A stretch of DNA of 64,000 nucleotides, taken from positions 186,001 to 250,000 of the forward strand of contig BPJE01000001.1 of the NCBI GenBank assembly GCA_026004455.1, in the 5' to 3' direction. The position numbers and the translations under genes are program-made. The notes beneath the pieces were generated by a model. The model was not told the origin of the DNA. It made no database searches and saw only the letters and a list, made by a program, of their open reading frames with translations. The stretch's first letter is position 1, and every line of letters begins with the position of its first letter. This document shows positions 1 to 64,000 of this stretch, piece by piece. This DNA is from Patescibacteria group bacterium. Lineage in GTDB: Bacteria > Patescibacteriota > Microgenomatia > UBA1406 > GWC2-37-13.

Positions 1-584
1 TAAACTTTTTGTTTTAAAAACTCCACCATTATTGCAACTGCGCCTTGATCATTTTTATTTTTAATAAAAGGAGTAATTTCATCAACTATCTCTTTTGGTT
101 TTTTATCTGCAAAAATTTCTTCAATCTTTACTCTTCCTCCAATTAAATTTAAAAAATTATCAGTAGTAAAAATAAAAAAATCTTCATCTTCTATCTCGCC
201 TGAGGCAGTATTATCGGCATAAAGCAATAGACCATATTTGCCTTTTCTTCTAATAAAGATTTTTCCTTCATTAATTGTTTTTAAATATAAAATATTTTCT
301 TTTAAATAACCTGAGGCAAGAGAAAAACCAGTGGGAAAATTATTTTCGGTAACAATTGAAGAGATAAAATCATCAAATTCAGAAAGATTATTAATTAAAT
401 ATTTTTCTGTTGTTAATTTTTGTTTTATCTTTGTTTTTATTGACTCAACAATTTTATAACCTTGATCATTATCTAGTCCAGAATAAATTTCCAAACATAA
501 AAAAAATCCATCTTGAGCAATCACTGTTGAAAATCCGCCTTTTTTTTCTTCACCTAAATAAAAAGATACTATATCTTTAAACAT
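1..584 (-). CDS. PP2C-like protein, partial at left edge
   Basis: Open frame from an ATG at 584 that runs off the left end, so about 194 N-terminal residues are visible and the C-terminus is missing. The order of motifs recalls PP2C/PPM phosphatases: an opening segment with GGFSTVIAQDG, a central strand pair (GKIFIRRKGKYGLLLYAD), then EDFFIFTTDNFLNLI, which sits where PP2Cs have their D-x-hydrophobic-TDG motif, and NDQGAVAIMVEF near the edge, which resembles the usual DN-A-T-hydrophobic motif. Metal-binding Asp residues are poorly conserved, so activity is doubtful. It is the last gene of a leftward run with the two membrane-protein genes to its right. Confidence 0.5.
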   Translation of the reverse strand, partial: MFKDIVSFYLGEEKKGGFSTVIAQDGFFLCLEIYSGLDNDQGYKIVESIKTKIKQKLTTEKYLINNLSEFDDFISSIVTENNFPTGFSLASGYLKENILYLKTINEGKIFIRRKGKYGLLLYADNTASGEIEDEDFFIFTTDNFLNLIGGRVKIEEIFADKKPKEIVDEITPFIKNKNDQGAVAIMVEFLKQKV

Positions 585-585
585 C

Positions 586-813
586 TTATATTAAAAATAT
601 AGCAAAAATTAATAAAATTAAACCAGCAGTAATTTGTAAAGAACTAATAAAAATTATTAAATAATTAAATTTATCATCTAGAGTTTTTACCATTATTTTT
701 ATATTTTTTGAGACTGCTAAAGCATATAAAAGATAAATAATCGCTAAAATAATTAAAGCAATCTTAAAAAAAAGATCAAAAATAATTTGAGTTAAAAAAG
801 AACTATTCAACAT
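586..813 (-). CDS. Small two-helix membrane protein, DUF5657-like
   Basis: 75 residues with two hydrophobic segments (about residues 9-30 and 50-75) separated by a short basic linker containing NIKIMVKTLDDKFN. This size and layout match the small uncharacterised DUF5657 membrane proteins common in Patescibacteria; that match is from memory. The start overlaps the end of the PH-domain gene by 11 nt and the stop lies just before the PP2C-like gene, so the three are probably co-transcribed leftward. Function unknown. Confidence 0.55.
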   Translation of the reverse strand: MLNSSFLTQIIFDLFFKIALIILAIIYLLYALAVSKNIKIMVKTLDDKFNYLIIFISSLQITAGLILLIFAIFLI

Positions 814-1357
814 GTTTTTTGCTTAATAATTTATTAATTTGATCAACAATTTTTGATGGATAAGGAACATCATTAAACTCAATATAATTTTCCATACCTG
901 CTGTTTGAATATATATTGATCCATAATCAAAAAGAGAGCCAAAAAATCCACTACCTTTTATAGTAATATCCTCAATATTATTAATCCTAGCAGTTGTTAT
1001 TTCTCGATATAAAATACCACTAAAATCTATATCAACTAATCTTTTATTAGTTAAAATTCCAACATTAAAGTACCAATGTAAAAAATAATAAAAAGCAAAA
1101 CTTGCAATAAAAACAATCGCAAAACAATTAAAAACAAAAATTTTATTCAAACTTAAAAATTGAGGAAGAAAAAAATTAATAAATATTGTCAAAATAATAA
1201 GAATTATTGTATTCATTATCCAGCCTAACTGAGTAAAAGGATGAGCTCGCATCAGAAGAATAACTCTTTCTCCTTCTTCATATGTCTCAAACTTTATATC
1301 AGGATTTATCTGATATGAAAAAAACAGTCGACTCTCTCTTTTGATATTGTTTTCCAT
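803..1357 (-). CDS. Membrane protein with bacterial PH domain
   Basis: 184 residues. The N-terminal ~45 residues contain the EGERVILLMRAHP motif often seen before bacterial PH domains. Two transmembrane helices follow (about residues 47-70 and 78-97). The C-terminal half (LTNKRLVDIDFSGILYREITTARINNIEDITIKGSGFFGSLFDYG and onward) has the strand pattern and LTNKR-I/L motif of the bPH/DUF304 family (YdbS/YdbT type). Such proteins sit in the cytoplasmic membrane; their role here is unknown. It is the first gene of a leftward operon with the DUF5657-like and PP2C-like genes. Confidence 0.75.
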   Translation of the reverse strand: MENNIKRESRLFFSYQINPDIKFETYEEGERVILLMRAHPFTQLGWIMNTIILIILTIFINFFLPQFLSLNKIFVFNCFAIVFIASFAFYYFLHWYFNVGILTNKRLVDIDFSGILYREITTARINNIEDITIKGSGFFGSLFDYGSIYIQTAGMENYIEFNDVPYPSKIVDQINKLLSKKHVE

Positions 1358-1380
1358 TTAGAAATATTATATAATATTAT

Positions 1381-1503
1381 TGTCCCGGTTATTAGAGCGA
1401 CTTGGAACCACCCTTCCTCATCCCGAACAAGGAAGTGAAACGAGTCAGCGCCGATGATACTTCCCGACCTAGTCGGGAGGGAAAGTAGGTCATAGCCGGG
1501 ACA
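1381..1503 (+). rRNA. rrf: 5S ribosomal RNA
   Basis: Contains the hallmark 5S blocks: TCCCGAACA..GGAAGT (loop B/C), GTCAGCGCCGATGATACT (loop E/helix IV) and GGGAAAGTAGGTCATAGCCGGGA at the 3' side. The ends pair into helix I (1381-1392 with 1492-1503). A T-run follows immediately (1503-1510) and may terminate transcription. No 16S or 23S gene is adjacent: the flanking protein genes are on the other strand, so this 5S appears to be transcribed alone. Confidence 0.93.
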
Positions 1504-1511
1504 TTTTTTTA

Positions 1512-1958
1512 TTATATCTTTTTACAACCATTAACTAGATCTTTTAAACTCATATTTTTTGGTAAATAAATTTTAGAGATATTTTCCAATTGATTTATAT
1601 CCATATTTAAATAACTTTCAATAAAAGAGGCATAAGGCGATAAATCATATTTTTTTATCTGGCCAAGACTATTGATTTCTAAATTAATTTTTCTCTTATT
1701 AATCTCTAATTTATATTTTTCATTATTAAATTGATATTGACATAACCAATGATCATCTAAACTAATACTAATTTTTTCTATTTTTTGTGTTATTATTGAT
1801 GTTGGCGTTATTGATATTTTTATTTCTTTTTTTAACGGATAATTAGTTTTAAAACTAATCTCTTTTTTTTGATTAAACTTTATAATTAAAGCAAGAATAA
1901 CAATAATAATTGGTGTGATAATTACTGCTTTAGATACATAATGAAAGAAATCATCCAT
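1512..1958 (-). CDS. Hypothetical membrane-anchored protein
   Basis: 148 residues: one N-terminal transmembrane helix (about residues 10-28, AVIITPIIIVILALII) followed by a mostly beta-strand, lysine/isoleucine-rich extracytoplasmic or cytoplasmic domain. Not recognised. It lies alone on the minus strand between the 5S rRNA and tRNA-Gln, both on the plus strand. Confidence 0.6.
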   Translation of the reverse strand: MDDFFHYVSKAVIITPIIIVILALIIKFNQKKEISFKTNYPLKKEIKISITPTSIITQKIEKISISLDDHWLCQYQFNNEKYKLEINKRKINLEINSLGQIKKYDLSPYASFIESYLNMDINQLENISKIYLPKNMSLKDLVNGCKKI

Positions 1959-2014
1959 AAACTTATTTTATCAAAGAAAAAATGCTATTTTTATGCTAAA
2001 ATATTTTATTATTT

Positions 2015-2086
2015 TGGGGAGTGGTGTAACGGTAACACACTTGCCTTTGGAGCAAGGTACTCTAGGTTCGAATCCTAGCTCCCCAA
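2015..2086 (+). tRNA. tRNA-Gln (anticodon TTG)
   Basis: 72-nt cloverleaf. The acceptor stem TGGGGAG (2015-2021) pairs perfectly with CTCCCCA (2079-2085). The anticodon loop CTTTGGA gives anticodon TTG for CAA/CAG glutamine, and the T-arm has GGTTCGAATCC. The CCA end is not encoded: the discriminator A is followed by CAAG. The foreign-looking metalloprotease patch begins directly downstream. Confidence 0.95.
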
Positions 2087-2158
2087 CAAGTTAAGAAGAA
2101 GAAAACTGCGAAAAATTAGTGTTTAACACGCCAATCTCCGAAACTGTCGGCTTGAAAG

Positions 2159-2179
2159 AGATTTTGCGAAACAAAATCT
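2159..2179. repeat. Perfect 8-bp hairpin
   Basis: AGATTTTG (2159-2166), loop CGAAA, CAAAATCT (2172-2179). It lies in the 180-nt spacer between tRNA-Gln and the next structured element. No T-run follows, so it does not look like an intrinsic terminator. Confidence 0.6.
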
Positions 2180-2225
2180 TCTAGAAAAAACGCAAAAATT
2201 TTAAAAAACTTTTATAAATATTGAT

Positions 2226-2307
2226 GGCGCACCCGTTCCAACCAGTTAGGATCGTCTCCTATCTGACGAGTGCGCCAACAAAAAAGACGATCCGCCAAAA
2301 CTGGTTG
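2226..2307. repeat. Interleaved inverted repeats, possible pseudoknot
   Basis: Three inverted-repeat pairs interlock here. 2226-2232 (GGCGCAC) pairs with 2270-2276. 2239-2247 (CAACCAGTT) pairs with 2299-2307. 2249-2257 (GGATCGTCT) pairs with 2285-2293. The last two stack into one long hairpin whose loop contains the partner of the first, so the pairings cross: either an H-type pseudoknot or two alternative hairpins. The segment is much richer in G and C than its surroundings and ends 95 nt before the metalloprotease start codon. Confidence 0.6.
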
Positions 2308-2401
2308 CAATATAAATATAACAAAGTTAGAAATTATTATTCAAGTACTATTCCTAAAATACCTTTATCAAATTTTAAAATTTAGATATAATGTAAACAA
2401 T

Positions 2402-3532
2402 ATGATTGACTCAGGACCATCACTTGCGGAACTTGGAGTACACCAATCAAAGGTACAACCGATCGATCTTCAAGACTATTCTAAAAAAGAAGCAAGTTTG
2501 AGAAAACTTCCCGACACCCGAATCATAAAAGAAGGAGATGAAGAATTTTTGGAATTTTCATTTAGTAACGGCTTTAAAGTAATAACTAACACCTTCGAAG
2601 AAAGTGTCAAGTTTTCTAAGGAAGGAGATTCTCAAAATAAATATTTTCGTGTTCGAAAATTCTTGGTAAATTTCCAAGGAAGAGACGTTGATCTTCTTGA
2701 CAACGAAACTGCTAGAATTTGTGATCACTTTATTTCTTTCAGAGTAAGCACAATTGGCTCACATTTCAATAGACAGGTAGTAGTTGTTAACAATGAAAAC
2801 CAAGAAATAGAAAGATATAAAAGCAATGTCGTAATTTATGTTCCCATAAACAAGGAAAGAACAGACTACGATGCAGAAGAAATGTTATATGAATGGGTGC
2901 ATGAGCTCGGTCACGCTATCGATCTGATTGATTCAAAAAGAAAATTTCGTAAGGTAAGTGCTGAAGAAGAAAAGTACGAACTAGTAAGCAACGAAAAATT
3001 AAATGGTGTTAAAGCAGAAAGAAATGCTCATGCAATTGGATTAAAAATTCTTAAGGGAATTAAAAGATTATACGGACCACACCAAAGTATTTCTGAAGAA
3101 CGATATGTAAATAACGTAGTCGAACCGTCATTACACTCCCGCCAGTTTGTTAGTATGGACTTTCGTTCTGCTTATTCCAATCAAGACAGAGCATTATTTA
3201 GAGACGAAGAAATAGAAATAAGGAAAAATGGAATAACTGAAGAAGCTGACAGAGAAATATTCCAAACAAAATTTAGGCGAGATAAAAATATTTCTACACT
3301 TTCAGCAAGACTTGGAGAAAACGCAGCAAAAATATATGATTCTTTAGTCAAAGCATGGGTAGATGAAAATATTGAGAAAATGGAAAAATTGAACAGAATT
3401 TTTGCCAAAGATGGCCTAGATAAACCTAAAACAAGAGAGGAACTTGTTAGAGAGTTAGAGCTCGAATACCACTCAGCAATTTTAAGAAAATACGGAATAC
3501 CATGGGAGCAATTTTCAAGTTTATTAAAATAG
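2402..3532 (+). CDS. Putative zinc metalloprotease (HELGH motif)
   Basis: 376 residues from the ATG at 2402; an upstream in-frame extension would run through the inverted repeats and is rejected. The segment EWVHELGHAID contains the zinc-binding HExxH motif at residues 167-171. About 40 residues later KAERNAHAIGL offers a Glu as possible third ligand, giving a gluzincin-like layout. The N-terminal domain and the charged helical C-terminus are not recognised; no signal peptide or membrane helix is visible. Codon use is visibly richer in C and G than in neighbouring genes, and hairpins flank the gene on both sides, suggesting horizontal acquisition next to tRNA-Gln. Substrate unknown. Confidence 0.65.
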   Translation: MIDSGPSLAELGVHQSKVQPIDLQDYSKKEASLRKLPDTRIIKEGDEEFLEFSFSNGFKVITNTFEESVKFSKEGDSQNKYFRVRKFLVNFQGRDVDLLDNETARICDHFISFRVSTIGSHFNRQVVVVNNENQEIERYKSNVVIYVPINKERTDYDAEEMLYEWVHELGHAIDLIDSKRKFRKVSAEEEKYELVSNEKLNGVKAERNAHAIGLKILKGIKRLYGPHQSISEERYVNNVVEPSLHSRQFVSMDFRSAYSNQDRALFRDEEIEIRKNGITEEADREIFQTKFRRDKNISTLSARLGENAAKIYDSLVKAWVDENIEKMEKLNRIFAKDGLDKPKTREELVRELELEYHSAILRKYGIPWEQFSSLLK

Positions 3533-3879
3533 TATTTGATTATTAATTACACTTAGAAGCGATTGCGAAGCAATCGCAAAATCGCGCGCGTAAAAAATAG
3601 CCTCAAAATTAGAAAAATATTTTTTCGAGGTAAACCTCGACACGACGAGTAAAGGCGTCATACTAAAATATAGCAAGTCGTAAAACAATAAACTAACATA
3701 TTAACTTCAACATTTTTTGTAAACGACCAAAAATTATCTCTCATTTCTTTTAGCCACTCTTCGCTCAACAAAGGAAAGAATTTTTTTATGAATTAGAAAA
3801 TTAAAAGAAACATCTTATTTTTTTCATTTTTATGAAAATATCATAAAAATAAATGCTCATTAAGTAGTTTAAATCATTC
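3533..3879. other. Non-coding stretch with hairpins after the metalloprotease
   Basis: No convincing gene. Two clear hairpins: 3559-3566 (GCGATTGC) with 3570-3577, and 3626-3631 (CGAGGT) with 3634-3639. The first ~150 nt keep the GC-richer composition of the metalloprotease patch. From about 3700 the sequence returns to the AT-rich background and shows only broken minus-strand reading frames, probably decayed coding sequence leading into the typA fragment. Confidence 0.5.
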
Positions 3880-4020
3880 TCTTCTTAAAGTTTTATCAAA
3901 TATTAAAATCTCGCTATCTCTTTTTAATTCTATCCAAAAATATGTTTAAGTATAGTATTCAACCAAAGTGGTTTTACCATGATTAACATGAGCAATAATG
4001 GCTATATTTCGAATATTCAT
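3880..4020 (-). pseudogene. typA: Decayed fragment of typA/bipA (ribosome-associated GTPase)
   Basis: From the ATG at 4020 the minus strand reads MNIRNIAIIAHVNHGKTTLV and then stops (TAA at 3946-3948). This is the unmistakable N-terminus of the translational GTPase TypA/BipA, whose family sequence is MNIRNIAIIAHVDHGKTTLV; the Asp of the HVDHGKT block is Asn here. Beyond the stop, in another frame, ELKRDSEILIFDK resembles the DLERERGITIFAK switch region, so the remnant continues past a frameshift. The rest of the ~600-residue gene is absent. It is a relic, not a functional GTPase. Confidence 0.75.
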
Positions 4021-4022
4021 AA

Positions 4023-4062
4023 TTTAAAAAAAATAATCCCGACTTTATTGTCGGGATTATTT
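4023..4062 (-). terminator. Intrinsic terminator for the DUF5666 gene
   Basis: 12-bp perfect stem (4032-4043 with 4050-4061, core AATAATCCCGAC) with a 6-nt loop. Read on the minus strand it is followed by a run of eight T, so it ends leftward transcription from the DUF5666 gene that starts at 4954. There is no T-run on the plus side. Confidence 0.85.
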
Positions 4063-4108
4063 AATTATACTAAAAAAACTTCAAAAAAGTTGATTACTCA
4101 AAAGTTGA

Positions 4109-4954
4109 TTACTCAGTTGGTTGAGGAGTTGGAGAAAGAGTTTTTTTAAGATTATATACTTTTACTTCCTCAACTTCCATTAATTTAGATAATGTCTTAT
4201 CCCAAACTCCTTTAACTCTAACTCTTTGACCAACTTTTAAATCAGCATATGTTAAAGTTTTGTTATCATTATCAACAAATTTAGCATTACCAAAATAAAC
4301 TGTGATCTCTCCTCGATTTAAAGTTTTAATAACAAAGTTATCACTATTTTTTGAAATTACTTCGCCAAAAAATGCTCCCCAACGTTTTTGAATTGAGTTA
4401 TTGCGGATTAAAACTGCCTCAATTACAGTTTTTGTCTCATCAGTATAGCGACCAATAACATTTACCTCATCACCAACTGAAAACTCATTTAAACTTGCTT
4501 TTCCCCAAAAATGACGACGAAGTTGGGTCTTTTCAGTAATATTAACTTGATAAGCTTTACCTTCTTTATCAGTTATTTTTAAATAATTATTACCAATTTC
4601 AGTTATTTTTCCAATGACTTTGGCTTGTTTTAATGCCTGAAGTTTTTCTTTTACTTGATTTTTTATTTGATCAAGAAAGCCTTTTTTTTCTTCTCTTATT
4701 TCTTTTTTTATTTCCTTAGGAAAAGCTGATGGACTAGCGCTAATTCTTAATTTTATTTTCTCTTTTGTTTCTTCTCTTATTGTTTTAATCGTTGGTTTAA
4801 CCTCATCTTTTATTGCTTTAATAGTCGGTTTTATTTCTTGTCGATAAATTTTTATTGGAAAATTTTTAACTTCTTTTTCTTCATCTGCTCTAACTTGAAC
4901 ACAATAACTAAAAACTAATAAAAACATTAAAAAAAGAACTGTGTTTTTTTTCAT
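4109..4954 (-). CDS. Secreted protein with two DUF5666-type domains
   Basis: 281 residues. An N-terminal signal peptide (KKNTVLFLMFLLVFSYCVQVRA, cleavage probably after residue ~23) precedes a highly charged helical segment (about residues 25-112, repeated KPTIK/REE units). Two beta-barrel-like repeats follow (about 113-185 and 190-270), each with a GKI/GEV-...-IKT/ITD-...-VGDEVNVIGRY or VGQRVRVKG pattern typical of DUF5666. A Pro/Thr tail ends the protein. Function unknown; likely cell-envelope associated. A strong terminator lies downstream. Confidence 0.75.
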   Translation of the reverse strand: MKKNTVLFLMFLLVFSYCVQVRADEEKEVKNFPIKIYRQEIKPTIKAIKDEVKPTIKTIREETKEKIKLRISASPSAFPKEIKKEIREEKKGFLDQIKNQVKEKLQALKQAKVIGKITEIGNNYLKITDKEGKAYQVNITEKTQLRRHFWGKASLNEFSVGDEVNVIGRYTDETKTVIEAVLIRNNSIQKRWGAFFGEVISKNSDNFVIKTLNRGEITVYFGNAKFVDNDNKTLTYADLKVGQRVRVKGVWDKTLSKLMEVEEVKVYNLKKTLSPTPQPTE

Positions 4955-5051
4955 AAAAATATTTAAAAAACTTTTAATTTTTCCCGCCTTTCGCGAAAGA
5001 CGGGGTTTAACTTCTATTTAATATATGCAACAACTAACAAAAAAATTGCAA

Positions 5052-5498
5052 TCATTGATTAATTGTTTGCAAATAAACAACTATTTCCTTTTCAGCGTAA
5101 TTACCATTAGCATCATTGGCAGAGACAGTTAATAAATTTTCTCCTTCATCAAGTTGATAATCTAAAGAAAAATTACCTTGATTGTCTGCTTTAGTTTCTT
5201 TATCATTGACAAAAACTTCAGCGTTTGAAGCAGTTTTTCCTGAGATTTTTATATTTGGATTTGAAAAAACAGCATTTTCTTTAGGTTCATTAATTATTAA
5301 ATCAATACCGCTTTTTACTAGTTTCTCAGTTAGAATTTGTTGAAAATTTAAAGTTTCACCTTCATTTTGAACATTTTCCTTTGTAGTTAATTGATTTTTT
5401 ATATTTTTTAAAACTAGATTTTTCTGTAAACTCAAAATATATCCAGTAACAACTGCTAAGACTCCTAAAATTACCAAAACAATAATTGTTTTTTTCAT
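5052..5498 (-). CDS. Membrane-anchored protein with one bacterial Ig-like domain
   Basis: 148 residues: N-terminal transmembrane anchor (about 5-22, IIVLVILGVLAVVTGYIL), a linker, then an Ig-like/glucodextranase-B-type beta-sandwich (about 65-145) with INEPKENAVFSNPNIKISG, ..VFVNDKETKADNQGNFS.. and GENLLTVSANDANGNYAEKEI, the usual order for this fold. Probably a surface protein. An imperfect inverted repeat at 4983-5005 separates it from the DUF5666 gene downstream. Confidence 0.7.
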   Translation of the reverse strand: MKKTIIVLVILGVLAVVTGYILSLQKNLVLKNIKNQLTTKENVQNEGETLNFQQILTEKLVKSGIDLIINEPKENAVFSNPNIKISGKTASNAEVFVNDKETKADNQGNFSLDYQLDEGENLLTVSANDANGNYAEKEIVVYLQTINQ

Positions 5499-5612
5499 AT
5501 TTTTTTAAAAAAAATTATTAAACTTTTAATCTTATTTTTTAAGATACTCCAATTTTTTATAAAAGTCAAAATCAATTCTTTATCAGTCATATATTTGATA
5601 AAATTAAAATCT

Positions 5613-6482
5613 ATGAAAAGCGGAAAAGTGTTGCTTATTGGCAGACCAAATGTTGGCAAATCAACTTTTTTAAATAATATCATTGGTCAGAAAGTAGCCA
5701 TCACCTCACCAAAACCACAAACAACTAGATTTGCAATTCGAGCTTTATATCAAGATGAAAGAGGTGAGATCATTTTTATTGATACACCGGGATTAATGAG
5801 AAAAACTGAAGATCATTTATCTGAAAATATTAATAAAAAAACTCTTCAAGCTATTAATGAAGAGGTTGATTTAGTTTTATACATGGTTGATCATACAAGA
5901 AAGCGAGATTTTGAAGAAGCAAGAGTGTTGGGAATTGTTCGTCAAATTGAAAAACCAAAAATTTTAGTGATTAATAAAATTGATATTCAAGATAAATCAT
6001 ATCTTGCTCAGTATAAATTTTTAGAAGAAGAAGATTTTGTTGGTATCTTTGAAATTTCTGCTTTAAAAAAACTTCATATTAAACCATTACTTGATAAAAT
6101 TTTCGAACTTTTACCAGAAGTTGATGAATCAAAAAAAATTGAAAATATTAATCCTTATCCTCTGCTTAATATTGACTCAAAGACATTTATTGCCGAACTT
6201 ATCCGAGAAAAGGTTTTTTTAATGATGGGTGAGGAGATTCCCTACACTACCACTACTATCGTTGATGAGATTATAGAAAGAGAAAATGGAGCGATGTATA
6301 TAAAAGCAAGGATTTTGACAAATAATGAAAGATACAAAGGTATGTTAATTGGCTCTCAAGGTCGAAAAATCAAAGAAATCGGCTCATATGCTCGAAAAGA
6401 AATCTCTTTGGCAACAGGAAAAAAAGTTTATCTAGATCTAACAATTGAAGTTGACCCTCATTGGATGGAGATTTATATATAA
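5613..6482 (+). CDS. era: GTPase Era
   Basis: About 290 residues from the ATG at 5613 (MKSGKVLLIGRPNVGKST); a start six codons earlier is possible but gives an atypical N-terminus. All G motifs are visible: GRPNVGKS (G1), PQTTR (G2), DTPG (G3), NKID (G4), SAL (G5). The C-terminal KH domain with IGSQGRKIKEIG binds the 3' end of 16S rRNA during 30S maturation. A TAAAAT -10-like box ends 8 nt before the ATG, in line with leaderless expression. Confidence 0.95.
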   Translation: MKSGKVLLIGRPNVGKSTFLNNIIGQKVAITSPKPQTTRFAIRALYQDERGEIIFIDTPGLMRKTEDHLSENINKKTLQAINEEVDLVLYMVDHTRKRDFEEARVLGIVRQIEKPKILVINKIDIQDKSYLAQYKFLEEEDFVGIFEISALKKLHIKPLLDKIFELLPEVDESKKIENINPYPLLNIDSKTFIAELIREKVFLMMGEEIPYTTTTIVDEIIERENGAMYIKARILTNNERYKGMLIGSQGRKIKEIGSYARKEISLATGKKVYLDLTIEVDPHWMEIYI

Positions 6483-6503
6483 AATTAAATTTAAAATTTA
6501 ACT

Positions 6504-6893
6504 TTAATGATGATGTTGTTTTTCGTACTCTTCTGCTTCTTGTTTTGTTTTGTGAACTGTACCATCCGGATGATTTGGCGGTGAGTAAATTGTATAAAGT
6601 TTTAAATCTTTGTCACCAACATTTATTACATTATGCCAAGTGCCAGCTGGAACAATAAATACCTCATCTTCTTTAACAATAAACTCTTCTTCTCCATTGT
6701 TTAAAACCACTTTTGCCTCTCCTTGCTCAATTCGAAAAAATTGATCAACTGTCTCATGAATCTCATTACCAATCTCCTCAACTGGCTTTAAAGACATCAC
6801 TACTAACTGACTGTATTTTCCAGTAAACAAAACTTTTCGAAAATAACTATTTTCCAAAGTTTCCTTTTCAATATTTGTATGATAGCCTGCCAT
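6504..6893 (-). CDS. Cupin-domain protein
   Basis: 129 residues forming a single cupin barrel: EIHETVDQFFRIEQGEAKVVL (motif 1 region) and EDEVFIVPAGTWHNVINVGDKDL (motif 2, with the PAGxxH signature). The C-terminal tail ends in EYEKQHHH. Small cupins of this type bind a metal and often act as sugar-related or stress isomerases or binding proteins; the substrate cannot be read here. Unusually for this window it has a full Shine-Dalgarno sequence: AAAAAAGGAGG about 7 nt before the ATG on the minus strand. Confidence 0.85.
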   Translation of the reverse strand: MAGYHTNIEKETLENSYFRKVLFTGKYSQLVVMSLKPVEEIGNEIHETVDQFFRIEQGEAKVVLNNGEEEFIVKEDEVFIVPAGTWHNVINVGDKDLKLYTIYSPPNHPDGTVHKTKQEAEEYEKQHHH

Positions 6894-6948
6894 AGTTTTC
6901 CTCCTTTTTTAAAAATTTTTCATATTATATAAATTAATTATATAATAC

Positions 6949-8325
6949 TTAAAAAAATTTAAGTAATTCTTTTTTTGCTTTTTCTCTTTCTTTTTCAAAG
7001 ATTCTTAGCGTTTTTCGGCGCAGATTTGAAGGTAAGGTATATGAGGAATGAATTCCAAAATAGTTCTCAAAAAGTTTAAGCTTCCTTTTTTCTAAATCTT
7101 CTAAATAAATTTTTTTAAATTTCTCAATTAACTCTCCCTTAACACCTCTTTTATAAGCCAAATAAAACGCCAGTAGCTGTTCATCTTTCCCCAACCCGCT
7201 TCCTCCATAAGCGCTTTTACCAATACCATCATCAAAAATTACATAATATTTTTCCTTTTCTAAAGAAAGCATATCGTCATTATAAAACCCAACTTTTTCT
7301 GGGCTAATTCCTAGAGCTTTTAAAAAAATATATATCCGAGCACATTTTTCACAAACTCCACACCATCTTTTTTTCTTTGCCTGTGGTTCCTCTGAAAAAC
7401 ATGACATCTGAAATTGTCCAAATTCTGGATAACGACGATGAAGAATGTAAGTAATAAAAATCTCGTTAATTGGCTCAACAAGACTACCAATATGAGTCTT
7501 TATTGAAAAAAGTTGAGGAATATCTTGTAAAAGTTGCATACCAGAAACGCTTTGTTCAAAAACAGGGTTAACAAAATAATCTTCTTTATCTTTTAAATAA
7601 AAATTACAACTCTGTTCATTACCAAAAAATAAATATTTTGCTTGATAATAAAAATAATAAGGTACCAAAATAAACGCATATTGAGAAAGAATAATATCCC
7701 AACCCCAACCTAAATCTTCTACTTGCCTTAAACGTCCAATTGATAAAGGAAAAAACTCGATTTCCTCACCAATTTTTTTATAGAACTTTTCTGCTAATCT
7801 TTTTTTGTGATAATTCTCATAAATACTTTGTGGTTCTTTTATAAATATTGGAATAACTTTTACCTCTAAATCATTAAGCAAAGCATAAGTTAATAAACTA
7901 TCTTTTCCAAAAGAAAAAAGAAGTATAGCCTTTTCTTTTAATCTTTTTTTCATTTTTTTTCCTAAATAAGATGAATTTAGTGCTTTAAACTGATTTTGAA
8001 AATGAATATTATAAAATTTTTTTAAAAGTTCAGAAGTTCTAATATCAGATCGTTCAAAAATATTCATTGGTAAAGAATAAAAAAGCATTTTAAAAAAAAC
8101 TGGTTCAACTAGTGGATGAGAAAAATGATAAACTAAACTTTTGTTTTCAACAAAAGGAAGATGCCAAGTGCTAATATAACTTAAGCCATCAGCAAATAAT
8201 TTATGCAAAGATTTTGGAAATTTTTCCCATATATAACTAGGATATTCAATTTGATATTTTTTATTTTTTATTTTAATTTCTACTCCTGTTTTTTTTACCT
8301 TTCTAAAAATATGAATTATCTCCAT
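6949..8325 (-). CDS. PP-loop ATP-binding protein, possibly MurL-like epimerase
   Basis: 458 residues. The segment ILLFSFGKDSLLTYALL (about residues 133-149) is a PP-loop (SGGKDS-type) motif of the adenine-nucleotide alpha-hydrolase superfamily. A Cys cluster WCGVCEKC lies near residue 325, followed by DDGIGKSAYGGSG. Size and the combination of PP-loop plus Cys cluster recall MurL, the UDP-N-acetylmuramoyl-Ala-Glu epimerase used by some bacteria instead of a glutamate racemase, but I cannot confirm this without a search. It stands alone between the cupin gene and gltX. Confidence 0.5.
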   Translation of the reverse strand: MEIIHIFRKVKKTGVEIKIKNKKYQIEYPSYIWEKFPKSLHKLFADGLSYISTWHLPFVENKSLVYHFSHPLVEPVFFKMLFYSLPMNIFERSDIRTSELLKKFYNIHFQNQFKALNSSYLGKKMKKRLKEKAILLFSFGKDSLLTYALLNDLEVKVIPIFIKEPQSIYENYHKKRLAEKFYKKIGEEIEFFPLSIGRLRQVEDLGWGWDIILSQYAFILVPYYFYYQAKYLFFGNEQSCNFYLKDKEDYFVNPVFEQSVSGMQLLQDIPQLFSIKTHIGSLVEPINEIFITYILHRRYPEFGQFQMSCFSEEPQAKKKRWCGVCEKCARIYIFLKALGISPEKVGFYNDDMLSLEKEKYYVIFDDGIGKSAYGGSGLGKDEQLLAFYLAYKRGVKGELIEKFKKIYLEDLEKRKLKLFENYFGIHSSYTLPSNLRRKTLRIFEKEREKAKKELLKFF

Positions 8326-8453
8326 TTTTTTTATTATATATCTTAAAATTAAAAAAATATTATAAAATAATTTGTTTTTATTTTATAAAAATTAATTTTT
8401 GATTAAAAAAATGAAGATTTAAGAAATTAAAGCTTTTTAATATATTTTTCATT

Positions 8454-9854
8454 TTAAATCAAAGTTTTTATTCTCTCCAAACACTCTCCCTTCCCTAAAA
8501 TCTCCATTGACTCATTTAGAGGTGGTGAAATTTTTTTTCCGGTAATTGCCACTCGCAAATCCATAAAAAACTTTCCAGTTTTTAAATTTTCCTCTTTGAC
8601 TAATTGCATCATTTCTTCACCTATTTTAAAAGCATTAAATTCATTTATTTTTTTTAATCTTTGATAAATTTTTTTAAACAACTCTTTTTTATCTTTTAAA
8701 TCAACTTCATAACTTTTTGGTCTTTCATAAAAAAACTGACAATATTCCCAATAATCAGCTAATTTTTTTATCCTCTCTTGAACTAGTGGCAAAGTCTTCT
8801 CCACCATTTCCTCCGGTAAATCTTTATTATGATATTTTTTATAGTATTCCAATATTTGACTTTTGACTTTTGACCTTTGACTGTTTCTCACGTATTCCCC
8901 ATTCATCCACTCAAGTTTTACCGGATCAAAAATCGGCGCAGTTTTTTGAATGTCTTTTAGATCAAAAACTTTTATATACTCATCAAGAGAAAAGATCTCT
9001 TTTTGCTCTGGATGACTCCAACCCATTAAAGCTAGATAATTGACTAAAACTTCAGGCAAAAATCCCTGCTCCAAATACCAAGATGCCCAAACTGGATTTT
9101 TTCTTTTTGAAAGTTTTGATCTGTCGGGATTTCTTAAAAGTGGCAAATGAGCAAATTGAGGCAAATCCCAACCAAATGCTTGATAAAGCAAAATATGTTT
9201 TGGAGTTGAGGGAAGCCATTCTTCAGCTCTTATTACATGAGAAATCTTCATTAAATGATCATCAATAACAACTGCCAAATGATATGTCGGATAACCATCA
9301 GATTTTAAAAGTACTTGATCATCAATATCATTAGTATTAAATTTTACATCGCCTCTTATTAAATCATGAACAACAATCTCTTGATTATCAGGAATTTTAA
9401 GTCGGACTACAAAACTTTTATCCTTAACATCTTCATATTTTAAATCTAAACTTCGACAATGACGATCATATCGAGGAGGTTTTTTTTCTAACATCTGTTT
9501 TTTTCTTACTTCATCCAATCTTTCTTTTGAACAAGTACAATAATAAGCCGCTCCTTTTTTAACTAATTCATGAGCATATCTTTGATAAATCTCAATTCTA
9601 TCTGATTGACGATAAGGACCATAAGGACCACCAACTCGCGGCGACTCATCAGGAATAATCCCAACCAACTCTAAAGTATTTAATATTCTTTCCTCTGCCC
9701 CCTCAACATATCTTGTCCTATCGGTGTCCTCAATTCGAACAACAAACTGACCATTATGTTTTTTCGCCCAAGCAAAATTTACTAAAGCGGTGGCAATTGA
9801 GCCAACATGAAGATCTTGACCAGTAGGTGATGGCGCAATTCTTGTCCTAATCAT
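8454..9854 (-). CDS. gltX: Glutamate--tRNA ligase
   Basis: 466 residues, the usual length. Class I aminoacyl-tRNA synthetase signatures: APSPTGQDLHVGS (HIGH motif as HVGS) at the N-terminus and SKLSKRKN (KMSKS motif) near residue 246. It charges tRNA-Glu and, if non-discriminating, tRNA-Gln; no Gln synthetase or gatCAB is visible here. An insertion around residues 323-333 (RSKVKSQ) is encoded by a 7-nt tandem repeat (8857-8884) also seen in trmD. The gene is divergent from the NUDIX gene with an overlapping -10 region. Confidence 0.95.
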   Translation of the reverse strand: MIRTRIAPSPTGQDLHVGSIATALVNFAWAKKHNGQFVVRIEDTDRTRYVEGAEERILNTLELVGIIPDESPRVGGPYGPYRQSDRIEIYQRYAHELVKKGAAYYCTCSKERLDEVRKKQMLEKKPPRYDRHCRSLDLKYEDVKDKSFVVRLKIPDNQEIVVHDLIRGDVKFNTNDIDDQVLLKSDGYPTYHLAVVIDDHLMKISHVIRAEEWLPSTPKHILLYQAFGWDLPQFAHLPLLRNPDRSKLSKRKNPVWASWYLEQGFLPEVLVNYLALMGWSHPEQKEIFSLDEYIKVFDLKDIQKTAPIFDPVKLEWMNGEYVRNSQRSKVKSQILEYYKKYHNKDLPEEMVEKTLPLVQERIKKLADYWEYCQFFYERPKSYEVDLKDKKELFKKIYQRLKKINEFNAFKIGEEMMQLVKEENLKTGKFFMDLRVAITGKKISPPLNESMEILGKGECLERIKTLI

Positions 9855-9862
9855 ACTTTTAA

Positions 9863-9872
9863 ATTATATAAT
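9863..9872. promoter_or_regulatory. Shared palindromic -10 element between gltX and nudix
   Basis: ATTATATAAT (9863-9872) contains TATAAT on both strands. The rightward box (9867-9872) ends 7 nt before the NUDIX ATG at 9880; the leftward box (9863-9868) ends 8 nt before the gltX ATG at 9854. One small palindrome therefore plausibly drives both genes, with both mRNAs nearly leaderless. No strong -35 box is seen on either side. Confidence 0.55.
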
Positions 9873-9879
9873 AAAACTT

Positions 9880-10413
9880 ATGATTATTACCGATCTTTTA
9901 AAATTTTGTCCAAATTGTCAATCTAAACTTAATAAAAATAACAATTTTATTTCTTGTCAAAACTGCTCTTTTTATTTTTATCACAACCCTTGTCCAACTA
10001 ATGGTGTAATTTTTTACAATAACAAAAAAGAGGTTTTACTAGTTAAAAGAAAATATCCTCCTAAAAAAAATTATTTTGATATACCCGGTGGTTTTATAAA
10101 TTTAAATGAAACTCTAGAACAATCTATTTTTAGGGAAATAAAAGAAGAGATAAATATTGAAGTTGACATCAAAAAATTAAAATATCTAACAAGTACTGTT
10201 GATAAATATTTATTTAAAAAAATTAATCAAATTACTTTATGTTTTATTTTTATTTATAAAATTTCTGAAGATGAAGTAAAAAATATAAAAGCTAATGACG
10301 ATGTTTCCTCATACAAGTTTTTTTCTGAAAAAAAATTTCCTTGGGAAAAAATTGCTTTTGAAGGGGTTAGACAAGTTTTTAAATTATTCTTTAGCTCTTT
10401 TAAAAATTCTTAA
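9880..10413 (+). CDS. NUDIX hydrolase with zinc ribbon
   Basis: 177 residues. An N-terminal zinc ribbon (CPNC at ~10 and CQNC at ~27) is followed by a NUDIX domain with the full box GGFINLNETLEQSIFREIKEEI (GX5EX7REUXEEXGU, with Asn replacing the late Gly), about residues 71-93. The layout resembles NudC-like or ADP-ribose-type pyrophosphohydrolases. The substrate is unknown. The 3' end overlaps the convergent Gld-type gene by 30 nt. Confidence 0.88.
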   Translation: MIITDLLKFCPNCQSKLNKNNNFISCQNCSFYFYHNPCPTNGVIFYNNKKEVLLVKRKYPPKKNYFDIPGGFINLNETLEQSIFREIKEEINIEVDIKKLKYLTSTVDKYLFKKINQITLCFIFIYKISEDEVKNIKANDDVSSYKFFSEKKFPWEKIAFEGVRQVFKLFFSSFKNS

Positions 10414-11880
10414 AAAACCATAAAAACCAAAAATCACTGGTAAAAGTAAAATTGATGAATATCTAACAATATCTTTTTGATTATCTGACAATGCTGGTAA
10501 TGTATAAAAATTAACTGATCTTGATTTTATTCCTGATAATGCACCTGATGAGATCATATTGTCAACTAAATTAAAAACAAACTCTAAATTATTATTTTGT
10601 GAACTAAATTGATCATAAACAAATCTTGATGAAGGAATAACAACAATTTTTAACTGATTATTTTTTTTCAAACCGGCAATCAATGGAAAAGTTTTTAGAT
10701 CAGAAGCGGATGGTTTAATAATATTTTCCGGACTAACAATCATCGCTGATGATGTTGAATATTTTTGCTGCCATGACTTATCAATTGAGGATACTAAGAC
10801 TTCTTTCTCAAAAGATCCATTCTTTTGAAAATCAACTGACGACACCCAAGGAAAAGTCAATATATTAACATTCGAAAATAAACTATATTTTTTATTAAAA
10901 TTATTAGTTTTTATCCAATAAGGATAATTAGTAATAAATTGATAATTGGTACTACCAAAATTAACCATTTCAGAAGCTAAAGATAAAATCAAATTTTCAT
11001 TAACTTTTACTCCATAATCAGCCAATAACCCATTTAAATTATGATTGGCTTTTGAAACATACAAACTATTTTTATCTACCCAAACACCATCAACAAAAAA
11101 AATTGCTTGTCCACCATTGTTTAAATAACTTTTTATTTTTTCTATTTCTTCATCTTGATAAGTCTTTTGATTATCATCAAAAATTAATGCTAGTTTATAA
11201 TTTTTATCAATTTCTTTTACTGGTGAATCTTTATCAATTTGAAAAAAGTTAACTTCATACTGCTGACGAAGAATTTTTTTAAGAGTCGCTAAATCATCAG
11301 TTTCCTCTCCTAATCCAAAAACTTCTTTTTTCCCAATAACAGCAATTTTTTCTTGTTTATCACTGGTTAGTTTATAAATAAGTGAAGTGATATTGTATTC
11401 TAAATTATCTAAATCATTAGCTTGATAAATAATCTCAGTCTTATCTTTGTATTTTACAACAATACTAAAATAAATTTTTTTTACTTGATAAGCATCTTTT
11501 TCCAGTTGTGAATATTGAAACTCAGGAATACCAAGTTTATCTACCTCATCTTGAGCTTTAGTATCTTTTTTTGGATCTAAAATTTTCACCTTAACTTTTT
11601 TTGATGCTCGTTGATATTCATTGAGAAAATCAACTACTTCATTTTTCAAAGGTATTAATCGACTAGGTAAATCAGATGAGGAAACATAAAAACTTATCTC
11701 TAAATTATCTTTTAATTTTTTTAAAATTTTTTCAGTTGATGAAGATAAAGAATAAGCCTTTCCAGATGATAGATCTAATTTTAAATTAACAAAAGAAAAA
11801 ACTATATTTAAACCAAAAAAAGATAAGATTAATATTAAAACTGTTGATTTTTTAAAAAAATTAATAATATTTTTAATCAT
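10384..11880 (-). CDS. ABC transporter accessory protein, GldG-like
   Basis: 498 residues: one N-terminal transmembrane helix (about 13-31), a large extracytoplasmic region (LSSGKAYSLSSSTEKILKKLKDNLEISFYVSS.., ..IFFVDGVWVDKNSL..NGLLADYGVKVNENLIL..) and one C-terminal helix (about 470-490) with a basic tail. This is the ABC_transp_aux/GldG architecture. It lies 3 nt after the permease gene and forms an ATPase-permease-GldG operon with the next two genes, a membrane-export or remodelling complex of uncertain substrate. Confidence 0.82.
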   Translation of the reverse strand: MIKNIINFFKKSTVLILILSFFGLNIVFSFVNLKLDLSSGKAYSLSSSTEKILKKLKDNLEISFYVSSSDLPSRLIPLKNEVVDFLNEYQRASKKVKVKILDPKKDTKAQDEVDKLGIPEFQYSQLEKDAYQVKKIYFSIVVKYKDKTEIIYQANDLDNLEYNITSLIYKLTSDKQEKIAVIGKKEVFGLGEETDDLATLKKILRQQYEVNFFQIDKDSPVKEIDKNYKLALIFDDNQKTYQDEEIEKIKSYLNNGGQAIFFVDGVWVDKNSLYVSKANHNLNGLLADYGVKVNENLILSLASEMVNFGSTNYQFITNYPYWIKTNNFNKKYSLFSNVNILTFPWVSSVDFQKNGSFEKEVLVSSIDKSWQQKYSTSSAMIVSPENIIKPSASDLKTFPLIAGLKKNNQLKIVVIPSSRFVYDQFSSQNNNLEFVFNLVDNMISSGALSGIKSRSVNFYTLPALSDNQKDIVRYSSILLLPVIFGFYGFLRIFKRAKE

Positions 11881-11882
11881 AA

Positions 11883-12584
11883 TTAATCTCGCTTTTTTAA
11901 ATCGTTAATTGTTAAAAATAAAAATAATAAAGTAACGCTTAAAAAATAAACTAGTGATTTTAAAGTAATGACTCCATTGATAAAATTTTGCAGATGATAA
12001 ACAGGACTAAAATAAATTAAATTATCAATCACAATTCTTGGCAATACTGACCCCATAAACTCACTTGATATAACAATTAAAAAAAATATTGACAAAAGTG
12101 AGATAAAAAAAGCAATTAATTGATTTTTGGTTTTATTGGATATGTAAATAGATAAACTGATTAAACTAGCACCAAACAAAATCTCGCCCAGATAACCAAC
12201 TAAAACCTCGATCAATGATAATTTTGAAAAAATAAATAAAAAAATCACAAATCCTAAAGTTAAAGCTAAACTTATTCCATATAAAATCAATAAAGCAAAA
12301 AATTTTCCTAAAACAATTGTTTTTTCAGTAATTGGTAATGTCAATAATACTTCGATTGTGTTTAATCTTTTTTCCTCAGTAAAAATCCTCATTGATAAAG
12401 CAGGAATAAAAATCATCAAAAACCAAGGTAAAATATTAAACAAAGATTTTATCGAAACAACTGAGGAAACAAAAACATCTTTAATGTAAAAAAAATTAAC
12501 AAAAATCGCAAAAAGAACAACAACAATATAACCAATTGGATTATTTAAATAAAAATCTAATTCTTTTTTAATCACTGTTTTCAT
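11883..12584 (-). CDS. ABC-2 type permease, GldF-like
   Basis: 233 residues with six hydrophobic segments. It begins with MKTVIKKELDFYLNNPIGYIV and carries PALSMRIFTEEKRLNTIEVLLTLPITEKTIVLGKF, a motif typical of ABC-2/GldF permeases. It is 4 nt downstream of the ATPase gene and 3 nt upstream of the GldG-like gene, so the three form one transporter. Confidence 0.85.
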   Translation of the reverse strand: MKTVIKKELDFYLNNPIGYIVVVLFAIFVNFFYIKDVFVSSVVSIKSLFNILPWFLMIFIPALSMRIFTEEKRLNTIEVLLTLPITEKTIVLGKFFALLILYGISLALTLGFVIFLFIFSKLSLIEVLVGYLGEILFGASLISLSIYISNKTKNQLIAFFISLLSIFFLIVISSEFMGSVLPRIVIDNLIYFSPVYHLQNFINGVITLKSLVYFLSVTLLFLFLTINDLKKRD

Positions 12585-12588
12585 AATT

Positions 12589-13269
12589 TTAATTTTTTAC
12601 TAATCTTTTAAATAATTTTTCAACTCCTCCTTTTTCTTTTGGTTTTTTACCATCATAGACGATCTGCCCCTTATTAATGATGATTAATCTTGTTGCAATT
12701 TCTTCAACTTCAGACAAAATATGAGTTGAAAAAATAACAATTTTATTTTTAGCAATTTTTTTAATTAATGATTTTATCTTATCTTGCTCAATTGGATCAA
12801 GGCCTGAGGTTGGTTCATCTAAAATCAAGATTTTTGGATTACCCAGTAAAGCAGCTGCTAATCCAACTCTTTGTTTATAACCTCGAGATAACTCTTCAAT
12901 TTTTTTATTTACCACCTCAGTTAAACCAACATTATTTATCACTTCCTCTAAATTTTTCGCTTTTTTTATCTTTCCAACAAAATCCAGATACTCTCTCACT
13001 TTCATCTCCTGATACAAAGGATTATTTTCTGGAAGATAACCACAATTTTTTAACACCTCAACTCGATTCTCAATTGGATCTTGATTATTAATACTTATTT
13101 TTCCTTTTGTTGGTTTTAAATAACCTAAAATCAATCTCATTGTGGTTGTCTTTCCTGCGCCATTTGGACCTAAAAAACCAATGATTTCGCCTTCTTTTGC
13201 TTTAAATGAAAGATTATCAACTGCCTTTTTTTCAGCAAAGAATTTAAAAACAGAATCTAAAACAATCAT
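12589..13269 (-). CDS. ABC transporter ATP-binding protein, GldA-like
   Basis: 226 residues with Walker A GPNGAGKTT, Q-loop GYLPENNPLY, signature LSRGYKQRVGLAAAL, Walker B ILILDEPTSGLDP and the H-loop STHILSE. It is the nucleotide-binding subunit of the three-gene ABC-2 system and the first gene of the leftward operon. In gliding Bacteroidetes, homologues are gliding components; here only a general export role can be inferred. Confidence 0.9.
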   Translation of the reverse strand: MIVLDSVFKFFAEKKAVDNLSFKAKEGEIIGFLGPNGAGKTTTMRLILGYLKPTKGKISINNQDPIENRVEVLKNCGYLPENNPLYQEMKVREYLDFVGKIKKAKNLEEVINNVGLTEVVNKKIEELSRGYKQRVGLAAALLGNPKILILDEPTSGLDPIEQDKIKSLIKKIAKNKIVIFSTHILSEVEEIATRLIIINKGQIVYDGKKPKEKGGVEKLFKRLVKN

Positions 13270-13310
13270 AAGATATATTTTATAGCAAAAAAATAAATCT
13301 CATTCAATAT

Positions 13311-14873
13311 TTAATTTAAAAAACCAAGATAAGATCTTAAAAAATAATCTAAATTTTTTACTTCCTCTAAAAAATTTAATTTTTTATTTTTTTTATAACT
13401 AATTGATCCTAAAACAATCAATAAAAGATAAAAAAATATTATCTCTTTTTTTTCTTGATTTAAATGATTATTAAAATAACTATTTAAAAATAAATTAATT
13501 AAATTCAAATTATCATAAAAAGTAAGCTTGATTGAATATGCTAAATCCCAATATAAATCTCCCCAAAAAGCATTCTCAAAATCAAAAAAATCAACCATAT
13601 AAAAACTATCTTTTTCCTCTCTAACAATAAAATTAGCTGGATAAAAATCAAAATAAATTAAGCCCTCATTGACTTTTTTTGAATTAATTTTTTTATAATA
13701 ATAATTAACAATCTTTTTAATTAAATCTTTTTTTTGATAATTAATTTTTTCTAAAATAATAAAACTTTTTCTTATCCATTTTTTAAGAAAAATATCTTTC
13801 CACTCTTCTTGATTATATCTTTCAAGTATGGAAAAAATTTTTTTATTATATTTAATTTTTTTCCCTATTGCATGAATTTTCCTTAAAGACTGACCCATAA
13901 ACAAAACTAATTTTTCTTTTTTTAAATTATCAATCAAATATTTATCAGCAGATCCTAAAGGATTATAATCTTTTTTAATAATAAAAAATTTTTTCTCCTT
14001 TTTTAATTCTTGAAAACTTTTTTTTATTATTCCTTGAGTTACAAAAAAGTCATGAATCACTAAATCTTTTTTTAATTGATTTTCTTTATTAATTGGTATA
14101 AATTTTAAGATTTTTTCACTATTACTAAAAAAACAATAAAAAACAAAATTATCAGAAAAAGTTGGTATCAACTTAAAAAATTTTGGTCTCTCTTGATTTT
14201 TAAAGTATAGAAAAAGATCATCGAGTAAATTTTTAGGAAAATTTAATGGTTTTTGAAGACCAATACCAATAATATAAGTATGATTTTTTTCATCAAAAAT
14301 AATCTGGGTGACTGAAGCATTATCAATTGAAAAAATATCTCTTTTTTCAAAAAAACTCCCCTTTTCTCGATTTAAAAATGCTAAAAATATTCTAATTATT
14401 CCTTCATGAGTGACTATTAAATAACTTTTATTTTTAGAAAAATGATATTTTTTTAAAAACAAATTTATCCTTCGATAAACATCAGCCTTTGATTCACCGC
14501 CTGGAAATGGAGTGTTAAATCTATCTTTTTGATATAAATAAAAAAAATCTTTAAATAAAACTTGGATTTCTTGATAAGATTTTCCTTCTAAATGACCTAA
14601 ATCAATATCAATTAAATTATCATCAATAATTACTTCTTTAATTTTTAATTTTTCCGCTAAAATTTTAGCAGTTTGAATTGTTCTTTTTAATGGAGAAACA
14701 AAAATTTTGTCAATCTTAATTTTTTTATTTAAAAAACTATCTCCTAATTTTTTTACTTGATTTTTTCCTTTTTCAGTAAGCGAAGAGTTATCACCACGAG
14801 CAAAAATAAGATTATTTTCTTCTCCTTTGACATTGCCTTCTGATTGACCGTGGCGAACTAAATAAAAAATCAT
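13311..14873 (-). CDS. Fusion: histidine phosphatase + APH-like kinase
   Basis: 520 residues with two domains. Residues 1-~195 are a phosphoglycerate-mutase-family histidine phosphatase (FYLVRHGQSEGN at the N-terminus, FVSPLKRTIQTA, and VTHEGIIR carrying the second catalytic His). Residues ~230-520 resemble aminoglycoside-phosphotransferase/choline-kinase folds: IYFDFYPANFIV matches the catalytic HxDxxxxN loop (His replaced by Tyr) and MVDFFDFENAFWGDLYWDLAYS matches the metal-binding D-x-E/D motif. A phosphatase joined to a small-molecule kinase is unusual and suggests opposing or sequential steps on one metabolite, perhaps a sugar or a cell-wall precursor; this is inference. Confidence 0.75.
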   Translation of the reverse strand: MIFYLVRHGQSEGNVKGEENNLIFARGDNSSLTEKGKNQVKKLGDSFLNKKIKIDKIFVSPLKRTIQTAKILAEKLKIKEVIIDDNLIDIDLGHLEGKSYQEIQVLFKDFFYLYQKDRFNTPFPGGESKADVYRRINLFLKKYHFSKNKSYLIVTHEGIIRIFLAFLNREKGSFFEKRDIFSIDNASVTQIIFDEKNHTYIIGIGLQKPLNFPKNLLDDLFLYFKNQERPKFFKLIPTFSDNFVFYCFFSNSEKILKFIPINKENQLKKDLVIHDFFVTQGIIKKSFQELKKEKKFFIIKKDYNPLGSADKYLIDNLKKEKLVLFMGQSLRKIHAIGKKIKYNKKIFSILERYNQEEWKDIFLKKWIRKSFIILEKINYQKKDLIKKIVNYYYKKINSKKVNEGLIYFDFYPANFIVREEKDSFYMVDFFDFENAFWGDLYWDLAYSIKLTFYDNLNLINLFLNSYFNNHLNQEKKEIIFFYLLLIVLGSISYKKNKKLNFLEEVKNLDYFLRSYLGFLN

Positions 14874-14931
14874 ATAAAAATAACAATTTAATTTTTATAT
14901 TATGATAAAATCTTATAATTATAAAATTTTT

Positions 14932-15609
14932 ATGTTAAAAATAAAATCAATAAAAAACAAAACTTTTCTTGGTATTTTTGCTCATCCTGATGATGATGCT
15001 TTTGGTCTGAGTGGAACATTGATAAAACTTAATCAAAACAATAATCAAATTTATGAGATTTTTATTACCAGTGGTGACGCAGGCACTAACCAATTAACTG
15101 GAAAAAAAGAGAAAAATTTAGGAGAAAAAAGAGAAAAAGAAGCCCTTGCTGCTGGAAAAATTTTTAATATAAAAAAAATTTGGTTTTTAAGATACAAAGA
15201 TGGATCACTTTCCAATAACCTTTATCATCAAGTCGCTGAAAAAATTGAAAAAATAATAAAAAAGATCAAACCTGACTTCCTTTTAACTTATGAATGGCGC
15301 GGAGTCTCCGGACATATTGATCATATTTTTACTTCAATGGTCACTAGTTTTTTAGCACAAAAATATCATCTGACTGTTTTTTATTATGCTAGAATCAAAA
15401 TTAACAAAAAAAGACCTCCATATTTTATTTTTTTTCCACCAGGATATAACAAAAAAGACCTTGATCTGATTGTTGATGTCAGTGATGTATTTGATAAAAA
15501 AATAAATGCAATGAAATGCCATCAAACCCAAATCGAAGATGCAAAAAGAATCATCGAATTTTATAAAGATTTACCTAAAGAAGAAGGATTTTTTATTAAG
15601 AAGTTTTAA
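14932..15609 (+). CDS. PIG-L family deacetylase
   Basis: 225 residues from the ATG at 14932. The zinc motif FAHPDDDAFG (near residue 17) and SGHIDHIFTS (third ligand His) define the PIG-L/LmbE family, which removes acetyl groups from N-acetylglucosamine-type substrates. An in-frame ATG at 14902 adds ten residues, but the chosen start sits 6 nt after a TATAAA box and gives the usual short N-terminus. It is divergent from the phosphatase-kinase fusion and overlaps the end of cas6 by 4 nt. Confidence 0.85.
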   Translation: MLKIKSIKNKTFLGIFAHPDDDAFGLSGTLIKLNQNNNQIYEIFITSGDAGTNQLTGKKEKNLGEKREKEALAAGKIFNIKKIWFLRYKDGSLSNNLYHQVAEKIEKIIKKIKPDFLLTYEWRGVSGHIDHIFTSMVTSFLAQKYHLTVFYYARIKINKKRPPYFIFFPPGYNKKDLDLIVDVSDVFDKKINAMKCHQTQIEDAKRIIEFYKDLPKEEGFFIKKF

Positions 15610-16331
15610 ATCATTTCTTTTATCATAATCTGCCCCAATCCCATCGTTGTTTTCATCCCTAACCCAAAAAACTCCAAAGCAAAAATATCAGGATTTTTTT
15701 CTTTAAGCTTGATCTCAAAATCTCCAACTGCTCCAATAAATTTGCCAAATGGATTAACATCCACTTCTTTTGATTTAAGATTAATCTTACTGATGACAAA
15801 CTCTGGTAATTTAAATATCTCTTTTCCATAAATCTCTTGTTGTTTTTGTAAAAATGAATTTTTTATTAGAGATACTGTTGGAATAATCTCAAAATTTTCT
15901 CCTGATTTAAAAACTATTGGTGATAAAGTGATAATCTTTAGTCGATCAGATCTTAATTTTTCATCATTAGGATAATACTTGATCATTTTTTGAATATTTT
16001 TTGGTAAATTTTTTTCTGGAGTCAGATAAACTTTTTTTATGCTGAATTCTTTTTCAATATTGATTTTCTTTTGATTAAACAAACTTGATAAAAAAATTGA
16101 AAATACTTCATCATTTAAAAAAGAAAATCTGATAAAAATCCTCTCTTCTTTTAAAAAAGGCGAGGTGATGGTAAAGGGCTTTTGTTTGTTTTTTTGATGA
16201 TAATGAGTGGCTTTTTCTTCATCTATTTTTTTTAATTGATTGATAAAAAAACTATATACTTGATAACCAAGAAAATTTTTCCTCACATAATCCCTCTCAC
16301 CTTCAAGCTCCAAAACAATTGATCGAAGCAT
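15606..16331 (-). CDS. cas6: CRISPR endoribonuclease Cas6
   Basis: 241 residues with a double ferredoxin-like layout; the C-terminus GLGMKTTMGLGQIMI is the glycine-rich loop of Cas6. It should cut the 35-nt repeat transcript 8 nt from its 3' end to leave the 5' tag ATTGAGAC on crRNAs. It lies 9 nt downstream of cas2 in a cas1-cas2-cas6 operon read leftward. Confidence 0.88.
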   Translation of the reverse strand: MLRSIVLELEGERDYVRKNFLGYQVYSFFINQLKKIDEEKATHYHQKNKQKPFTITSPFLKEERIFIRFSFLNDEVFSIFLSSLFNQKKINIEKEFSIKKVYLTPEKNLPKNIQKMIKYYPNDEKLRSDRLKIITLSPIVFKSGENFEIIPTVSLIKNSFLQKQQEIYGKEIFKLPEFVISKINLKSKEVDVNPFGKFIGAVGDFEIKLKEKNPDIFALEFFGLGMKTTMGLGQIMIKEMI

Positions 16332-16340
16332 AATTATAAC

Positions 16341-16640
16341 TTAAATAATATCATAACTTTTTAGATTTTGCTTTGGATAAAGTTGAATTTTTGAAAAACA
16401 GTTTTTACAAAGTATCACAAATCCAATTTTGTCATCTTTATTTTTAATCTTTTTAAAATATTCAATTATTCTTTTTTTGTCATCTTTTTCCAAAAAGCAT
16501 ATAAAAACACTCTTTTGCACCCTAAATCCATACTGTTTTAGAAATTTGACCAACTTATTTCTCGTTTTTTGATCCTCAATATCATAAAAACAAAGATAAT
16601 TTTTTAATTTTTTATTTAAATTAATCTTTTTCATTTTCAT
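16341..16640 (-). CDS. cas2: CRISPR adaptation endoribonuclease Cas2
   Basis: 99 residues. FYDIEDQKTRNKLVKFLKQYG contains the conserved N-terminal Asp after strand 1 and the Cas2 helix; RVQKSVFICFL is the second family block. With Cas1 it forms the integrase that inserts new spacers. The start overlaps the end of cas1 by 20 nt, implying translational coupling. Confidence 0.92.
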   Translation of the reverse strand: MKMKKINLNKKLKNYLCFYDIEDQKTRNKLVKFLKQYGFRVQKSVFICFLEKDDKKRIIEYFKKIKNKDDKIGFVILCKNCFSKIQLYPKQNLKSYDII

Positions 16641-17571
16641 TTAGATATTTAATGATTTGTCCTAACCGACTTTCAATCCGATTTATTAATTTAAAATTAT
16701 TTACAATTTCTTTTTGAAATAAATTAAAAATTTTATGTAAAGCTTCTTTTTTTATCAAAACTAAATCATCTTTTTTTTCAAAATCTTCTATATCTATCAT
16801 TTTTAGATTGATTAGTTTTAAAATAATTTGATCAATATTTGGTCTAAACTCCTCCATAATATCTAAACTTAGATTTTCTCTTTTATATTTATTTTCATGA
16901 AAAAAACCAACATAAGGATCAAGTGAATTTGCCACAATAAAACCAGTAATAAAATTAACAAGTAAAGTATAGCCAAAACTTAAAATTGAGTTAATCTCAT
17001 CTTTAGGAGGATAGTGATTTCGACCAAAAAATCTAAATTTTTTATTTAAGATAATTTCTGGAAAAATACTAAAATAGCAAGAAGAGTATGATCCTTCTAA
17101 TCCTCTTAAAGTTTCAATTGAACTAACAAAATCAATTTGCTTTAATAACTTTTCTGATTGTTGTTTGAAAGTATCGTATAAGTCTATTTTATTTTGATTT
17201 TTGCAAAAAGAATAAATTAGACCTCTTTGATTTTTAAATTTTTCTTTAAGGATTATTCTTGTTAAAAATATTCTCTTTTCTTCTTGTTTAAAGATTTGCC
17301 ATTGCTTATATTTTAAAAACACTCTCTCTTGATCAATAGAAATCAAAGAGCCAATATAATCACCTTTAGATGATAAAAATAAAACTCGGATTTTATTTTT
17401 AAGACAAAAATTAATTGCTTGAGTTGTTAAAAAAACATTCCCAAAAATAAATAAATTTTCGACCAACTTTTGTGGATAAGTTGACAAAATTTTCCCTTCA
17501 GGATTTTGAATATAAAATTCACCCTCCTTTATACCTATTTTTGCTCCTTGTGTTAAAACATATAAATTCAT
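16621..17571 (-). CDS. cas1: CRISPR adaptation integrase Cas1
   Basis: 316 residues. The N-terminal beta domain (MNLYVLTQGAKIGIKEGEFYI) is followed by the helical catalytic domain with the three metal ligands visible as GLEGSYSSCYF (Glu), GFFHENKYKRENLSLDIMEEFRP (His) and its DIMEEFRP (Glu/Asp). It is the first gene of the leftward adaptation operon. Its upstream sequence is the terminal, degenerate CRISPR repeat, so its promoter must lie in or next to that repeat; a TATAGT box sits 6 nt before the ATG. Confidence 0.95.
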   Translation of the reverse strand: MNLYVLTQGAKIGIKEGEFYIQNPEGKILSTYPQKLVENLFIFGNVFLTTQAINFCLKNKIRVLFLSSKGDYIGSLISIDQERVFLKYKQWQIFKQEEKRIFLTRIILKEKFKNQRGLIYSFCKNQNKIDLYDTFKQQSEKLLKQIDFVSSIETLRGLEGSYSSCYFSIFPEIILNKKFRFFGRNHYPPKDEINSILSFGYTLLVNFITGFIVANSLDPYVGFFHENKYKRENLSLDIMEEFRPNIDQIILKLINLKMIDIEDFEKKDDLVLIKKEALHKIFNLFQKEIVNNFKLINRIESRLGQIIKYLNENEKD

Positions 17572-17591
17572 AAAAAACTATAAAAACTTAT

Positions 17592-20450
17592 AACTAAATC
17601 CCTTAATTGGTTTTAGATATTCAGACCTTCAAAGTAGATAATGAATATGTAGAATGTTTTTAGTCTCAATCCCTTAATTGGTTTTAAATATTTAGACAAG
17701 ATAATCAAACAATCATAGAAAGGCTTTCAGAAATACAGTCTCAATCCCTTAATTGGTTTTAAATATTTAGACAAATTAATAAATTTTTAATTGTTAAAAA
17801 AGATTTATATATAGTCTCAATCCCTTAATTGGTTTTAAATATTTAGACATATGGTAATTATGAAATATTACAGCCTTTTAAATTTTATAGTCTCAATCCC
17901 TTAATTGGTTTTAAATATTTAGACTAGCCGATGAAGGATTGAAAACTGCTAACTCTAACAATCTGTCTCAATCCCTTAATTGGTTTTAAATATTTAGACC
18001 TAAACCGCTTACCTCATCAAATTTACTAACTGATGGTCTCAATCCCTTAATTGGTTTTAAATATTTAGACATGCGGTTGGAAAGATAAATAATATCTCAT
18101 TTATCAAAATTGTCTCAATCCCTTAATTGGTTTTAGATATTCAGACTTTCATAATTGAAATATTGTTGGATTACTTTTTTATAGGTCTCAATCCCTTAAT
18201 TGGTTTTAGATATTCAGACTTAAAAAGCCAAGTCCTTATTTGACAGGATATGATTTTCTTGTCTCAATCCCTTAATTGGTTTTAGATATTCAGACAAGCC
18301 TGCGAGGTTAATTTTTTAGATACTGATATTATAGTCTCAATCCCTTAATTGGTTTTAGATATTCAGACTGTTTTTGTTGCTGGAACGTTTTTATTAGCTC
18401 CAGATGATGGGTCTCAATCCCTTAATTGGTTTTAGATATTCAGACCTGATGGCACGGCTACTTTTGAAAATGTTTCAGAATACTTAGTCTCAATCCCTTA
18501 ATTGGTTTTAGATATTCAGACATTATATTGGAAAAACTCCGATTGAAATTAATGATATTTGTCTCAATCCCTTAATTGGTTTTAGATATTCAGACCAAAT
18601 AAAGAGATGATTGTTTTTGTGTTAACTTTGATTTTGTCTCAATCCCTTAATTGGTTTTAGATATTCAGACTCAATCGATCAATATTCAATCACTCGCTTG
18701 ACGGAATACAGATAACGTCTCAATCCCTTAATTGGTTTTAGATATTCAGACAAACTTTATTAACAAATGGCTAAACAAATATTGGTCTCAATCCCTTAAT
18801 TGGTTTTAGATATTCAGACCTTATTTTATCAATATATTAACAAAGGTCAAATAACTGAGTCTCAATCCCTTAATTGGTTTTAGATATTCAGACTTTATAA
18901 GAGGCAATAATTAAACCATTAAATGAGGTTAGTCTCAATCCCTTAATTGGTTTTAGATATTCAGACTAATAATAAAAAATAAATCTATTTATAAGCAAGA
19001 GTAAAGTCTCAATCCCTTAATTGGTTTTAGATATTCAGACCCAAAAAATTCTTCTTAAAAAACCGCTTGATGAGATAATAGGAAAGTCTCAATCCCTTAA
19101 TTGGTTTTAGATATTCAGACAAAAATTGTAGACACCTTCAAGGGTCTTGAGATAATTTTAGAGTCTCAATCCCTTAATTGGTTTTAGATATTCAGACTTT
19201 ATAAGAGGCAATAATTAAACCATTAAATGAGGTTAGTCTCAATCCCTTAATTGGTTTTAGATATTCAGACTATCGATCAAATAAAATATCTTGAAGAATC
19301 AAAACGTCTCAATCCCTTAATTGGTTTTAGATATTCAGACGATATTCTCTCAAAAAATCAAAGGGAGGAGGTGAAAAAGATGGTCTCAATCCCTTAATTG
19401 GTTTTAGATATTCAGACCTAAAAATAGAGATAGAACTTATAATGATGATGAGGTTGGTCTCAATCCCTTAATTGGTTTTAGATATTCAGACAAAAAACAT
19501 ATGAGACAATCCTAAACGTAGGGTCGTATGTCTCAATCCCTTAATTGGTTTTAGATATTCAGACCAAATATAATGTCTCGTTTACCGATGTTAAAAGAAA
19601 AGTCTCAATCCCTTAATTGGTTTTAGATATTCAGACCTATCTATAAAATTTGGAATGATAGTATTTTGGAAATTAGAAACGGTCTCAATCCCTTAATTGG
19701 TTTTAGATATTCAGACTTTATTTGCTGATGATGTTAATCGTGCGAATAGTGAAGTCTCAATCCCTTAATTGGTTTTAGATATTCAGACCAAATCTTTGAA
19801 AATTATAAGGTAAAGACAATATTGTATTAGTCTCAATCCCTTAATTGGTTTTAGATATTCAGACTTAAATTATATGAGATATCAATATATAGGAAAAGAA
19901 AAAATGTCTCAATCCCTTAATTGGTTTTAGATATTCAGACGTATTTTGATCGTAGCAACAAAGAAACCTTTTTAAATGCCAGTCTCAATCCCTTAATTGG
20001 TTTTAGATATTCAGACTTTAATGCGTAGGATTTTTAATAATCCCTTATGGCTTGAGTCTCAATCCCTTAATTGGTTTTAGATATTCAGACTTTATAAGAG
20101 GCAATAATTAAACCATTAAATGAGGTTAGTCTCAATCCCTTAATTGGTTTTAGATATTCAGACTTAATATAAGTTATAAATTACCTTAGAAGTTGTATAG
20201 TCTCAATCCCTTAATTGGTTTTAGATATTCAGACGCAAGGACGCACCGTCAATGTTTTGACGGAGGAAGTCTCAATCCCTTAATTGGTTTTAGATATTCA
20301 GACAAATTATGAGCACCACTTTGGTATAAAAAGTAAATAAGTCTCAATCCCTTAATTGGTTTTAGATATTCAGACAAATATTGAAATGGGTTTATCAAGT
20401 ATCATGCGGATTTTTGTCTCAATCCCTTAATTGGTTTTAGATATTCAGAC
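17592..20450 (-). CRISPR. CRISPR array, 39 repeats of 35 bp, 38 spacers
   Basis: I count 39 copies of a 35-bp repeat starting GTCTCAATCCC and ending TCAGAC on the plus strand, separated by spacers of 33-46 nt. The reverse complement ends in GGGATTGAGAC, giving the type I/III crRNA tag ATTGAGAC, so transcription is leftward with the leader near 20450. The repeat at 17592-17626 is degenerate (GTCTCA to AACTAA), as expected at the leader-distal end. Repeats 2-7 (17663-18070) differ at positions 25 and 31 from all others. One 38-nt spacer occurs three times (18894-18931, 19198-19235, 20091-20128). Confidence 0.98.
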
Positions 20451-20479
20451 AGTATAATATTTTTTTATTAAAATAACAA
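20451..20479 (-). promoter_or_regulatory. Candidate promoter in the CRISPR leader
   Basis: On the minus strand, TTGTTA (20474-20479), 17 nt, then TATACT (20451-20456) immediately before the first repeat. The leader between this repeat and the csm6-like stop codon is only about 87 nt. Transcription from this box would begin inside the first repeat. Read-through from the csm operon is an alternative. Confidence 0.35.
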
Positions 20480-20537
20480 TCCAAAAATTATAATTTTCGC
20501 TAATCTTCTCAAAAACCTGATTGTAAAGGTGCTTTTT

Positions 20538-21776
20538 TTAAGAGATTATCGAAACAATCTCAGATTGCGGATAATAAAAAAAATAATCATCATAATTAGT
20601 CTTAAGACCAAGATCTTTTTTTATCTTCTCCAACATCATCATTGCCTTTTTTCCATCAGACTTATTGGGAAAATAAAATCCATGACCAAAAAGACTATTA
20701 TTCCTTTTATCAATCAACTCTTTAAAATCAACAAATTTATTTTTAAAAACCTTATCCAAAACTTGGAGCTTATAACCCACCGAGCTTGGAATCAATTTAT
20801 CCTCTTTTTCTTTTTTATCTTTTAGATAAAAATTTACTTTATCAGCTAAAAAAATCAAATTCTCATCTTTTATCTCTTTACTAATCATCAAAAAAATCAG
20901 ATATTTATCCAAAAAACTCACAAAAAGAGCCAATGTCGCTGGATAATCGCCTCTTTTAAAATAAATTTTTGTTATATCATGTAAATACTTAATCTCAAAC
21001 ATTATCACCTCTAGACAATAATTTTCATCTTTTTTTAAAAGCTTTTTTAATCGCTTATACTCACTTATTAAAATATTATTCTCTTTTAAGCCGTCTTTAT
21101 TTAATTTTGGAAAATTAAAAATTAGATCATCAATTTTTTTATCTTCAAGAATGATAAAATCTCCTTGAATAAACTTTTGATAATAAACAATTAAGTTTTT
21201 CAAAAGGGAAGATTTATAAGATTCAAGGGTAAAAATATTTTTTAATATAGAGAGTGCTTGATCAAAATTAAAGTTTATCAACTGATTATTTAAATCATCT
21301 ATATACTTCTTAGTGAGCATTCTCCTTGTCACAAAACTAACTCCTTGATAATTATCCACTACTACTCCAGTAACTACATCTCTTGATCCAGTGACATAAA
21401 TCGCATCATCAACCAGATTTTCACTTACCATATAATGAAAAACTCCCGCAGCCATTGCTTTAGTACCATAAGTATAATCAAGATAGACTTTGCCTTTTTC
21501 TTCTTTGATTTTTTTTACTAATTCTTTGATATTACTTTCATCAAGGCTTTTTAAGATATATTCAATCTGATCAGGATATAAAATATCGATTTTATCAGTT
21601 GATATTTGATTGTTCTTATTAAATTGATAGATTGCTTCATAAGTTTTTAAAGATGTAGGATTGCTACTTACTAGATAAATCGCATCACTGATATTTTTTT
21701 CCTCAACAACATATTTTAAAGAAAAAAAAATATTTTTGTTTACTCCAATTGTTGAAATAAGTAAATTTTTTTTCAT
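20538..21776 (-). CDS. csm6: CARF-HEPN ribonuclease, Csm6/Csx1-like
   Basis: 412 residues. The N-terminal Rossmann-like CARF domain (LLISTIGVNKNIFFSLKYVV, ..AIYLVSSNPTSLKTYEAI.., YTYGTKAMAAGVFHYM) should bind cyclic oligoadenylate. The C-terminal helical region ends with a HEPN motif RNNSLFGH (R-x6-H) near residue 365. In type III systems Cas10 makes cyclic oligoadenylate on target recognition, and this enzyme then degrades RNA non-specifically. It overlaps csm4 by 4 nt and is the last gene of the csm operon, next to the CRISPR leader. Confidence 0.82.
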   Translation of the reverse strand: MKKNLLISTIGVNKNIFFSLKYVVEEKNISDAIYLVSSNPTSLKTYEAIYQFNKNNQISTDKIDILYPDQIEYILKSLDESNIKELVKKIKEEKGKVYLDYTYGTKAMAAGVFHYMVSENLVDDAIYVTGSRDVVTGVVVDNYQGVSFVTRRMLTKKYIDDLNNQLINFNFDQALSILKNIFTLESYKSSLLKNLIVYYQKFIQGDFIILEDKKIDDLIFNFPKLNKDGLKENNILISEYKRLKKLLKKDENYCLEVIMFEIKYLHDITKIYFKRGDYPATLALFVSFLDKYLIFLMISKEIKDENLIFLADKVNFYLKDKKEKEDKLIPSSVGYKLQVLDKVFKNKFVDFKELIDKRNNSLFGHGFYFPNKSDGKKAMMMLEKIKKDLGLKTNYDDYFFYYPQSEIVSIIS

Positions 21777-22648
21777 AAGTCAAAATAATAAGGTATAGTC
21801 AAAGTAATCTGAATAATCTTGTCATTTACTGCGCTTAGATTAGTCAAAATCTTACCAAAATAATCATTTTTTTCATCAATTATTAATTTAAATACCGAGC
21901 CCTCTTTTACTAATATTATCTTCTTTTTAAAAGGATTTTTCCTACCTATTTTTATCCCAAGTTTTGGGTATTTGACAAAAAAACTATAATTTAATGATTG
22001 ATATTTTTGATTTTCTTCTTTTTTAGGAACAAAAGCAGATAAATTAAGAAAATATTTGCTTGATTGAGGTAAATTAATCTCCAAGACATCAACAAGAGAA
22101 AAATTAGCAAAACCAGAAGATATTTTCTTACCAACAAAATAACTAAAAAACTCATCAAGCCAATCAATCTCAAAATCCTCAAATACTCTTAAGTAGATAT
22201 CAACTAGATTATCTTTGTAAAAAAATAAATTCTCATAAAACAAATTATTATTTTTTATGCTTACCATATAACGCCTATTTTTAAAAACCAGATTAGTCTT
22301 ATTTACTTGATCCAAAATCAATGATTTTTTTTCAATTAATTGGCTAAAAAAATCTTTGGGTAGAAAATTAATTTTTTTAAGGCTTTTTTTAAGATCTTTA
22401 TTATTTTTTGTCTCCTCAAAAAAAACTCTTTCGCTTAAAAAATCTGGATTAATTGGAAGATAATTTTTTGGGAAAATCGAAGAAAAAAGATAACCTGGAG
22501 TATCATTAACAAATCCTTGATAAAAATGATCAAAAAGATCGCTTTTCTTAATTGACAAAAAATACAAAAAAGCGCCATTAAGATGATCAGAAGTAATTGG
22601 ATTAATAATTGGTGATTTAAGTTTTAAAGTTAAAATATAGTCTTTCAT
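21773..22648 (-). CDS. csm4: Type III-A effector subunit Csm4
   Basis: 291 residues, RAMP/Cas5-like. The N-terminal pattern LKLKSPIINPITSDHLNGAFLYFL and ..YLFSSIFPKNYLPINP.. matches Csm4 (the SD-x-FP-x-G-x-LP-x-P block), and KKISSGFANFSL is the later glycine-bearing block. Csm4 holds the crRNA 5' tag and contacts Cas10. It overlaps csm5 and the csm6-like gene by 4 nt each. The order csm5-csm4 is reversed relative to the textbook csm1-2-3-4-5-6. Confidence 0.75.
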   Translation of the reverse strand: MKDYILTLKLKSPIINPITSDHLNGAFLYFLSIKKSDLFDHFYQGFVNDTPGYLFSSIFPKNYLPINPDFLSERVFFEETKNNKDLKKSLKKINFLPKDFFSQLIEKKSLILDQVNKTNLVFKNRRYMVSIKNNNLFYENLFFYKDNLVDIYLRVFEDFEIDWLDEFFSYFVGKKISSGFANFSLVDVLEINLPQSSKYFLNLSAFVPKKEENQKYQSLNYSFFVKYPKLGIKIGRKNPFKKKIILVKEGSVFKLIIDEKNDYFGKILTNLSAVNDKIIQITLTIPYYFDL

Positions 22649-23541
22649 ATTTTTTTCAAAACCACTACCCCAACTGGGTCATATGGTCTTTGTTGATTAA
22701 AACTAGTATAAGTAACTGGCTGACTGCCTGGTTTTTGATATGATCCTGATCCAAATCCCAAAGGCATCACAAGACCTTCTTCTGTTCTAATTTTTTGTCT
22801 AAACTCTTGACTAAAAGATGATAAAAATCTTTGTCTTTTCTTTTGAAAATAATCTGATTTTTTTTCTAAAAGTTCTAAGGTTTTTTGTTTTGTTAATTCT
22901 ATATTTTTATTATTTTCCCTTACAGGAAAAAACAGCTCTCCCTCAGCCTCGCCTTCAATGATTTCGGCATATGTAGGCGTTTGGGCTTTATTTTTTTTAA
23001 TATTGTATCTAGTCAACTTTTCAATCCTATTTTTAAAACTTTTAAAATAAAAATCAGTAAAACCAATCTGATTTGATATTTTATTTTGTAATTTATCATC
23101 CCAAATATTGTGCTCTCTAAAATATGCTTCAAGAAATGCTCCTTTTATTGAGCTTCCGGGAATAAAGGGAACTTCCTTTTTTAAATCCCAGTCAAAATAA
23201 CGAATAAATTTATTGATATTCACCGTCTTAACATTTAACCAATCAACATTTGGGCTTAAAGGTATTTTTTCCAAGATAAAACGATTCAACTTAAAAACAT
23301 TTTCTCGATAAAAGTTTTGAAGCTCAATAAATTTTGGTATATCTTTTTCTTTTGACAAACTTTCAACTTGTTTATCAATTACTTGTTTAAAACTTTCAGC
23401 AAATTCTGATTGAAGAATTTTTTTAATATCAAAATGATAAAAATTTTCTTTACCCAAAAAAAACTCGACTGCTGAAAAACCCTCAGCAGACTTAATGATA
23501 AGCGGTGTTATTGTCTTAATTGTAAGTTTTACTTTATTCAT
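22645..23541 (-). CDS. csm5: Type III-A effector subunit Csm5
   Basis: About 298 residues from the ATG at 23541, which overlaps the csm3 stop by 8 nt; longer upstream starts overlap csm3 too far. RAMP signatures: TIKTITPLIIKSAEGF at the N-terminus and VPFIPGSSIKGAFLEAYF (the Gly-rich PGSSIKGA motif), with SQPVTYT and a C-terminal PYDPVGVVVL. Csm5 caps the distal end of the effector and helps crRNA maturation. Confidence 0.78.
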   Translation of the reverse strand: MNKVKLTIKTITPLIIKSAEGFSAVEFFLGKENFYHFDIKKILQSEFAESFKQVIDKQVESLSKEKDIPKFIELQNFYRENVFKLNRFILEKIPLSPNVDWLNVKTVNINKFIRYFDWDLKKEVPFIPGSSIKGAFLEAYFREHNIWDDKLQNKISNQIGFTDFYFKSFKNRIEKLTRYNIKKNKAQTPTYAEIIEGEAEGELFFPVRENNKNIELTKQKTLELLEKKSDYFQKKRQRFLSSFSQEFRQKIRTEEGLVMPLGFGSGSYQKPGSQPVTYTSFNQQRPYDPVGVVVLKKI

Positions 23542-24127
23542 TTTTTTCAATTTTAACTTTTCCATAACCTCTTGATCCTGAACCACCAAGATAATCTTCT
23601 TCTAAAAGTGATAATCCTTCCTCAAAAAGCTCAATAAATTTTTTTCTTTCTTCCTCATCATCAACCTCATAAAAGCGAAAAACTACCTCAAATTCAAATT
23701 CATATCCTTTTGGCACCCTCTCAATTGGTCTAGGATTAGACTTTCCACCTCTTAATGATACTTCTGTTTTTTCCTCAGTAATTGGTTCACCTTCTTTTAA
23801 TCTTTCCCAAAGCTCTTGGCGCAAATCTTCAGAAACAAAACCATCTCTGATAAGAACAATCGTCATCTTTTTGTTATCAACTTCAGCCGATTGTCCAAAA
23901 AGCTCTTCAACCATCAAAGATTTTTCTTGATCGCCTTTATATTTCTTCTCAAGTAAAAACCTCATCTTTCCTTTAATTGATGAGCCAGGAATATATGGTA
24001 TACCACTATCAAACTCCTTAACAATTGGATTATCCATCTCGCCAATTTCAAATCCTTCTTTACCCGCGCCTATATGAAGACCGGTTAAAACCTTGATTTT
24101 GTATGTTGTTTTCACTACTTTATCCAT
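23534..24127 (-). CDS. csm3: Type III-A effector backbone Csm3 (target RNA nuclease)
   Basis: About 197 residues from the ATG at 24127, 2 nt after the csm2 stop; a TTG start five codons earlier is less likely. Signatures: VLTGLHIGAGKEGFEIGEMDNPIV, in which Asp32 corresponds to the catalytic Asp that cuts target RNA every 6 nt, then PYIPGSSIKGKMRFLL and the C-terminal GGSGSRGYGKVKI glycine loop. Multiple copies form the crRNA-binding filament. Confidence 0.9.
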   Translation of the reverse strand: MDKVVKTTYKIKVLTGLHIGAGKEGFEIGEMDNPIVKEFDSGIPYIPGSSIKGKMRFLLEKKYKGDQEKSLMVEELFGQSAEVDNKKMTIVLIRDGFVSEDLRQELWERLKEGEPITEEKTEVSLRGGKSNPRPIERVPKGYEFEFEVVFRFYEVDDEEERKKFIELFEEGLSLLEEDYLGGSGSRGYGKVKIEKNE

Positions 24128-24129
24128 AT

Positions 24130-24648
24130 TTATTTTGAACAATAACTTTTAATAATAATCGCATTTAAAAAATCTTTATATACTTTTTTAATTATTTTTA
24201 TATACCTGTCAGACTCAGAAATATTTTTTATACTCTCTAAATCAGATATTAAATCATTAGTTTTTTCAATAATAAAATTTTTGTACTTTAAAACTAAATT
24301 TTTTAATTTTAATGTTTCTTGATCCTCCCATTTTTTAATTGAATATTTATCTCCTAATTCATTCTTTTTTTGTTTATCTGCTTTTACTTTAGCGCTTTCT
24401 GCTACCCTTACTACTTGATAAGAAAATTTTAATATTGCAATTTTAAGTTGATAAATGACCGTGTCTATTGATTGATTGTTTTGTAAATTATCAATAACTT
24501 TTTTAAAAATATCGATTTGCTTTCGAACTTGAGTTTTAGCATCTAAAGGTAAAGTATTAAATTCAGAATCAAGTTCTTGTATTAAATTTAAACTATATTG
24601 TGGTTGGTTATTATTTCCAACTTTAATTGTTTTTAAATTAATTATCAT
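24130..24648 (-). CDS. csm2: Type III-A small subunit Csm2
   Basis: About 172 residues, nearly all alpha-helical and Lys-rich, without RAMP motifs; position between cas10 and csm3 identifies it as Csm2. The start MIINLKTIKV at 24648 is favoured because GGAGGTGAG, one of the few strong ribosome-binding sites here, lies 4-5 nt upstream inside the end of cas10; an ATG three codons earlier would overlap that site. The start overlaps cas10 by 11 nt. Confidence 0.75.
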   Translation of the reverse strand: MIINLKTIKVGNNNQPQYSLNLIQELDSEFNTLPLDAKTQVRKQIDIFKKVIDNLQNNQSIDTVIYQLKIAILKFSYQVVRVAESAKVKADKQKKNELGDKYSIKKWEDQETLKLKNLVLKYKNFIIEKTNDLISDLESIKNISESDRYIKIIKKVYKDFLNAIIIKSYCSK

Positions 24649-26947
24649 TCTTCTCACCTCCTTTTCTGCGTAAAAGTAAAATTAAATTAATCAAACTTTT
24701 AAAATTTTCTTTAAATAATTGATTTTCTCCATTATCTGGTACACTAAAAATACTATCAAAAAAATTTATAAATTCTTTTAATTTATCATTTTTATCAATA
24801 TCTTTTTCTAAATCTTTTTTCAGTCGATAATAATAATAACTCATCTTATAAAAGTTTACTGTTTTTTTATAATCATCCTTTTCTTCAAATCCATCGCTTA
24901 ATTTATAAAGCTTATAAAAAAATGAGGTTGAGACTTTATCAATATTTAAATTTTGTGCTTTTTCAAGAAGTTTCTGCCACTTATCAACCTCTAAACTTGA
25001 GTGTAAAAATGCAAATTGATTTTTACCATTTAATTTTGTTTTTTCTAGGTGGCTTTCTGCCTCCTCAACGACCATAAACACTGGATCATTTGGCTTCGCT
25101 AAAACTCCACCAATTGAAAAATGAATCTTTGGATTTTGACAAACAAATTTATCAAACTCTTCTTTTAAATCAAACAAAAATTCTAATATCTTCAACCAAT
25201 AACCAGTCAAAAGAAAATCATCTCCTCCTGAATAAACCAAATAAACTTCATCTTTATAATCTTTTTTTGTCTCGATAAGATAAGGTAAATAGTTTTGAAA
25301 AAAAATATTGATTCTTCTTGAAAAATGTAAAACATCAGTTAAAGTCTTATCTCCATCTCGAAAATCAAAACCATTAGTTAAAATATCTGACATACTATCA
25401 ACATCACCTTTTAGATACAAAAGCAAAGGCGCTTCTTTTTTTTCCTTAACTAAATCTTCAAATGATTTATTTTTTGGTATTGTCACTGTATAAAATAATG
25501 TCTTTGAAGGAGATAAAGGAAAATAATTTCTTTTTTGATCTACTCTATTAATTAAATTTTTGTAAGGTTTAAAAATAATCTGATTTTCGCCTTCTTCATC
25601 TGGATTATAAGAGGAAAAATCTACTTTTGAATCAGAGTCAATCATCTTGTAGACAAATGGAGTTTCTGCACCATGAGTTAAAAAATCAGACAACTTTAAA
25701 AAAGTATCACATGGCCAACATCTTTTTTCTTCATTTGATGATAGTTGCGGATCTTTGGGGTTATTGCAAAAATCACACAAACTTGAGTCATCAACCACTT
25801 GAGGAATAATATCGTTATTAATATTTTCTAATTCAAAAAATATTTGTTGATCATTAACCAATCTCAATATATCATTACCACCTGAAAAAATCATTGATAT
25901 ATTTTCTTTGTTTAATAGATAGCCTTTTCGATAATCATTGTTTCTTAAAGTAAGACCAAAACTCGTTAATAAAAACTTTTTCCACTTTAAAAGAAGTAAA
26001 TCTAATTTTTTTATTATTTCTTCATTATCCGGAAGTAAAATAATTGAATTACCACCAAAACTACTTAAAATTAATTGAGGAATTAAATCAAGATTTTTTA
26101 TAATCTCAAAATTAATTATCTCATTTAAGATCTGAACAAAAAGCGATCGACCGCGAAGAATTTTGGCAGCTTTTTTTGATTTGATATCAAAAATAAATTT
26201 TTGTATGCCAGCAATATCAAATTTAAGAATGTGAAAATTATCTCCATAATAAAGAATGTAGGCAAAAATTGTTGTCAGTTTAAGATGATCATAAAGACTA
26301 TTTAACTGATATTCATCTCTTCTGTCTTCAGGTATCTGAGTGTAAAGCAAATAAAACAAATCATCAATCGCATACATAAAATCCAAAAAGCTTCTTTCTC
26401 GATTTAAAATCCCACTAAGTAAAGTGCCAAAATTACTTTCACCTAATAAATTTTTATAACAAGCGACATTATTTAAATAATCTTTCTCTTCTTGTTTTAC
26501 TGGTAAAAATAAATCTAATTCATAAAGACCATGAATCCGATGAAGATAAAATTTTGAAGGATTAAGAGTTTTTGAATATAAAAAGCTAAAAATATCTTTT
26601 TGATTGACTTCTTCAGGATTTAGATCATTAAATTCACTTATTGTTCTTTGACTAGCTGCTGCTAGATTGTCTGCTTTTTTAATGATTTCAATTAGATTAA
26701 TAAATTCTTTTTGCTCAGTACTTAAATCTTTTTCATGATGAAGTTCTACTAATTTACTTATTAAATCAAAATCTATGTCTTTATCTTTTAAAATCAACTT
26801 GTAAGGACTATCTACTTTTTTTAAGGCAGAAAACAAAAATTTTGCTAGTTGCGAATGAGTCTCTTCAAATTTTTTACTTCGTTGAATAAATTTACCAATA
26901 TCATGAAAAAGAGAGGCAATTATAAGTTCTTTAAGAGTTTTAGACAT
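24638..26947 (-). CDS. cas10: Type III-A Cas10 (Csm1), HD + cyclase
   Basis: 769 residues. The N-terminal HD domain has SLFHDIGKFIQRS (residues ~14-19), compatible with the ssDNA nuclease site. A zinc module CDFCNN...CWPC lies around residues 395-415. The second Palm domain holds LVYSGGDDFLLTGYW (GGDD near residue 580), intact for cyclic-oligoadenylate synthesis. Both activities therefore look functional. It is the first gene of the csm operon, behind a consensus promoter. Confidence 0.95.
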   Translation of the reverse strand: MSKTLKELIIASLFHDIGKFIQRSKKFEETHSQLAKFLFSALKKVDSPYKLILKDKDIDFDLISKLVELHHEKDLSTEQKEFINLIEIIKKADNLAAASQRTISEFNDLNPEEVNQKDIFSFLYSKTLNPSKFYLHRIHGLYELDLFLPVKQEEKDYLNNVACYKNLLGESNFGTLLSGILNRERSFLDFMYAIDDLFYLLYTQIPEDRRDEYQLNSLYDHLKLTTIFAYILYYGDNFHILKFDIAGIQKFIFDIKSKKAAKILRGRSLFVQILNEIINFEIIKNLDLIPQLILSSFGGNSIILLPDNEEIIKKLDLLLLKWKKFLLTSFGLTLRNNDYRKGYLLNKENISMIFSGGNDILRLVNDQQIFFELENINNDIIPQVVDDSSLCDFCNNPKDPQLSSNEEKRCWPCDTFLKLSDFLTHGAETPFVYKMIDSDSKVDFSSYNPDEEGENQIIFKPYKNLINRVDQKRNYFPLSPSKTLFYTVTIPKNKSFEDLVKEKKEAPLLLYLKGDVDSMSDILTNGFDFRDGDKTLTDVLHFSRRINIFFQNYLPYLIETKKDYKDEVYLVYSGGDDFLLTGYWLKILEFLFDLKEEFDKFVCQNPKIHFSIGGVLAKPNDPVFMVVEEAESHLEKTKLNGKNQFAFLHSSLEVDKWQKLLEKAQNLNIDKVSTSFFYKLYKLSDGFEEKDDYKKTVNFYKMSYYYYRLKKDLEKDIDKNDKLKEFINFFDSIFSVPDNGENQLFKENFKSLINLILLLRRKGGEKNDN

Positions 26948-26954
26948 CTAAATT

Positions 26955-26983
26955 ATTTTAGAACTCTCTTATTTTTTTGTCAA
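26955..26983 (-). promoter_or_regulatory. Promoter of the csm operon
   Basis: On the minus strand: TTGACA (26978-26983), 17-nt spacer, TAAAAT (26955-26960), then 7 nt to the cas10 ATG at 26947. The expected transcription start coincides with the ATG, so the csm mRNA should be leaderless. A perfect -35 and ideal spacing make this one of the clearest promoters in the window. Confidence 0.75.
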
Positions 26984-26995
26984 TAAAACTAAAAA

Positions 26996-27643
26996 TTAAC
27001 ATTCATCGCAACTTTCTTCCTGACCACACGTACATTTTCTTATCGCATTCTCAAAATTTTCCTTAATTGTCTTCCAATCTAAATTTTCAAAAAAAGCATC
27101 GATATATGAAGCGCGATTGACGCCATAATCGATAAAATAAGCATGCTCGTATGTATCTAAAGCTAAAATTGGTTTTGCATACCAGACTGGAAAAGTATTT
27201 TGGGCATCACCTAAATAATTAAAAAGCCTTCCCTCTTTTTCATTCCAAGCAGTCCAGACCCAACCGCGAGCAGCAATACCTGTGGCTTTCAGATCTTTTT
27301 TATACGCTTCAAAAGAGCCAAAATCTTTTTCAATTTGTTTTAATAACTCTCCAGTTGGCTGACCACCTTCACCTCCTAAATGACCAAAATAAATCTCATG
27401 ATTAACCACTCCTCCCCAAGCAAAAGAAAGCTCAGTCTTTAACTCACGGATATGGGAGTAAACTTGATTAGCTTTGGAAAAATCATCATCAGTTAAAGCC
27501 GCTAATTTTTCTTGAATCTCATTATATTTATTAACATACCCTTGATAAAGTTTTAAATGTTCCTCAACTGTTTTTTTTGAAATTCCTTTCATTTGAAAAA
27601 TCTTTTCATTAAATGTTTTTGGTTGAATTTTGTTGACTTGCAT
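26996..27643 (-). CDS. sod: Superoxide dismutase (Fe/Mn type)
   Basis: 215 residues. Family blocks: an early His in VEEHLKLYQGYVNKY, the second ligand in WGGVVNHEIYFGHLGG, and the DxxxH pair in ILALDTYEHAYFIDYG; GIAARGWVWTAW is the usual core. Converts superoxide to oxygen and hydrogen peroxide in the cytoplasm. The C-terminus carries an unusual Cys-rich tail, CTCGQEESCDEC, which could bind metal. It is divergent from the FTR1-like iron permease gene. Confidence 0.93.
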   Translation of the reverse strand: MQVNKIQPKTFNEKIFQMKGISKKTVEEHLKLYQGYVNKYNEIQEKLAALTDDDFSKANQVYSHIRELKTELSFAWGGVVNHEIYFGHLGGEGGQPTGELLKQIEKDFGSFEAYKKDLKATGIAARGWVWTAWNEKEGRLFNYLGDAQNTFPVWYAKPILALDTYEHAYFIDYGVNRASYIDAFFENLDWKTIKENFENAIRKCTCGQEESCDEC

Positions 27644-27709
27644 ATTTAAACTATGATAAAATTTGTAATAGTTTAATTAAATCATAATCAAAAATTATTG
27701 TCAAGTTTT

Positions 27710-28522
27710 ATGTTATCAACCTTAATTATCAGTCTTAGAGAGTATTTAGAGGTATTTTTAATCATTGGTGTCTTTTTAGGAATAATAAAAAAACTAAATT
27801 TAAATAAAACAAAAGAAATTTTATTAGCTTCAATAATAGGAATAGTTATCTCAATAATGTTACCAATCATTACCTTTTTATTTTCTGATCAAGCTTCGGT
27901 TTTTTTGACTAAAAAAAATTCGGAACTGCTTGAAGGTTATCTGATGATTTTTTCGGGATTTTTTTTGGGATATGTAGTTTTTACTCTTCACGATTTTTTT
28001 AATCGTCACCGAGCCAAAAAAATCTTAGATGCTCATGAAAAAATAAAAAATCAAGTATTTGATTTATCTTTATTTTTAACCATTATTTTTTTCATAATCA
28101 GAGAAGGATTTGAGATTGCTCTTTTTACTGCGACCACTTCTTTATTTACAAAATTTATTGAAAATATAATTGGTCTATCAATTGGCTTTTTAATTTCAGC
28201 ATTTTTAGGATTTTTAATTTATCTTGGTTATTTAAAATTTTCAATCAGTAAAATCTATAAATTAACTGAGTATTTTATCATCATTTTAGGAGGTTCTTTT
28301 ATTGTCAATGGAGTAAAAGAACTATTTGAAGTATATTTTGATATTAATTTAAAAAATATTTTACCAATAAAACTTTATTTTTTACCAAGTACCGAAACAT
28401 TTATTGGTCATTTTTTAAAAACAAGTTTTTCTTTACAAAGAGATTACAGTTTAATATTTTTATTAATTCTTATTTTATACTTCTTAATAATTAAATTTTT
28501 CTTTTTTAAAAAAACAAAATGA
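27710..28522 (+). CDS. FTR1-family iron permease
   Basis: About 270 residues from the ATG at 27710 (MLSTLIISLREYLEVFLIIG), with seven predicted membrane helices. Two REGLE-like motifs, ISLREYLEVFL near the N-terminus and FIIREGFEIALF near residue 140, are the iron-binding sites of FTR1/EfeU-type ferrous/ferric permeases. No EfeO/EfeB partners are present. Neighbouring sod suggests an iron/oxidative-stress context. Confidence 0.85.
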   Translation: MLSTLIISLREYLEVFLIIGVFLGIIKKLNLNKTKEILLASIIGIVISIMLPIITFLFSDQASVFLTKKNSELLEGYLMIFSGFFLGYVVFTLHDFFNRHRAKKILDAHEKIKNQVFDLSLFLTIIFFIIREGFEIALFTATTSLFTKFIENIIGLSIGFLISAFLGFLIYLGYLKFSISKIYKLTEYFIIILGGSFIVNGVKELFEVYFDINLKNILPIKLYFLPSTETFIGHFLKTSFSLQRDYSLIFLLILILYFLIIKFFFFKKTK

Positions 28523-28534
28523 TAAAATATCATT

Positions 28535-28891
28535 ATGGATAAAAAAATAAAAATACCCAAAAAAGCAAGAAAAATCCGATCACTTTTTGGATATTATTAT
28601 AAAAAACTTGAAGATATTGATAAACAATGGAAAGAACAGAAAGAGTTTGGGTCATTTTTGATACTATCTTTAGTTGAGGAAGTTGGCGAAATGGCAAGAG
28701 CCTATCTTGCCAAACATGGAAAAAAACCAACTAATCTTGCTGCTCAAAAAGATGAAAGCTACGAACAAGAATTAGGTGATATTTTGGTAGCAATTTTACG
28801 ATTTGCTCGAATAAAAAATATTGATCTTCACAAAAGAATTATGTATTCAATCAATAAAATAAAAAGAAGACAATATAAACCAAAAATTTAA
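28535..28891 (+). CDS. MazG-like nucleotide pyrophosphohydrolase
   Basis: 118 residues, all helical. LSLVEEVGEMARAY and QELGDILVAILRFA reproduce the EExxE...ExxD metal-binding pattern of the MazG/all-alpha NTP pyrophosphohydrolase superfamily. Probably cleaves a non-canonical NTP. Its last codons and stop lie inside the left copy of a 26-bp direct repeat (28867-28892) whose other copy is at 43056-43081, so this gene's 3' end looks like an insertion site. Confidence 0.8.
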   Translation: MDKKIKIPKKARKIRSLFGYYYKKLEDIDKQWKEQKEFGSFLILSLVEEVGEMARAYLAKHGKKPTNLAAQKDESYEQELGDILVAILRFARIKNIDLHKRIMYSINKIKRRQYKPKI

Positions 28892-28892
28892 T
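28867..28892. repeat. Left 26-bp direct repeat flanking the BCAA island
   Basis: Starts AAGACAATATAAACC and is identical over 26 bp to 43056-43081. This copy covers the last codons and stop of the mazG-like gene. The two copies bracket the whole branched-chain amino acid block (about 14.2 kb). Such a repeat at a gene's 3' end is what site-specific integration leaves. Confidence 0.8.
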
Positions 28893-28898
28893 AATTTA

Positions 28899-28927
28899 TT
28901 GACAATCAAATTTTAATTTGATACTAT
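28899..28927 (+). promoter_or_regulatory. Promoter of the leu operon
   Basis: TTGACA (28899-28904), 17 nt, TACTAT (28922-28927), then 8 nt to the leader-peptide ATG at 28936. The -35 is consensus. Transcription should start within a few bases of the leader ATG, so the leader is translated from an almost leaderless mRNA. Confidence 0.7.
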
Positions 28928-28935
28928 TAAAAATA

Positions 28936-28998
28936 ATGAAAAAAATAGCAAATAATAAATTAGCTCTTCTTATTCTTGCCGCTAGTTTTAGGCGGTGA
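28936..28998 (+). CDS. leuL: Leucine leader peptide (attenuator)
   Basis: 20-codon ORF with the core LALLILAA: four Leu (TTA, CTT, CTT, CTT) and two Ile codons, ending in TGA at 28996-28998. The stop codon lies inside the 5' arm of an antiterminator. Position, codon content and the paired RNA structures make it a classic leader peptide: ribosomes starved for leucyl-tRNA pause at the Leu codons and spare the downstream leu genes from termination. Confidence 0.85.
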   Translation: MKKIANNKLALLILAASFRR

Positions 28999-29038
28999 GA
29001 TTTTTGTGAGCTAAAAATTTAAAAGTCTCCCGCCTAAA
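28987..29038 (+). promoter_or_regulatory. leu attenuator antiterminator
   Basis: TTTAGGCGG(T)GAG (28987-28999) pairs with CTCCCGCCTAAA (29027-29038): 12 bp with one bulged T. Its 3' arm includes the 5' arm of the terminator (29029-29034), so the two structures exclude each other. A ribosome at the leader stop covers 28987-28999 and forces the terminator; a ribosome paused at the Leu codons (up to 28977) leaves it free. Confidence 0.82.
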
Positions 29039-29053
29039 TCGGCGGGTTTTTTT
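29029..29053 (+). terminator. leu attenuator terminator
   Basis: CCCGCC (29029-29034), loop TAAATC, GGCGGG (29041-29046), then seven T (29047-29053): a standard intrinsic terminator placed 7 nt before the leuA ATG at 29061. Confidence 0.88.
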
Positions 29054-29060
29054 GTTATAT

Positions 29061-30209
29061 ATGAAAAAAATTTTTATCTTTGATACAACTTTACGCGACG
29101 GTGAACAAGTTCCAGGCTGTCAATTAAACACTCAAGAAAAATTAATCATTGCAGAAAAATTAGAAGAGTTAGGTGTTGATATAATTGAGGCTGGTTTTCC
29201 AATTTCTTCTCCTGGAGATTTTCAATCTATTGTTGAAATCTCAAAAAAAATAAAAAAACCAATTATTTGTGCCTTAACTCGAGCAAAAAAAGAAGATATT
29301 GATTGCGCAGCTGAGTCTTTAAAATTTGCTAAAAGAAAAAGGATTCATACCGGAATTGGCGCTTCAGATATTCATATTAAATATAAATTCAAATCAACTC
29401 GAGAAAAAATTTTAGAGCAAGCAATCTGGGCGGTAAAATACGCAAAAAAATTTGTCAATGATGTTGAATTTTATGCTGAAGATGCTGGTCGGGCTGATAA
29501 CCAATTTTTAGCAAAAATGGTTGAAGAAGTAATTAAAGCCGGAGCAACAGTTGTTAATATCCCTGACACCACTGGATATTGTCTACCAAATGAATTTGGA
29601 CATAAAATAAAATATTTAGCTGAAAATGTTAAAAATATTGATAAAGCGATTATTTCTGTTCACTGTCATAATGATTTAGGACTAGCCACTGCCAATACTT
29701 TATCAGGAATTTTAAATGGCGCTCGACAAGTTGAAACAACTATCAATGGTATTGGAGAAAGAGCTGGTAATGCCGCTATGGAGGAAATTGTTATGATAAT
29801 TAAAACAAAAAAATTGAACTTTTCCACCAATATTAATACCAAGAAAATTTATCAAACAAGTCAATTAGTTTCAAAAATGATGAGAATGCCGATTCAAAAA
29901 AATAAAGCAATTGTTGGTGAAAATGCTTTTGCTCATTCATCTGGTATTCATCAAGATGGTTTAATTAAAAAAAGAGAAAATTATGAAATCATTAATCCTA
30001 AAGATATTGGTTTAGATGAATCAAAAATTATTTTAACTGCTAGATCAGGACGAGCTGCTTTAAAATATAGATTAAAAAAACTAAGTTATAAAATCACTAA
30101 TAAAAATCTTGATTTAATCTATCAAGAGTTTTTAAAATTAGCTGATCAAATAAAGCAAGTTGATGACAGAAATTTAAGACAATTAATGTTAAAATTTCAA
30201 AAAAATTAA
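29061..30209 (+). CDS. leuA: 2-isopropylmalate synthase, short form
   Basis: 382 residues from the ATG at 29061; the reading frame extends upstream only through the terminator T-run. Signatures: [13 protein letters not shown] at the N-terminus (DRE-TIM metallolyase active site), [15 protein letters not shown] (metal-binding HxH) and [15 protein letters not shown]. Condenses acetyl-CoA with 2-oxoisovalerate, the first step to leucine. The C-terminal LeuA regulatory domain of ~500-residue enzymes is missing, so leucine feedback inhibition through that domain is not expected; control may rest on the attenuator. Followed after 6 nt by the fused leuDC. Confidence 0.93.
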
Positions 30210-30215
30210 AAAAAT

Positions 30216-32108
30216 ATGAATAAAAAAATCACTGGAAATATTAGCTCAATTTTCCCTGATGATATAAATACTGATGATATTATTCCTGCTTGGACACTTC
30301 AAGAATCAACAGAAAAAGAATTTTTTGGTAAATATGCTTTTTCAAATTATGACAAAGAATTCATTAATCGTTGTCAAAAATATGAAAACAACATCATTGT
30401 TGCTGGAAAAAATTTTGGTTGTGGTTCATCAAGAGAACAAGCAGTTTATGCTTTAACTACTAATAATGTTAAAGCAATAATCGCCTATTCATATCCTGAT
30501 ATTTTTTATCGAAATTGCTTAAACAATGGCTTACCAGCTTTAATCATTGGGGAAAAAATTAATTGGCAATTAGATAAATCAATCATAATTGATTTAGAAA
30601 AAAAAGAGGTTGTTTTTGAAAATAAAAAAATCAAAATAAAAAATCCAGATGAAGATATAAAAACTTTTATTTTAGGTGGAAAAATTGGCAAGATTAGAAA
30701 TCATTTAGAATTAATAATTGAAAAAAAAGTAAAAAGATATGATTGGGTAAAAAATAAAATAAATGCTAGAAAACCACAAACAATTGTTGAAAAAATTATC
30801 TCCGATCATCTTGGTAGAGAAATTTATCAAGGAGAAAAAGTTAATATACCAATTGATATTCTTTTTTTTAATGAAGTTATTGGTCCGCCAGCAATTAAAA
30901 ATTTTTATGAAAATTTTGAAGACATTTTTAAAAAATATAGAAAAGAGGTAAAAATTTTTGATAATAAAAGAGTGTTTTTTATTCCTGATCACACAGTCCC
31001 CTCTTCATCGGTAGCTGTCTCTGAAGGAATTGATCTTATGGAAAACTTTGCTAAAAATCAAGACTGTTTGTGTTACAAAGAAGGAGATGGGATTGAGCAT
31101 GTTGTTTTAATTGAAGATGGTTATATTGTCCCCGGAGAAATTATTTTAGGAACTGATTCTCATACTTGTACTAATGGTGCTTTAAATACTTTAGCATTTG
31201 GTGTTGGTACAACTGATGCTACTTATGCTTTAGCAACAGGTTATTTATATGATTTTGAAGTTCCAAAAACTATTCGTTTTAATTTATATGGTAAATTCAA
31301 AAAAGGAGTTTATGGAAAAGATTTAATCTTGTATTTAATAGGCAAATTAGGTGTTGATGGTGCATCAAAAAGAGTCATTGAATTTGGTGGTCCAGCGCTT
31401 AAAAATATTTCAATGGAACAAAGAATCACTATCTCTAATATGGCAGTTGAAATGGGAGCAAGAACTGGTATTTTTGAAGCTGACGAAATAACTTTAAATT
31501 ACTTAAAAAGCAGAAATAAATACCCTTTTAAAACTTATTCACCTGATAAAGGATGTTCTTACGAAAAAATTATTGATGTAAATTTATCCGAACTTGAACC
31601 ATGTGTTGCTTTTCCTCATAAACCAGGTAATGTCACTTTTATTTCAAAAATTGAGGATTATATGAAAAAATCGCAAAAGAGTCATTCTTTAGATTTTGCA
31701 GCAGTTTACTCATTAAAAATTACTGATGCTTTTTTAGGCGCTTGTACTAATGGTCGATATGAGGATTTTATTGAAGCAGCAAAAATTTTAAAAGGAAAAA
31801 AAGTTCATCCTGAAGTTAATTTTGTTGTTATTCCTGCCTCAAGAAAAGTCTATAATCGGCTTTTAAAAGAAGGAATATTACAAATCTTTGCAGAAGCTGG
31901 AGCTAATATTGAGTCTTCAAACTGTGGTCCTTGTTTTGGAAAACATATGGGAGTAGTTGGAAAAGGCGCTCAAATGATCTCATCATCCAATCGCAATTAT
32001 ATTGGCAGAATGGGATCAAAAGACGCGAAAATTTTTCTTGCTTCACCTGCCACAGTCACTGCTTCAGCAATATCTGGTTATATAGTTGATCCTAGAAAAT
32101 ACCTATGA
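30216..32108 (+). CDS. leuDC: Isopropylmalate isomerase, fused LeuD-LeuC
   Basis: 630 residues carrying both subunits of 3-isopropylmalate dehydratase in one chain, small subunit first. Residues 1-~165 are LeuD (FPDDINTDDIIPAWTL, GKNFGCGSSREQA). Residues ~180-630 are LeuC, with GTDSHTCTNGAL, FLGACTNGR and SSNCGPCFG supplying the three Cys ligands of the [4Fe-4S] cluster. LeuC and LeuD are normally separate polypeptides; the swivel-first order resembles aconitase B without its HEAT domain. Isomerises 2- to 3-isopropylmalate. It overlaps leuB by 4 nt. Confidence 0.92.
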   Translation: MNKKITGNISSIFPDDINTDDIIPAWTLQESTEKEFFGKYAFSNYDKEFINRCQKYENNIIVAGKNFGCGSSREQAVYALTTNNVKAIIAYSYPDIFYRNCLNNGLPALIIGEKINWQLDKSIIIDLEKKEVVFENKKIKIKNPDEDIKTFILGGKIGKIRNHLELIIEKKVKRYDWVKNKINARKPQTIVEKIISDHLGREIYQGEKVNIPIDILFFNEVIGPPAIKNFYENFEDIFKKYRKEVKIFDNKRVFFIPDHTVPSSSVAVSEGIDLMENFAKNQDCLCYKEGDGIEHVVLIEDGYIVPGEIILGTDSHTCTNGALNTLAFGVGTTDATYALATGYLYDFEVPKTIRFNLYGKFKKGVYGKDLILYLIGKLGVDGASKRVIEFGGPALKNISMEQRITISNMAVEMGARTGIFEADEITLNYLKSRNKYPFKTYSPDKGCSYEKIIDVNLSELEPCVAFPHKPGNVTFISKIEDYMKKSQKSHSLDFAAVYSLKITDAFLGACTNGRYEDFIEAAKILKGKKVHPEVNFVVIPASRKVYNRLLKEGILQIFAEAGANIESSNCGPCFGKHMGVVGKGAQMISSSNRNYIGRMGSKDAKIFLASPATVTASAISGYIVDPRKYL

Positions 32109-33166
32109 AAAAAATAATTGCTATTTTACCCGGTGATGGTGTTGGTCCAGAAGTAATAAATGAGGCAGTAAAAATAATAAAAGTCATTGAAAAAAAATTT
32201 AACCATCAATTTGAACTTAAATACGGACTAATAGGTCATCAAGCAATATTAAAAACAGGTGATCCTTTACCTGATCAAACAATTGAAATTATAAAAAATA
32301 GTGATGCGATTCTTTTTGGAGCAATAGGTGATCCGATTTATGACAATAATCCAAGCGCAAAGGTTAGACCAGAACAAGGACTGCTTAAAATGCGAAAAAT
32401 TCTTGGTTTGTATGCTAATTTGCGGCCAATTAAAGTTTTTTCATCACTTATTGATCAGTCACCTCTAAAAAAAGAAATTATTGACAATGTTGATTTTATT
32501 GTTGTTAGAGAATTAATTGGAGGAATTTATTTTGGAAAAAAAGGTAGTGATAAAAACTCTGCTTTTGATACTTGCGAATATAAAAAAGAAGAAATAATCC
32601 GAGTTGGAAAAATTGCTTTTGAGTTAGCGGCAAAAAGAAAAAACAAAGTAACTTTAGTTGATAAAGCTAATGTTCTTGAAACATCAAGATTGTGGAGAAA
32701 AATAATTCAAGAACTTGCTAAAAAATATCCAAGTGTAAATTTAGAAACAATGTATGTTGATAATGCCGCCATGCAAATAATAAAAAAACCAACTAATTTT
32801 GATGTAATTTTAACAGAAAATATGTTTGGTGATATTTTAACTGATGAAGCCTCAGTCATCACTGGGTCAATTGGTCTACTCCCTTCAGCTTCAATTGGAG
32901 AAAAAACTGCTCTGTATGAACCAATTCATGGTTCATACCCCAAAGCTGCAGGAAAAAACATTGCTAACCCAATTGGGACAATTTTATCTTTAGCTATGAT
33001 GTTTGATATTAGTTTTAATCTTAAAAAAGAAGCAAAAATTATTGAAAAAGCCATTGAAAATGTTTTAAACAAAAAAATTGGCACTTATGATATTAACAAA
33101 ACTAATCCAGTATCAACAACAAAGTTTAGTGAGTTAATTGAAAAAGAAATTGAAAATATTAGTTAA
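32105..33166 (+). CDS. leuB: 3-isopropylmalate dehydrogenase
   Basis: 353 residues. LPGDGVGPEVINEA near the N-terminus, DFIVVRELIGGIYFG (substrate loop), DKANVLETSRLWR, DNAAMQII, ENMFGDILTDEAS and EPIHGSYPKAAGKNIANP identify LeuB. NAD-dependent oxidative decarboxylation of 3-isopropylmalate to 2-oxoisocaproate. The start overlaps the leuDC stop by 4 nt. Confidence 0.95.
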   Translation: MKKIIAILPGDGVGPEVINEAVKIIKVIEKKFNHQFELKYGLIGHQAILKTGDPLPDQTIEIIKNSDAILFGAIGDPIYDNNPSAKVRPEQGLLKMRKILGLYANLRPIKVFSSLIDQSPLKKEIIDNVDFIVVRELIGGIYFGKKGSDKNSAFDTCEYKKEEIIRVGKIAFELAAKRKNKVTLVDKANVLETSRLWRKIIQELAKKYPSVNLETMYVDNAAMQIIKKPTNFDVILTENMFGDILTDEASVITGSIGLLPSASIGEKTALYEPIHGSYPKAAGKNIANPIGTILSLAMMFDISFNLKKEAKIIEKAIENVLNKKIGTYDINKTNPVSTTKFSELIEKEIENIS

Positions 33167-33177
33167 TTTTTTATTTT

Positions 33178-34380
33178 ATGAAAAATCTAGATTTTTTTAT
33201 AAATAAAAATTTAAAAAAAGCAAAACTTTCAGCAATAAAACAAATTGCTTATTTAGCAGAAGAAGAAAGAAAAAAAGGAGAAGATATTGCTTCTTTAGCA
33301 GTAGGAATTCCTTTTTATCCAATGCCAAAATATATAAAAGATAAATTATCAAAAGTAATTTATGAAAAAAAAGATATTGATAAATATACTTATTTCCCCG
33401 GTATTCATCCTCTAAGAGAAAAAATTGCTCAAAAAATACAAACTGATTTAAATATACCAACATCTCCTGATGAAATACTCATTACCGCAGGCAGTATGAT
33501 GGCTTTAAAATATGCTATTAGCGCAATTATTAATCCTGGCGATGAAATAATAGTATTTTCTCCTTATTTTTCTTCCTATTTTGATCAGGTAGTTTTATCT
33601 GGAGGAAAATTAATTGAAAGTCCTTTAAAAATAATTGAAAACAACAATCAAAAAAATTATACAATAGATTTAGAATATACAGAAAAATTAATTAATAAAA
33701 AAACTAAAGCTATTATTGTTAATAATCCTCATAATCCAACTGGTGCGGTTTTTTCAAAAGAAGAATTAATAGAACTTGCCAAATTAATAAAAAAATATGA
33801 TTTATACTTAATTACTGATGAGGTCTATGATTTTTTAATCTTTGATAATGTTTCTTATTTTAATATTGCTTCAATTTCATGGCTTTGGCCAAAAGTAATC
33901 CGTTGTTATTCATTTTCAAAAAAATACGGAATGACTGGGTGGCGAGTTGGGTACTTACATACAAATAAAATGCTTATTAATCATATTTTTAAAATTCATG
34001 ACTCAACTATTGTTTGTGTAAATCATCTCGCTCAAGAAGTTGCTTTAATTGCTTTATCAAAAGAAAATGATGAAGAAATATTAAAAAATATTAATAAATT
34101 AAAAGAAAATCAAAACATAGCTTTAAATTATTTTCAAGAATTAAAAAACTTTTTTAATATCATAAAACCAAAAGGTGCTTATTATATTTTTGCTAAATAC
34201 AATCTGCCTTTAGATAGTATTTCCGTGGCAAAAAAATTATTGTATGAAGCTAAAATTGCTGTTGTTCCGGGTGTTGGTTTTGGAAAATATGGTGAGTATC
34301 ATTTAAGATTTTCTTTTGCTCAAGAAAAAGACGAAATCAATAAAGCATTTGAGAGATTAAAAAAATATCTCTTGAAATAA
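33178..34380 (+). CDS. PLP aminotransferase class I/II (AspC-like)
   Basis: 400 residues. Fold-type I blocks: GIHPLREKIA, NNPHNPTGAVFSKEEL, DEVYDFLIFD, and SFSKKYGMTGWRVGY with the PLP-binding Lys near residue 250; the C-terminal Arg is in YHLRFSFA. Last gene of the leu transcription unit, 11 nt after leuB. No ilvE-type (fold IV) branched-chain aminotransferase is present in the window, so this enzyme or the next aminotransferase may transaminate the 2-oxo acids to Leu/Ile/Val; this is inferred from context. Confidence 0.85.
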   Translation: MKNLDFFINKNLKKAKLSAIKQIAYLAEEERKKGEDIASLAVGIPFYPMPKYIKDKLSKVIYEKKDIDKYTYFPGIHPLREKIAQKIQTDLNIPTSPDEILITAGSMMALKYAISAIINPGDEIIVFSPYFSSYFDQVVLSGGKLIESPLKIIENNNQKNYTIDLEYTEKLINKKTKAIIVNNPHNPTGAVFSKEELIELAKLIKKYDLYLITDEVYDFLIFDNVSYFNIASISWLWPKVIRCYSFSKKYGMTGWRVGYLHTNKMLINHIFKIHDSTIVCVNHLAQEVALIALSKENDEEILKNINKLKENQNIALNYFQELKNFFNIIKPKGAYYIFAKYNLPLDSISVAKKLLYEAKIAVVPGVGFGKYGEYHLRFSFAQEKDEINKAFERLKKYLLK

Positions 34381-34400
34381 ATTTATAAATATTGTATCTT
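34372..34400 (+). promoter_or_regulatory. Candidate promoter of the ilv operon
   Basis: TTGAAA (34372-34377), 17 nt, TATCTT (34395-34400), then 11 nt to the Ile-rich leader ATG at 34412. The -35 overlaps the end of the preceding aminotransferase gene. The boxes are weaker than at leu, but geometry and position agree. Confidence 0.5.
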
Positions 34401-34411
34401 TAATTATCTTT

Positions 34412-34462
34412 ATGAAAACAAACAATATAATTATTGTCAACATTCTTATTAACCAGCCATAA
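34412..34462 (+). CDS. ilvL: Ile/Val leader peptide (attenuator)
   Basis: 16-codon ORF MKTNNIIIVNILINQP ending in TAA (34460-34462): five Ile, one Val and one Leu, an evident ilv-type leader. The stop codon directly abuts the antiterminator 5' arm at 34463. Ribosome pausing on Ile/Val codons would free that arm and allow transcription of the ilv genes. Confidence 0.85.
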   Translation: MKTNNIIIVNILINQP

Positions 34463-34500
34463 GGCGGTTGATAATTGTGTTGACAAAAATTTCAACCGCC
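34463..34500 (+). promoter_or_regulatory. ilv attenuator antiterminator
   Basis: GGCGGTTGA (34463-34471) pairs perfectly with TCAACCGCC (34492-34500). The 3' arm overlaps the terminator 5' arm (34494-34500), so the structures are mutually exclusive. A ribosome at the leader stop would cover the 5' arm and favour termination. Confidence 0.82.
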
Positions 34501-34517
34501 GAAAGGCGGTTTTTTTT
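34494..34517 (+). terminator. ilv attenuator terminator
   Basis: AACCGCC (34494-34500), GAAA tetraloop, GGCGGTT (34505-34511) followed by T's to 34517. Perfect 7-bp stem with T-run, 7 nt before the aminotransferase ATG at 34524. Confidence 0.88.
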
Positions 34518-34523
34518 AATATT

Positions 34524-35711
34524 ATGGATAATTTTAATCATTTAAAATCAAAAATACTACAAACAATTGAATATAGCGCTATTAGTGAAATACTTCGTGT
34601 TATCAATAAGCAAGGAATGATCTCTCTGGCTGGTGGTTTACCAGCGCCTGAGTCTTTTCCAATAAAGATTATTAATGAATTAAGTAATTTAGTTATAAAA
34701 AAATATCAAGCCAAAGCTTTTCAATATAGTGCAACTGAAGGTGAAAAAGAATTAAGAATGGCTTTAGTTGATTATCTTAAAGAAAAAGATATAGAAACTA
34801 ATTGGGAAAATATTGGTATAACAAGTGGTAGCCAACAAGCTCTAGATCTAATTGCTAGGGTTTTTATAAACAAAAATGATCTTATTGCTGTTGAATCACC
34901 TACTTATATTGGTGCTATTGATGCTTTTGCTCCTTATCAACCAAAATATATTCAAATAAAAACAGATAATAATGGTATTATTCCCGAAGATTTGGAAAAA
35001 ATCTTAAAAACTAAAAATATAAAATTTGTCTATCTCATACCTACATTTCAAAATCCAACTGGCAAAACAATTAATTTAAAAAGACGACAACAAATTGCTA
35101 AAATTTTACAAAAATATAAAACACTTTTAATTGAAGATGATCCATATAGTGCTCTTCGATACTCTGGAGAAAGTTTACCAGCAATTAAAAAATTTATTCC
35201 TAATCAAACTATTTATATCTCAACTTTTTCTAAAATTTTAGCTCCTGGGTTAAGAATTGGTTTTTATGTTGCTCCAAAAGAAATTCTGAAACTTATTTGT
35301 ACTGCAAAACAAACCACTGATCTTCATACTAATAGTTTTTCTCAATATATTGCTGCTGAATATTTAAAAACTGGTCATCTTAAAAAACATCTACCAAAGA
35401 TTTTATTAATTTATAAAAAAAGACTTGAAGCAATGCTTCAAGCCTTAGAAAAATATTTTCCAAAAAACTTTCAATGGACAAAACCAGAAGGCGGAATGTT
35501 TATTTGGGTTGAGGGGCCAGAAAAATTTGATAGTTTAAAAACTTATTGGCAAGCAGTAGACGAAAATGTCGCTTATGTACCAGGAGAGTATTTTTTTGTG
35601 AAAAAAAATTTTGGAAAAAATACTTTTCGATTAAACTTTACCAATGTTACAGAAGAAAAAATTGAAATAGCAATAAAAAAATTATCTCAAGTTATTCAAA
35701 AAAATCTATGA
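34524..35711 (+). CDS. PLP aminotransferase (LysN/MocR-type fold I)
   Basis: 395 residues from the ATG at 34524 after the attenuator; an in-frame upstream extension would read through the terminator and is not real. Blocks: [82 protein letters not shown] (PLP Lys) and TFRLNFTN. This is the 2-aminoadipate/branched-chain-acting LysN-like group. As first gene of the ilv unit and in the absence of ilvE it is the best candidate for branched-chain transamination. It overlaps ilvB by 4 nt. Confidence 0.85.
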
Positions 35712-37388
35712 AAATCACTGGCGCTCAAGCAGTTATTCAATCATTAATGAATGAGAAAGTAGAGGTCATTTTTGGATATCCAGGTGGAGCTAATATGCCT
35801 ATTTATGATGCTTTATATGATGTAAAAGATAAAATTCATCATATTCTTGTTCGCCATGAACAAGGAGCTGCTCATGCCGCTGAAGGATATGCAAGAATAA
35901 CTGGAAAACCTGGAGTGTGTTTTGCTACTTCTGGTCCTGGAGCAACTAATTTAGTAACTGGTATAGCTGATGCAATGATGGATTCCGTCCCTTTAGTTTG
36001 TATTACTGGTCAAGTAGCTGCTTCTCTTGTTGGTACTGATGCTTTTCAAGAAACTGATGTTATAGGTATTACTACTCCAATCACTAAATGGAATTATCAA
36101 ATTACCCAAGCTTCAGAAATACCTGAAGTTTTTGCTAAAGCTTTTTATATTGCCACCCATGGACGACCTGGACCAGTTGTAATTGACATCACTAAAAATG
36201 CTCAAATAGAATCTCTTGACTTTAATTATCCAAAAAATTTTTCTATTAAAAAATTAAAGAATATCAATCAATATGATAAAAAAACATTAGAAAAAGCAGC
36301 TATCCTTATTAATAATTCAAAAAAAACCTTTAGTAATTGTTGGTCATGGAGTAATTATTGCTCAAGCAGAAAAAGAGATTACTCAATTTATTGAAAAAGC
36401 TCAATTACCTACTACCACTACTCTTCACGGAATTTCATCAATTCCAACAAATCATCCTCTTTTTGTTGGAATGATTGGTATGCATGGATCTTATGCTGTT
36501 AATAAATTATTAAATCAATCAGATGTTATTGTTGCTATTGGTATGCGTTTTGATGATCGGGTTACTGGAAAACTTCAAGAATTTGCACCAAACTCTAAAA
36601 TCATTCATATTGATATCGATCCAGCTGAACATGGAAAAAATATAAAACCAGAAATATCAATAATAGGAGATGCAAAAAACATCCTTAATACAATTATTTC
36701 TTTAATAAATAAAAATAATCATAAATCTTGGTTAGAACAATTTAAAAAATTAAAACAAGAAGAAAATAAAACTTTTAAAGAATATCACCAAAAATTTAAT
36801 GGAATTATAATGAGTGAGGTAATAAAAACAATCTCAGAAAAAACTCATGGTCAAGCAATTATTGTAGCTGATGTCGGACAAAATCAAATGATTGCAGCAA
36901 AATACTATCAATATAAAAAATTTAATAGTTATATTACTTCAGGAGGACTTGGAACAATGGGATATGCTTTACCAACTGCTATTGGTGTAAAAATTGCTAA
37001 ACCAAATGATTTAGTAATTGCCGTCTGTGGTGATGGTGGATTTCAGATGACAATTCAAGAATTAGGAACAATAATGCAAGAAAAAATACCATTAAAAATC
37101 TTAATTTTAAATAACCACTATCTAGGAATGGTTAGACAATGGCAAGATTTATTTTTTGAAAAAAGATATTCTTTTACTTATCTTGAAAACCCAGATTTTT
37201 TAACAATTGCTCAAGGATATAAAATTAAAGCTTTAAAAGTTGATGAAAAAAATAACTTAGAAAAATCAATTGAAGAATTTTTAAATTACGATAAAGCAAT
37301 CATTCTTGAGGTAGTAGTTGAAAAAGAAACTAATATTTTTCCAATGGTTCCAGTGGGAGCCGCTAATTATCAAGTTAGATTAAAATAA
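35708..37388 (+). CDS. ilvB: Acetohydroxyacid synthase large subunit (one frameshift)
   Basis: Encodes 559 residues once one extra A in the 8-A run at 36319-36326 is removed; as given, the frame breaks after ~205 residues. N-terminal [31 protein letters not shown] (catalytic Glu) and [13 protein letters not shown]-terminal thiamine-diphosphate motif [15 protein letters not shown]...[13 protein letters not shown]. Makes acetolactate from pyruvate and acetohydroxybutyrate from pyruvate plus 2-oxobutanoate. Flanking coding sequence is well preserved on both sides of the break. Followed after 1 nt by ilvN. Confidence 0.92.
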
Positions 37389-37389
37389 A

Positions 37390-37626
37390 ATGAAAACTTA
37401 TCATTTTAATATCACTGCCGAAAATAAACCTGGTGTTTTATATCGAATCACTAACTTACTTTTAAAAAGAAAAATCAATATTGAAACTATTAATGCTTAT
37501 CCAACAAAAAATAAAACTATTTCAAAAATATTTTTTAGTATTAATATTGATGAAAATAAAGTAAAAAATATCGCTCAACAAATAAACAAAATTATTGAAG
37601 TGATTGATGTCAATTATCATTTATAA
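37390..37626 (+). CDS. ilvN: Acetohydroxyacid synthase small (ACT) subunit
   Basis: 78 residues: a single ACT domain (YHFNITAENKPGVLYRITNLLLKRKINIETINAYP) as in short IlvN/IlvM regulators; the second half of ~160-residue IlvH is absent. It should stabilise IlvB and confer valine-type feedback. Placed 1 nt after ilvB. Confidence 0.88.
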   Translation: MKTYHFNITAENKPGVLYRITNLLLKRKINIETINAYPTKNKTISKIFFSINIDENKVKNIAQQINKIIEVIDVNYHL

Positions 37627-37655
37627 ATTTCAATTAAAAATTATTTAAAAATCCT

Positions 37656-38706
37656 ATGGCAAAAATAAATTTTGGGGGTATATATGAAGATGTTGTTACT
37701 CGCGAAGAATACCCCTTAAAAAAAGCGCGAGAAGTTTTAAAAAATGAAACAATTGCTATTTTGGGTTATGGTGTTCAAGGCCCAGCTCAAGCTTTAAATC
37801 TAAAAGATAATGGCTTTAATGTTATTGTTGGTCAAAGAAAAAATAGCCCTTCATGGGAAAAAGCGATTAATGATGGTTGGCAAGAAGGAAAAAATCTTTT
37901 TGAGATAGAAGAAGCAGTAAAAAGAGGCACAATTGTCGCATTTTTACTATCTGATGCTGGTCAAAATTGCTCTTTGGCCAAAAATTAAAAAATATCTAAC
38001 AACTGGTAAAGCTTTATATTTTTCTCATGGTTTTGGGAATTACTTTTTCAAAAGAAACTGGAATCTTACCACCAAAAGATATTGATGTTATTTTAGTCGC
38101 TCCAAAAGGAGCTGGTAGATCAGTTAGACAACATTTTTTAAATGGTAAAGGTATCAATGCTAGTTATGCTATTTATCAAGATGCTACAAAAAAAGCTTAT
38201 GATCGAGTTATTTCAATGGGTATTGGAATAGGTGCCGGATATCTTTTTCCAACCACTTTCAAAAAAGAAGTCTACTCTGATCTAGTTGGTGAAAGAGGTG
38301 TATTAATGGGAGCAATTACGGGAATTATGGAGGCTCAGTATGAACTTTTTAGAAAAAAAGGTCACTCACCATCTGAGGCCCTTTAATGAAACAGTTGAGG
38401 AATTAACTCAAAGTTTAATTCCTTTAATTGCAGAAAAAGGAATGGACTGGATGTATGCTAATTGTTCAACTACTGCTCAACGAGGAGCTTTAGATTGGAA
38501 AGGAAAATTTAAAAAAGCAGTCATGCCTGTTTTTTAAAGAACTCTATAAAAAAGTTGCTTCAGGTGAAGAAGCCAGACGAGTAATCAAAAAAAATAGTCA
38601 AAAAAATTATCGTCAGCAATTAGAAAAAGAATTATCAAAAATGAGAAATTCTGAGATGTGGCAAGCTGGTGCCACAGTTAGAAAATTACGCCCAGAAAAT
38701 CAATAA
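37656..38706 (+). CDS. ilvC: Ketol-acid reductoisomerase, Ilv5-like (four frameshifts)
   Basis: 348 residues after removing four single-base insertions: A in 37964-37967, G at ~38034-38036, C in the CCC at ~38380 and T in the T-run at ~38529-38536. The corrected length is a multiple of three. ILGYGVQGPAQALNLKDNG is the NADPH site; GHSPSEAFNETVEE and CSTTAQRGALDW are active-site blocks, and the C-terminus VRKLRPENQ matches, from memory, the fungal Ilv5/Bacteroidetes-type enzyme rather than the common short bacterial type. Converts acetohydroxy acids to dihydroxy acids. Confidence 0.9.
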
Positions 38707-38713
38707 AAACACT

Positions 38714-39962
38714 ATGAAAAAAATTGTCGATGAGATAGAAAAAGCGGCAGAAAATTTAAAAAATATCGTAAAAAAAACACCATTAGAATTTAATGAAAGA
38801 TTGTCAAAAATCTATCAAGCTAAAATATATTTTAAAAGAGAAGATCAACAACCTGTTCGTTCTTATAAAATTAGAGGCGCATATAATATATTAATATCTT
38901 TAACAAATAATGAAAGAAAAATGGGTGTTGTCACTGCTTCTGCCGGTAATCATGCTCAAGGAGTAGCTTATTCTTGTAATAAACTTAAAATAAAAGGAGT
39001 AATTTTTTATGCCAATAATAACTCCCTAAACAAAAAATTAATCGAGTTAAACACTTTGGAAATGACTGGATTGAAATTAAATTATTTGGTCAAAATTATG
39101 ATGAAACAACATTAGCAGCAAAAAAATTATGCTAAAGATACAGGTGCTATTTATGTATCTGCTTTTGATGATGAAAAAATAATTGCTGGTCAAGGAACAA
39201 TTGGAAAAGAAATTATTGAAGAAATAAAAAATATTGATATTGTTTTTAGTACCAATTGGTGGTGGTGGTTTAATATCGGGAATAAGTAGTTATTTAAAAG
39301 AAAAAAATAAAAATATTAAAATATATGGGGTTGAACCAGAAGGCGCAGCCTCAATGTTTTTTTCAATAAAAAACAAAAAAATTATTGCTTTAGATAAAGT
39401 TGATACATTTTGCGATGGAGTGGCGGTAAAAAAAGTTGGTGAATTGACTTTTAAACTAACTCAAAAATATGTTGATGATATTATAGTTGTCCCTGAAGGT
39501 CATGTGGCTATAAAAATGATTGATATTTTTCAAAATGAAGGAATAATTTTAGAACCAGCCGGAGCATTAAGTATTGCTGCTTTAGATTTTATTAAAAATC
39601 AAATAAAAAATAAAACAATAATTTGTATTTTATCAGGAGGAAATAATGATTTATTAAGATATCCAGAAATTCTTGAAAAAAGCCTTATTTATCAAGGTAG
39701 AAAACATTATTTTTTAATTAATTTTGCCCAAAAACCAGGTCAATTAAAAAATTTTGTTAATAATGTTTTAGGAGCTAATGATGATATTGTTCTTTTTGAA
39801 TATATTAAAAAAAATAATAAAGAAAAAGGTCCTGCGCTGGTTGGAATAGAATTAGAAAAAAAAGAAGATTTTAAAAAAATAACTAATAATCTTAAGAGAT
39901 ATCAATTTGACTATCAAATCATTAATCCAAATGATTTAATTTATAAATTTCTCATAGATTAA
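38714..39962 (+). CDS. ilvA: Threonine deaminase (frameshifted)
   Basis: 414 residues after correction. Start at the ATG 38714 (MKKIVDEIEKAAENLKNIVKKTPLEF). Extra bases are inferred near 39020 (A), 39024-39026 (C), 39120-39126 (A) and 39243-39247 (T). PLP motif REDQQPVRSYKIRGAYN, VLVPIGGGGLISG (PLP phosphate loop), and a C-terminal ACT-like domain (HYFLINFAQKPGQLKNFVNNVLG). Makes 2-oxobutanoate for isoleucine. Biosynthetic type by its regulatory domain; ridA two genes later handles its reactive enamine product. Confidence 0.9.
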
Positions 39963-39964
39963 AT

Positions 39965-41726
39965 ATGAAAAAAAAAGATCTTATTAATGAAGGTATTGAA
40001 AATTTAAGAAAAAAAGGTAGTCGAATTGCCGTTGAGGGTTACCATATGCTCCCAGCAATTTTCCTTGATGATTTGCTGCTGGCGTGATAAAAAAAGTCTC
40101 TGATACAAAAAAAACCATTTGTTACAGTTGTTAATTCATATACAACTCATATTCCTGGTCATATTCATCTTCAAATTTTAGGAGAAAAACTAGTTGAGGC
40201 TTTAAAAAAAAGAAGGTTTTAATGTTTGGTATTGTAATATTGGTGGAGCAGTTGATGATGGTATTGCCATGGGTCATTTTGGGATGAAATATTCTCTTCC
40301 TTCACGAGAACTGATAACTGATCAAATTGAAACAATTTTAACTGCTCATCCCTGTGATGGTTGGATTGGTATTGGTAATTGTGACAAAATTGTTCCTGCT
40401 ATGCTTAATGCTATGGTCAGAGTCAATATTCCTGCTGTGTATGTATCTGGTGGTCCAATGCTTGCTGGTCAAAACAATAACGATCTTATTACGGTTTTTG
40501 AAGGTGTTGGTCAATACACAGCTGGAAAAATCAGTAAAGAAAAACTAATTAAATTAACTGAAACTTCATGTCAAACTTGTGGTAGCTGTGCTGGTATGTT
40601 TACTGCTAATTCCATGAACTGTTTAGCTGAAGTAATTGGGTTAGCTTTACCTGGAAATGGAACTATTCCAGCTGCAAAATGGATTAATAAAGAAAAAGGA
40701 GAATACATTATTAATCCTGAAAGAATAAAATTAGTTGAAAAAACTGCCTCGGTATTAAAATTTTTAATAAAAAATAAAATCAAACCTAGAGATATTGTTA
40801 CAAAAAAATCAATTGATAATGCCTTTATCTTAGACCTAGCTATGGGTGGATCAACTAATACTGTACTTCATACTTTAGCTTTAGCTTTTGAAGCAGGAAT
40901 AAATTATCGTTTAAAAAGAATTGATGAACTTTCTCAAGTGACTCCTAATATTTGTCGTGTTTCACCTTCTCGACCAGAAATTCATGTTGAAGATGTAAAT
41001 CGAGTCGGTGGTATACCAGCAATTTTAAAAGCAGTTTACAAATATTCAAAATCACCGGTTCATTTAGATGCAAAAACTGTTTATTTTAATCAAAATATTA
41101 AAGATTATATAAAAAATGCTAAAGATCCTGATGGAGATGTAATTAGAGTTGGCAAAAATGCTTTTTCTCAAACTGGTGGTCTAAAAATTTTATTTGGTAA
41201 TTTGGCTCCAGAAGGCGCAGTTGTCAAAACAGCTGGAGTTGATAAAGATATGTTAGTTTTTGAAGGAAAAGCTGTTTGTTTTAATTCTCAAGAAGATGCT
41301 TTAAAAGCAATCTTAAAAAAACAAATTAAAGATGGAGATGTTGTAGTTATAAGATATGAAGGACCAAAAGGCGGTCCGGGAATGCAAGAGATGTTATCTC
41401 CTACCTCTGCTTTAAAAGGATTAGGTATAAAAGCAGCGTTAATCACTGATGGTAGATTTTCAGGAGGTACTCGGGGTTTATGTGTTGGCCATATATCTCC
41501 AGAAGCTGCCTCAGGTGGACCAATTGCAATCATTAAAAATGGTGATAGAATAAAAATTGACGCTATTAAAGGAGAAATAAATCTACTAATAAATAATAAA
41601 GAATTTAAAAAAAGAATAAAACAATTAAAACCCTTTAAACCAAAAGTAACAAAAGGTTGGCTTGGAAGATATGTTCAACATGTCTTAAGCGCTAATTATG
41701 GAGCAATAATGGACAATGTAATATAA
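39965..41726 (+). CDS. ilvD: Dihydroxyacid dehydratase (frameshifted)
   Basis: 586 residues after correction. The first ~80 codons contain three breaks: one missing T at 40072-40074, one extra A near 40110 and one extra A near 40204-40211; the remaining 485 residues are intact. [11 protein letters not shown] and [20 protein letters not shown] carry Fe-S ligands; [26 protein letters not shown] and [14 protein letters not shown] are typical. Dehydrates dihydroxy acids to the 2-oxo acids of valine and isoleucine. Only 2 nt separate it from ilvA. Confidence 0.9.
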
Positions 41727-41759
41727 ATTAAAAATTAAAAGTTAAAAGTTAAAAATTGA

Positions 41760-42143
41760 ATGAAAAAACAAATTAAAATAGTTAATTCTAATAATGCCCC
41801 TAAAGCGATTGGGCCATACTCACAAGCAGTTATCTTTGATAATCTAATTTTTTGTTCTGGTCAAATCGGTATTGATCCAAAAACTAATAGTTTAGTTGAA
41901 GGAATAGAAAATCAAACAAAACAAATTTTAAATAATATAAAAAATATTCTTCAAGAAGCTAACTCTTCTTTAGAAAATGTTTTAAAGACAACAATTTTTT
42001 TAACTGACATTAATCATTTTTCTATTGTTAATAAAATTTATGAAGATTTTTTTAAAAATCACAAACCAGCCAGAAGTACAGTAACTGTCGCTAAACTTCC
42101 AAAAGATGCTTTGATTGAAATTGAGGTAATTGCTGTAAAATAG
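41760..42143 (+). CDS. ridA: Reactive intermediate deaminase RidA
   Basis: 127 residues. NAPKAIGPYSQAVIFDNLIFCSGQIG at the N-terminus and the C-terminal PARSTVTVAKLPKDALIEIEVIAV with the carboxylate-binding Arg are diagnostic of RidA/YjgF. Hydrolyses the enamine/imine released by PLP enzymes such as IlvA, which protects other PLP enzymes. Its place at the end of the ilv genes fits that role. The 33-nt gap before it is a short AAAAGTT-type tandem repeat. Confidence 0.93.
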   Translation: MKKQIKIVNSNNAPKAIGPYSQAVIFDNLIFCSGQIGIDPKTNSLVEGIENQTKQILNNIKNILQEANSSLENVLKTTIFLTDINHFSIVNKIYEDFFKNHKPARSTVTVAKLPKDALIEIEVIAVK

Positions 42144-42146
42144 TTT

Positions 42147-42737
42147 TTATTTTTTAACTAACAAAAAAGTTGTTTGATTATTTTTATCATCTTGAAGATT
42201 TTCATCAATTATTTCGAAATCATAAATTTCACTTAATATTTTTGGTCCTAAAATTGCTGTTTTTTTATCAATTTTTCCTTTATAAAGCTGATAAGCTACT
42301 TTTGCTGTATCGATTAATTCTCCTCTACCACTTATAAGAGATAAATTTGGATATTTATTTTTTAAATTATTTTGACATTGAGCAAAAACTTGAGGATGAG
42401 CCATTATTTGTTGTATTTGAGATAGATCAACATCTTTTCTTTTCATTAAAAAATGAGCAATAGGAATAGTAATTTTATCAACAATTTTAAATTTATAATC
42501 ACCAATGACATTAATTGATTCCTCAACAATTCCTCCTTTTGAATTAACTATCGCAAAAATTCCAAAATCAATTTCACCTCGATTTAAAGCCTTTAAAACA
42601 TTTTTTGTAGTATAAAGATATTTAATTTTAAAATTATCAATTTTTCTTCTTCTTACATATTCTCTCAATGCTTGTTCATTAAAACTTCCCTTTCCTCCTT
42701 GAATGCCAAAAATAATTTGTTTTTTATTCTTTTTCAT
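42147..42737 (-). CDS. Prephenate dehydratase-like protein, no ACT domain
   Basis: 196 residues. GIQGGKGSFNEQALREYV (usual GxxGSF-E-A motif), AIVNSKGGIVEESI, ..HPQVFAQCQNNL.. and NQTTFLLV (TRF motif as TTF) match the catalytic domain of PheA. The C-terminal ACT domain present in most PheA proteins is absent. If active it makes phenylpyruvate from prephenate. Convergent with ridA and still inside the direct-repeat boundaries, so it may be part of the island. Confidence 0.8.
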   Translation of the reverse strand: MKKNKKQIIFGIQGGKGSFNEQALREYVRRRKIDNFKIKYLYTTKNVLKALNRGEIDFGIFAIVNSKGGIVEESINVIGDYKFKIVDKITIPIAHFLMKRKDVDLSQIQQIMAHPQVFAQCQNNLKNKYPNLSLISGRGELIDTAKVAYQLYKGKIDKKTAILGPKILSEIYDFEIIDENLQDDKNNQTTFLLVKK

Positions 42738-43055
42738 ATTAAATTAGAAATTGTTAATTAACCAAATCTCATCTTGTACTATAAAAATAATTAAAAAAAT
42801 TATTTTGATTTTTAAACTTAATTATTTATAACTATTCTTTTATTTATTTTATAAATATAATTTAAATTTTCATCATCGATTAAACATTAAATAATAATAA
42901 TAATAATATAAAAATATTTCCCTTTAATAATATTTCTTATAAATTGATAAAAACTTTTAATTGAATATTTTTGAAAAAAATTATAAATTTACATTTTTAA
43001 AATATTACTAAACCAGATCAATAACAAAGGAATTTTAAAACAAAAAAATTAAAAT
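42738..43055. other. Non-coding AT-rich end of the island
   Basis: About 320 nt with no open frame of interest, no tRNA or rRNA, and no clear terminator; almost pure A/T with short runs. It leads into the right copy of the direct repeat. It may be decayed sequence at the island boundary. Confidence 0.5.
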
Positions 43056-43081
43056 AAGACAATATAAACCAAAAATTTAAT
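43056..43081. repeat. Right 26-bp direct repeat flanking the BCAA island
   Basis: Identical over 26 bp to 28867-28892. Here it is non-coding, immediately before the stop of the convergent hypothetical gene. No integrase or transposase gene lies between the two copies. Confidence 0.8.
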
Positions 43082-43093
43082 TTAAATAAAATT

Positions 43094-43831
43094 TTAAATT
43101 TTAAGATTATTTAATAAAATACGAAGAGGTGGAAAACCAAATCTACCTATCTCAGCTAAATAAGGAAATTTATTTCTTATATCTGTCCCAAATATTGGCT
43201 TTCCTTCATTATTTACTAACTTTACTAACTCATTATTAAAACCAACAAACAGTATTTTTTCTTCTAAACTAAAACATGGTCTAAGAAACCAAACAAAAGA
43301 ATAAACAGTCTCTTGAAATTCTTTGTTTTTAGGATGTTCTTTTTGCAATTTACTTCTCATTGCTCGCATTCTCGCTAAAAGCACCTCAAATTCTGTTTTT
43401 AAATTTAAAGCGTCTGTTAAAGATATTGGCGTATTAGGATTATCTACTAATTTTTTTAGAACACCTAAAAATCCCCAAATTTTGCCTGATGTTCTTATGC
43501 CTTTATCAACTTCTGATAGTATTTCTAAAATTTCTTGTTCTGGTAATCCTAATAAATGTCCTTCAAATCCTGAACCTTTTAACCAAAAAGGATTAATTAC
43601 TCTTCTTGTAAGTTGCCAACGATAATATGGTTCTAATTTTTGAGGATCTAATAAATCATTAAATAAACTTAATCTTTGTTCACTATTAGGTGGAAGATAA
43701 TAAGGATCTAAAGAAACTGTTAAATTAAAAGGAGCTCCAAATTCTCTTGAAAAAACAATTAAATCAACATTATTATTAAGTGGTTCTCTGCCTAATTGTG
43801 AAAGTAATTTTGTATCTCTTTCTATACTCAT
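43094..43831 (-). CDS. Hypothetical protein
   Basis: 245 residues, not recognised. Soluble, with no signal peptide or membrane helix. The middle is predominantly helical (EQEILEILSEVDKGIRTSGKIWGFLGVLKKLV, LKTEFEVLLARMRAMRSKLQKE), and the N-terminus SLDPYYLPPNSEQRLSLFNDLLD suggests a short structured domain. It sits 12 nt upstream of the trmD stop on the same strand; if the island were removed it would directly follow the mazG-like gene in convergent orientation. Confidence 0.6.
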   Translation of the reverse strand: MSIERDTKLLSQLGREPLNNNVDLIVFSREFGAPFNLTVSLDPYYLPPNSEQRLSLFNDLLDPQKLEPYYRWQLTRRVINPFWLKGSGFEGHLLGLPEQEILEILSEVDKGIRTSGKIWGFLGVLKKLVDNPNTPISLTDALNLKTEFEVLLARMRAMRSKLQKEHPKNKEFQETVYSFVWFLRPCFSLEEKILFVGFNNELVKLVNNEGKPIFGTDIRNKFPYLAEIGRFGFPPLRILLNNLKI

Positions 43832-43843
43832 AAAAAAATTAAT

Positions 43844-44626
43844 TTAATATATTATATCAAAACGGGCCTTTTTTGTCATCTCCCAAGCTTTTTTTATTCG
43901 CCATTTTTCAATCTCTTTATGATTGCCAGAAAGTAAAATCTTTGGCACTTTTAGTCCTTGAAAGTTTTCTGGTCTTGTGTATTGAGGATATTCTAAAAGT
44001 TTTATTTTTTTTATTCCTTTTTCTTTTAATTTTGCCAAAATTTTATTTTTTCCTAAAATTTTTATTAAATAATCAATATCATACTCTGAAAAACTTTCCT
44101 TATCAGTCGCTTCTTTTTCCAAAACCCCAGGAATTAATCGAGTAACTGAATCAACAATAGCCGCAGCAGTTATCTCCCCACCAGTCATAATAAAATCACC
44201 TAAAGATACTTCCTCATCAACAAAATTTTTTACCCTCTCATCAATTCCTTCATAATGCCCGCAAATAATTATAAGCTGATCTAATTTTGCTAATTCCTCA
44301 GCTTTTTTTTGATTAAATATTTCTCCTTTTGGTGAAGTTAATAAGATTTTAGATTTAAATTTTAAATTTTGAATTGTAATTTTTGACTTTTGACTTTTGA
44401 CTTTTGACTTTTCCAACGCTTTATATATCACATCCACTCTTATCACCATTCCTTTTCCACCGCCATAGACTCGATCATCAACTGATCCCCGCTTATCATA
44501 AGCAAACTGACGAAGATCAACTATTTCAATCTCAACTAATTTTTTTTCTTGGGCTTTTTTGATAATGCTTTCATTAAAAAAAGAAGAAATCATTTTGGGA
44601 AAAAGAGTAAGAATAATTATTTTCAT
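43844..44626 (-). CDS. trmD: tRNA (guanine-37-N1)-methyltransferase
   Basis: 260 residues. SPOUT-family TrmD blocks: LTLFPKMISSFFNESIIKKA, DDRVYGGGKGMVI, IICGHYEGIDERV, EVSLGDFIMTGGE and the C-terminal YPQYTRPENFQG. Methylates G37 of several tRNAs to prevent +1 frameshifting. An atypical insert at residues ~73-94 (KSKVKSQKSK...) is encoded by the 7-nt tandem repeat at 44380-44413. Confidence 0.95.
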   Translation of the reverse strand: MKIIILTLFPKMISSFFNESIIKKAQEKKLVEIEIVDLRQFAYDKRGSVDDRVYGGGKGMVIRVDVIYKALEKSKVKSQKSKITIQNLKFKSKILLTSPKGEIFNQKKAEELAKLDQLIIICGHYEGIDERVKNFVDEEVSLGDFIMTGGEITAAAIVDSVTRLIPGVLEKEATDKESFSEYDIDYLIKILGKNKILAKLKEKGIKKIKLLEYPQYTRPENFQGLKVPKILLSGNHKEIEKWRIKKAWEMTKKARFDIIY

Positions 44627-44680
44627 AAAATTATTTTATCAAAAATTGCTTTATTTAATAATCTAATTTAAAATATATTT

Positions 44681-45220
44681 ATGAATATTTTTATTGGTCT
44701 TGGTAATCCTGAAGAGAAATATCAAAACAACCGACATAATGTTGGCCATATGTTTATTGATTATTTAGTTAATCAATTAAAAAATTTAGACATTAAAGAA
44801 TTAAAAGAAAAAAATAATCCAATTGCTAAAATTTATAGATCAGAAAATATCATCCTTGCCAAATCATTAACCTTTATGAATGAATCTGGAAAAGCGATAA
44901 AAAAAATTTTAAATAAGTTCTATGTTCCAAGTTATAAGTTATACGTTATCCATGATGATTTAGACATTCCTTTAGGAAAATTCAAAATCCAGTTTGCTAA
45001 TGGTCCAAAACTTCATAATGGCATTAAATCAATTGAGAAAACTTTAAAAACTAAAGATTTTTGGCGAATAAGAATTGGGGTTGATAATCGAAAAAAAGAA
45101 AACTGGATTGATGGTGAAACTTATGTCTTGCAAAATTTTTCACCTGAAGAAAAAAATGTTTTAACCAATGAGGTTTTTCTAAAAATCATTAAGGTTCTAA
45201 CATTTGACAAAAATGTATAA
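44681..45220 (+). CDS. pth: Peptidyl-tRNA hydrolase
   Basis: 179 residues. FIGLGNPEEKYQNNRHNVGHMF (catalytic His in NRHN), KSLTFMNESGKAI, VIHDDLDIPLGKF and ANGPKLHNGIKSI identify Pth; the last block is normally GGxxGHNG, here divergent. Releases peptides from drop-off peptidyl-tRNAs. Divergent from trmD. The toxin-antitoxin promoter begins within its last codons. Confidence 0.92.
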   Translation: MNIFIGLGNPEEKYQNNRHNVGHMFIDYLVNQLKNLDIKELKEKNNPIAKIYRSENIILAKSLTFMNESGKAIKKILNKFYVPSYKLYVIHDDLDIPLGKFKIQFANGPKLHNGIKSIEKTLKTKDFWRIRIGVDNRKKENWIDGETYVLQNFSPEEKNVLTNEVFLKIIKVLTFDKNV

Positions 45221-45238
45221 AGTGTATAAAATGTACAT
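45204..45238 (+). promoter_or_regulatory. Promoter/operator of the toxin-antitoxin pair
   Basis: TTGACA (45204-45209), 17 nt, TAAAAT (45227-45232), 8 nt to the ATG at 45241. The -10 region overlaps TGTATAAA repeats and the palindrome ATGTACAT (45231-45238), a plausible site for antitoxin autoregulation. The -35 lies in the end of pth. Confidence 0.6.
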
Positions 45239-45240
45239 AT

Positions 45241-45528
45241 ATGTCTGATATAAAAATTGTTACTGCTACCGAAGCAAGAAAAAATTGGTTTGCCTTGTTG
45301 AATTGGGTAAATACTTATAATGGTGAAGTTTTTATTAAAAAAAACAAAAGAATTATTGTCAAATTAATTCCCGGAGAAAAACCAGTTTTAGATAATTTGG
45401 AAAATATCATAAAAAAAACTAAAGGAAGATTAAAAAATAAAAAAACATACTTTCCTTATGAGGATAAAAAAATTATTTCTCGTGAAAAAAAATATTTAAA
45501 AAATATCAGATTATGGAAGATAGAATAG
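45241..45528 (+). CDS. Antitoxin, Phd/YefM-like
   Basis: 95 residues. KIVTATEARKNWFALLNWVNTYNGEVFIKKNKRIIVKLIP matches the Phd/YefM DNA-binding fold (xxSxTEARxN...V...). The C-terminal Lys-rich segment would wrap and inhibit the toxin. It overlaps the following PIN-domain gene by 16 nt, the usual antitoxin-first arrangement. Confidence 0.82.
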   Translation: MSDIKIVTATEARKNWFALLNWVNTYNGEVFIKKNKRIIVKLIPGEKPVLDNLENIIKKTKGRLKNKKTYFPYEDKKIISREKKYLKNIRLWKIE

Positions 45529-45914
45529 TCGTTATTGATACTAATATTATTATTGATTTCGTCAAAGGTGGAAAAGAAAATAAATTAGAATTTTATCTTT
45601 ACCATCAACAAAAAAAACAAATTACTCTTTGCATTTCCGTAATTACTGTTTTTGAATATTTTTCCGGTATTTCTTTTGTCGATCATCAATTATACAAAGA
45701 CAGCGAGTTGTTATTCAGTCAATTTAAAATTCAAGAAGTTAATGAACAAATAGCCAAAATTGCCGCTCGTCTAAATTTTGAAAAAAAACTTTATCAATAT
45801 ATTGATTTAGCTGATATTCTAATTGCATCAACGTGTCTATATCTTAACGCTACCCTTTTAACAAAAAATAAAAAACACTTTAAATTAATTCCAGGAATTA
45901 AATTTATTGAATAA
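45513..45914 (+). CDS. vapC: Toxin, PIN-domain ribonuclease (VapC-like)
   Basis: 133 residues. PIN acidic residues: VVIDTNIIIDFVKG (Asp), SVITVFEYFSG (Glu) and IDLADILIASTCLYLNATLLTKNKKHF (Asp). VapC toxins cut tRNA or rRNA and are held inactive by the upstream antitoxin. Between vapC and rsmI lies about 115 nt of AT-rich sequence without a visible gene. Confidence 0.88.
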   Translation: MEDRIVVIDTNIIIDFVKGGKENKLEFYLYHQQKKQITLCISVITVFEYFSGISFVDHQLYKDSELLFSQFKIQEVNEQIAKIAARLNFEKKLYQYIDLADILIASTCLYLNATLLTKNKKHFKLIPGIKFIE

Positions 45915-46030
45915 TGAAAAAAATAAAGATATTATTTTTATTAAAAATTTAAAAATACCTCAAAAAAAGTTTAATAAAGAAAATAATAAATTTTTAAAAT
46001 TTTTAATTTTTGATTTTTAATTTTTAATTT

Positions 46031-46708
46031 ATGTTGTATCTCGTATCTACCCCAATCGGTAACTTAAAAGATATCACTTTTCGAGCGATTGAAATCTTAA
46101 AACAAGTTGATGAAATAATCTGTGAATCAACTGATAAAGCTAATATTTTACTTAAAACTTATCAAATAAAAAAACCACTTATTCATTTAACTGATGAAAA
46201 TCAACTTCAAGTCGCTGCAAAAATAATAGAAAAATTAAAATCTGGAAAAAAATTAGCGCTTATTTCTGATGCCGGTACACCTACTTTATCTGATCCAGGT
46301 CAGTTTTTAGTCAAGCAGGCAATTAAAGAAAATATAAATATTATTCCTATTCCTGGACCATCAGCAGTTTTATCAGCACTAATAACATCTGGTCTTTCTA
46401 CTTCTCCATTTTTATTTTTAGGATTTTTACCAAAAAATAAATCTCAAAAACAAAAACTTTTTCAGGAGTTAATTAATTTAAAAATTCATAAAAAAAATCC
46501 GTCAATCATTTTTTTTGAATCACCACAAAGAATCAATGAAACTTTAGAAATCTTAAATGAAATTAATTCTGAAATCAAAATCTCTCTTGCCCGAGAAATG
46601 ACAAAAATTTATGAAGAGTTTTTAAGAGGAAATATTAAAAATGTTCTTACTAATCTTAAACAAAAAAAAGAAATTAAAGGAGAAATTACTGTGGTGTTTA
46701 GTTTATAG
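46031..46708 (+). CDS. rsmI: 16S rRNA (cytidine-1402-2'-O)-methyltransferase
   Basis: 225 residues. LYLVSTPIGNLKDITFRAIEIL at the N-terminus, ALISDAGTPTLSDPGQFLV and PIPGPSAVLSALITSGL are the tetrapyrrole-methylase-fold SAM motifs of RsmI. Modifies C1402 in the 30S decoding centre. The family's small C-terminal extension is missing. Convergent overlap of 6 nt with the DUF84 gene. Confidence 0.93.
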   Translation: MLYLVSTPIGNLKDITFRAIEILKQVDEIICESTDKANILLKTYQIKKPLIHLTDENQLQVAAKIIEKLKSGKKLALISDAGTPTLSDPGQFLVKQAIKENINIIPIPGPSAVLSALITSGLSTSPFLFLGFLPKNKSQKQKLFQELINLKIHKKNPSIIFFESPQRINETLEILNEINSEIKISLAREMTKIYEEFLRGNIKNVLTNLKQKKEIKGEITVVFSL

Positions 46709-47233
46709 TTTATTTTCATTCAATAGACTAATAAATGCGTTTCTAAAAGCTTCTTTGATACTTTCTTTTCTTGAAATTTTATTATCAGAATAATGAGCCC
46801 AAGTATCTTTGGACAAAATTTTATTTTCTTTCTCTAATTCTTTCATAATTTCAACGTGTTTTTTTTCCTTTAATTTTTTTAAAACAATTTTTGGTAAAGA
46901 CAAACCAGAAGAATAACCATAATAAAATTTATTTTTGTAAATTAAACAACACCAACATTCTTCAAACAAAAAAGAATATCTTTTAACCAAACCACTCTCT
47001 AAACCAACAAAAATTGCGTTTTTCTCGCTTTTATTAAAAAATTTTTTAATAACTTTTGCTCTTTCGGTTGCTCCAAAAAAAGTCGCCTTATTTATTGGCG
47101 TTTCAGAAGCGTTAATTTTTATCAATCTTTCTTTAATTGAAAAATTATCTCGAAAATAAATATTTAGAACTTCTATGATTGCTGTTTTTTTTAATATACT
47201 TTTTGAGTTTAGAAAAAAGATTATTTTATTCAT
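46703..47233 (-). CDS. DUF84 family NTPase (inosine/xanthosine triphosphatase-like)
   Basis: 176 residues. FFLNSKSILKKTAIIEVL, GATERAKVIKKFF, AIFVGLESGLVKR and YYGYSSGLSLPKIV follow the YjjX/DUF84 order. Probably hydrolyses non-canonical purine NTPs. Overlaps the truncated methyltransferase gene upstream by 4 nt. Confidence 0.78.
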   Translation of the reverse strand: MNKIIFFLNSKSILKKTAIIEVLNIYFRDNFSIKERLIKINASETPINKATFFGATERAKVIKKFFNKSEKNAIFVGLESGLVKRYSFLFEECWCCLIYKNKFYYGYSSGLSLPKIVLKKLKEKKHVEIMKELEKENKILSKDTWAHYSDNKISRKESIKEAFRNAFISLLNENKL

Positions 47234-47688
47234 AATCTACCTATAATACAAAATAATGCTCCAACTAATTGTGCTTTTTGATATTGACCTGTAAGTGTAT
47301 AAAAAGATTTTAACATACGATCACCAACTTTAATACGTAAAGGAAAATCTTCAGGAGCTTGAAGAACAACAAAATCAATATCTTTAAATCCGGCAATTGT
47401 CATTAATTGAGCAAACTCATTAATTGCAAAATTCTCTTGGTATCCAAACTCCCATCTTCCCGTCATTTCATCAATTTTTTGAGAAAAAGGTAAAACTGAG
47501 TGTTTAGAGGGTTGAATAAAAGCTACCATTCCTTTATTTTCTAATACTCTTTTTAACTCTCTAAAACTTTCAACAATTCTCACTCTGTCTACAATTGCGC
47601 CTAAAAATGGATCTTTTTCATAAAAATGCTCCACAACTCCCACCTCGAAAATTCTGTCAAATGAGCTACCTCTAAACGATAACCGCAA
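47230..47688 (-). pseudogene. Truncated SAM-dependent methyltransferase
   Basis: About 152 residues from a TTG codon; no ATG start is available. It corresponds to the middle and end of a class I methyltransferase (SSFDRIFEVGVVEHF..., ELKRVLENKGMVAFIQP) but lacks the N-terminal glycine-rich SAM-binding motif I. The preceding ~70 nt hold no in-frame start, so the 5' part has been lost, or a frameshift lies upstream. Probably non-functional. Confidence 0.6.
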
Positions 47689-47757
47689 AGAATCTTATTT
47701 TATCTTTAAAAACATCTTTTCTTCTTATAATTTATTATTTATAAGATAAAATTAATT

Positions 47758-47997
47758 ATGCTAAAAAACCTTATCTTAAAATCAATTCGCTTTTATCAAA
47801 AAACATCTTTCTTTCATGGAATAATTTTTAAATCTTTGTTTTTAACTGATAAAGTCTGTCGCTTTACTCCGACTTGTTCAAAATATACTTATCAAGCAGT
47901 TGAAAAATATGGAAGCATCAAAGGATTATTTTTAGGATTAAAAAGAATTATCCGCTGTCACCCATTTTCCAAAGGCGGCTATGATCCTTTAAAATAA
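47758..47997 (+). CDS. yidD: Membrane protein insertion efficiency factor YidD
   Basis: 79 residues. Whole-family pattern: [23 protein letters not shown] and [17 protein letters not shown] small amphipathic protein that assists YidC; usually found near rnpA/yidC, but here it stands alone between unrelated genes. Confidence 0.93.
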
Positions 47998-47998
47998 T

Positions 47999-48682
47999 CT
48001 AATATTTTTCAATATTAAGTTTTAACTCTCCCTGATTATTTATTGTTAAATAACTTGCAAATCCATAATCAACAAATCCACAATTGGCATATTTTTTATC
48101 TTTTAAAATAATTGGATTATGAGTATGACCAGTAATAATCCAATAATCTCTTTGAGGAAACTTTTTATCAATTATCGATAGTAATTGTTGTGTATCTTTC
48201 TCAATAAAAATTTTCTTCAATTTCAAATATTTTAACGCTCTTAATCTATGATCTTTATAATAACCAATCAAATTTAACAAAATTGAAGTAATTTTTTTAG
48301 GTAGATAATTTATTTTAAAAATTTCGTCTATCGATGGAAAAATTTTATGGGAATGTAAAAATAAAAATTTTTGATTTTTAATTTTCAATTCATAATTGAA
48401 ACCATAATCTTGAAAATATTTTTTTAATAAATTGGATTCTTTTAATACACAACTATCATGATTGCCGATTATGTAAATACAATTTTTTTGAGTAATAATT
48501 TTAATTAAATCTTTAAAATAAATGTTTTTAATAATATCTTTAAATGACCAATTATAACCTTCAAAAAAATCACCGATAATAATAATATTTTTAAATTTTA
48601 GAAAAAGTTTTTTTAAATAATCTATTTTTTGATAAGAATCATTAGGTCTTAAATGTAAATCAGAAATAATCAAATATGACAT
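47999..48682 (-). CDS. Calcineurin-like metallophosphoesterase (LpxH-like)
   Basis: 227 residues. Metal-binding motifs in order: SDLHLRP, IIIGDFFEGYN, IIGNHDS, LFLHSHK and ITGHTHNP. The arrangement resembles UDP-2,3-diacylglucosamine hydrolase-like enzymes, but no lipid A genes are present, so the substrate is unknown. Divergent from the Tat-like gene. Confidence 0.85.
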   Translation of the reverse strand: MSYLIISDLHLRPNDSYQKIDYLKKLFLKFKNIIIIGDFFEGYNWSFKDIIKNIYFKDLIKIITQKNCIYIIGNHDSCVLKESNLLKKYFQDYGFNYELKIKNQKFLFLHSHKIFPSIDEIFKINYLPKKITSILLNLIGYYKDHRLRALKYLKLKKIFIEKDTQQLLSIIDKKFPQRDYWIITGHTHNPIILKDKKYANCGFVDYGFASYLTINNQGELKLNIEKY

Positions 48683-48697
48683 TTTTTTATCTTATAG

Positions 48698-48703
48698 TAT
48701 AAT
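48698..48703 (+). promoter_or_regulatory. -10 box of the Tat-like gene
   Basis: Perfect TATAAT ending 6 nt before the ATG at 48710. An ATGACA sequence 16 nt upstream (48676-48681) may serve as -35. The transcript should be leaderless. Confidence 0.5.
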
Positions 48704-48709
48704 ATAATA

Positions 48710-49834
48710 ATGAAAAAAGAATTATCTCGACGAAATTTTTTAAAATTATTACCAATTTTAGGTGCTGCTTTTTTATTTAAAGATGCTGTTTTAAATCAAA
48801 CAACTATTTATCCATTATATCATTTACCATATGAACCTATTGATGTTGATCTACCAATTGATGGACTGGTATCTAAAATTTTTCCTCAATCAGAAGCAAT
48901 TATCACTCAACCTGACGGAATATTAACAAGATTATCCACAATATCTGATCAATCTAGATTTACTAAATCAATCAATTTTGAATCAAAAGATTTTTCATTA
49001 TTAAATAAAGAAAAATTAGAAAACTTGGTTATTTATTCTTTTCAAATACCAGGTGAAGTTCCTGAATATTTTCGTAACCTTTGTGAACCATATATTAAAA
49101 TAGGATTAATTGAAAATCCAAAAGGTAAAATTCTGCAAGCATTAAATTTAATAAATCAAAATAATAGAAATATTTTATTTTCTGGATTACCTCAAACAAT
49201 TTTGAAAAATTCATCATCACCACCAAAGGTCGCTTTATCAATAGGAGCAACTCATCCAAAATTTATCGCTTATCAAGATATATTTTCTCAACCTTTACTT
49301 AATGAAGTTAAAAAAGATTTTAGTTTTCCAGCAGGAGTTTATGGTCTAATTAATTTATTAACCCTTTATCCACCTAATAAAAATGAATTAGAATTATTGC
49401 AAAGAATTTCTCAAGAAGCTTATCTATCTGAATATAGACATAAAAATTTAATTCAACTACCTTTTTTTCATGGTTTTTATCAACCACAATATGGATGGAG
49501 TACTAAAAGTGGATTTTTTGGATCTGATAAATTTGAACACTTCTTTGATCAAACATTAAACTTAGTTGGACAAGGATTTGGGAAAAATGATAAAGAATTC
49601 GGTATAATCATAAGTGGACCATGGTGGTTCAATCAACCCAATAATCCATGGGCTATTAATTTAACTTTAGATTTATTATCAAGAATAAACATTACCCCCA
49701 ATTGTTTAATATCGTGTGATACCGGCGGTCAAACTGGGTTTTGGTACTTAGAAAATGGGCAGTATCAATTCTCTCATAAAGGAGAACATGCTAATATGCA
49801 ACACACAACTCTTGCTCTTTTTGGATTTAGTTAA
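48710..49834 (+). CDS. Secreted protein with twin-arginine signal, unknown function
   Basis: 374 residues. The N-terminus KKELSRRNFLKLLPILGAAFLF is a Tat-type signal (SRRNFLK followed by a hydrophobic stretch), implying export in folded form. No tatA or tatC is visible in the window. The mature part is rich in Gln/Asn/Pro and ends with ..PNCLISCDTGGQTGFWYLENGQYQFSHKGEHANMQHTTLALFG; no family recognised. Lone gene with its own promoter; it overlaps the convergent DUF5666-type gene by 4 nt. Confidence 0.65.
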   Translation: MKKELSRRNFLKLLPILGAAFLFKDAVLNQTTIYPLYHLPYEPIDVDLPIDGLVSKIFPQSEAIITQPDGILTRLSTISDQSRFTKSINFESKDFSLLNKEKLENLVIYSFQIPGEVPEYFRNLCEPYIKIGLIENPKGKILQALNLINQNNRNILFSGLPQTILKNSSSPPKVALSIGATHPKFIAYQDIFSQPLLNEVKKDFSFPAGVYGLINLLTLYPPNKNELELLQRISQEAYLSEYRHKNLIQLPFFHGFYQPQYGWSTKSGFFGSDKFEHFFDQTLNLVGQGFGKNDKEFGIIISGPWWFNQPNNPWAINLTLDLLSRINITPNCLISCDTGGQTGFWYLENGQYQFSHKGEHANMQHTTLALFGFS

Positions 49835-50241
49835 TTATTTCTCATTCTAAACCCTCCCCCTATTTGAATGTTTTCAGCAGTAATTGAGCCATCAGAGTTT
49901 TCTTGACCAATAACAAAAACATTTTCATTTTCTTTTAAATCATCGATAGTGGTTTGTTGAGATTTACTAACTGTTGTTTGCGAAGATAATAAAATTAATC
50001 TTGTTGATCCATTTTGAGTTTTAATCGTAATTGAATCTTGATCTTTTTTTATTATCTTCCCACTTACTGGTCTTGTCCCATTATTAAATCTTCCTTGAAA
50101 CTGTCCTTGTCTTCCACCTGACATTCCAAATTGAGAAAATCTTTGCTGTTGAGTATTTTTTTGATATAAAATTCCTCCATAAAATCCAACCCCCAAACTT
50201 ATAACTCCAACCAAGATATAAAAAATCAGATTGTTTTTCAT
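49831..50241 (-). CDS. Membrane-anchored DUF5666-type protein
   Basis: 136 residues from the ATG at 50241. An N-terminal membrane helix (NLIFYILVGVISLGVGFYGGILY), a Gly/Gln/Arg-rich linker, then a small beta domain VSGKIIKKDQDSITIKT...TIDDLKENENVFVIGQEN typical of DUF5666. It follows the MacB-like permease and likely belongs to the efflux operon. A related protein sits at the operon's other end (53589-53999). Confidence 0.65.
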   Translation of the reverse strand: MKNNLIFYILVGVISLGVGFYGGILYQKNTQQQRFSQFGMSGGRQGQFQGRFNNGTRPVSGKIIKKDQDSITIKTQNGSTRLILLSSQTTVSKSQQTTIDDLKENENVFVIGQENSDGSITAENIQIGGGFRMRNN

Positions 50242-50322
50242 AGTTTTATAAAAAATTTTTAACAACTAATAAAATTCAATTTAGTTTTTAATTTAAATAT
50301 AGCTTTGAGTTTTGAGTTTTTA

Positions 50323-51597
50323 TTATTCATATCTTAAAGCCTCAATTGGTGATAACTCAGCAGCTTTTTTTGCCGGATAAAAACCAAAAATAATCCCAAT
50401 GATTGATGAAACAGCAACTGCTAAAAATACTGCTGAGAACGAAATAATAAAAGGAAAATTTAAAATAGATGATAAAACAAAGTAAATAACAACTCCAAAA
50501 ATAATCCCTAAAAATCCTCCCATTAAAGTTAAAATAACCGCCTCAATTAAAAATTGGGTAATGACAACTTTATTTTTTGCTCCTAAGGCTTTTCGAAGAC
50601 CAATTTCTCGAGTTCGCTCAACTACCGAAATTAACATAATATTCATTATTCCAATACCGCCAACAAGAAGAGATATTGCCGCAATACCTGATAAAAGATT
50701 GGTAAAGGTTGAAGTCACTGATGTGGCTGTTTGCAAAATATCATTCTGAGACATAATAGAAAAATCAGCTTGATAAGGATCTTGAATTTTGTGTCTAGCT
50801 AAAAGAAAATAACCAATTTTATCTCTGGCCTCATTCATTAATTTTTCATTTTTAATACCAATTGCTATTGATGATAAATAATTTACTCCAAAAATATTTT
50901 TTTGAGCGGTTGTTAACGGAATATAAACCACATCATCTTGATTAAAAAAACCCGTACCGCCTTTTGATTGAGTAACGCCAATAATCGTAAATGTTTTATT
51001 ATTTATTCTAATTATTTTTCCTGTAGGATTACTTTCCTCACCAAAAATATCAGTTGCCACTTGTTTTCCCAAAACTGCCACTTGTCTTTGAGCATCAAGA
51101 TCAAATTGACTAATAAACTGACCATTTTCCATCTGAATATTTCTTAATGTTTGATAGCTTGGATAAACACCAATAATTTGAGTGTTGGTATTATTTCTTC
51201 CAGCTATTACTTGAGTTCTACGAGATAATTCTGGAGAAACATCAGTTACATATGTTGAAGAAAATTCTTTTTTTATTGCCAAAGCATCATCTAAAGTTAA
51301 ACTCTCAACACTCCCCATTGCTCCTCTTACATTACCTGTCCTTGTTGCTCCAGGCATTATTGTCAAAAGATTAGCTCCCAAAGATTTTATCTGTGACTCA
51401 ACTGTTTTCTGACTTGCCTGACCCAATGAAATCATAACAATTACTGAAGCAATTCCAATAACAATTCCCAAAACCGCTAATCCTGTTCTTACTTTATTTG
51501 CCATTAAAGAAAACACAGACTCGCTAAAAATCTCTAAATAAGCATCAAGAATTTTTTTTATTTTTTTATTTTTTAATTTTTCTTTGTCATTTTGCAT
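50323..51597 (-). CDS. MacB-like ABC transporter permease
   Basis: 424 residues. One N-terminal helix (RTGLAVLGIVIGIASVIVMISLG), a large periplasmic-type MacB domain (about 70-290), then three C-terminal FtsX-like helices with the family motif VVERTREIGLRKALGAKNKVVITQFLIEAVIL. It pairs with the ATPase 22 nt upstream and the membrane-fusion protein, forming a MacAB-type exporter for small molecules or peptides. Confidence 0.9.
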   Translation of the reverse strand: MQNDKEKLKNKKIKKILDAYLEIFSESVFSLMANKVRTGLAVLGIVIGIASVIVMISLGQASQKTVESQIKSLGANLLTIMPGATRTGNVRGAMGSVESLTLDDALAIKKEFSSTYVTDVSPELSRRTQVIAGRNNTNTQIIGVYPSYQTLRNIQMENGQFISQFDLDAQRQVAVLGKQVATDIFGEESNPTGKIIRINNKTFTIIGVTQSKGGTGFFNQDDVVYIPLTTAQKNIFGVNYLSSIAIGIKNEKLMNEARDKIGYFLLARHKIQDPYQADFSIMSQNDILQTATSVTSTFTNLLSGIAAISLLVGGIGIMNIMLISVVERTREIGLRKALGAKNKVVITQFLIEAVILTLMGGFLGIIFGVVIYFVLSSILNFPFIISFSAVFLAVAVSSIIGIIFGFYPAKKAAELSPIEALRYE

Positions 51598-51619
51598 TTT
51601 GATTTTTTAATTTTAAATT

Positions 51620-52291
51620 TTAAATTAACTTTCCATCCTTAATCTTAATCACTCTTTTTGCCCACTCAGCAATATCTTCTTCATGGGTAATTAAAATTAT
51701 TGTTTTTCCTTGTTGATTTAATTTTTTAAAAATTGTCATGATTTCATCTGCTTGAATACTGGCAAGATTTCCTGTCGGCTCATCAGCTAAAATTATTGAT
51801 GGGTTGTTGACTAAAGCTCTGGCAATTGCCACTCTTTGTTGTTGACCGCCAGAAAGTTGATTTGGAAAATGATTGATTTTATCTTCTAATCCAACTATTT
51901 TTAATTTTTCAAAAGCAATTTTTTCTCTTTTTTCTTTTTCAACTCCAGCATACACTAATGGTAAACCAACATTTTTTAAAGCTGTTACTCGCGGTAATAA
52001 ATTGTAAGCTTGAAAAACAAAACCAATTTTTTGATTTCTAAATTCAGCTAATTCTTCTTCACGTAAATCAGAAACTTTTTTCCCTTCAAAAAAATATTCA
52101 CCTTTTGTTGGTTTATCCAAAAGTCCTAAAATATGAAGTAAAGTTGATTTTCCTGAACCTGAAGGTCCCATAATCGCCACAAACTCACCTTCTTTTATTA
52201 TAAAAGAAATATTATCTAAAGCTTTTGTCTCAATAAAATGATTTTTATAAACTTTACTAACATTTTTTAATTTAATTAAATCACTGCTCAT
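51620..52291 (-). CDS. MacB/LolD-type ABC ATPase
   Basis: 223 residues with Walker A GPSGSGKST, Q-loop FVFQAYNLLP, signature LSGGQQQRVAIARAL, Walker B IILADEPTGNL and H-loop ITHEEDIA. Sub-family typical of FtsX-type permeases. Central gene of the efflux operon. Confidence 0.93.
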   Translation of the reverse strand: MSSDLIKLKNVSKVYKNHFIETKALDNISFIIKEGEFVAIMGPSGSGKSTLLHILGLLDKPTKGEYFFEGKKVSDLREEELAEFRNQKIGFVFQAYNLLPRVTALKNVGLPLVYAGVEKEKREKIAFEKLKIVGLEDKINHFPNQLSGGQQQRVAIARALVNNPSIILADEPTGNLASIQADEIMTIFKKLNQQGKTIILITHEEDIAEWAKRVIKIKDGKLI

Positions 52292-52326
52292 TATTAATTA
52301 TTCATTATTAATTATTAATTTATTTT

Positions 52327-53577
52327 TTATCGCATTCTAATTCTCGTTCCTACGCCAATACCAAAACTGGAAAAAGGAGACTGATTATTATTACTATTTG
52401 AATTATTAGAAACAATTGAAACCACTACCTCATCACCCTCAGAAACTCCGCTAACAATCTCTGTTTTTGTATCTGAAGAAATTCCTATTTCAACAGGTGT
52501 AAGAATAATTTTTCCATTTTTTAATATTCGCAAATAATTTGAATCTTCCTGATTTATTATTGCTGTTGACGGAACTGTTAAAACATTAGATTTTTTGTTA
52601 ACAATAATATTTGCTGTTGCTGACATATTTGGTAAAACCTCATCAGTTTGTGAATCAAATTTTATTGTTAAAGGATAGTTCACTACCGAAGAGTTTACCT
52701 CGCCTGTTTTATCAATAGCAATCACCTCGCCAGTAAAGGTTTTATCAGGTAAAGCATCAATAACAATTGTCGCTTTTTGACCAGGTTCTATTTTTAAAGC
52801 ATCAATTTCAGATACAGAAAATTGACCAATTGGTAAAGATTCACTTTTAATAGTGGCAATTTTAATATTTGATGAATTATTTGAAGAATTATCAATTATC
52901 ATTCCTTCAGTATAAATTAAATCTTGAACAATCCCGTCATTTTGCGCTAAAACTACTGGCGAATAAGATTGATAATTTAACCAAGCATTATTTAAAGCAA
53001 TTTTTAATTGATTAATTGTTTGTTCTTGGTTTTTATATTTTGCCTCAGCTGCTTTCCAATTTGCCTCAGTTGTTAAAAACTCTATTTGATTTTGTCTTTC
53101 TGGTAAATTTGGAGTACCATCGCTATTTTGATAATGAGGACTCGTTGCTAAATCAAAATAAGTTTTCCATTTTGAAAAAAGGTCAGATTGAAGAGAGTAT
53201 AAAGTAGCATTTGCTGAATCAAGATTATTTTTTGCTGACAAATAATTTGACCAAGCTTGCTGATAATTTTTTTGTCCATTAAAATCTAAATCAATCTCTA
53301 ATATTTTTTCTCCTTTTTTCACATAATCTCCATTTTTTACATATATTTTTTTAACTACACCAGTTGCCAAAGTATTTACAATATATGAAGATGAAGAAAC
53401 AATTTTCCCTGATGCTGAGACTGATTGAATTAAAGTTTCTCTTATAATTTTTACAGTTTGATATTGGTTTTGAATTTTATTTTTGTTTTTAAAAAATAAA
53501 AAAACAGCAATTAAGATAATTAAAAAAAGGATTACTATCAATCCTTTCTTATTTTTTAAAATATTTATTATTTTCAT
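52327..53577 (-). CDS. Efflux membrane-fusion protein (MacA/HlyD-like)
   Basis: 416 residues. N-terminal anchor (LIVILFLIILIAVFLFF), biotinyl-lipoyl-like half-motifs (VKKIYVKNGDYVKKGEKILEIDLD and VVLAQNDGIVQDLIYTEG), a central helical hairpin, then beta-barrel domains (..IEPGQKATIVIDALPDKTFTGEVIAIDKTG..). Bridges the MacB permease to the cell surface; no outer-membrane partner is expected in a monoderm. Confidence 0.88.
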   Translation of the reverse strand: MKIINILKNKKGLIVILFLIILIAVFLFFKNKNKIQNQYQTVKIIRETLIQSVSASGKIVSSSSYIVNTLATGVVKKIYVKNGDYVKKGEKILEIDLDFNGQKNYQQAWSNYLSAKNNLDSANATLYSLQSDLFSKWKTYFDLATSPHYQNSDGTPNLPERQNQIEFLTTEANWKAAEAKYKNQEQTINQLKIALNNAWLNYQSYSPVVLAQNDGIVQDLIYTEGMIIDNSSNNSSNIKIATIKSESLPIGQFSVSEIDALKIEPGQKATIVIDALPDKTFTGEVIAIDKTGEVNSSVVNYPLTIKFDSQTDEVLPNMSATANIIVNKKSNVLTVPSTAIINQEDSNYLRILKNGKIILTPVEIGISSDTKTEIVSGVSEGDEVVVSIVSNNSNSNNNQSPFSSFGIGVGTRIRMR

Positions 53578-53588
53578 AAAAAATTTAA

Positions 53589-53999
53589 TTAAAAAATTCT
53601 AATGATTTTGGCGATTATTTCTACTTCTTTTTCTTTTGGTTCACCAATTATCATTACATTTTTCCCCTTTTTAATATCAGAAAAATTTGCGTTTTTATTA
53701 CCGCTTTTGTATTGAGTATCTTTATCTACTAATACAGTTACTAACTCTCCCCAACGATTTTTTACGACAAAACTCTCTTTGGAAACAGAATCAACCACCC
53801 CCACCAAACCATGGCCTTGAAATCGTCTTGGAATAAATCCTTCTTTTGGTGGTCTTAAAAACTGGTGAAACATTGGAGAATAACGTTTGTCAAAAACTCT
53901 TCTTTGACCTATTTTTAAACCAGCAAAAAAAGAAAAAATCACCAATAAAATAACTCCAACACCTAATAATAATCCTTTATAAAAATCTTTGTTTTTCAT
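53589..53999 (-). CDS. Small membrane-anchored DUF5666-like protein
   Basis: 136 residues: an N-terminal membrane helix (GLLLGVGVILLVIFSFFAGLKIG), a basic linker, and a C-terminal beta domain (GVVDSVSKESFVVKNRWGELVTVLVDKDTQY...DIKKGKNVMIIGEPKEKE). Encoded 11 nt upstream of the MacA-like gene, between it and the repressor, so presumably part of the export system. Confidence 0.65.
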   Translation of the reverse strand: MKNKDFYKGLLLGVGVILLVIFSFFAGLKIGQRRVFDKRYSPMFHQFLRPPKEGFIPRRFQGHGLVGVVDSVSKESFVVKNRWGELVTVLVDKDTQYKSGNKNANFSDIKKGKNVMIIGEPKEKEVEIIAKIIRIF

Positions 54000-54002
54000 A
54001 TT

Positions 54003-54653
54003 TTATATGTTTTTAAACTGATAACTGTCTTTAAAATTTTTAAAATTTAAAATTTTTTTTATTAAAAATAAAAGAGCAAAAGCTAAAATTAAAAAACCTA
54101 AAGATAAAAAGATTTCTTGAAAATAATGAAAATTAATTAACCAATAGTTAAATATTAAGCTTGGTTCTTTAATCAATAAACTTAAATACTCAAAAAAACC
54201 ATTAAAATAAAGCGTTAAAACTGAGTTTAAAACAGTAAAAATAATTAATAAAAAAAGGCCAGCAACAACAAAACCATTCAAATAAGGCTGATTAATAAAA
54301 TTAACTAAAGGAAAAAATATTATCAGATAAAATAAATTTTTTAATATTTTCAATGGTGAAAAAAGAAAAATTAATTTTTTTGTTAAATATAAAGAAGTAT
54401 TATTAATAACTACATGATCCGGATAAATTTTAGAATAATAATAAGTTTTTTCTTTTTTAACTCTTTTTAAATAACCTTTTTTCCAAAGTCTATCCATCAC
54501 TGTCATTATTGTTGTATAGGCATATTTTTTATTTTGTATCTTTAACATTTCAACAATATCTTTTGGTTTATTTTCCTTATTTACTAATTGAAAAACTTCT
54601 TTTTCCAAAGAACCTAATTTTGAATTAATTTCATATAAAAGTATTTTTTTCAT
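54003..54653 (-). CDS. BlaI/MecI-family repressor with membrane tail
   Basis: About 216 residues from the ATG at 54653. Residues ~1-75 form a BlaI-type winged helix (SKLGSLEKEVFQLVNKENKPKDIVEMLK..KYAYTTIMTVMDRLWKKGYLKRVKKEKTYYY). The rest has three or more membrane helices (about 92-125, 130-160, 180-205), unlike ordinary soluble BlaI, so the DNA-binding domain may be tethered to the membrane. A 9-bp palindrome just upstream is its probable operator. First gene of the MacAB operon. Confidence 0.82.
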   Translation of the reverse strand: MKKILLYEINSKLGSLEKEVFQLVNKENKPKDIVEMLKIQNKKYAYTTIMTVMDRLWKKGYLKRVKKEKTYYYSKIYPDHVVINNTSLYLTKKLIFLFSPLKILKNLFYLIIFFPLVNFINQPYLNGFVVAGLFLLIIFTVLNSVLTLYFNGFFEYLSLLIKEPSLIFNYWLINFHYFQEIFLSLGFLILAFALLFLIKKILNFKNFKDSYQFKNI

Positions 54654-54659
54654 ATTTTC

Positions 54660-54682
54660 ATCTACTATTATAAATAGTAGAT
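54660..54682. promoter_or_regulatory. Palindromic operator before the BlaI-like gene
   Basis: ATCTACTAT (54660-54668), 5 nt, ATAGTAGAT (54674-54682): perfect 9-bp arms. On the minus strand the centre contains TATAAT, and a TTGACA lies about 37 nt further upstream. The position directly before the start codon suggests autorepression of the efflux operon. Confidence 0.65.
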
Positions 54683-54723
54683 AAAGTTTAAATAAATTTA
54701 CTTTTTTTGTCAAGTATCAAATA

Positions 54724-54750
54724 TTAGCAATCACTTGACAAGTCTGCTAA
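54724..54750. promoter_or_regulatory. CIRCE-like HrcA operator
   Basis: TTAGCAATC, 9 nt, GTCTGCTAA. The consensus CIRCE is TTAGCACTC-N9-GAGTGCTAA; the left arm matches 8/9 and the right arm 7/9, with the exact 9-nt spacer. It overlaps the -35 box of the clpB promoter, so HrcA bound here would block transcription until heat shock. No hrcA gene is in the window. Confidence 0.72.
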
Positions 54751-54763
54751 AAAAGTATAAAAT
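54735..54763 (+). promoter_or_regulatory. clpB promoter
   Basis: TTGACA (54735-54740), 17 nt, TAAAAT (54758-54763). The leader to the ATG at 54810 is about 40 nt, longer than for most genes here. The -35 lies in the centre of the CIRCE-like repeat. Confidence 0.7.
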
Positions 54764-54809
54764 AAATCTTAATGTTTAAAAATTAAAAATTTGATAAATT
54801 ATTATTAAT

Positions 54810-56942
54810 ATGGACATTAACTATTACCCACCAGAACCACAAGGCAATGTTTTGGAAAAATATACGATTAATCTAACTTTAAAAGCAAAACAAGGAAAAC
54901 TTGATCCAGTAATTGGCAGAGATGAAGAAATAAGACGAGTAATCCAAATATTATCTCGAAGAATTAAAAATAACCCAGTGCTTTTGGGTGATCCGGGTGT
55001 GGGAAAAACTGCCATTGTTGAAGGATTAGCTCAAAGGATAGTTGATGGTGATGTGCCTGATACTTTAAAAAATAAAGAAATCATTGCTTTGGATTTAGCT
55101 GGACTTTTAGCTGGTACTGCTTTTAGAGGCGAATTTGAACAACGATTAAAAAAACTTCTTGAAGAGATTGAAAAAAATGATAATAAATATATTTTATTTA
55201 TTGATGAACTTCATACTTTAGTTGGCGCTGGTGCGGCTGAAGGCGCAGTTGATGCTTCAAATATGTTAAAACCAGCTTTAGCCCGAGGATTAATTCGCAC
55301 CATTGGCGCCACTACTGTTAAAGAATATCGTCAATTTATTGAAAAAGATGCCGCGCTTGAGCGCCGATTTCAACCAGTTTATGTTGATGAACCAACCCCT
55401 GAAAATACTTTAACTATTCTTCGTGGTATTAAAGAAAAATATGAAGTCCATCATGGAATAAAAATATCGGACGATGCTTTAATTGCTGCTGTTAATCTCT
55501 CTGTTAGATACATTAGTGATCGATTTTTACCTGATAAAGCTATTGATCTTGTTGATGAGGCAGCTGCTTCTGTCAAGATTGAGATTGATTCAATGCCAAC
55601 AGAGCTTGATCAAATTAAAAGAAAAATTTTTCAACTTGAGATTGAGCTTCAAGCTTTAAAAAAAGAAAAAGGCCTGGAAACTAGAAAAAAAGCGCTTGAG
55701 GAAGAAAAAAAGCAACTTGAGGAAAAATTTAATAATCTAAAAATAAAATGGGAAGAACAAAAGAAAATCATTAGCGAACTGCAAAAACTTCGAGTTCAAC
55801 TTGATCAATTAAAAAATGAATTAGAAAAAGCAGAAAGAGAGATTTTACTTGATAAAGCCGCTCAATTAAAATATGGTGAGATACCTCAAGTTGAAAAACA
55901 ATTGAAAGAATTTGAGGAAAAATGGCAAAAAATTCCTCTTGAGGAAAGATTGATTAAAGAACAAGTAACTGAAGATGATATTGCCAAAATTGTCTCTCGC
56001 TGGACAAGTATTCCTGTTTCAAAACTTCTTAAATCAGAATCAGAAAAATTAGCTAAACTTGAGGAAGAATTAAAAAAAAGAGTTGTTGGCCAAGATCAAG
56101 CTTTAATAAAAATTGCTAAAGCTATAAGAAGATCTCGAGCTGGACTTTCTGATGAAAATCGACCAATTGGCGCCTTTTTATTTTTGGGCCCAACTGGTGT
56201 TGGAAAAACTGAGACTGCCAAAGCTTTAGCTGAGTTTCTTTTTAATGATGAAAAATCAATCATAAGAATTGATATGAGCGAGTATCAAGAAGCTCACACA
56301 GTTGCCCGTTTAATTGGCGCGCCACCGGGATATGTTGGATATGAAGAAGGCGGTCAACTAACTGAAGCAGTTCGAAGAAAACCATACTCAGTCATTCTTT
56401 TTGATGAAGTGGAAAAAGCCCACCCACAAATTTTTAATATTTTTTTGCAGATTTTTGATGATGGCAGACTGACTGATGGAAAAGGAAAAATTGTCAATTT
56501 TAAAAACACCATTATTATCTTAACATCAAATCTTGGTAGTGAAGTTTTTCAAGAAAAAATTTCTCAAAAAGAAAAAGAGGAAAAAATCAATGACATTGTC
56601 AAAAAATTTTTTAAACCAGAGTTAATAAATCGACTTGATGGAATAATCATTTATAATCCTTTAAATGAGGAAATGATGAAACAAATAATTGATATCCAAC
56701 TAAAAAATGTTGAAGAAAAACTTAAAAAACAAACTCTTGAAATTGAATTATCTAAAAAAGTAAAAGACTATCTACTTAAAGTTGGTTTTGACTCAGTTTA
56801 TGGCGCTCGACCTTTAAAAAGATTAATTAATGAGCTGATTGTTGATGAAATTGCTTTGCAAATTATTGAAGGAAAAATAAAACCAAAAAGCAAACTGAAA
56901 ATTGATATTGAAAATGATAAAATAAAAATAATTAGTAGTTAA
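54810..56942 (+). CDS. clpB: ClpB-type AAA+ disaggregase without N-domain
   Basis: 710 residues. First AAA+ module: [13 protein letters not shown] (Walker A), [12 protein letters not shown] (Walker B). A coiled-coil M-domain spans about residues 265-380 ([26 protein letters not shown]...). Second module: [25 protein letters not shown] and the C-terminal [13 protein letters not shown]. The usual ~145-residue Clp N-domain is absent: the protein starts just before LEKYTINLT. Full-length M-domain argues for ClpB rather than ClpC. Acts with DnaK to solubilise aggregates; HrcA control is predicted. Confidence 0.92.
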
Positions 56943-56950
56943 TCAAAATT

Positions 56951-57352
56951 ATGAAAAAAAATCAAGAAAATAATTGGCCTAATAAAATAATAAATTTTAT
57001 TGGTTGGGTTATTTTACTTTTAGGAATTTATGCAACAATTAAAACTTCTTTTAACTTTGTTTTTTATAAAAATAAATACCCAACAGATCCTGTAATTGGA
57101 CCATCATTTTTATATCCAAGATATGAAGAAGAATGTTATGAACAATTTAACTATCCTCTTTATGATGAAAAAGGACAACCAAGAAAACCAACTAAAGATG
57201 AAGAAAAACTTCGTGAACAACAAATAAAAAATTGTCTAAAAAAAATCGAAAAAAATCGAGAAATTACAAAACAAAACGATATCTGGATATCATTTATGTT
57301 GGTGTTTTTAGGGGGAGGAATTCTAATTACTAAAAAGTTTTATTTAAAATAA
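56951..57352 (+). CDS. Small two-helix membrane protein
   Basis: 133 residues: a membrane helix at ~14-35, an external loop of ~75 residues with paired Cys (EECYEQF and IKNCLKK) that could form a disulfide, and a second helix at ~110-128. Not recognised. It starts 8 nt after clpB and is probably co-transcribed. Confidence 0.6.
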   Translation: MKKNQENNWPNKIINFIGWVILLLGIYATIKTSFNFVFYKNKYPTDPVIGPSFLYPRYEEECYEQFNYPLYDEKGQPRKPTKDEEKLREQQIKNCLKKIEKNREITKQNDIWISFMLVFLGGGILITKKFYLK

Positions 57353-57354
57353 AA

Positions 57355-57735
57355 TTAAGTTTTGTTTATTAATTTCAAAACTTCTTCTAACTCTTTTTTA
57401 TCTACTTGTTTTTGTTCGGGTAAAACTTTTTCTTTCTCATATCGAGGAATAATATGAATATGAGCATGAGGTACTAATAAACCATGAGTAAAATAACTAA
57501 TAAATATTGGCTTTAATGCTCTTTGAATTTTTTTAGTGACTTTTAATGCTGTTTCCCAATAATCGCCAAAATTTTCTACCTCATATACCCATTGATAGTG
57601 TTTTTTAGGAATAACTAAAGTATGTCCTTTCGAGGCTGGATTAATATCTAAAAATGCCAAATAATTTTTATCCTCATAAACCTTATAACAAGGCAGCTCA
57701 CTTTTAACAATTTTACAAAAAAGACAGTTATTCAT
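57355..57735 (-). CDS. HIT-family nucleotide hydrolase
   Basis: 126 residues. CLFCKIVKSELPCYKVYEDKNYLAFLDINPASKGHTLVIPKKHY and the histidine triad VPHAHIHIIPRY. Resembles diadenosine-polyphosphate or adenylyl hydrolases of the HinT/Ap4A group. Convergent with the small membrane protein gene. Confidence 0.92.
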   Translation of the reverse strand: MNNCLFCKIVKSELPCYKVYEDKNYLAFLDINPASKGHTLVIPKKHYQWVYEVENFGDYWETALKVTKKIQRALKPIFISYFTHGLLVPHAHIHIIPRYEKEKVLPEQKQVDKKELEEVLKLINKT

Positions 57736-57776
57736 AACAATAATAAAATTTCTAACTTTTAACTTTTAATTTATAT

Positions 57777-58765
57777 TTATCCTCTTGCTTCAGAGACTTT
57801 TTTACATCGCTCTAAAAATACTTTTTGAGCTTGAAGAATATTTTCCATTTTTCCTCCCCAAGCTTTAAGTCCTTCTTGTTGTAATGCTCTGCCAAAAGAA
57901 TAACTTAACTCCCAAGACAACTCTTTTTTATATTTTTCATTCATAACTTTTAGATATTCAGTTGCTTGATCAGGAGTTAATCCACCTGATAAAAAGACAA
58001 TTCCTGGAACTTTATCAGGCACTGTCTCTTTTAAAACATCAACTGTTGCCTCAGCAATATCTTCAACCGTTGGCTGATTTGGACAATCTTTTCCTGCCAA
58101 AACCATATTTGGCTTAAGAAGCATTCCGGAAAAATCAACCTCCAAATCTCTCCAACCACTTAAAAACTGTTTCTAAAACTTTATAAGTAACTTTTTTACT
58201 CACATTGATATTATGGCTTCCTTCCAATACTAAAACTTCTGGCTCAACAATTGGCACAAGACCAGCTCTTTGAGTAATAAGGGCATACTGAGCTAAACCA
58301 ATCGCATTAGCCACTCTTGCTGCCTTTGACGGCATCTCCTCGCCCACTTTATACACTGCTCGCCATTTCGCAAAAACTGCACCCATTTGCTTGTACTCTT
58401 CATATCTTTTTTCCAATTTATCCAAACCTAAAGTAAACGTCTCCTCTTTGTCATTGAATTTATAAGTACCCTCATCAGTTTTTATTCCCGGCATTACTCC
58501 TTTTTCTTTTAAAATATCAGCAATCATCTTGCCATTTGGCAAAGGATTGCGTAATGTCTCATCATATAAAATAATTCCTGAAATATAATTTTCAAAGCCC
58601 TCTGTCTCAACCATTATTTGTCGCCACATTTGGCGATTTTCTAAAGTTGACTCAACTCCAATTGACGCCAATCTTTTTGTCATTGTTTTTAAACTTTCAT
58701 CAGCTGCCAAAATCCCTTTTTTTGGCGCCACTAATTTTTTAGCAATCTCATTTAAGATTTTTCAT
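57777..58765 (-). CDS. fba: Fructose-bisphosphate aldolase class I (two frameshifts)
   Basis: 328 residues after correction. N-terminus MKNLNEIAKKLVAPKKGILAADES requires removing an extra base at ~58751-58753 (start ATG at 58765). The second break is an extra base at ~58142-58143, where ..VFKWLERF.. continues as EVDFSGMLLKPNMVL. Class I signature blocks: GILAADES, KWRAVYK, IVEPEVL, LLKPNM (Schiff-base Lys) and FLSGG. Cleaves or makes fructose-1,6-bisphosphate. Divergent from fbp. Confidence 0.9.
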
Positions 58766-58806
58766 AGTTTTTTTATTAATTTTTAACTATTTAAAAGTTT
58801 AATAAC

Positions 58807-58835
58807 TTGACATTTATTTGTCAAATCAGTAAATT
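58807..58835 (+). promoter_or_regulatory. fbp promoter
   Basis: TTGACA (58807-58812), 17 nt, TAAATT (58830-58835), 7 nt to the ATG at 58843. TTGACA forms an inverted repeat with TGTCAA at 58819-58824, which may be an operator or a back-to-back -35 for fba. Confidence 0.65.
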
Positions 58836-58842
58836 ATTAACA

Positions 58843-59788
58843 ATGGACAGAAATCTTGCTTTAGAGTTTGTCCGAGTGACTGAGGCAGCCGCAATTGAGG
58901 CGGCTAAATGGGTCGGCCGCGGTGAAAAGAAAAAAGCTGATGGCGCGGCAGTTGCCGCAATGCGCTCTCGTTTTAATCAAGTTGACTTCAAAGGTAGGGT
59001 TGTTATTGGTGAAGGTGAAAAAGATGAGGCGCCAATGCTTTATAACGGTGAAGTTGTTGGTACTGGTAAAGGCCCAGAAATGGATCTAGCAATTGATCCT
59101 TTAGAATGCACTGACAGTGTTGCTTTTGGTAGATATAACGCTATCTCTGTTATTGCTGCTGGTAAAAAAAATTCTCTTCTTCAAGCACCAGACACTTATA
59201 TGGAAAAAATTGCAGTTGGACCATTGGCTAAAAAAGTTATTGATTTAGACGCACCAGTGAGAAACAATTTAAAAAAAATTGCTAAAGCTTTAGATAAACC
59301 TGTAAGTGAAATTACAGTCATGATTCTTGATCGACCTCGTCATGAAAACTTAATTAATGAGGTAAGAAAAAACTGGTGCTAGAGTAAGACTGATTACTGA
59401 TGGTGATGTATCGGCCGCAATTGCTACTTGTTTTCCTGAGTCAGGTGTTGATGTGATGATGGGAATTGGTGGTTCAACTGAAGGGGTTTTAGCAGCGGTA
59501 GCTTTAAAAGTTATGGGTGGTGAAATTCTTTGTCGTTTTAAACCAAAAAAATCCGAGGATATAGAAAAAATTAAATCTTATGGAATTAATTTAAAAAAAA
59601 TTTTTACTAGTGAAGATTTAGCCAAAGGAAAAGAACTTTCATTTACAGCTACTGGTGTTATTGATGGTCCGCTTTTAAACGGAGTTATCTTTCAAAAAGA
59701 AAAAATCATTACTCACTCGATTGTTGCTCGAGGGATATCTGGAACAATTAGATATATTACCACTTATCATCATTATTACAAAAGTTAA
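58843..59788 (+). CDS. glpX: Fructose-1,6-bisphosphatase class II, GlpX-type (one frameshift)
   Basis: 314 residues after removing one extra A from the 6-A run at 59367-59372. MDRNLALEFVRVTEAAAIEAAKWVGRGEKKKADGAAVAAM, VVIGEGEKDEAPML, DPLECT, GDVSAAIATCFPESGVDVMMGIGGSTEGVLAAVA and ARGISGTIRYI define GlpX. Start 58843 is supported by promoter spacing. Gluconeogenic partner of the divergent aldolase and of gap-pgk downstream. Confidence 0.92.
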
Positions 59789-59806
59789 AAGTTAATTTAA
59801 AAAAAT

Positions 59807-60808
59807 ATGAAAATTGGTCTTAATGGTTTTGGCAGAATTGGCCGGGCTTTTACTAGAATTGCTTTGAAAAGAGGTCTTGATATTGCGGTTATTAATACTC
59901 GAAAAACTTCTAATTCAATGATGAAATACCTTCTTCAATACGATTCTGTTTACAGAAAGTTTGAAATGGAAGTTAAAGAAGAAGCTGATGGAATCTTGGT
60001 GAATGGTAAAAAAATTATTACCACTCAAAATCCTGAACCAGAAAATATCCCGTGGGATAAATATCAAGTCGATGTTGTTGTTGATGCTACTGGTGCTTTT
60101 ACAAAAAAAGTAGACTTAGAAAAACATCTAAAAGGTAGTGTCAAAAAAGTGGTTTTAACCGCACCAGCTAAAGATGAAGAAACACCGTTTGTTGTTTTGG
60201 GGGTTAATGATGATAAATTTGATTTTGAAAAAAATAACATTATCTCAATGGCTTCTTGCACAACCAATTGCTCAGCACCAATGTTTAAGATATTAAATGA
60301 TAATTTTAAAGTCATTACTGGTTTTTTAACAACCACTCATGCGGTTACTGCTAGTCAAAGTATGCTTGATGAGGCTTCAAAAAAAGAAGATCGCGCCCGT
60401 GCAGCAATGATTAATATTGTTCCCTCAACTACCGGCGCTGCCAAAGCAGTTGCTAAAGTTATACCTGAACTAAAAGGAAAAGTGGATGGTATGTCGCTTC
60501 GTGTTCCTGTACCAACTGGCTCGATCACTGATATTTCCGCTGTTGTTGAAAAACAAACAACTGCTGAGGAAGTTAATCAACTTTTTAAAACTGCTTCTGA
60601 AACTTCAATGAAAGGAATTTTAGCTTATGAAGAAAATATTATTGTTTCATCAGATATTATCGGCTCATCATACTCTTGTATTTTTTCACCTCAATATACA
60701 AAAGTCATTGGTGGAAATTTAATCAAAATTTTTGGTTGGTATGATAATGAGTGGGGCTATTCAACAAGATTAGTTGATTTAGTACAAAAATTAGAAAAAT
60801 ATTTATAA
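59807..60808 (+). CDS. gap: Glyceraldehyde-3-phosphate dehydrogenase
   Basis: 333 residues. NGFGRIGRAFTRIALKR (NAD site), SMASCTTNCSAPMFK (catalytic Cys), TTTHAVTASQ (active-site His), NIVPSTTGAAKAV and WYDNEWGYSTRLVDLV. Follows glpX by 18 nt and precedes pgk after a hairpin terminator, giving a central-carbon gene block. Confidence 0.96.
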   Translation: MKIGLNGFGRIGRAFTRIALKRGLDIAVINTRKTSNSMMKYLLQYDSVYRKFEMEVKEEADGILVNGKKIITTQNPEPENIPWDKYQVDVVVDATGAFTKKVDLEKHLKGSVKKVVLTAPAKDEETPFVVLGVNDDKFDFEKNNIISMASCTTNCSAPMFKILNDNFKVITGFLTTTHAVTASQSMLDEASKKEDRARAAMINIVPSTTGAAKAVAKVIPELKGKVDGMSLRVPVPTGSITDISAVVEKQTTAEEVNQLFKTASETSMKGILAYEENIIVSSDIIGSSYSCIFSPQYTKVIGGNLIKIFGWYDNEWGYSTRLVDLVQKLEKYL

Positions 60809-60822
60809 TAAAAATTTTTGTC

Positions 60823-60873
60823 ATCCCGAATTTACCTGTCCGCCGTTTTAGGCGTGATTTCGGGATCTTTTTA
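60823..60873 (+). terminator. Two-stem terminator between gap and pgk
   Basis: Outer stem ATCCCGAA (60823-60830) with TTCGGGAT (60859-60866); inner stem CGCC..GGCG around 60841-60854; followed by CTTTTTAATTT. Likely ends part of the gap transcription before pgk. Confidence 0.7.
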
Positions 60874-60881
60874 ATTTACAT

Positions 60882-62051
60882 ATGAAAAAAATCACTTATA
60901 TTGATGAGGTTAATATTAAAAATAAAAAAATTCTCCTTCGAGTTGATTTTAATGTTTCCTTAAATCCCGATCATTCAATTGCCAATGATGAAAGAATTCA
61001 TCAATCTTTACCAACCATTAATCATCTTTTAAAAAACAACAATCAATTAATTTTAATCTCCCACTTAGGTAGACCAAAAGGTATTGATAAAAATTTTTCT
61101 TTAAAAATTGTTATTGATAAACTAAAAGAATATTTACCAAATTTTAAAATTGAACTAGCAGAAAATTTAGATGATGTAAAAGAAAAAAAATCTCAAATTA
61201 TCGTTTTAGAAAACATTAGATTTTTTCCTGAAGAAAAAAATTACTCAACTTTATTTGCAAAAAAATTAGCATCACTAGCTGATATTTATGTCAATGATGC
61301 TTTTGCTGTTTGTCATCGAACTGATACTTCAATAATTGGACCACCAAAGTTTTTATCATCTTACGGAGGCCTACTTTTAAAAAAAGAAATAACTATGCTT
61401 GATAAGATTTTAAACAATCCCCAAAAACCATTTATCTCAATTATTGGCGGCGCAAAAATCTCAACTAAAATTGGCCTACTTGAGAAATTAGCAAAAATCT
61501 CTGATTATATGATTATCGGTGGTGCTATGGCCAATACATTTTTATGTGCTCAAGGATATGAGATTGGTAATAGTTTTTGCGAGTATGAAGAAACTCAAAA
61601 AGCAAGAAAATTTTTATCAAAAAGCTTAACAGAAAAACCATATGTAGTTTTGCCAAAAGATGTTGTTGTTGCTAAATCAAAAGATGAAAAAGAAAAAATT
61701 ACAGTAAAAATTAATCAAATTCCTAAAAACTACTCTATTTTTGATCTTGGACCCCAAACATTAGCAGAAATTGGCAACATCATTGCCAAAGGAAAAACAA
61801 TTATCTGGAATGGGCCAGTTGGTTATTTTGAAAATCCAATATTTAAAGATGGTACTGATTTTATTTATTATTCAATAACTCAAAACAATCAAGCAATATC
61901 AATTGTTGGCGGCGGTGACACTTTAGCGGCAATTTCAAAAAAAGAATATTTAGAAAAAATCACTCATATCTCAACTGGTGGTGGCGCCATGCTTGAGTAT
62001 ATTGAAAAAGGAACCTTGCCTGGAATTGAAGCATTAAAGGACAGTCCTTAA
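60882..62051 (+). CDS. pgk: Phosphoglycerate kinase
   Basis: 389 residues. KILLRVDFNVSLNPDHSI, LISHLGRPKG, ENIRFFPEEKNYS, YVNDAFAVCHR, IGGAKISTKIGLLEKL, WNGPVGYFENP and the C-terminal GGGDTLAAI..ISTGGGAMLEYIEKGTLPGIEAL. ATP-forming step of lower glycolysis. Confidence 0.96.
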   Translation: MKKITYIDEVNIKNKKILLRVDFNVSLNPDHSIANDERIHQSLPTINHLLKNNNQLILISHLGRPKGIDKNFSLKIVIDKLKEYLPNFKIELAENLDDVKEKKSQIIVLENIRFFPEEKNYSTLFAKKLASLADIYVNDAFAVCHRTDTSIIGPPKFLSSYGGLLLKKEITMLDKILNNPQKPFISIIGGAKISTKIGLLEKLAKISDYMIIGGAMANTFLCAQGYEIGNSFCEYEETQKARKFLSKSLTEKPYVVLPKDVVVAKSKDEKEKITVKINQIPKNYSIFDLGPQTLAEIGNIIAKGKTIIWNGPVGYFENPIFKDGTDFIYYSITQNNQAISIVGGGDTLAAISKKEYLEKITHISTGGGAMLEYIEKGTLPGIEALKDSP

Positions 62052-62080
62052 AAGGACAGAACCTTTAAGGTTCTGTCCTT
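62052..62080. terminator. Convergent terminator between pgk and the DUF192 gene
   Basis: AAGGACAGAACC (62052-62063), loop TTTAA, GGTTCTGTCCTT (62069-62080): perfect 12-bp stem overlapping the stop of the convergent DUF192 gene. T-runs are short on both sides, so it may act bidirectionally. Confidence 0.7.
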
Positions 62081-62469
62081 ATTATCTCCACTACTTGATT
62101 AACTTTTTCTTTTGAACTAACAGTGACAATTTCTTCTGATTTTAAAATTGATGGCAAAAAATCTTTACCAACAACTTTTCCATCAACAAGCCAATAAATA
62201 TCAAGGTCTAAATATGTATCTTGATTCCAAAAAGTTCGATAATCTTTATCAGGAAAAATAAAGACCATCCCATCTGCACCATTTAACTCTTTTTTATTTT
62301 TATAAAACATTAATCCCTTTTGCCATTCTTGAGGATTTTTAGCCGTCAAAAGACTGTATTTTTTACCATTGATTTTAATCTGATAAAAATTATTTGAAGA
62401 TGATTTTTTAAAAATCAAAAAAGCTAAAAATAAAATTATCAAAATTACAATTAATATTTTTTTAAACAT
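62065..62469 (-). CDS. DUF192 family protein, membrane anchored
   Basis: 134 residues from the ATG at 62469. A signal anchor (ILIVILIILFLAFLIF) followed by the DUF192 domain: LTAKNPQEWQKGLMFYKNKKELNGADGMVFIFPDKDYRTFWNQDTYLDLDIYWLVDGKVV (LMxR-like and FWMKNT-like motifs, here FWNQDT). Function unknown. The 260-nt gap to the MFS gene is AT-rich without other genes. Confidence 0.85.
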   Translation of the reverse strand: MFKKILIVILIILFLAFLIFKKSSSNNFYQIKINGKKYSLLTAKNPQEWQKGLMFYKNKKELNGADGMVFIFPDKDYRTFWNQDTYLDLDIYWLVDGKVVGKDFLPSILKSEEIVTVSSKEKVNQVVEIIRTEP

Positions 62470-62692
62470 TTTTAAATAATTCAAAAAAATAAATAAAACA
62501 AATCTAATTATTAAAATATTAATTAAATCAAGTAAATATTTTTATATTTTTCTTTAAATATTTTAAAACAAAAATAATAATTAAACAAAATTTAATTTCA
62601 AAATGAACGAATTTTTTATAAAATAATTGATTAGTAAAAAATAATATTAATCAAAAAAACTTCAATTTATATTTATTTTTTAAAAAAAGTTA

Positions 62693-62698
62693 TATAAT
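62693..62698 (+). promoter_or_regulatory. -10 box of the MFS gene with nearby inverted repeat
   Basis: TATAAT (62693-62698) 32 nt before the ATG at 62731. Just downstream ATTAG-N5-CTAAT (about 62706-62720) is a small inverted repeat that could be a repressor site. No good -35 seen. Confidence 0.35.
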
Positions 62699-62730
62699 CT
62701 AACAATTAGGTTATCTAATTAAATTAAAAT

Positions 62731-63891
62731 ATGAAAAATAACAAAGCTTTACTAACAATTTTTTTAATTGTCTTTATTGATCTTATTGGTTTTGGAATTA
62801 TTTTGCCGCTTTTACCTTTTATTGCCGAAAAATATCAAGCTAATCCAGCTCAAATTGGTTTTTTAACAGCCACTTATTCTTTTTTTCAACTTTTAGCGGC
62901 GCCGGTTTTAGGCAGACTTTCTGATAGATACGGAAGAAAAAAAATATTAATTCTCTCTCAATTAGGAAGCGCTATTGGATATGTGCTTTTAGGAATAGCT
63001 AATAGTTTGCCAATTTTATTTTTATCAAGGATTATTGATGGTATCACTGGTGGCAACATCTCTATTGCTCAAGCATATATTGCTGATGTCACTGATAAAA
63101 AAGATCGTGCTCGCGGTATGGGCTTGATTGGAGCGGCTTTTGGATTGGGCTTTATCTTTGGCCCAGCAATCGGTGGCGCCTTGTCAAAAATCTCTTATTC
63201 TACGCCAGCATTTTTAGCAGCATTTGTATCTTTATTAACAATTATATCTACTTCTTTATTTCTTAAAGAAAAAGTTAATTTAAAAAAAGCAACTCACAGT
63301 AAAAAAACTGAGTTTAATCTTAAGGAATTTAAAAAAATTTTGCAAATTCCAAACTTTGTTATTTTAGTTTTAATTTTTTTTCTTATTAATTTAGCTTTTT
63401 CTTTAACTCAAGGCAATCTTGCTTTATGGACAGAAAAAACTTTTGGATATGATGTTTCAAAAAATGGATTTATTTTTGCTTATATTGGTATTTTAGCGGT
63501 ATTAGTCCAAGCAGCGTTTTTACCTTTTTTAATAAAAAAATTAAATGAAAGCGCTATTTTAAAAATCGCTGCTTTTAATTTATTTTTAAGTTTTTTACTG
63601 ATTTTTTTGGCAAAAAATGAAATAATATTTTATCTTGCTTTAACTTTTATGCCATTAGGTAATGGTTTAGCTAATCCGTCAATTCAAGCAATTGCTTCAG
63701 AAGATGTCAAAAAAGAAAAGTATGGTGAAACTTTGGGATTTTTACAATCAGCTGGATCACTAGGTCGAATATTAGGACCGATTATTGGTGGTGAACTTTT
63801 TTATATTTTTGGCAAAGATATCCCTTTTGGTTTTTCCGCTATTATTTTATTTATAGTATTTTTAATCACTTTAAAAGCTTTTAAAAAATAA
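62731..63891 (+). CDS. MFS transporter, TetA-like drug/H+ antiporter
   Basis: 386 residues, about 12 membrane helices. Motif A GRLSDRYGRKKILI after helix 2 and the family opening FIDLIGFGIILPLLPFIAEKY; the second-half motif GPIIGGELFYIFG. Resembles the TetA/MdtG 12-helix exporters (DHA1). Substrate unknown. The last ~110 nt of the window beyond it show no complete gene. Confidence 0.9.
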   Translation: MKNNKALLTIFLIVFIDLIGFGIILPLLPFIAEKYQANPAQIGFLTATYSFFQLLAAPVLGRLSDRYGRKKILILSQLGSAIGYVLLGIANSLPILFLSRIIDGITGGNISIAQAYIADVTDKKDRARGMGLIGAAFGLGFIFGPAIGGALSKISYSTPAFLAAFVSLLTIISTSLFLKEKVNLKKATHSKKTEFNLKEFKKILQIPNFVILVLIFFLINLAFSLTQGNLALWTEKTFGYDVSKNGFIFAYIGILAVLVQAAFLPFLIKKLNESAILKIAAFNLFLSFLLIFLAKNEIIFYLALTFMPLGNGLANPSIQAIASEDVKKEKYGETLGFLQSAGSLGRILGPIIGGELFYIFGKDIPFGFSAIILFIVFLITLKAFKK

Positions 63892-64000
63892 TTGTTAAAT
63901 TATCACCATCAACAATTTTCACTACTTGATAAAAATTTTTTTTAATTTTCTCTGTAAAATTTAAATTTTTTTTGATATTATATATAAAAGCACTTTAAAA

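Follow-up and report, generated by a model that had tools for sequence, protein, structure and literature searches.

How does one and the same spacer come to stand three times, at separate positions, in a single CRISPR array? The question is raised by the type III-A array of a Patescibacteria group bacterium (GCA_026004455.1), which lies in a 64,000-nt stretch of DNA (contig BPJE01000001.1, positions 186,001-250,000; GC 27%) that was analysed as a whole and is called the window here. The array carries three identical copies of the 38-nt spacer TTTATAAGAGGCAATAATTAAACCATTAAATGAGGTTA, and the genome to which it belongs is a draft that counts 894,682 bases and 5 contigs, with a completeness of 92 and a contamination of 2.4. 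The original prediction for this locus had located the three copies and had stated that the spacers next to them differ. Both statements are exact when the array is re-read (Table 1): the left-hand neighbours (spacers 17, 21 and 33) and the right-hand neighbours (spacers 19, 23 and 35) are all different and each of them is present as a single copy. With up to 2 mismatches allowed, the 20-nt head of the spacer is found at these three places only in the window, where the chance expectation is 0.01, and the complete spacer has only these three sites in the whole genome when up to 3 mismatches are allowed. Among the 36 distinct spacers of the array there is no second one that is duplicated. The triplication is real and uncommon, yet of a known kind. 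About 3% of spacers are counted as duplication candidates in the SpacerPlacer survey (PMC11472070).

The type III-A locus and the polarity of its array

The locus is encoded on the minus strand of the window and is nearly complete. Cas10/Csm1 is present together with Csm3, Csm4 and Csm5, as are Cas6 and an adaptation module of Cas1 and Cas2 that adjoins the array, the latter being placed between the csm/CARF genes and cas1-cas2-cas6. The scores of Csm4 and Csm5 fall under the NCBIfam curated cut-offs, and the probable csm2 gene is assigned by position only, its product showing no match in NCBIfam, PADLOC or the PDB sequences and nothing notable in Pfam. As the Cas1 model takes up nearly the whole of the Cas1 protein, there is no space in it for a fused reverse transcriptase. 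The array has 39 repeats, each 35 nt in length, and its 38 spacers, which are numbered here from the left, measure 33-46 nt.

Table 1. Positions in the window of the type III-A genes, the CRISPR array and the array elements discussed in the text
Feature	Position	Strand	Remarks
cas6	15606..16331	-	
cas2	16341..16640	-	
cas1	16621..17571	-	316 aa; Cas1 model covers residues 3-287
CRISPR array	17592..20450	-	39 repeats, 38 spacers; crRNA strand minus; repeat GTCTGAATATCTAAAACCAATTAAGGGATTGAGAC
Terminal (oldest) repeat, degenerate	17592..17626	-	three changes close to the outer end; otherwise majority variant
Repeats 2-7	17663..18070	-	six-repeat block; two linked changes, G25A and C31T
Spacer 9	18220..18260	-	31/41 in portal gene of phage contig L050
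Triplicated spacer, copy 18 from left	18894..18931	-	21st from leader
Triplicated spacer, copy 22 from left	19198..19235	-	17th from leader
Spacer 29	19717..19753	-	37/37, exact protospacer in portal gene of tailed-phage contig L050 (= L054), 3156-3191
Spacer 30	19789..19829	-	35/41 in terminase gene of L050
Triplicated spacer, copy 34 from left	20091..20128	-	5th from leader
Leader region	20451..20537	-	between CARF gene and array; GCACCTTTACAAT block, common to G018 in a similar place
CARF-HEPN accessory protein, Csx1/Csm6-type	20538..21776	-	
csm4	21773..22648	-	E 1.1e-35
csm5	22645..23589	-	E 2.7e-16
csm3	23534..24142	-	TIGR02582, E 7.2e-53
probable csm2	24130..24657	-	175 aa; assigned by position only
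cas10/csm1	24638..26947	-	TIGR02578, E 6.7e-108

Four features place the leader at the right-hand end of the array, namely the degenerate repeat at the left end, for which the array of the sister genome G018 has a counterpart, the conserved block to the right of the array, the order of the genes, and the end of the minus-strand repeat, ...ATTGAGAC, which we take to be a typical crRNA 5' handle; a search of Rfam gave no match. From this polarity follow the distances of the three copies from the leader, and with acquisition at the leader end the copies would date to three separate times. The array also carries what looks like a trace of its own rearrangement. The two linked changes of repeats 2-7 are absent both from the older repeat 1 and from the younger repeats 8-39, which without recombination would require two exact reversions. 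This suggests, as the simplest explanation of the repeat pattern, a past recombination within the array or an imported block.

What the array targets

The original prediction had proposed to search phage and metagenome databases with the triplicated spacer, but no target of it was found in IMG/VR, among phages and plasmids or in the genomes of relatives. IMG/VR yielded no protospacer with the exact 38-mer, the central 22-mer, the left 20-mer or two degenerate peptide patterns. The right 20-mer matched a crAss-like-looking contig in IMG/VR (no family call), but this match stops at 20 nt and was rejected as due to chance. BLAST against phages and plasmids with the whole array as query gave best E values of 0.3 and 0.2, and an Acinetobacter phage match over the triplicated spacer (E 0.9) was rejected, as it extends into the repeat. 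To the phage records that were retrieved, which are possibly fragments, the spacer is at most 66% identical. Of the 373 genomes in a sample of the class, the source genome itself is the only one that contains the spacer, the 372 others having no site with up to 3 mismatches, and searches of genome contigs with the array repeat and with Cas1 gave no match. Nor does any spacer of the array have a convincing match outside the array in its own genome, the best being that of an A+T-rich spacer (E 0.002).

Other spacers of the array do have a recognizable target. A search of IMG/VR with the degenerate pattern LFADDVNRANSE, derived for spacer 29, matched five contigs (L049-L052 and L054-L057 denote the same four contigs, and L053 and L059 one contig), and a terminase-based search added one further contig. 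The contig with the exact protospacer, L050, is 6,167 bp in length and encodes a portal protein, a head maturation protease, a major head protein and a terminase according to PHROGs. Spacer 30 matches it too, whereas the match of spacer 9 is barely above chance, with an identity of 0.756 as compared to a maximum of 0.737 among 868 shuffled or reversed controls. In the array of G018, spacer 15 has a 35/42 match in a contig related to L050. To judge by these matches, one tailed-phage lineage has been sampled repeatedly by the host, with spacers 29, 30 and weakly 9. The strong recurrent pressure from one element that had originally been offered as one reading of the triplicated spacer is thus not shown for that spacer, for which the searches gave no protospacer, whereas recurrent targeting of one phage lineage is shown by these three. 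The triplicated spacer may be directed against a different region of the phage or against a different element.

A coding target had been suspected from the peptide EAIIKPLNEV in one frame of the triplicated spacer. This hint is a poor one: an in-frame TAA precedes the peptide inside the spacer, all three frames of this (plus) strand contain a stop, and the sole fully open frame is that of the opposite strand, TSFNGLIIASYK. The idea that spacers 18 (IIKPLNEV) and 20 (LLKKPLDEI) derive from homologous genes was dropped, the pair ranking 32 of 1891 and lying under the top values of the null. In G018, the peptides encoded by spacers 1 and 11 resemble each other. For the array as a whole a codon score, which was trained on 21 genes of the window and was correct for 530 of the 600 38-mers taken from ten further genes as a test, places the coding strand opposite to the crRNA in 29 of the 36 distinct spacers (p 0.0003), and the same holds for 16 of 20 spacers in G018 (L017:6973-8505) and 5 of 6 in the genome G036. 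The triplicated spacer, with a score of -3.3, is among the seven exceptions, and the match of spacer 30 to its target gene is not in antisense orientation. The crRNAs thus appear to be antisense to genes, as RNA-targeting type III immunity requires, as a tendency only. The bias is seen although Cas1 carries no reverse-transcriptase fusion, and it may reflect either selection or biased capture.

One capture or three

The original prediction held that a simple block duplication is not sufficient here, and we agree, because one block duplication does not yield six unique neighbours. It went on to require either that one protospacer was acquired repeatedly or that conversion took place inside the array. 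These are the two serious options, but the prediction did not consider duplication with loss of the passenger spacers, nor did it consider that sibling arrays may recombine, and both fit the identical ends of the copies better than independent acquisition does. We favour, with moderate confidence, the explanation that the spacer was acquired once and that repeat-to-repeat recombination then copied it to two more positions. The type III-A adaptation module would have captured the spacer a single time, and the stored spacer-repeat unit would have been copied to two further positions through the identical 35-nt repeats, by unequal exchange or template switching, either within the single array or from one sibling array to another. 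The passengers would have been removed later by ordinary deletions between repeats, or they may never have been common to both arrays. The latter would be the case if the siblings diverged right after the triplicated spacer, following a sweep of the acquiring cell, and their arrays were joined later: the triplicated spacer would then be the last one common to the descendants of that cell, and unequal exchange from its unit could join the segments 19-21, 23-33 and 35-38, each of which is headed by it. Such a course of events would remove the problem of the passengers, but it would still require the breakpoints to lie at that unit. As for the consequence, we infer that transcription followed by Cas6 cleavage would yield the same crRNA from each copy, which would add to the dosage of one guide and keep one copy close to the leader.

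What argues for copying is, first, that both ends are the same in all three copies even though the spacers of this array range from 33 to 46 nt; on the array's own length distribution, three equal lengths have a probability of 0.018 when one end is fixed. Independent re-captures behave differently. In Sulfolobus islandicus, 37 of the 41 reported pairs of spacers re-captured from one site are offset (PMC2946923), and in G018 spacers 3 and 18 (L017:7158-7194 and 8283-8326) overlap by 23 nt and differ in their ends. By their sequences the latter two represent a clean case of independent re-sampling, and they are the only re-sampled pair in the related arrays. Exact duplications in 18 other arrays of the same phylum (247 spacers) number three, all of them copies of neighbouring units: spacers 7-8 in L042 and 1-2 in L062, both in tandem, and a two-unit block in L046. 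In this count L061 and L062 are one contig with one array, L037, L047, L060 and L063 gave no array, and a two-spacer repeat in L046 was left out. Of the 805 duplication candidates listed for reconstructed arrays in Table 2 of PMC11472070, 695 are classed as duplications and 43 as rearrangements, while reacquisition is called for 8, independent insertion for 7 and other events for 52. The island formed by repeats 2-7, with its two linked changes, favours copying as well. On the other side, no neighbour has been copied along, the 373 genomes of the class sample include no relative with this array, and any of the three copies can just as well be explained as an insertion next to the leader in its day. 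The absence of copied neighbours makes a simple tandem or block copy less likely but leaves copying followed by loss unaffected. The repeats that border the three copies are identical, and their flanks thus show no trace of conversion.

But could three separate captures of the same protospacer, each at the leader end, not have given the pattern? This would call for a persisting element and for a hot spot both of whose ends are fixed by prespacer processing, and every new capture would refresh a guide whose earlier copies stand far from the leader. Two extra insertions at the leader end would suffice and would account for the unique neighbours and the missing passengers alike, and repeated sampling of a single phage lineage is in evidence in this array. 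One run of a simple simulation, with parameters of our own choosing and a block mean of 2.7 taken from PMC11472070, points the same way: lone non-adjacent triples arose in 0.01-0.04% of arrays under tandem block duplication and block deletion, making up about 6% of all triple-bearing arrays at a duplication/deletion ratio of 0.03, as compared to 0.04-0.27% of arrays when reacquisition accounted for 1-6% of insertions. These frequencies lean to reacquisition as long as the identity of the ends is left aside. However, it is exactly the ends, three times identical despite the spread of spacer lengths, that speak against repeated capture, as do the offsets reported from Sulfolobus and the small share of reacquisitions and independent insertions in the published table, and we regard it as possible but rather unlikely. 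The lines of evidence are thus opposed, and the constancy of the ends, together with the rates in print, outweighs the passenger-free pattern only moderately.

An error of assembly, by which reads were merged from strains that carry the spacer in differing contexts, or by which a repeat was mis-resolved, would find an opening in the 108-nt exact repeat that the spacer forms with its two flanking repeats at all three places, and in a draft in 5 contigs with the completeness and contamination given above. A mis-resolved repeat, however, usually results in a contig break or a permutation of blocks and not in added copies. Moreover, all six unique junctions are present (17-A, A-19, 21-A, A-23, 33-A and A-35, where A is the triplicated spacer) on a contig of at least 412 kb, and we consider such an artefact improbable. 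Even less credence can be given to a recycling of the spacer, in which Cas1-Cas2 would re-integrate next to the leader a spacer that was released from the array or copied from its crRNA or from the DNA of the array. It would combine exact ends, leader-end positions and the lack of passengers, which neither of the simpler models gives on its own, yet Cas1 has no reverse-transcriptase fusion, 35 of the 36 distinct spacers have not been recycled, and we met no precedent in our searches of the literature on spacer acquisition and duplication, in which the idea itself was not searched by name. That recycling renews a leader-distant guide with little or no help from an invader, or, in a milder form, that a site with fixed ends was captured at three times, is likewise very unlikely in our view.

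Spacer copies in other systems

Duplication, rearrangement and re-acquisition of spacers have all been described (PMC11472070, PMC8047081, PMC2946923, PMC10457644). The SpacerPlacer survey and a review (PMC11472070, PMC8047081) treat, as here, an identical spacer that occurs more than once per array, and favour repeat copying or slippage; different from the duplications that they describe, the present case has three copies, none of them adjacent, and no passenger spacer copied. Sulfolobus islandicus (PMC2946923) resembles it in that one element has been sampled repeatedly into non-ancestral positions, but the pairs reported there are offset and nearly all lie across strains, whereas here identical ends occur in one array. 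In our searches of the literature on spacer acquisition and duplication we met no three-fold, non-adjacent and passenger-free case, which is not to deny that one exists elsewhere, and on hot spots of the S. epidermidis III-A system nothing was found.

The combination of type III-A and CasY/Cas12d systems that is reported for the small CPR genome of a Roizmanbacteria member (PMC6509639) is also present in our source genome. Its second system (contig C3, 43600-63500; L032:5691-11711) comprises Cas1, a Cas12d/CasY that is split across two ORFs (930 and 217 aa) and resembles the fragmented CasY in that report, and an array of 30 repeats of 25 nt with spacers of 18-20 nt. Neither the string 'duplicat' nor the string 'Csm' is present in the text of PMC6509639, so that spacer copies are not discussed there under that word. 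In the genome G023, a CasY-type short-spacer array (L046:8736-9242) contains a duplicated block of two spacer units, one copy of which is slightly different.

Through the exact protospacer of spacer 29 a tailed phage is tied to this genome, which is small and low in GC, and the link may help in assigning hosts to such phages. CRISPR arrays serve as dated infection records, and three separated identical copies of one spacer are a warning that position need not equal date. The ends of the spacers are one measurable feature by which copying can be separated from re-capture.
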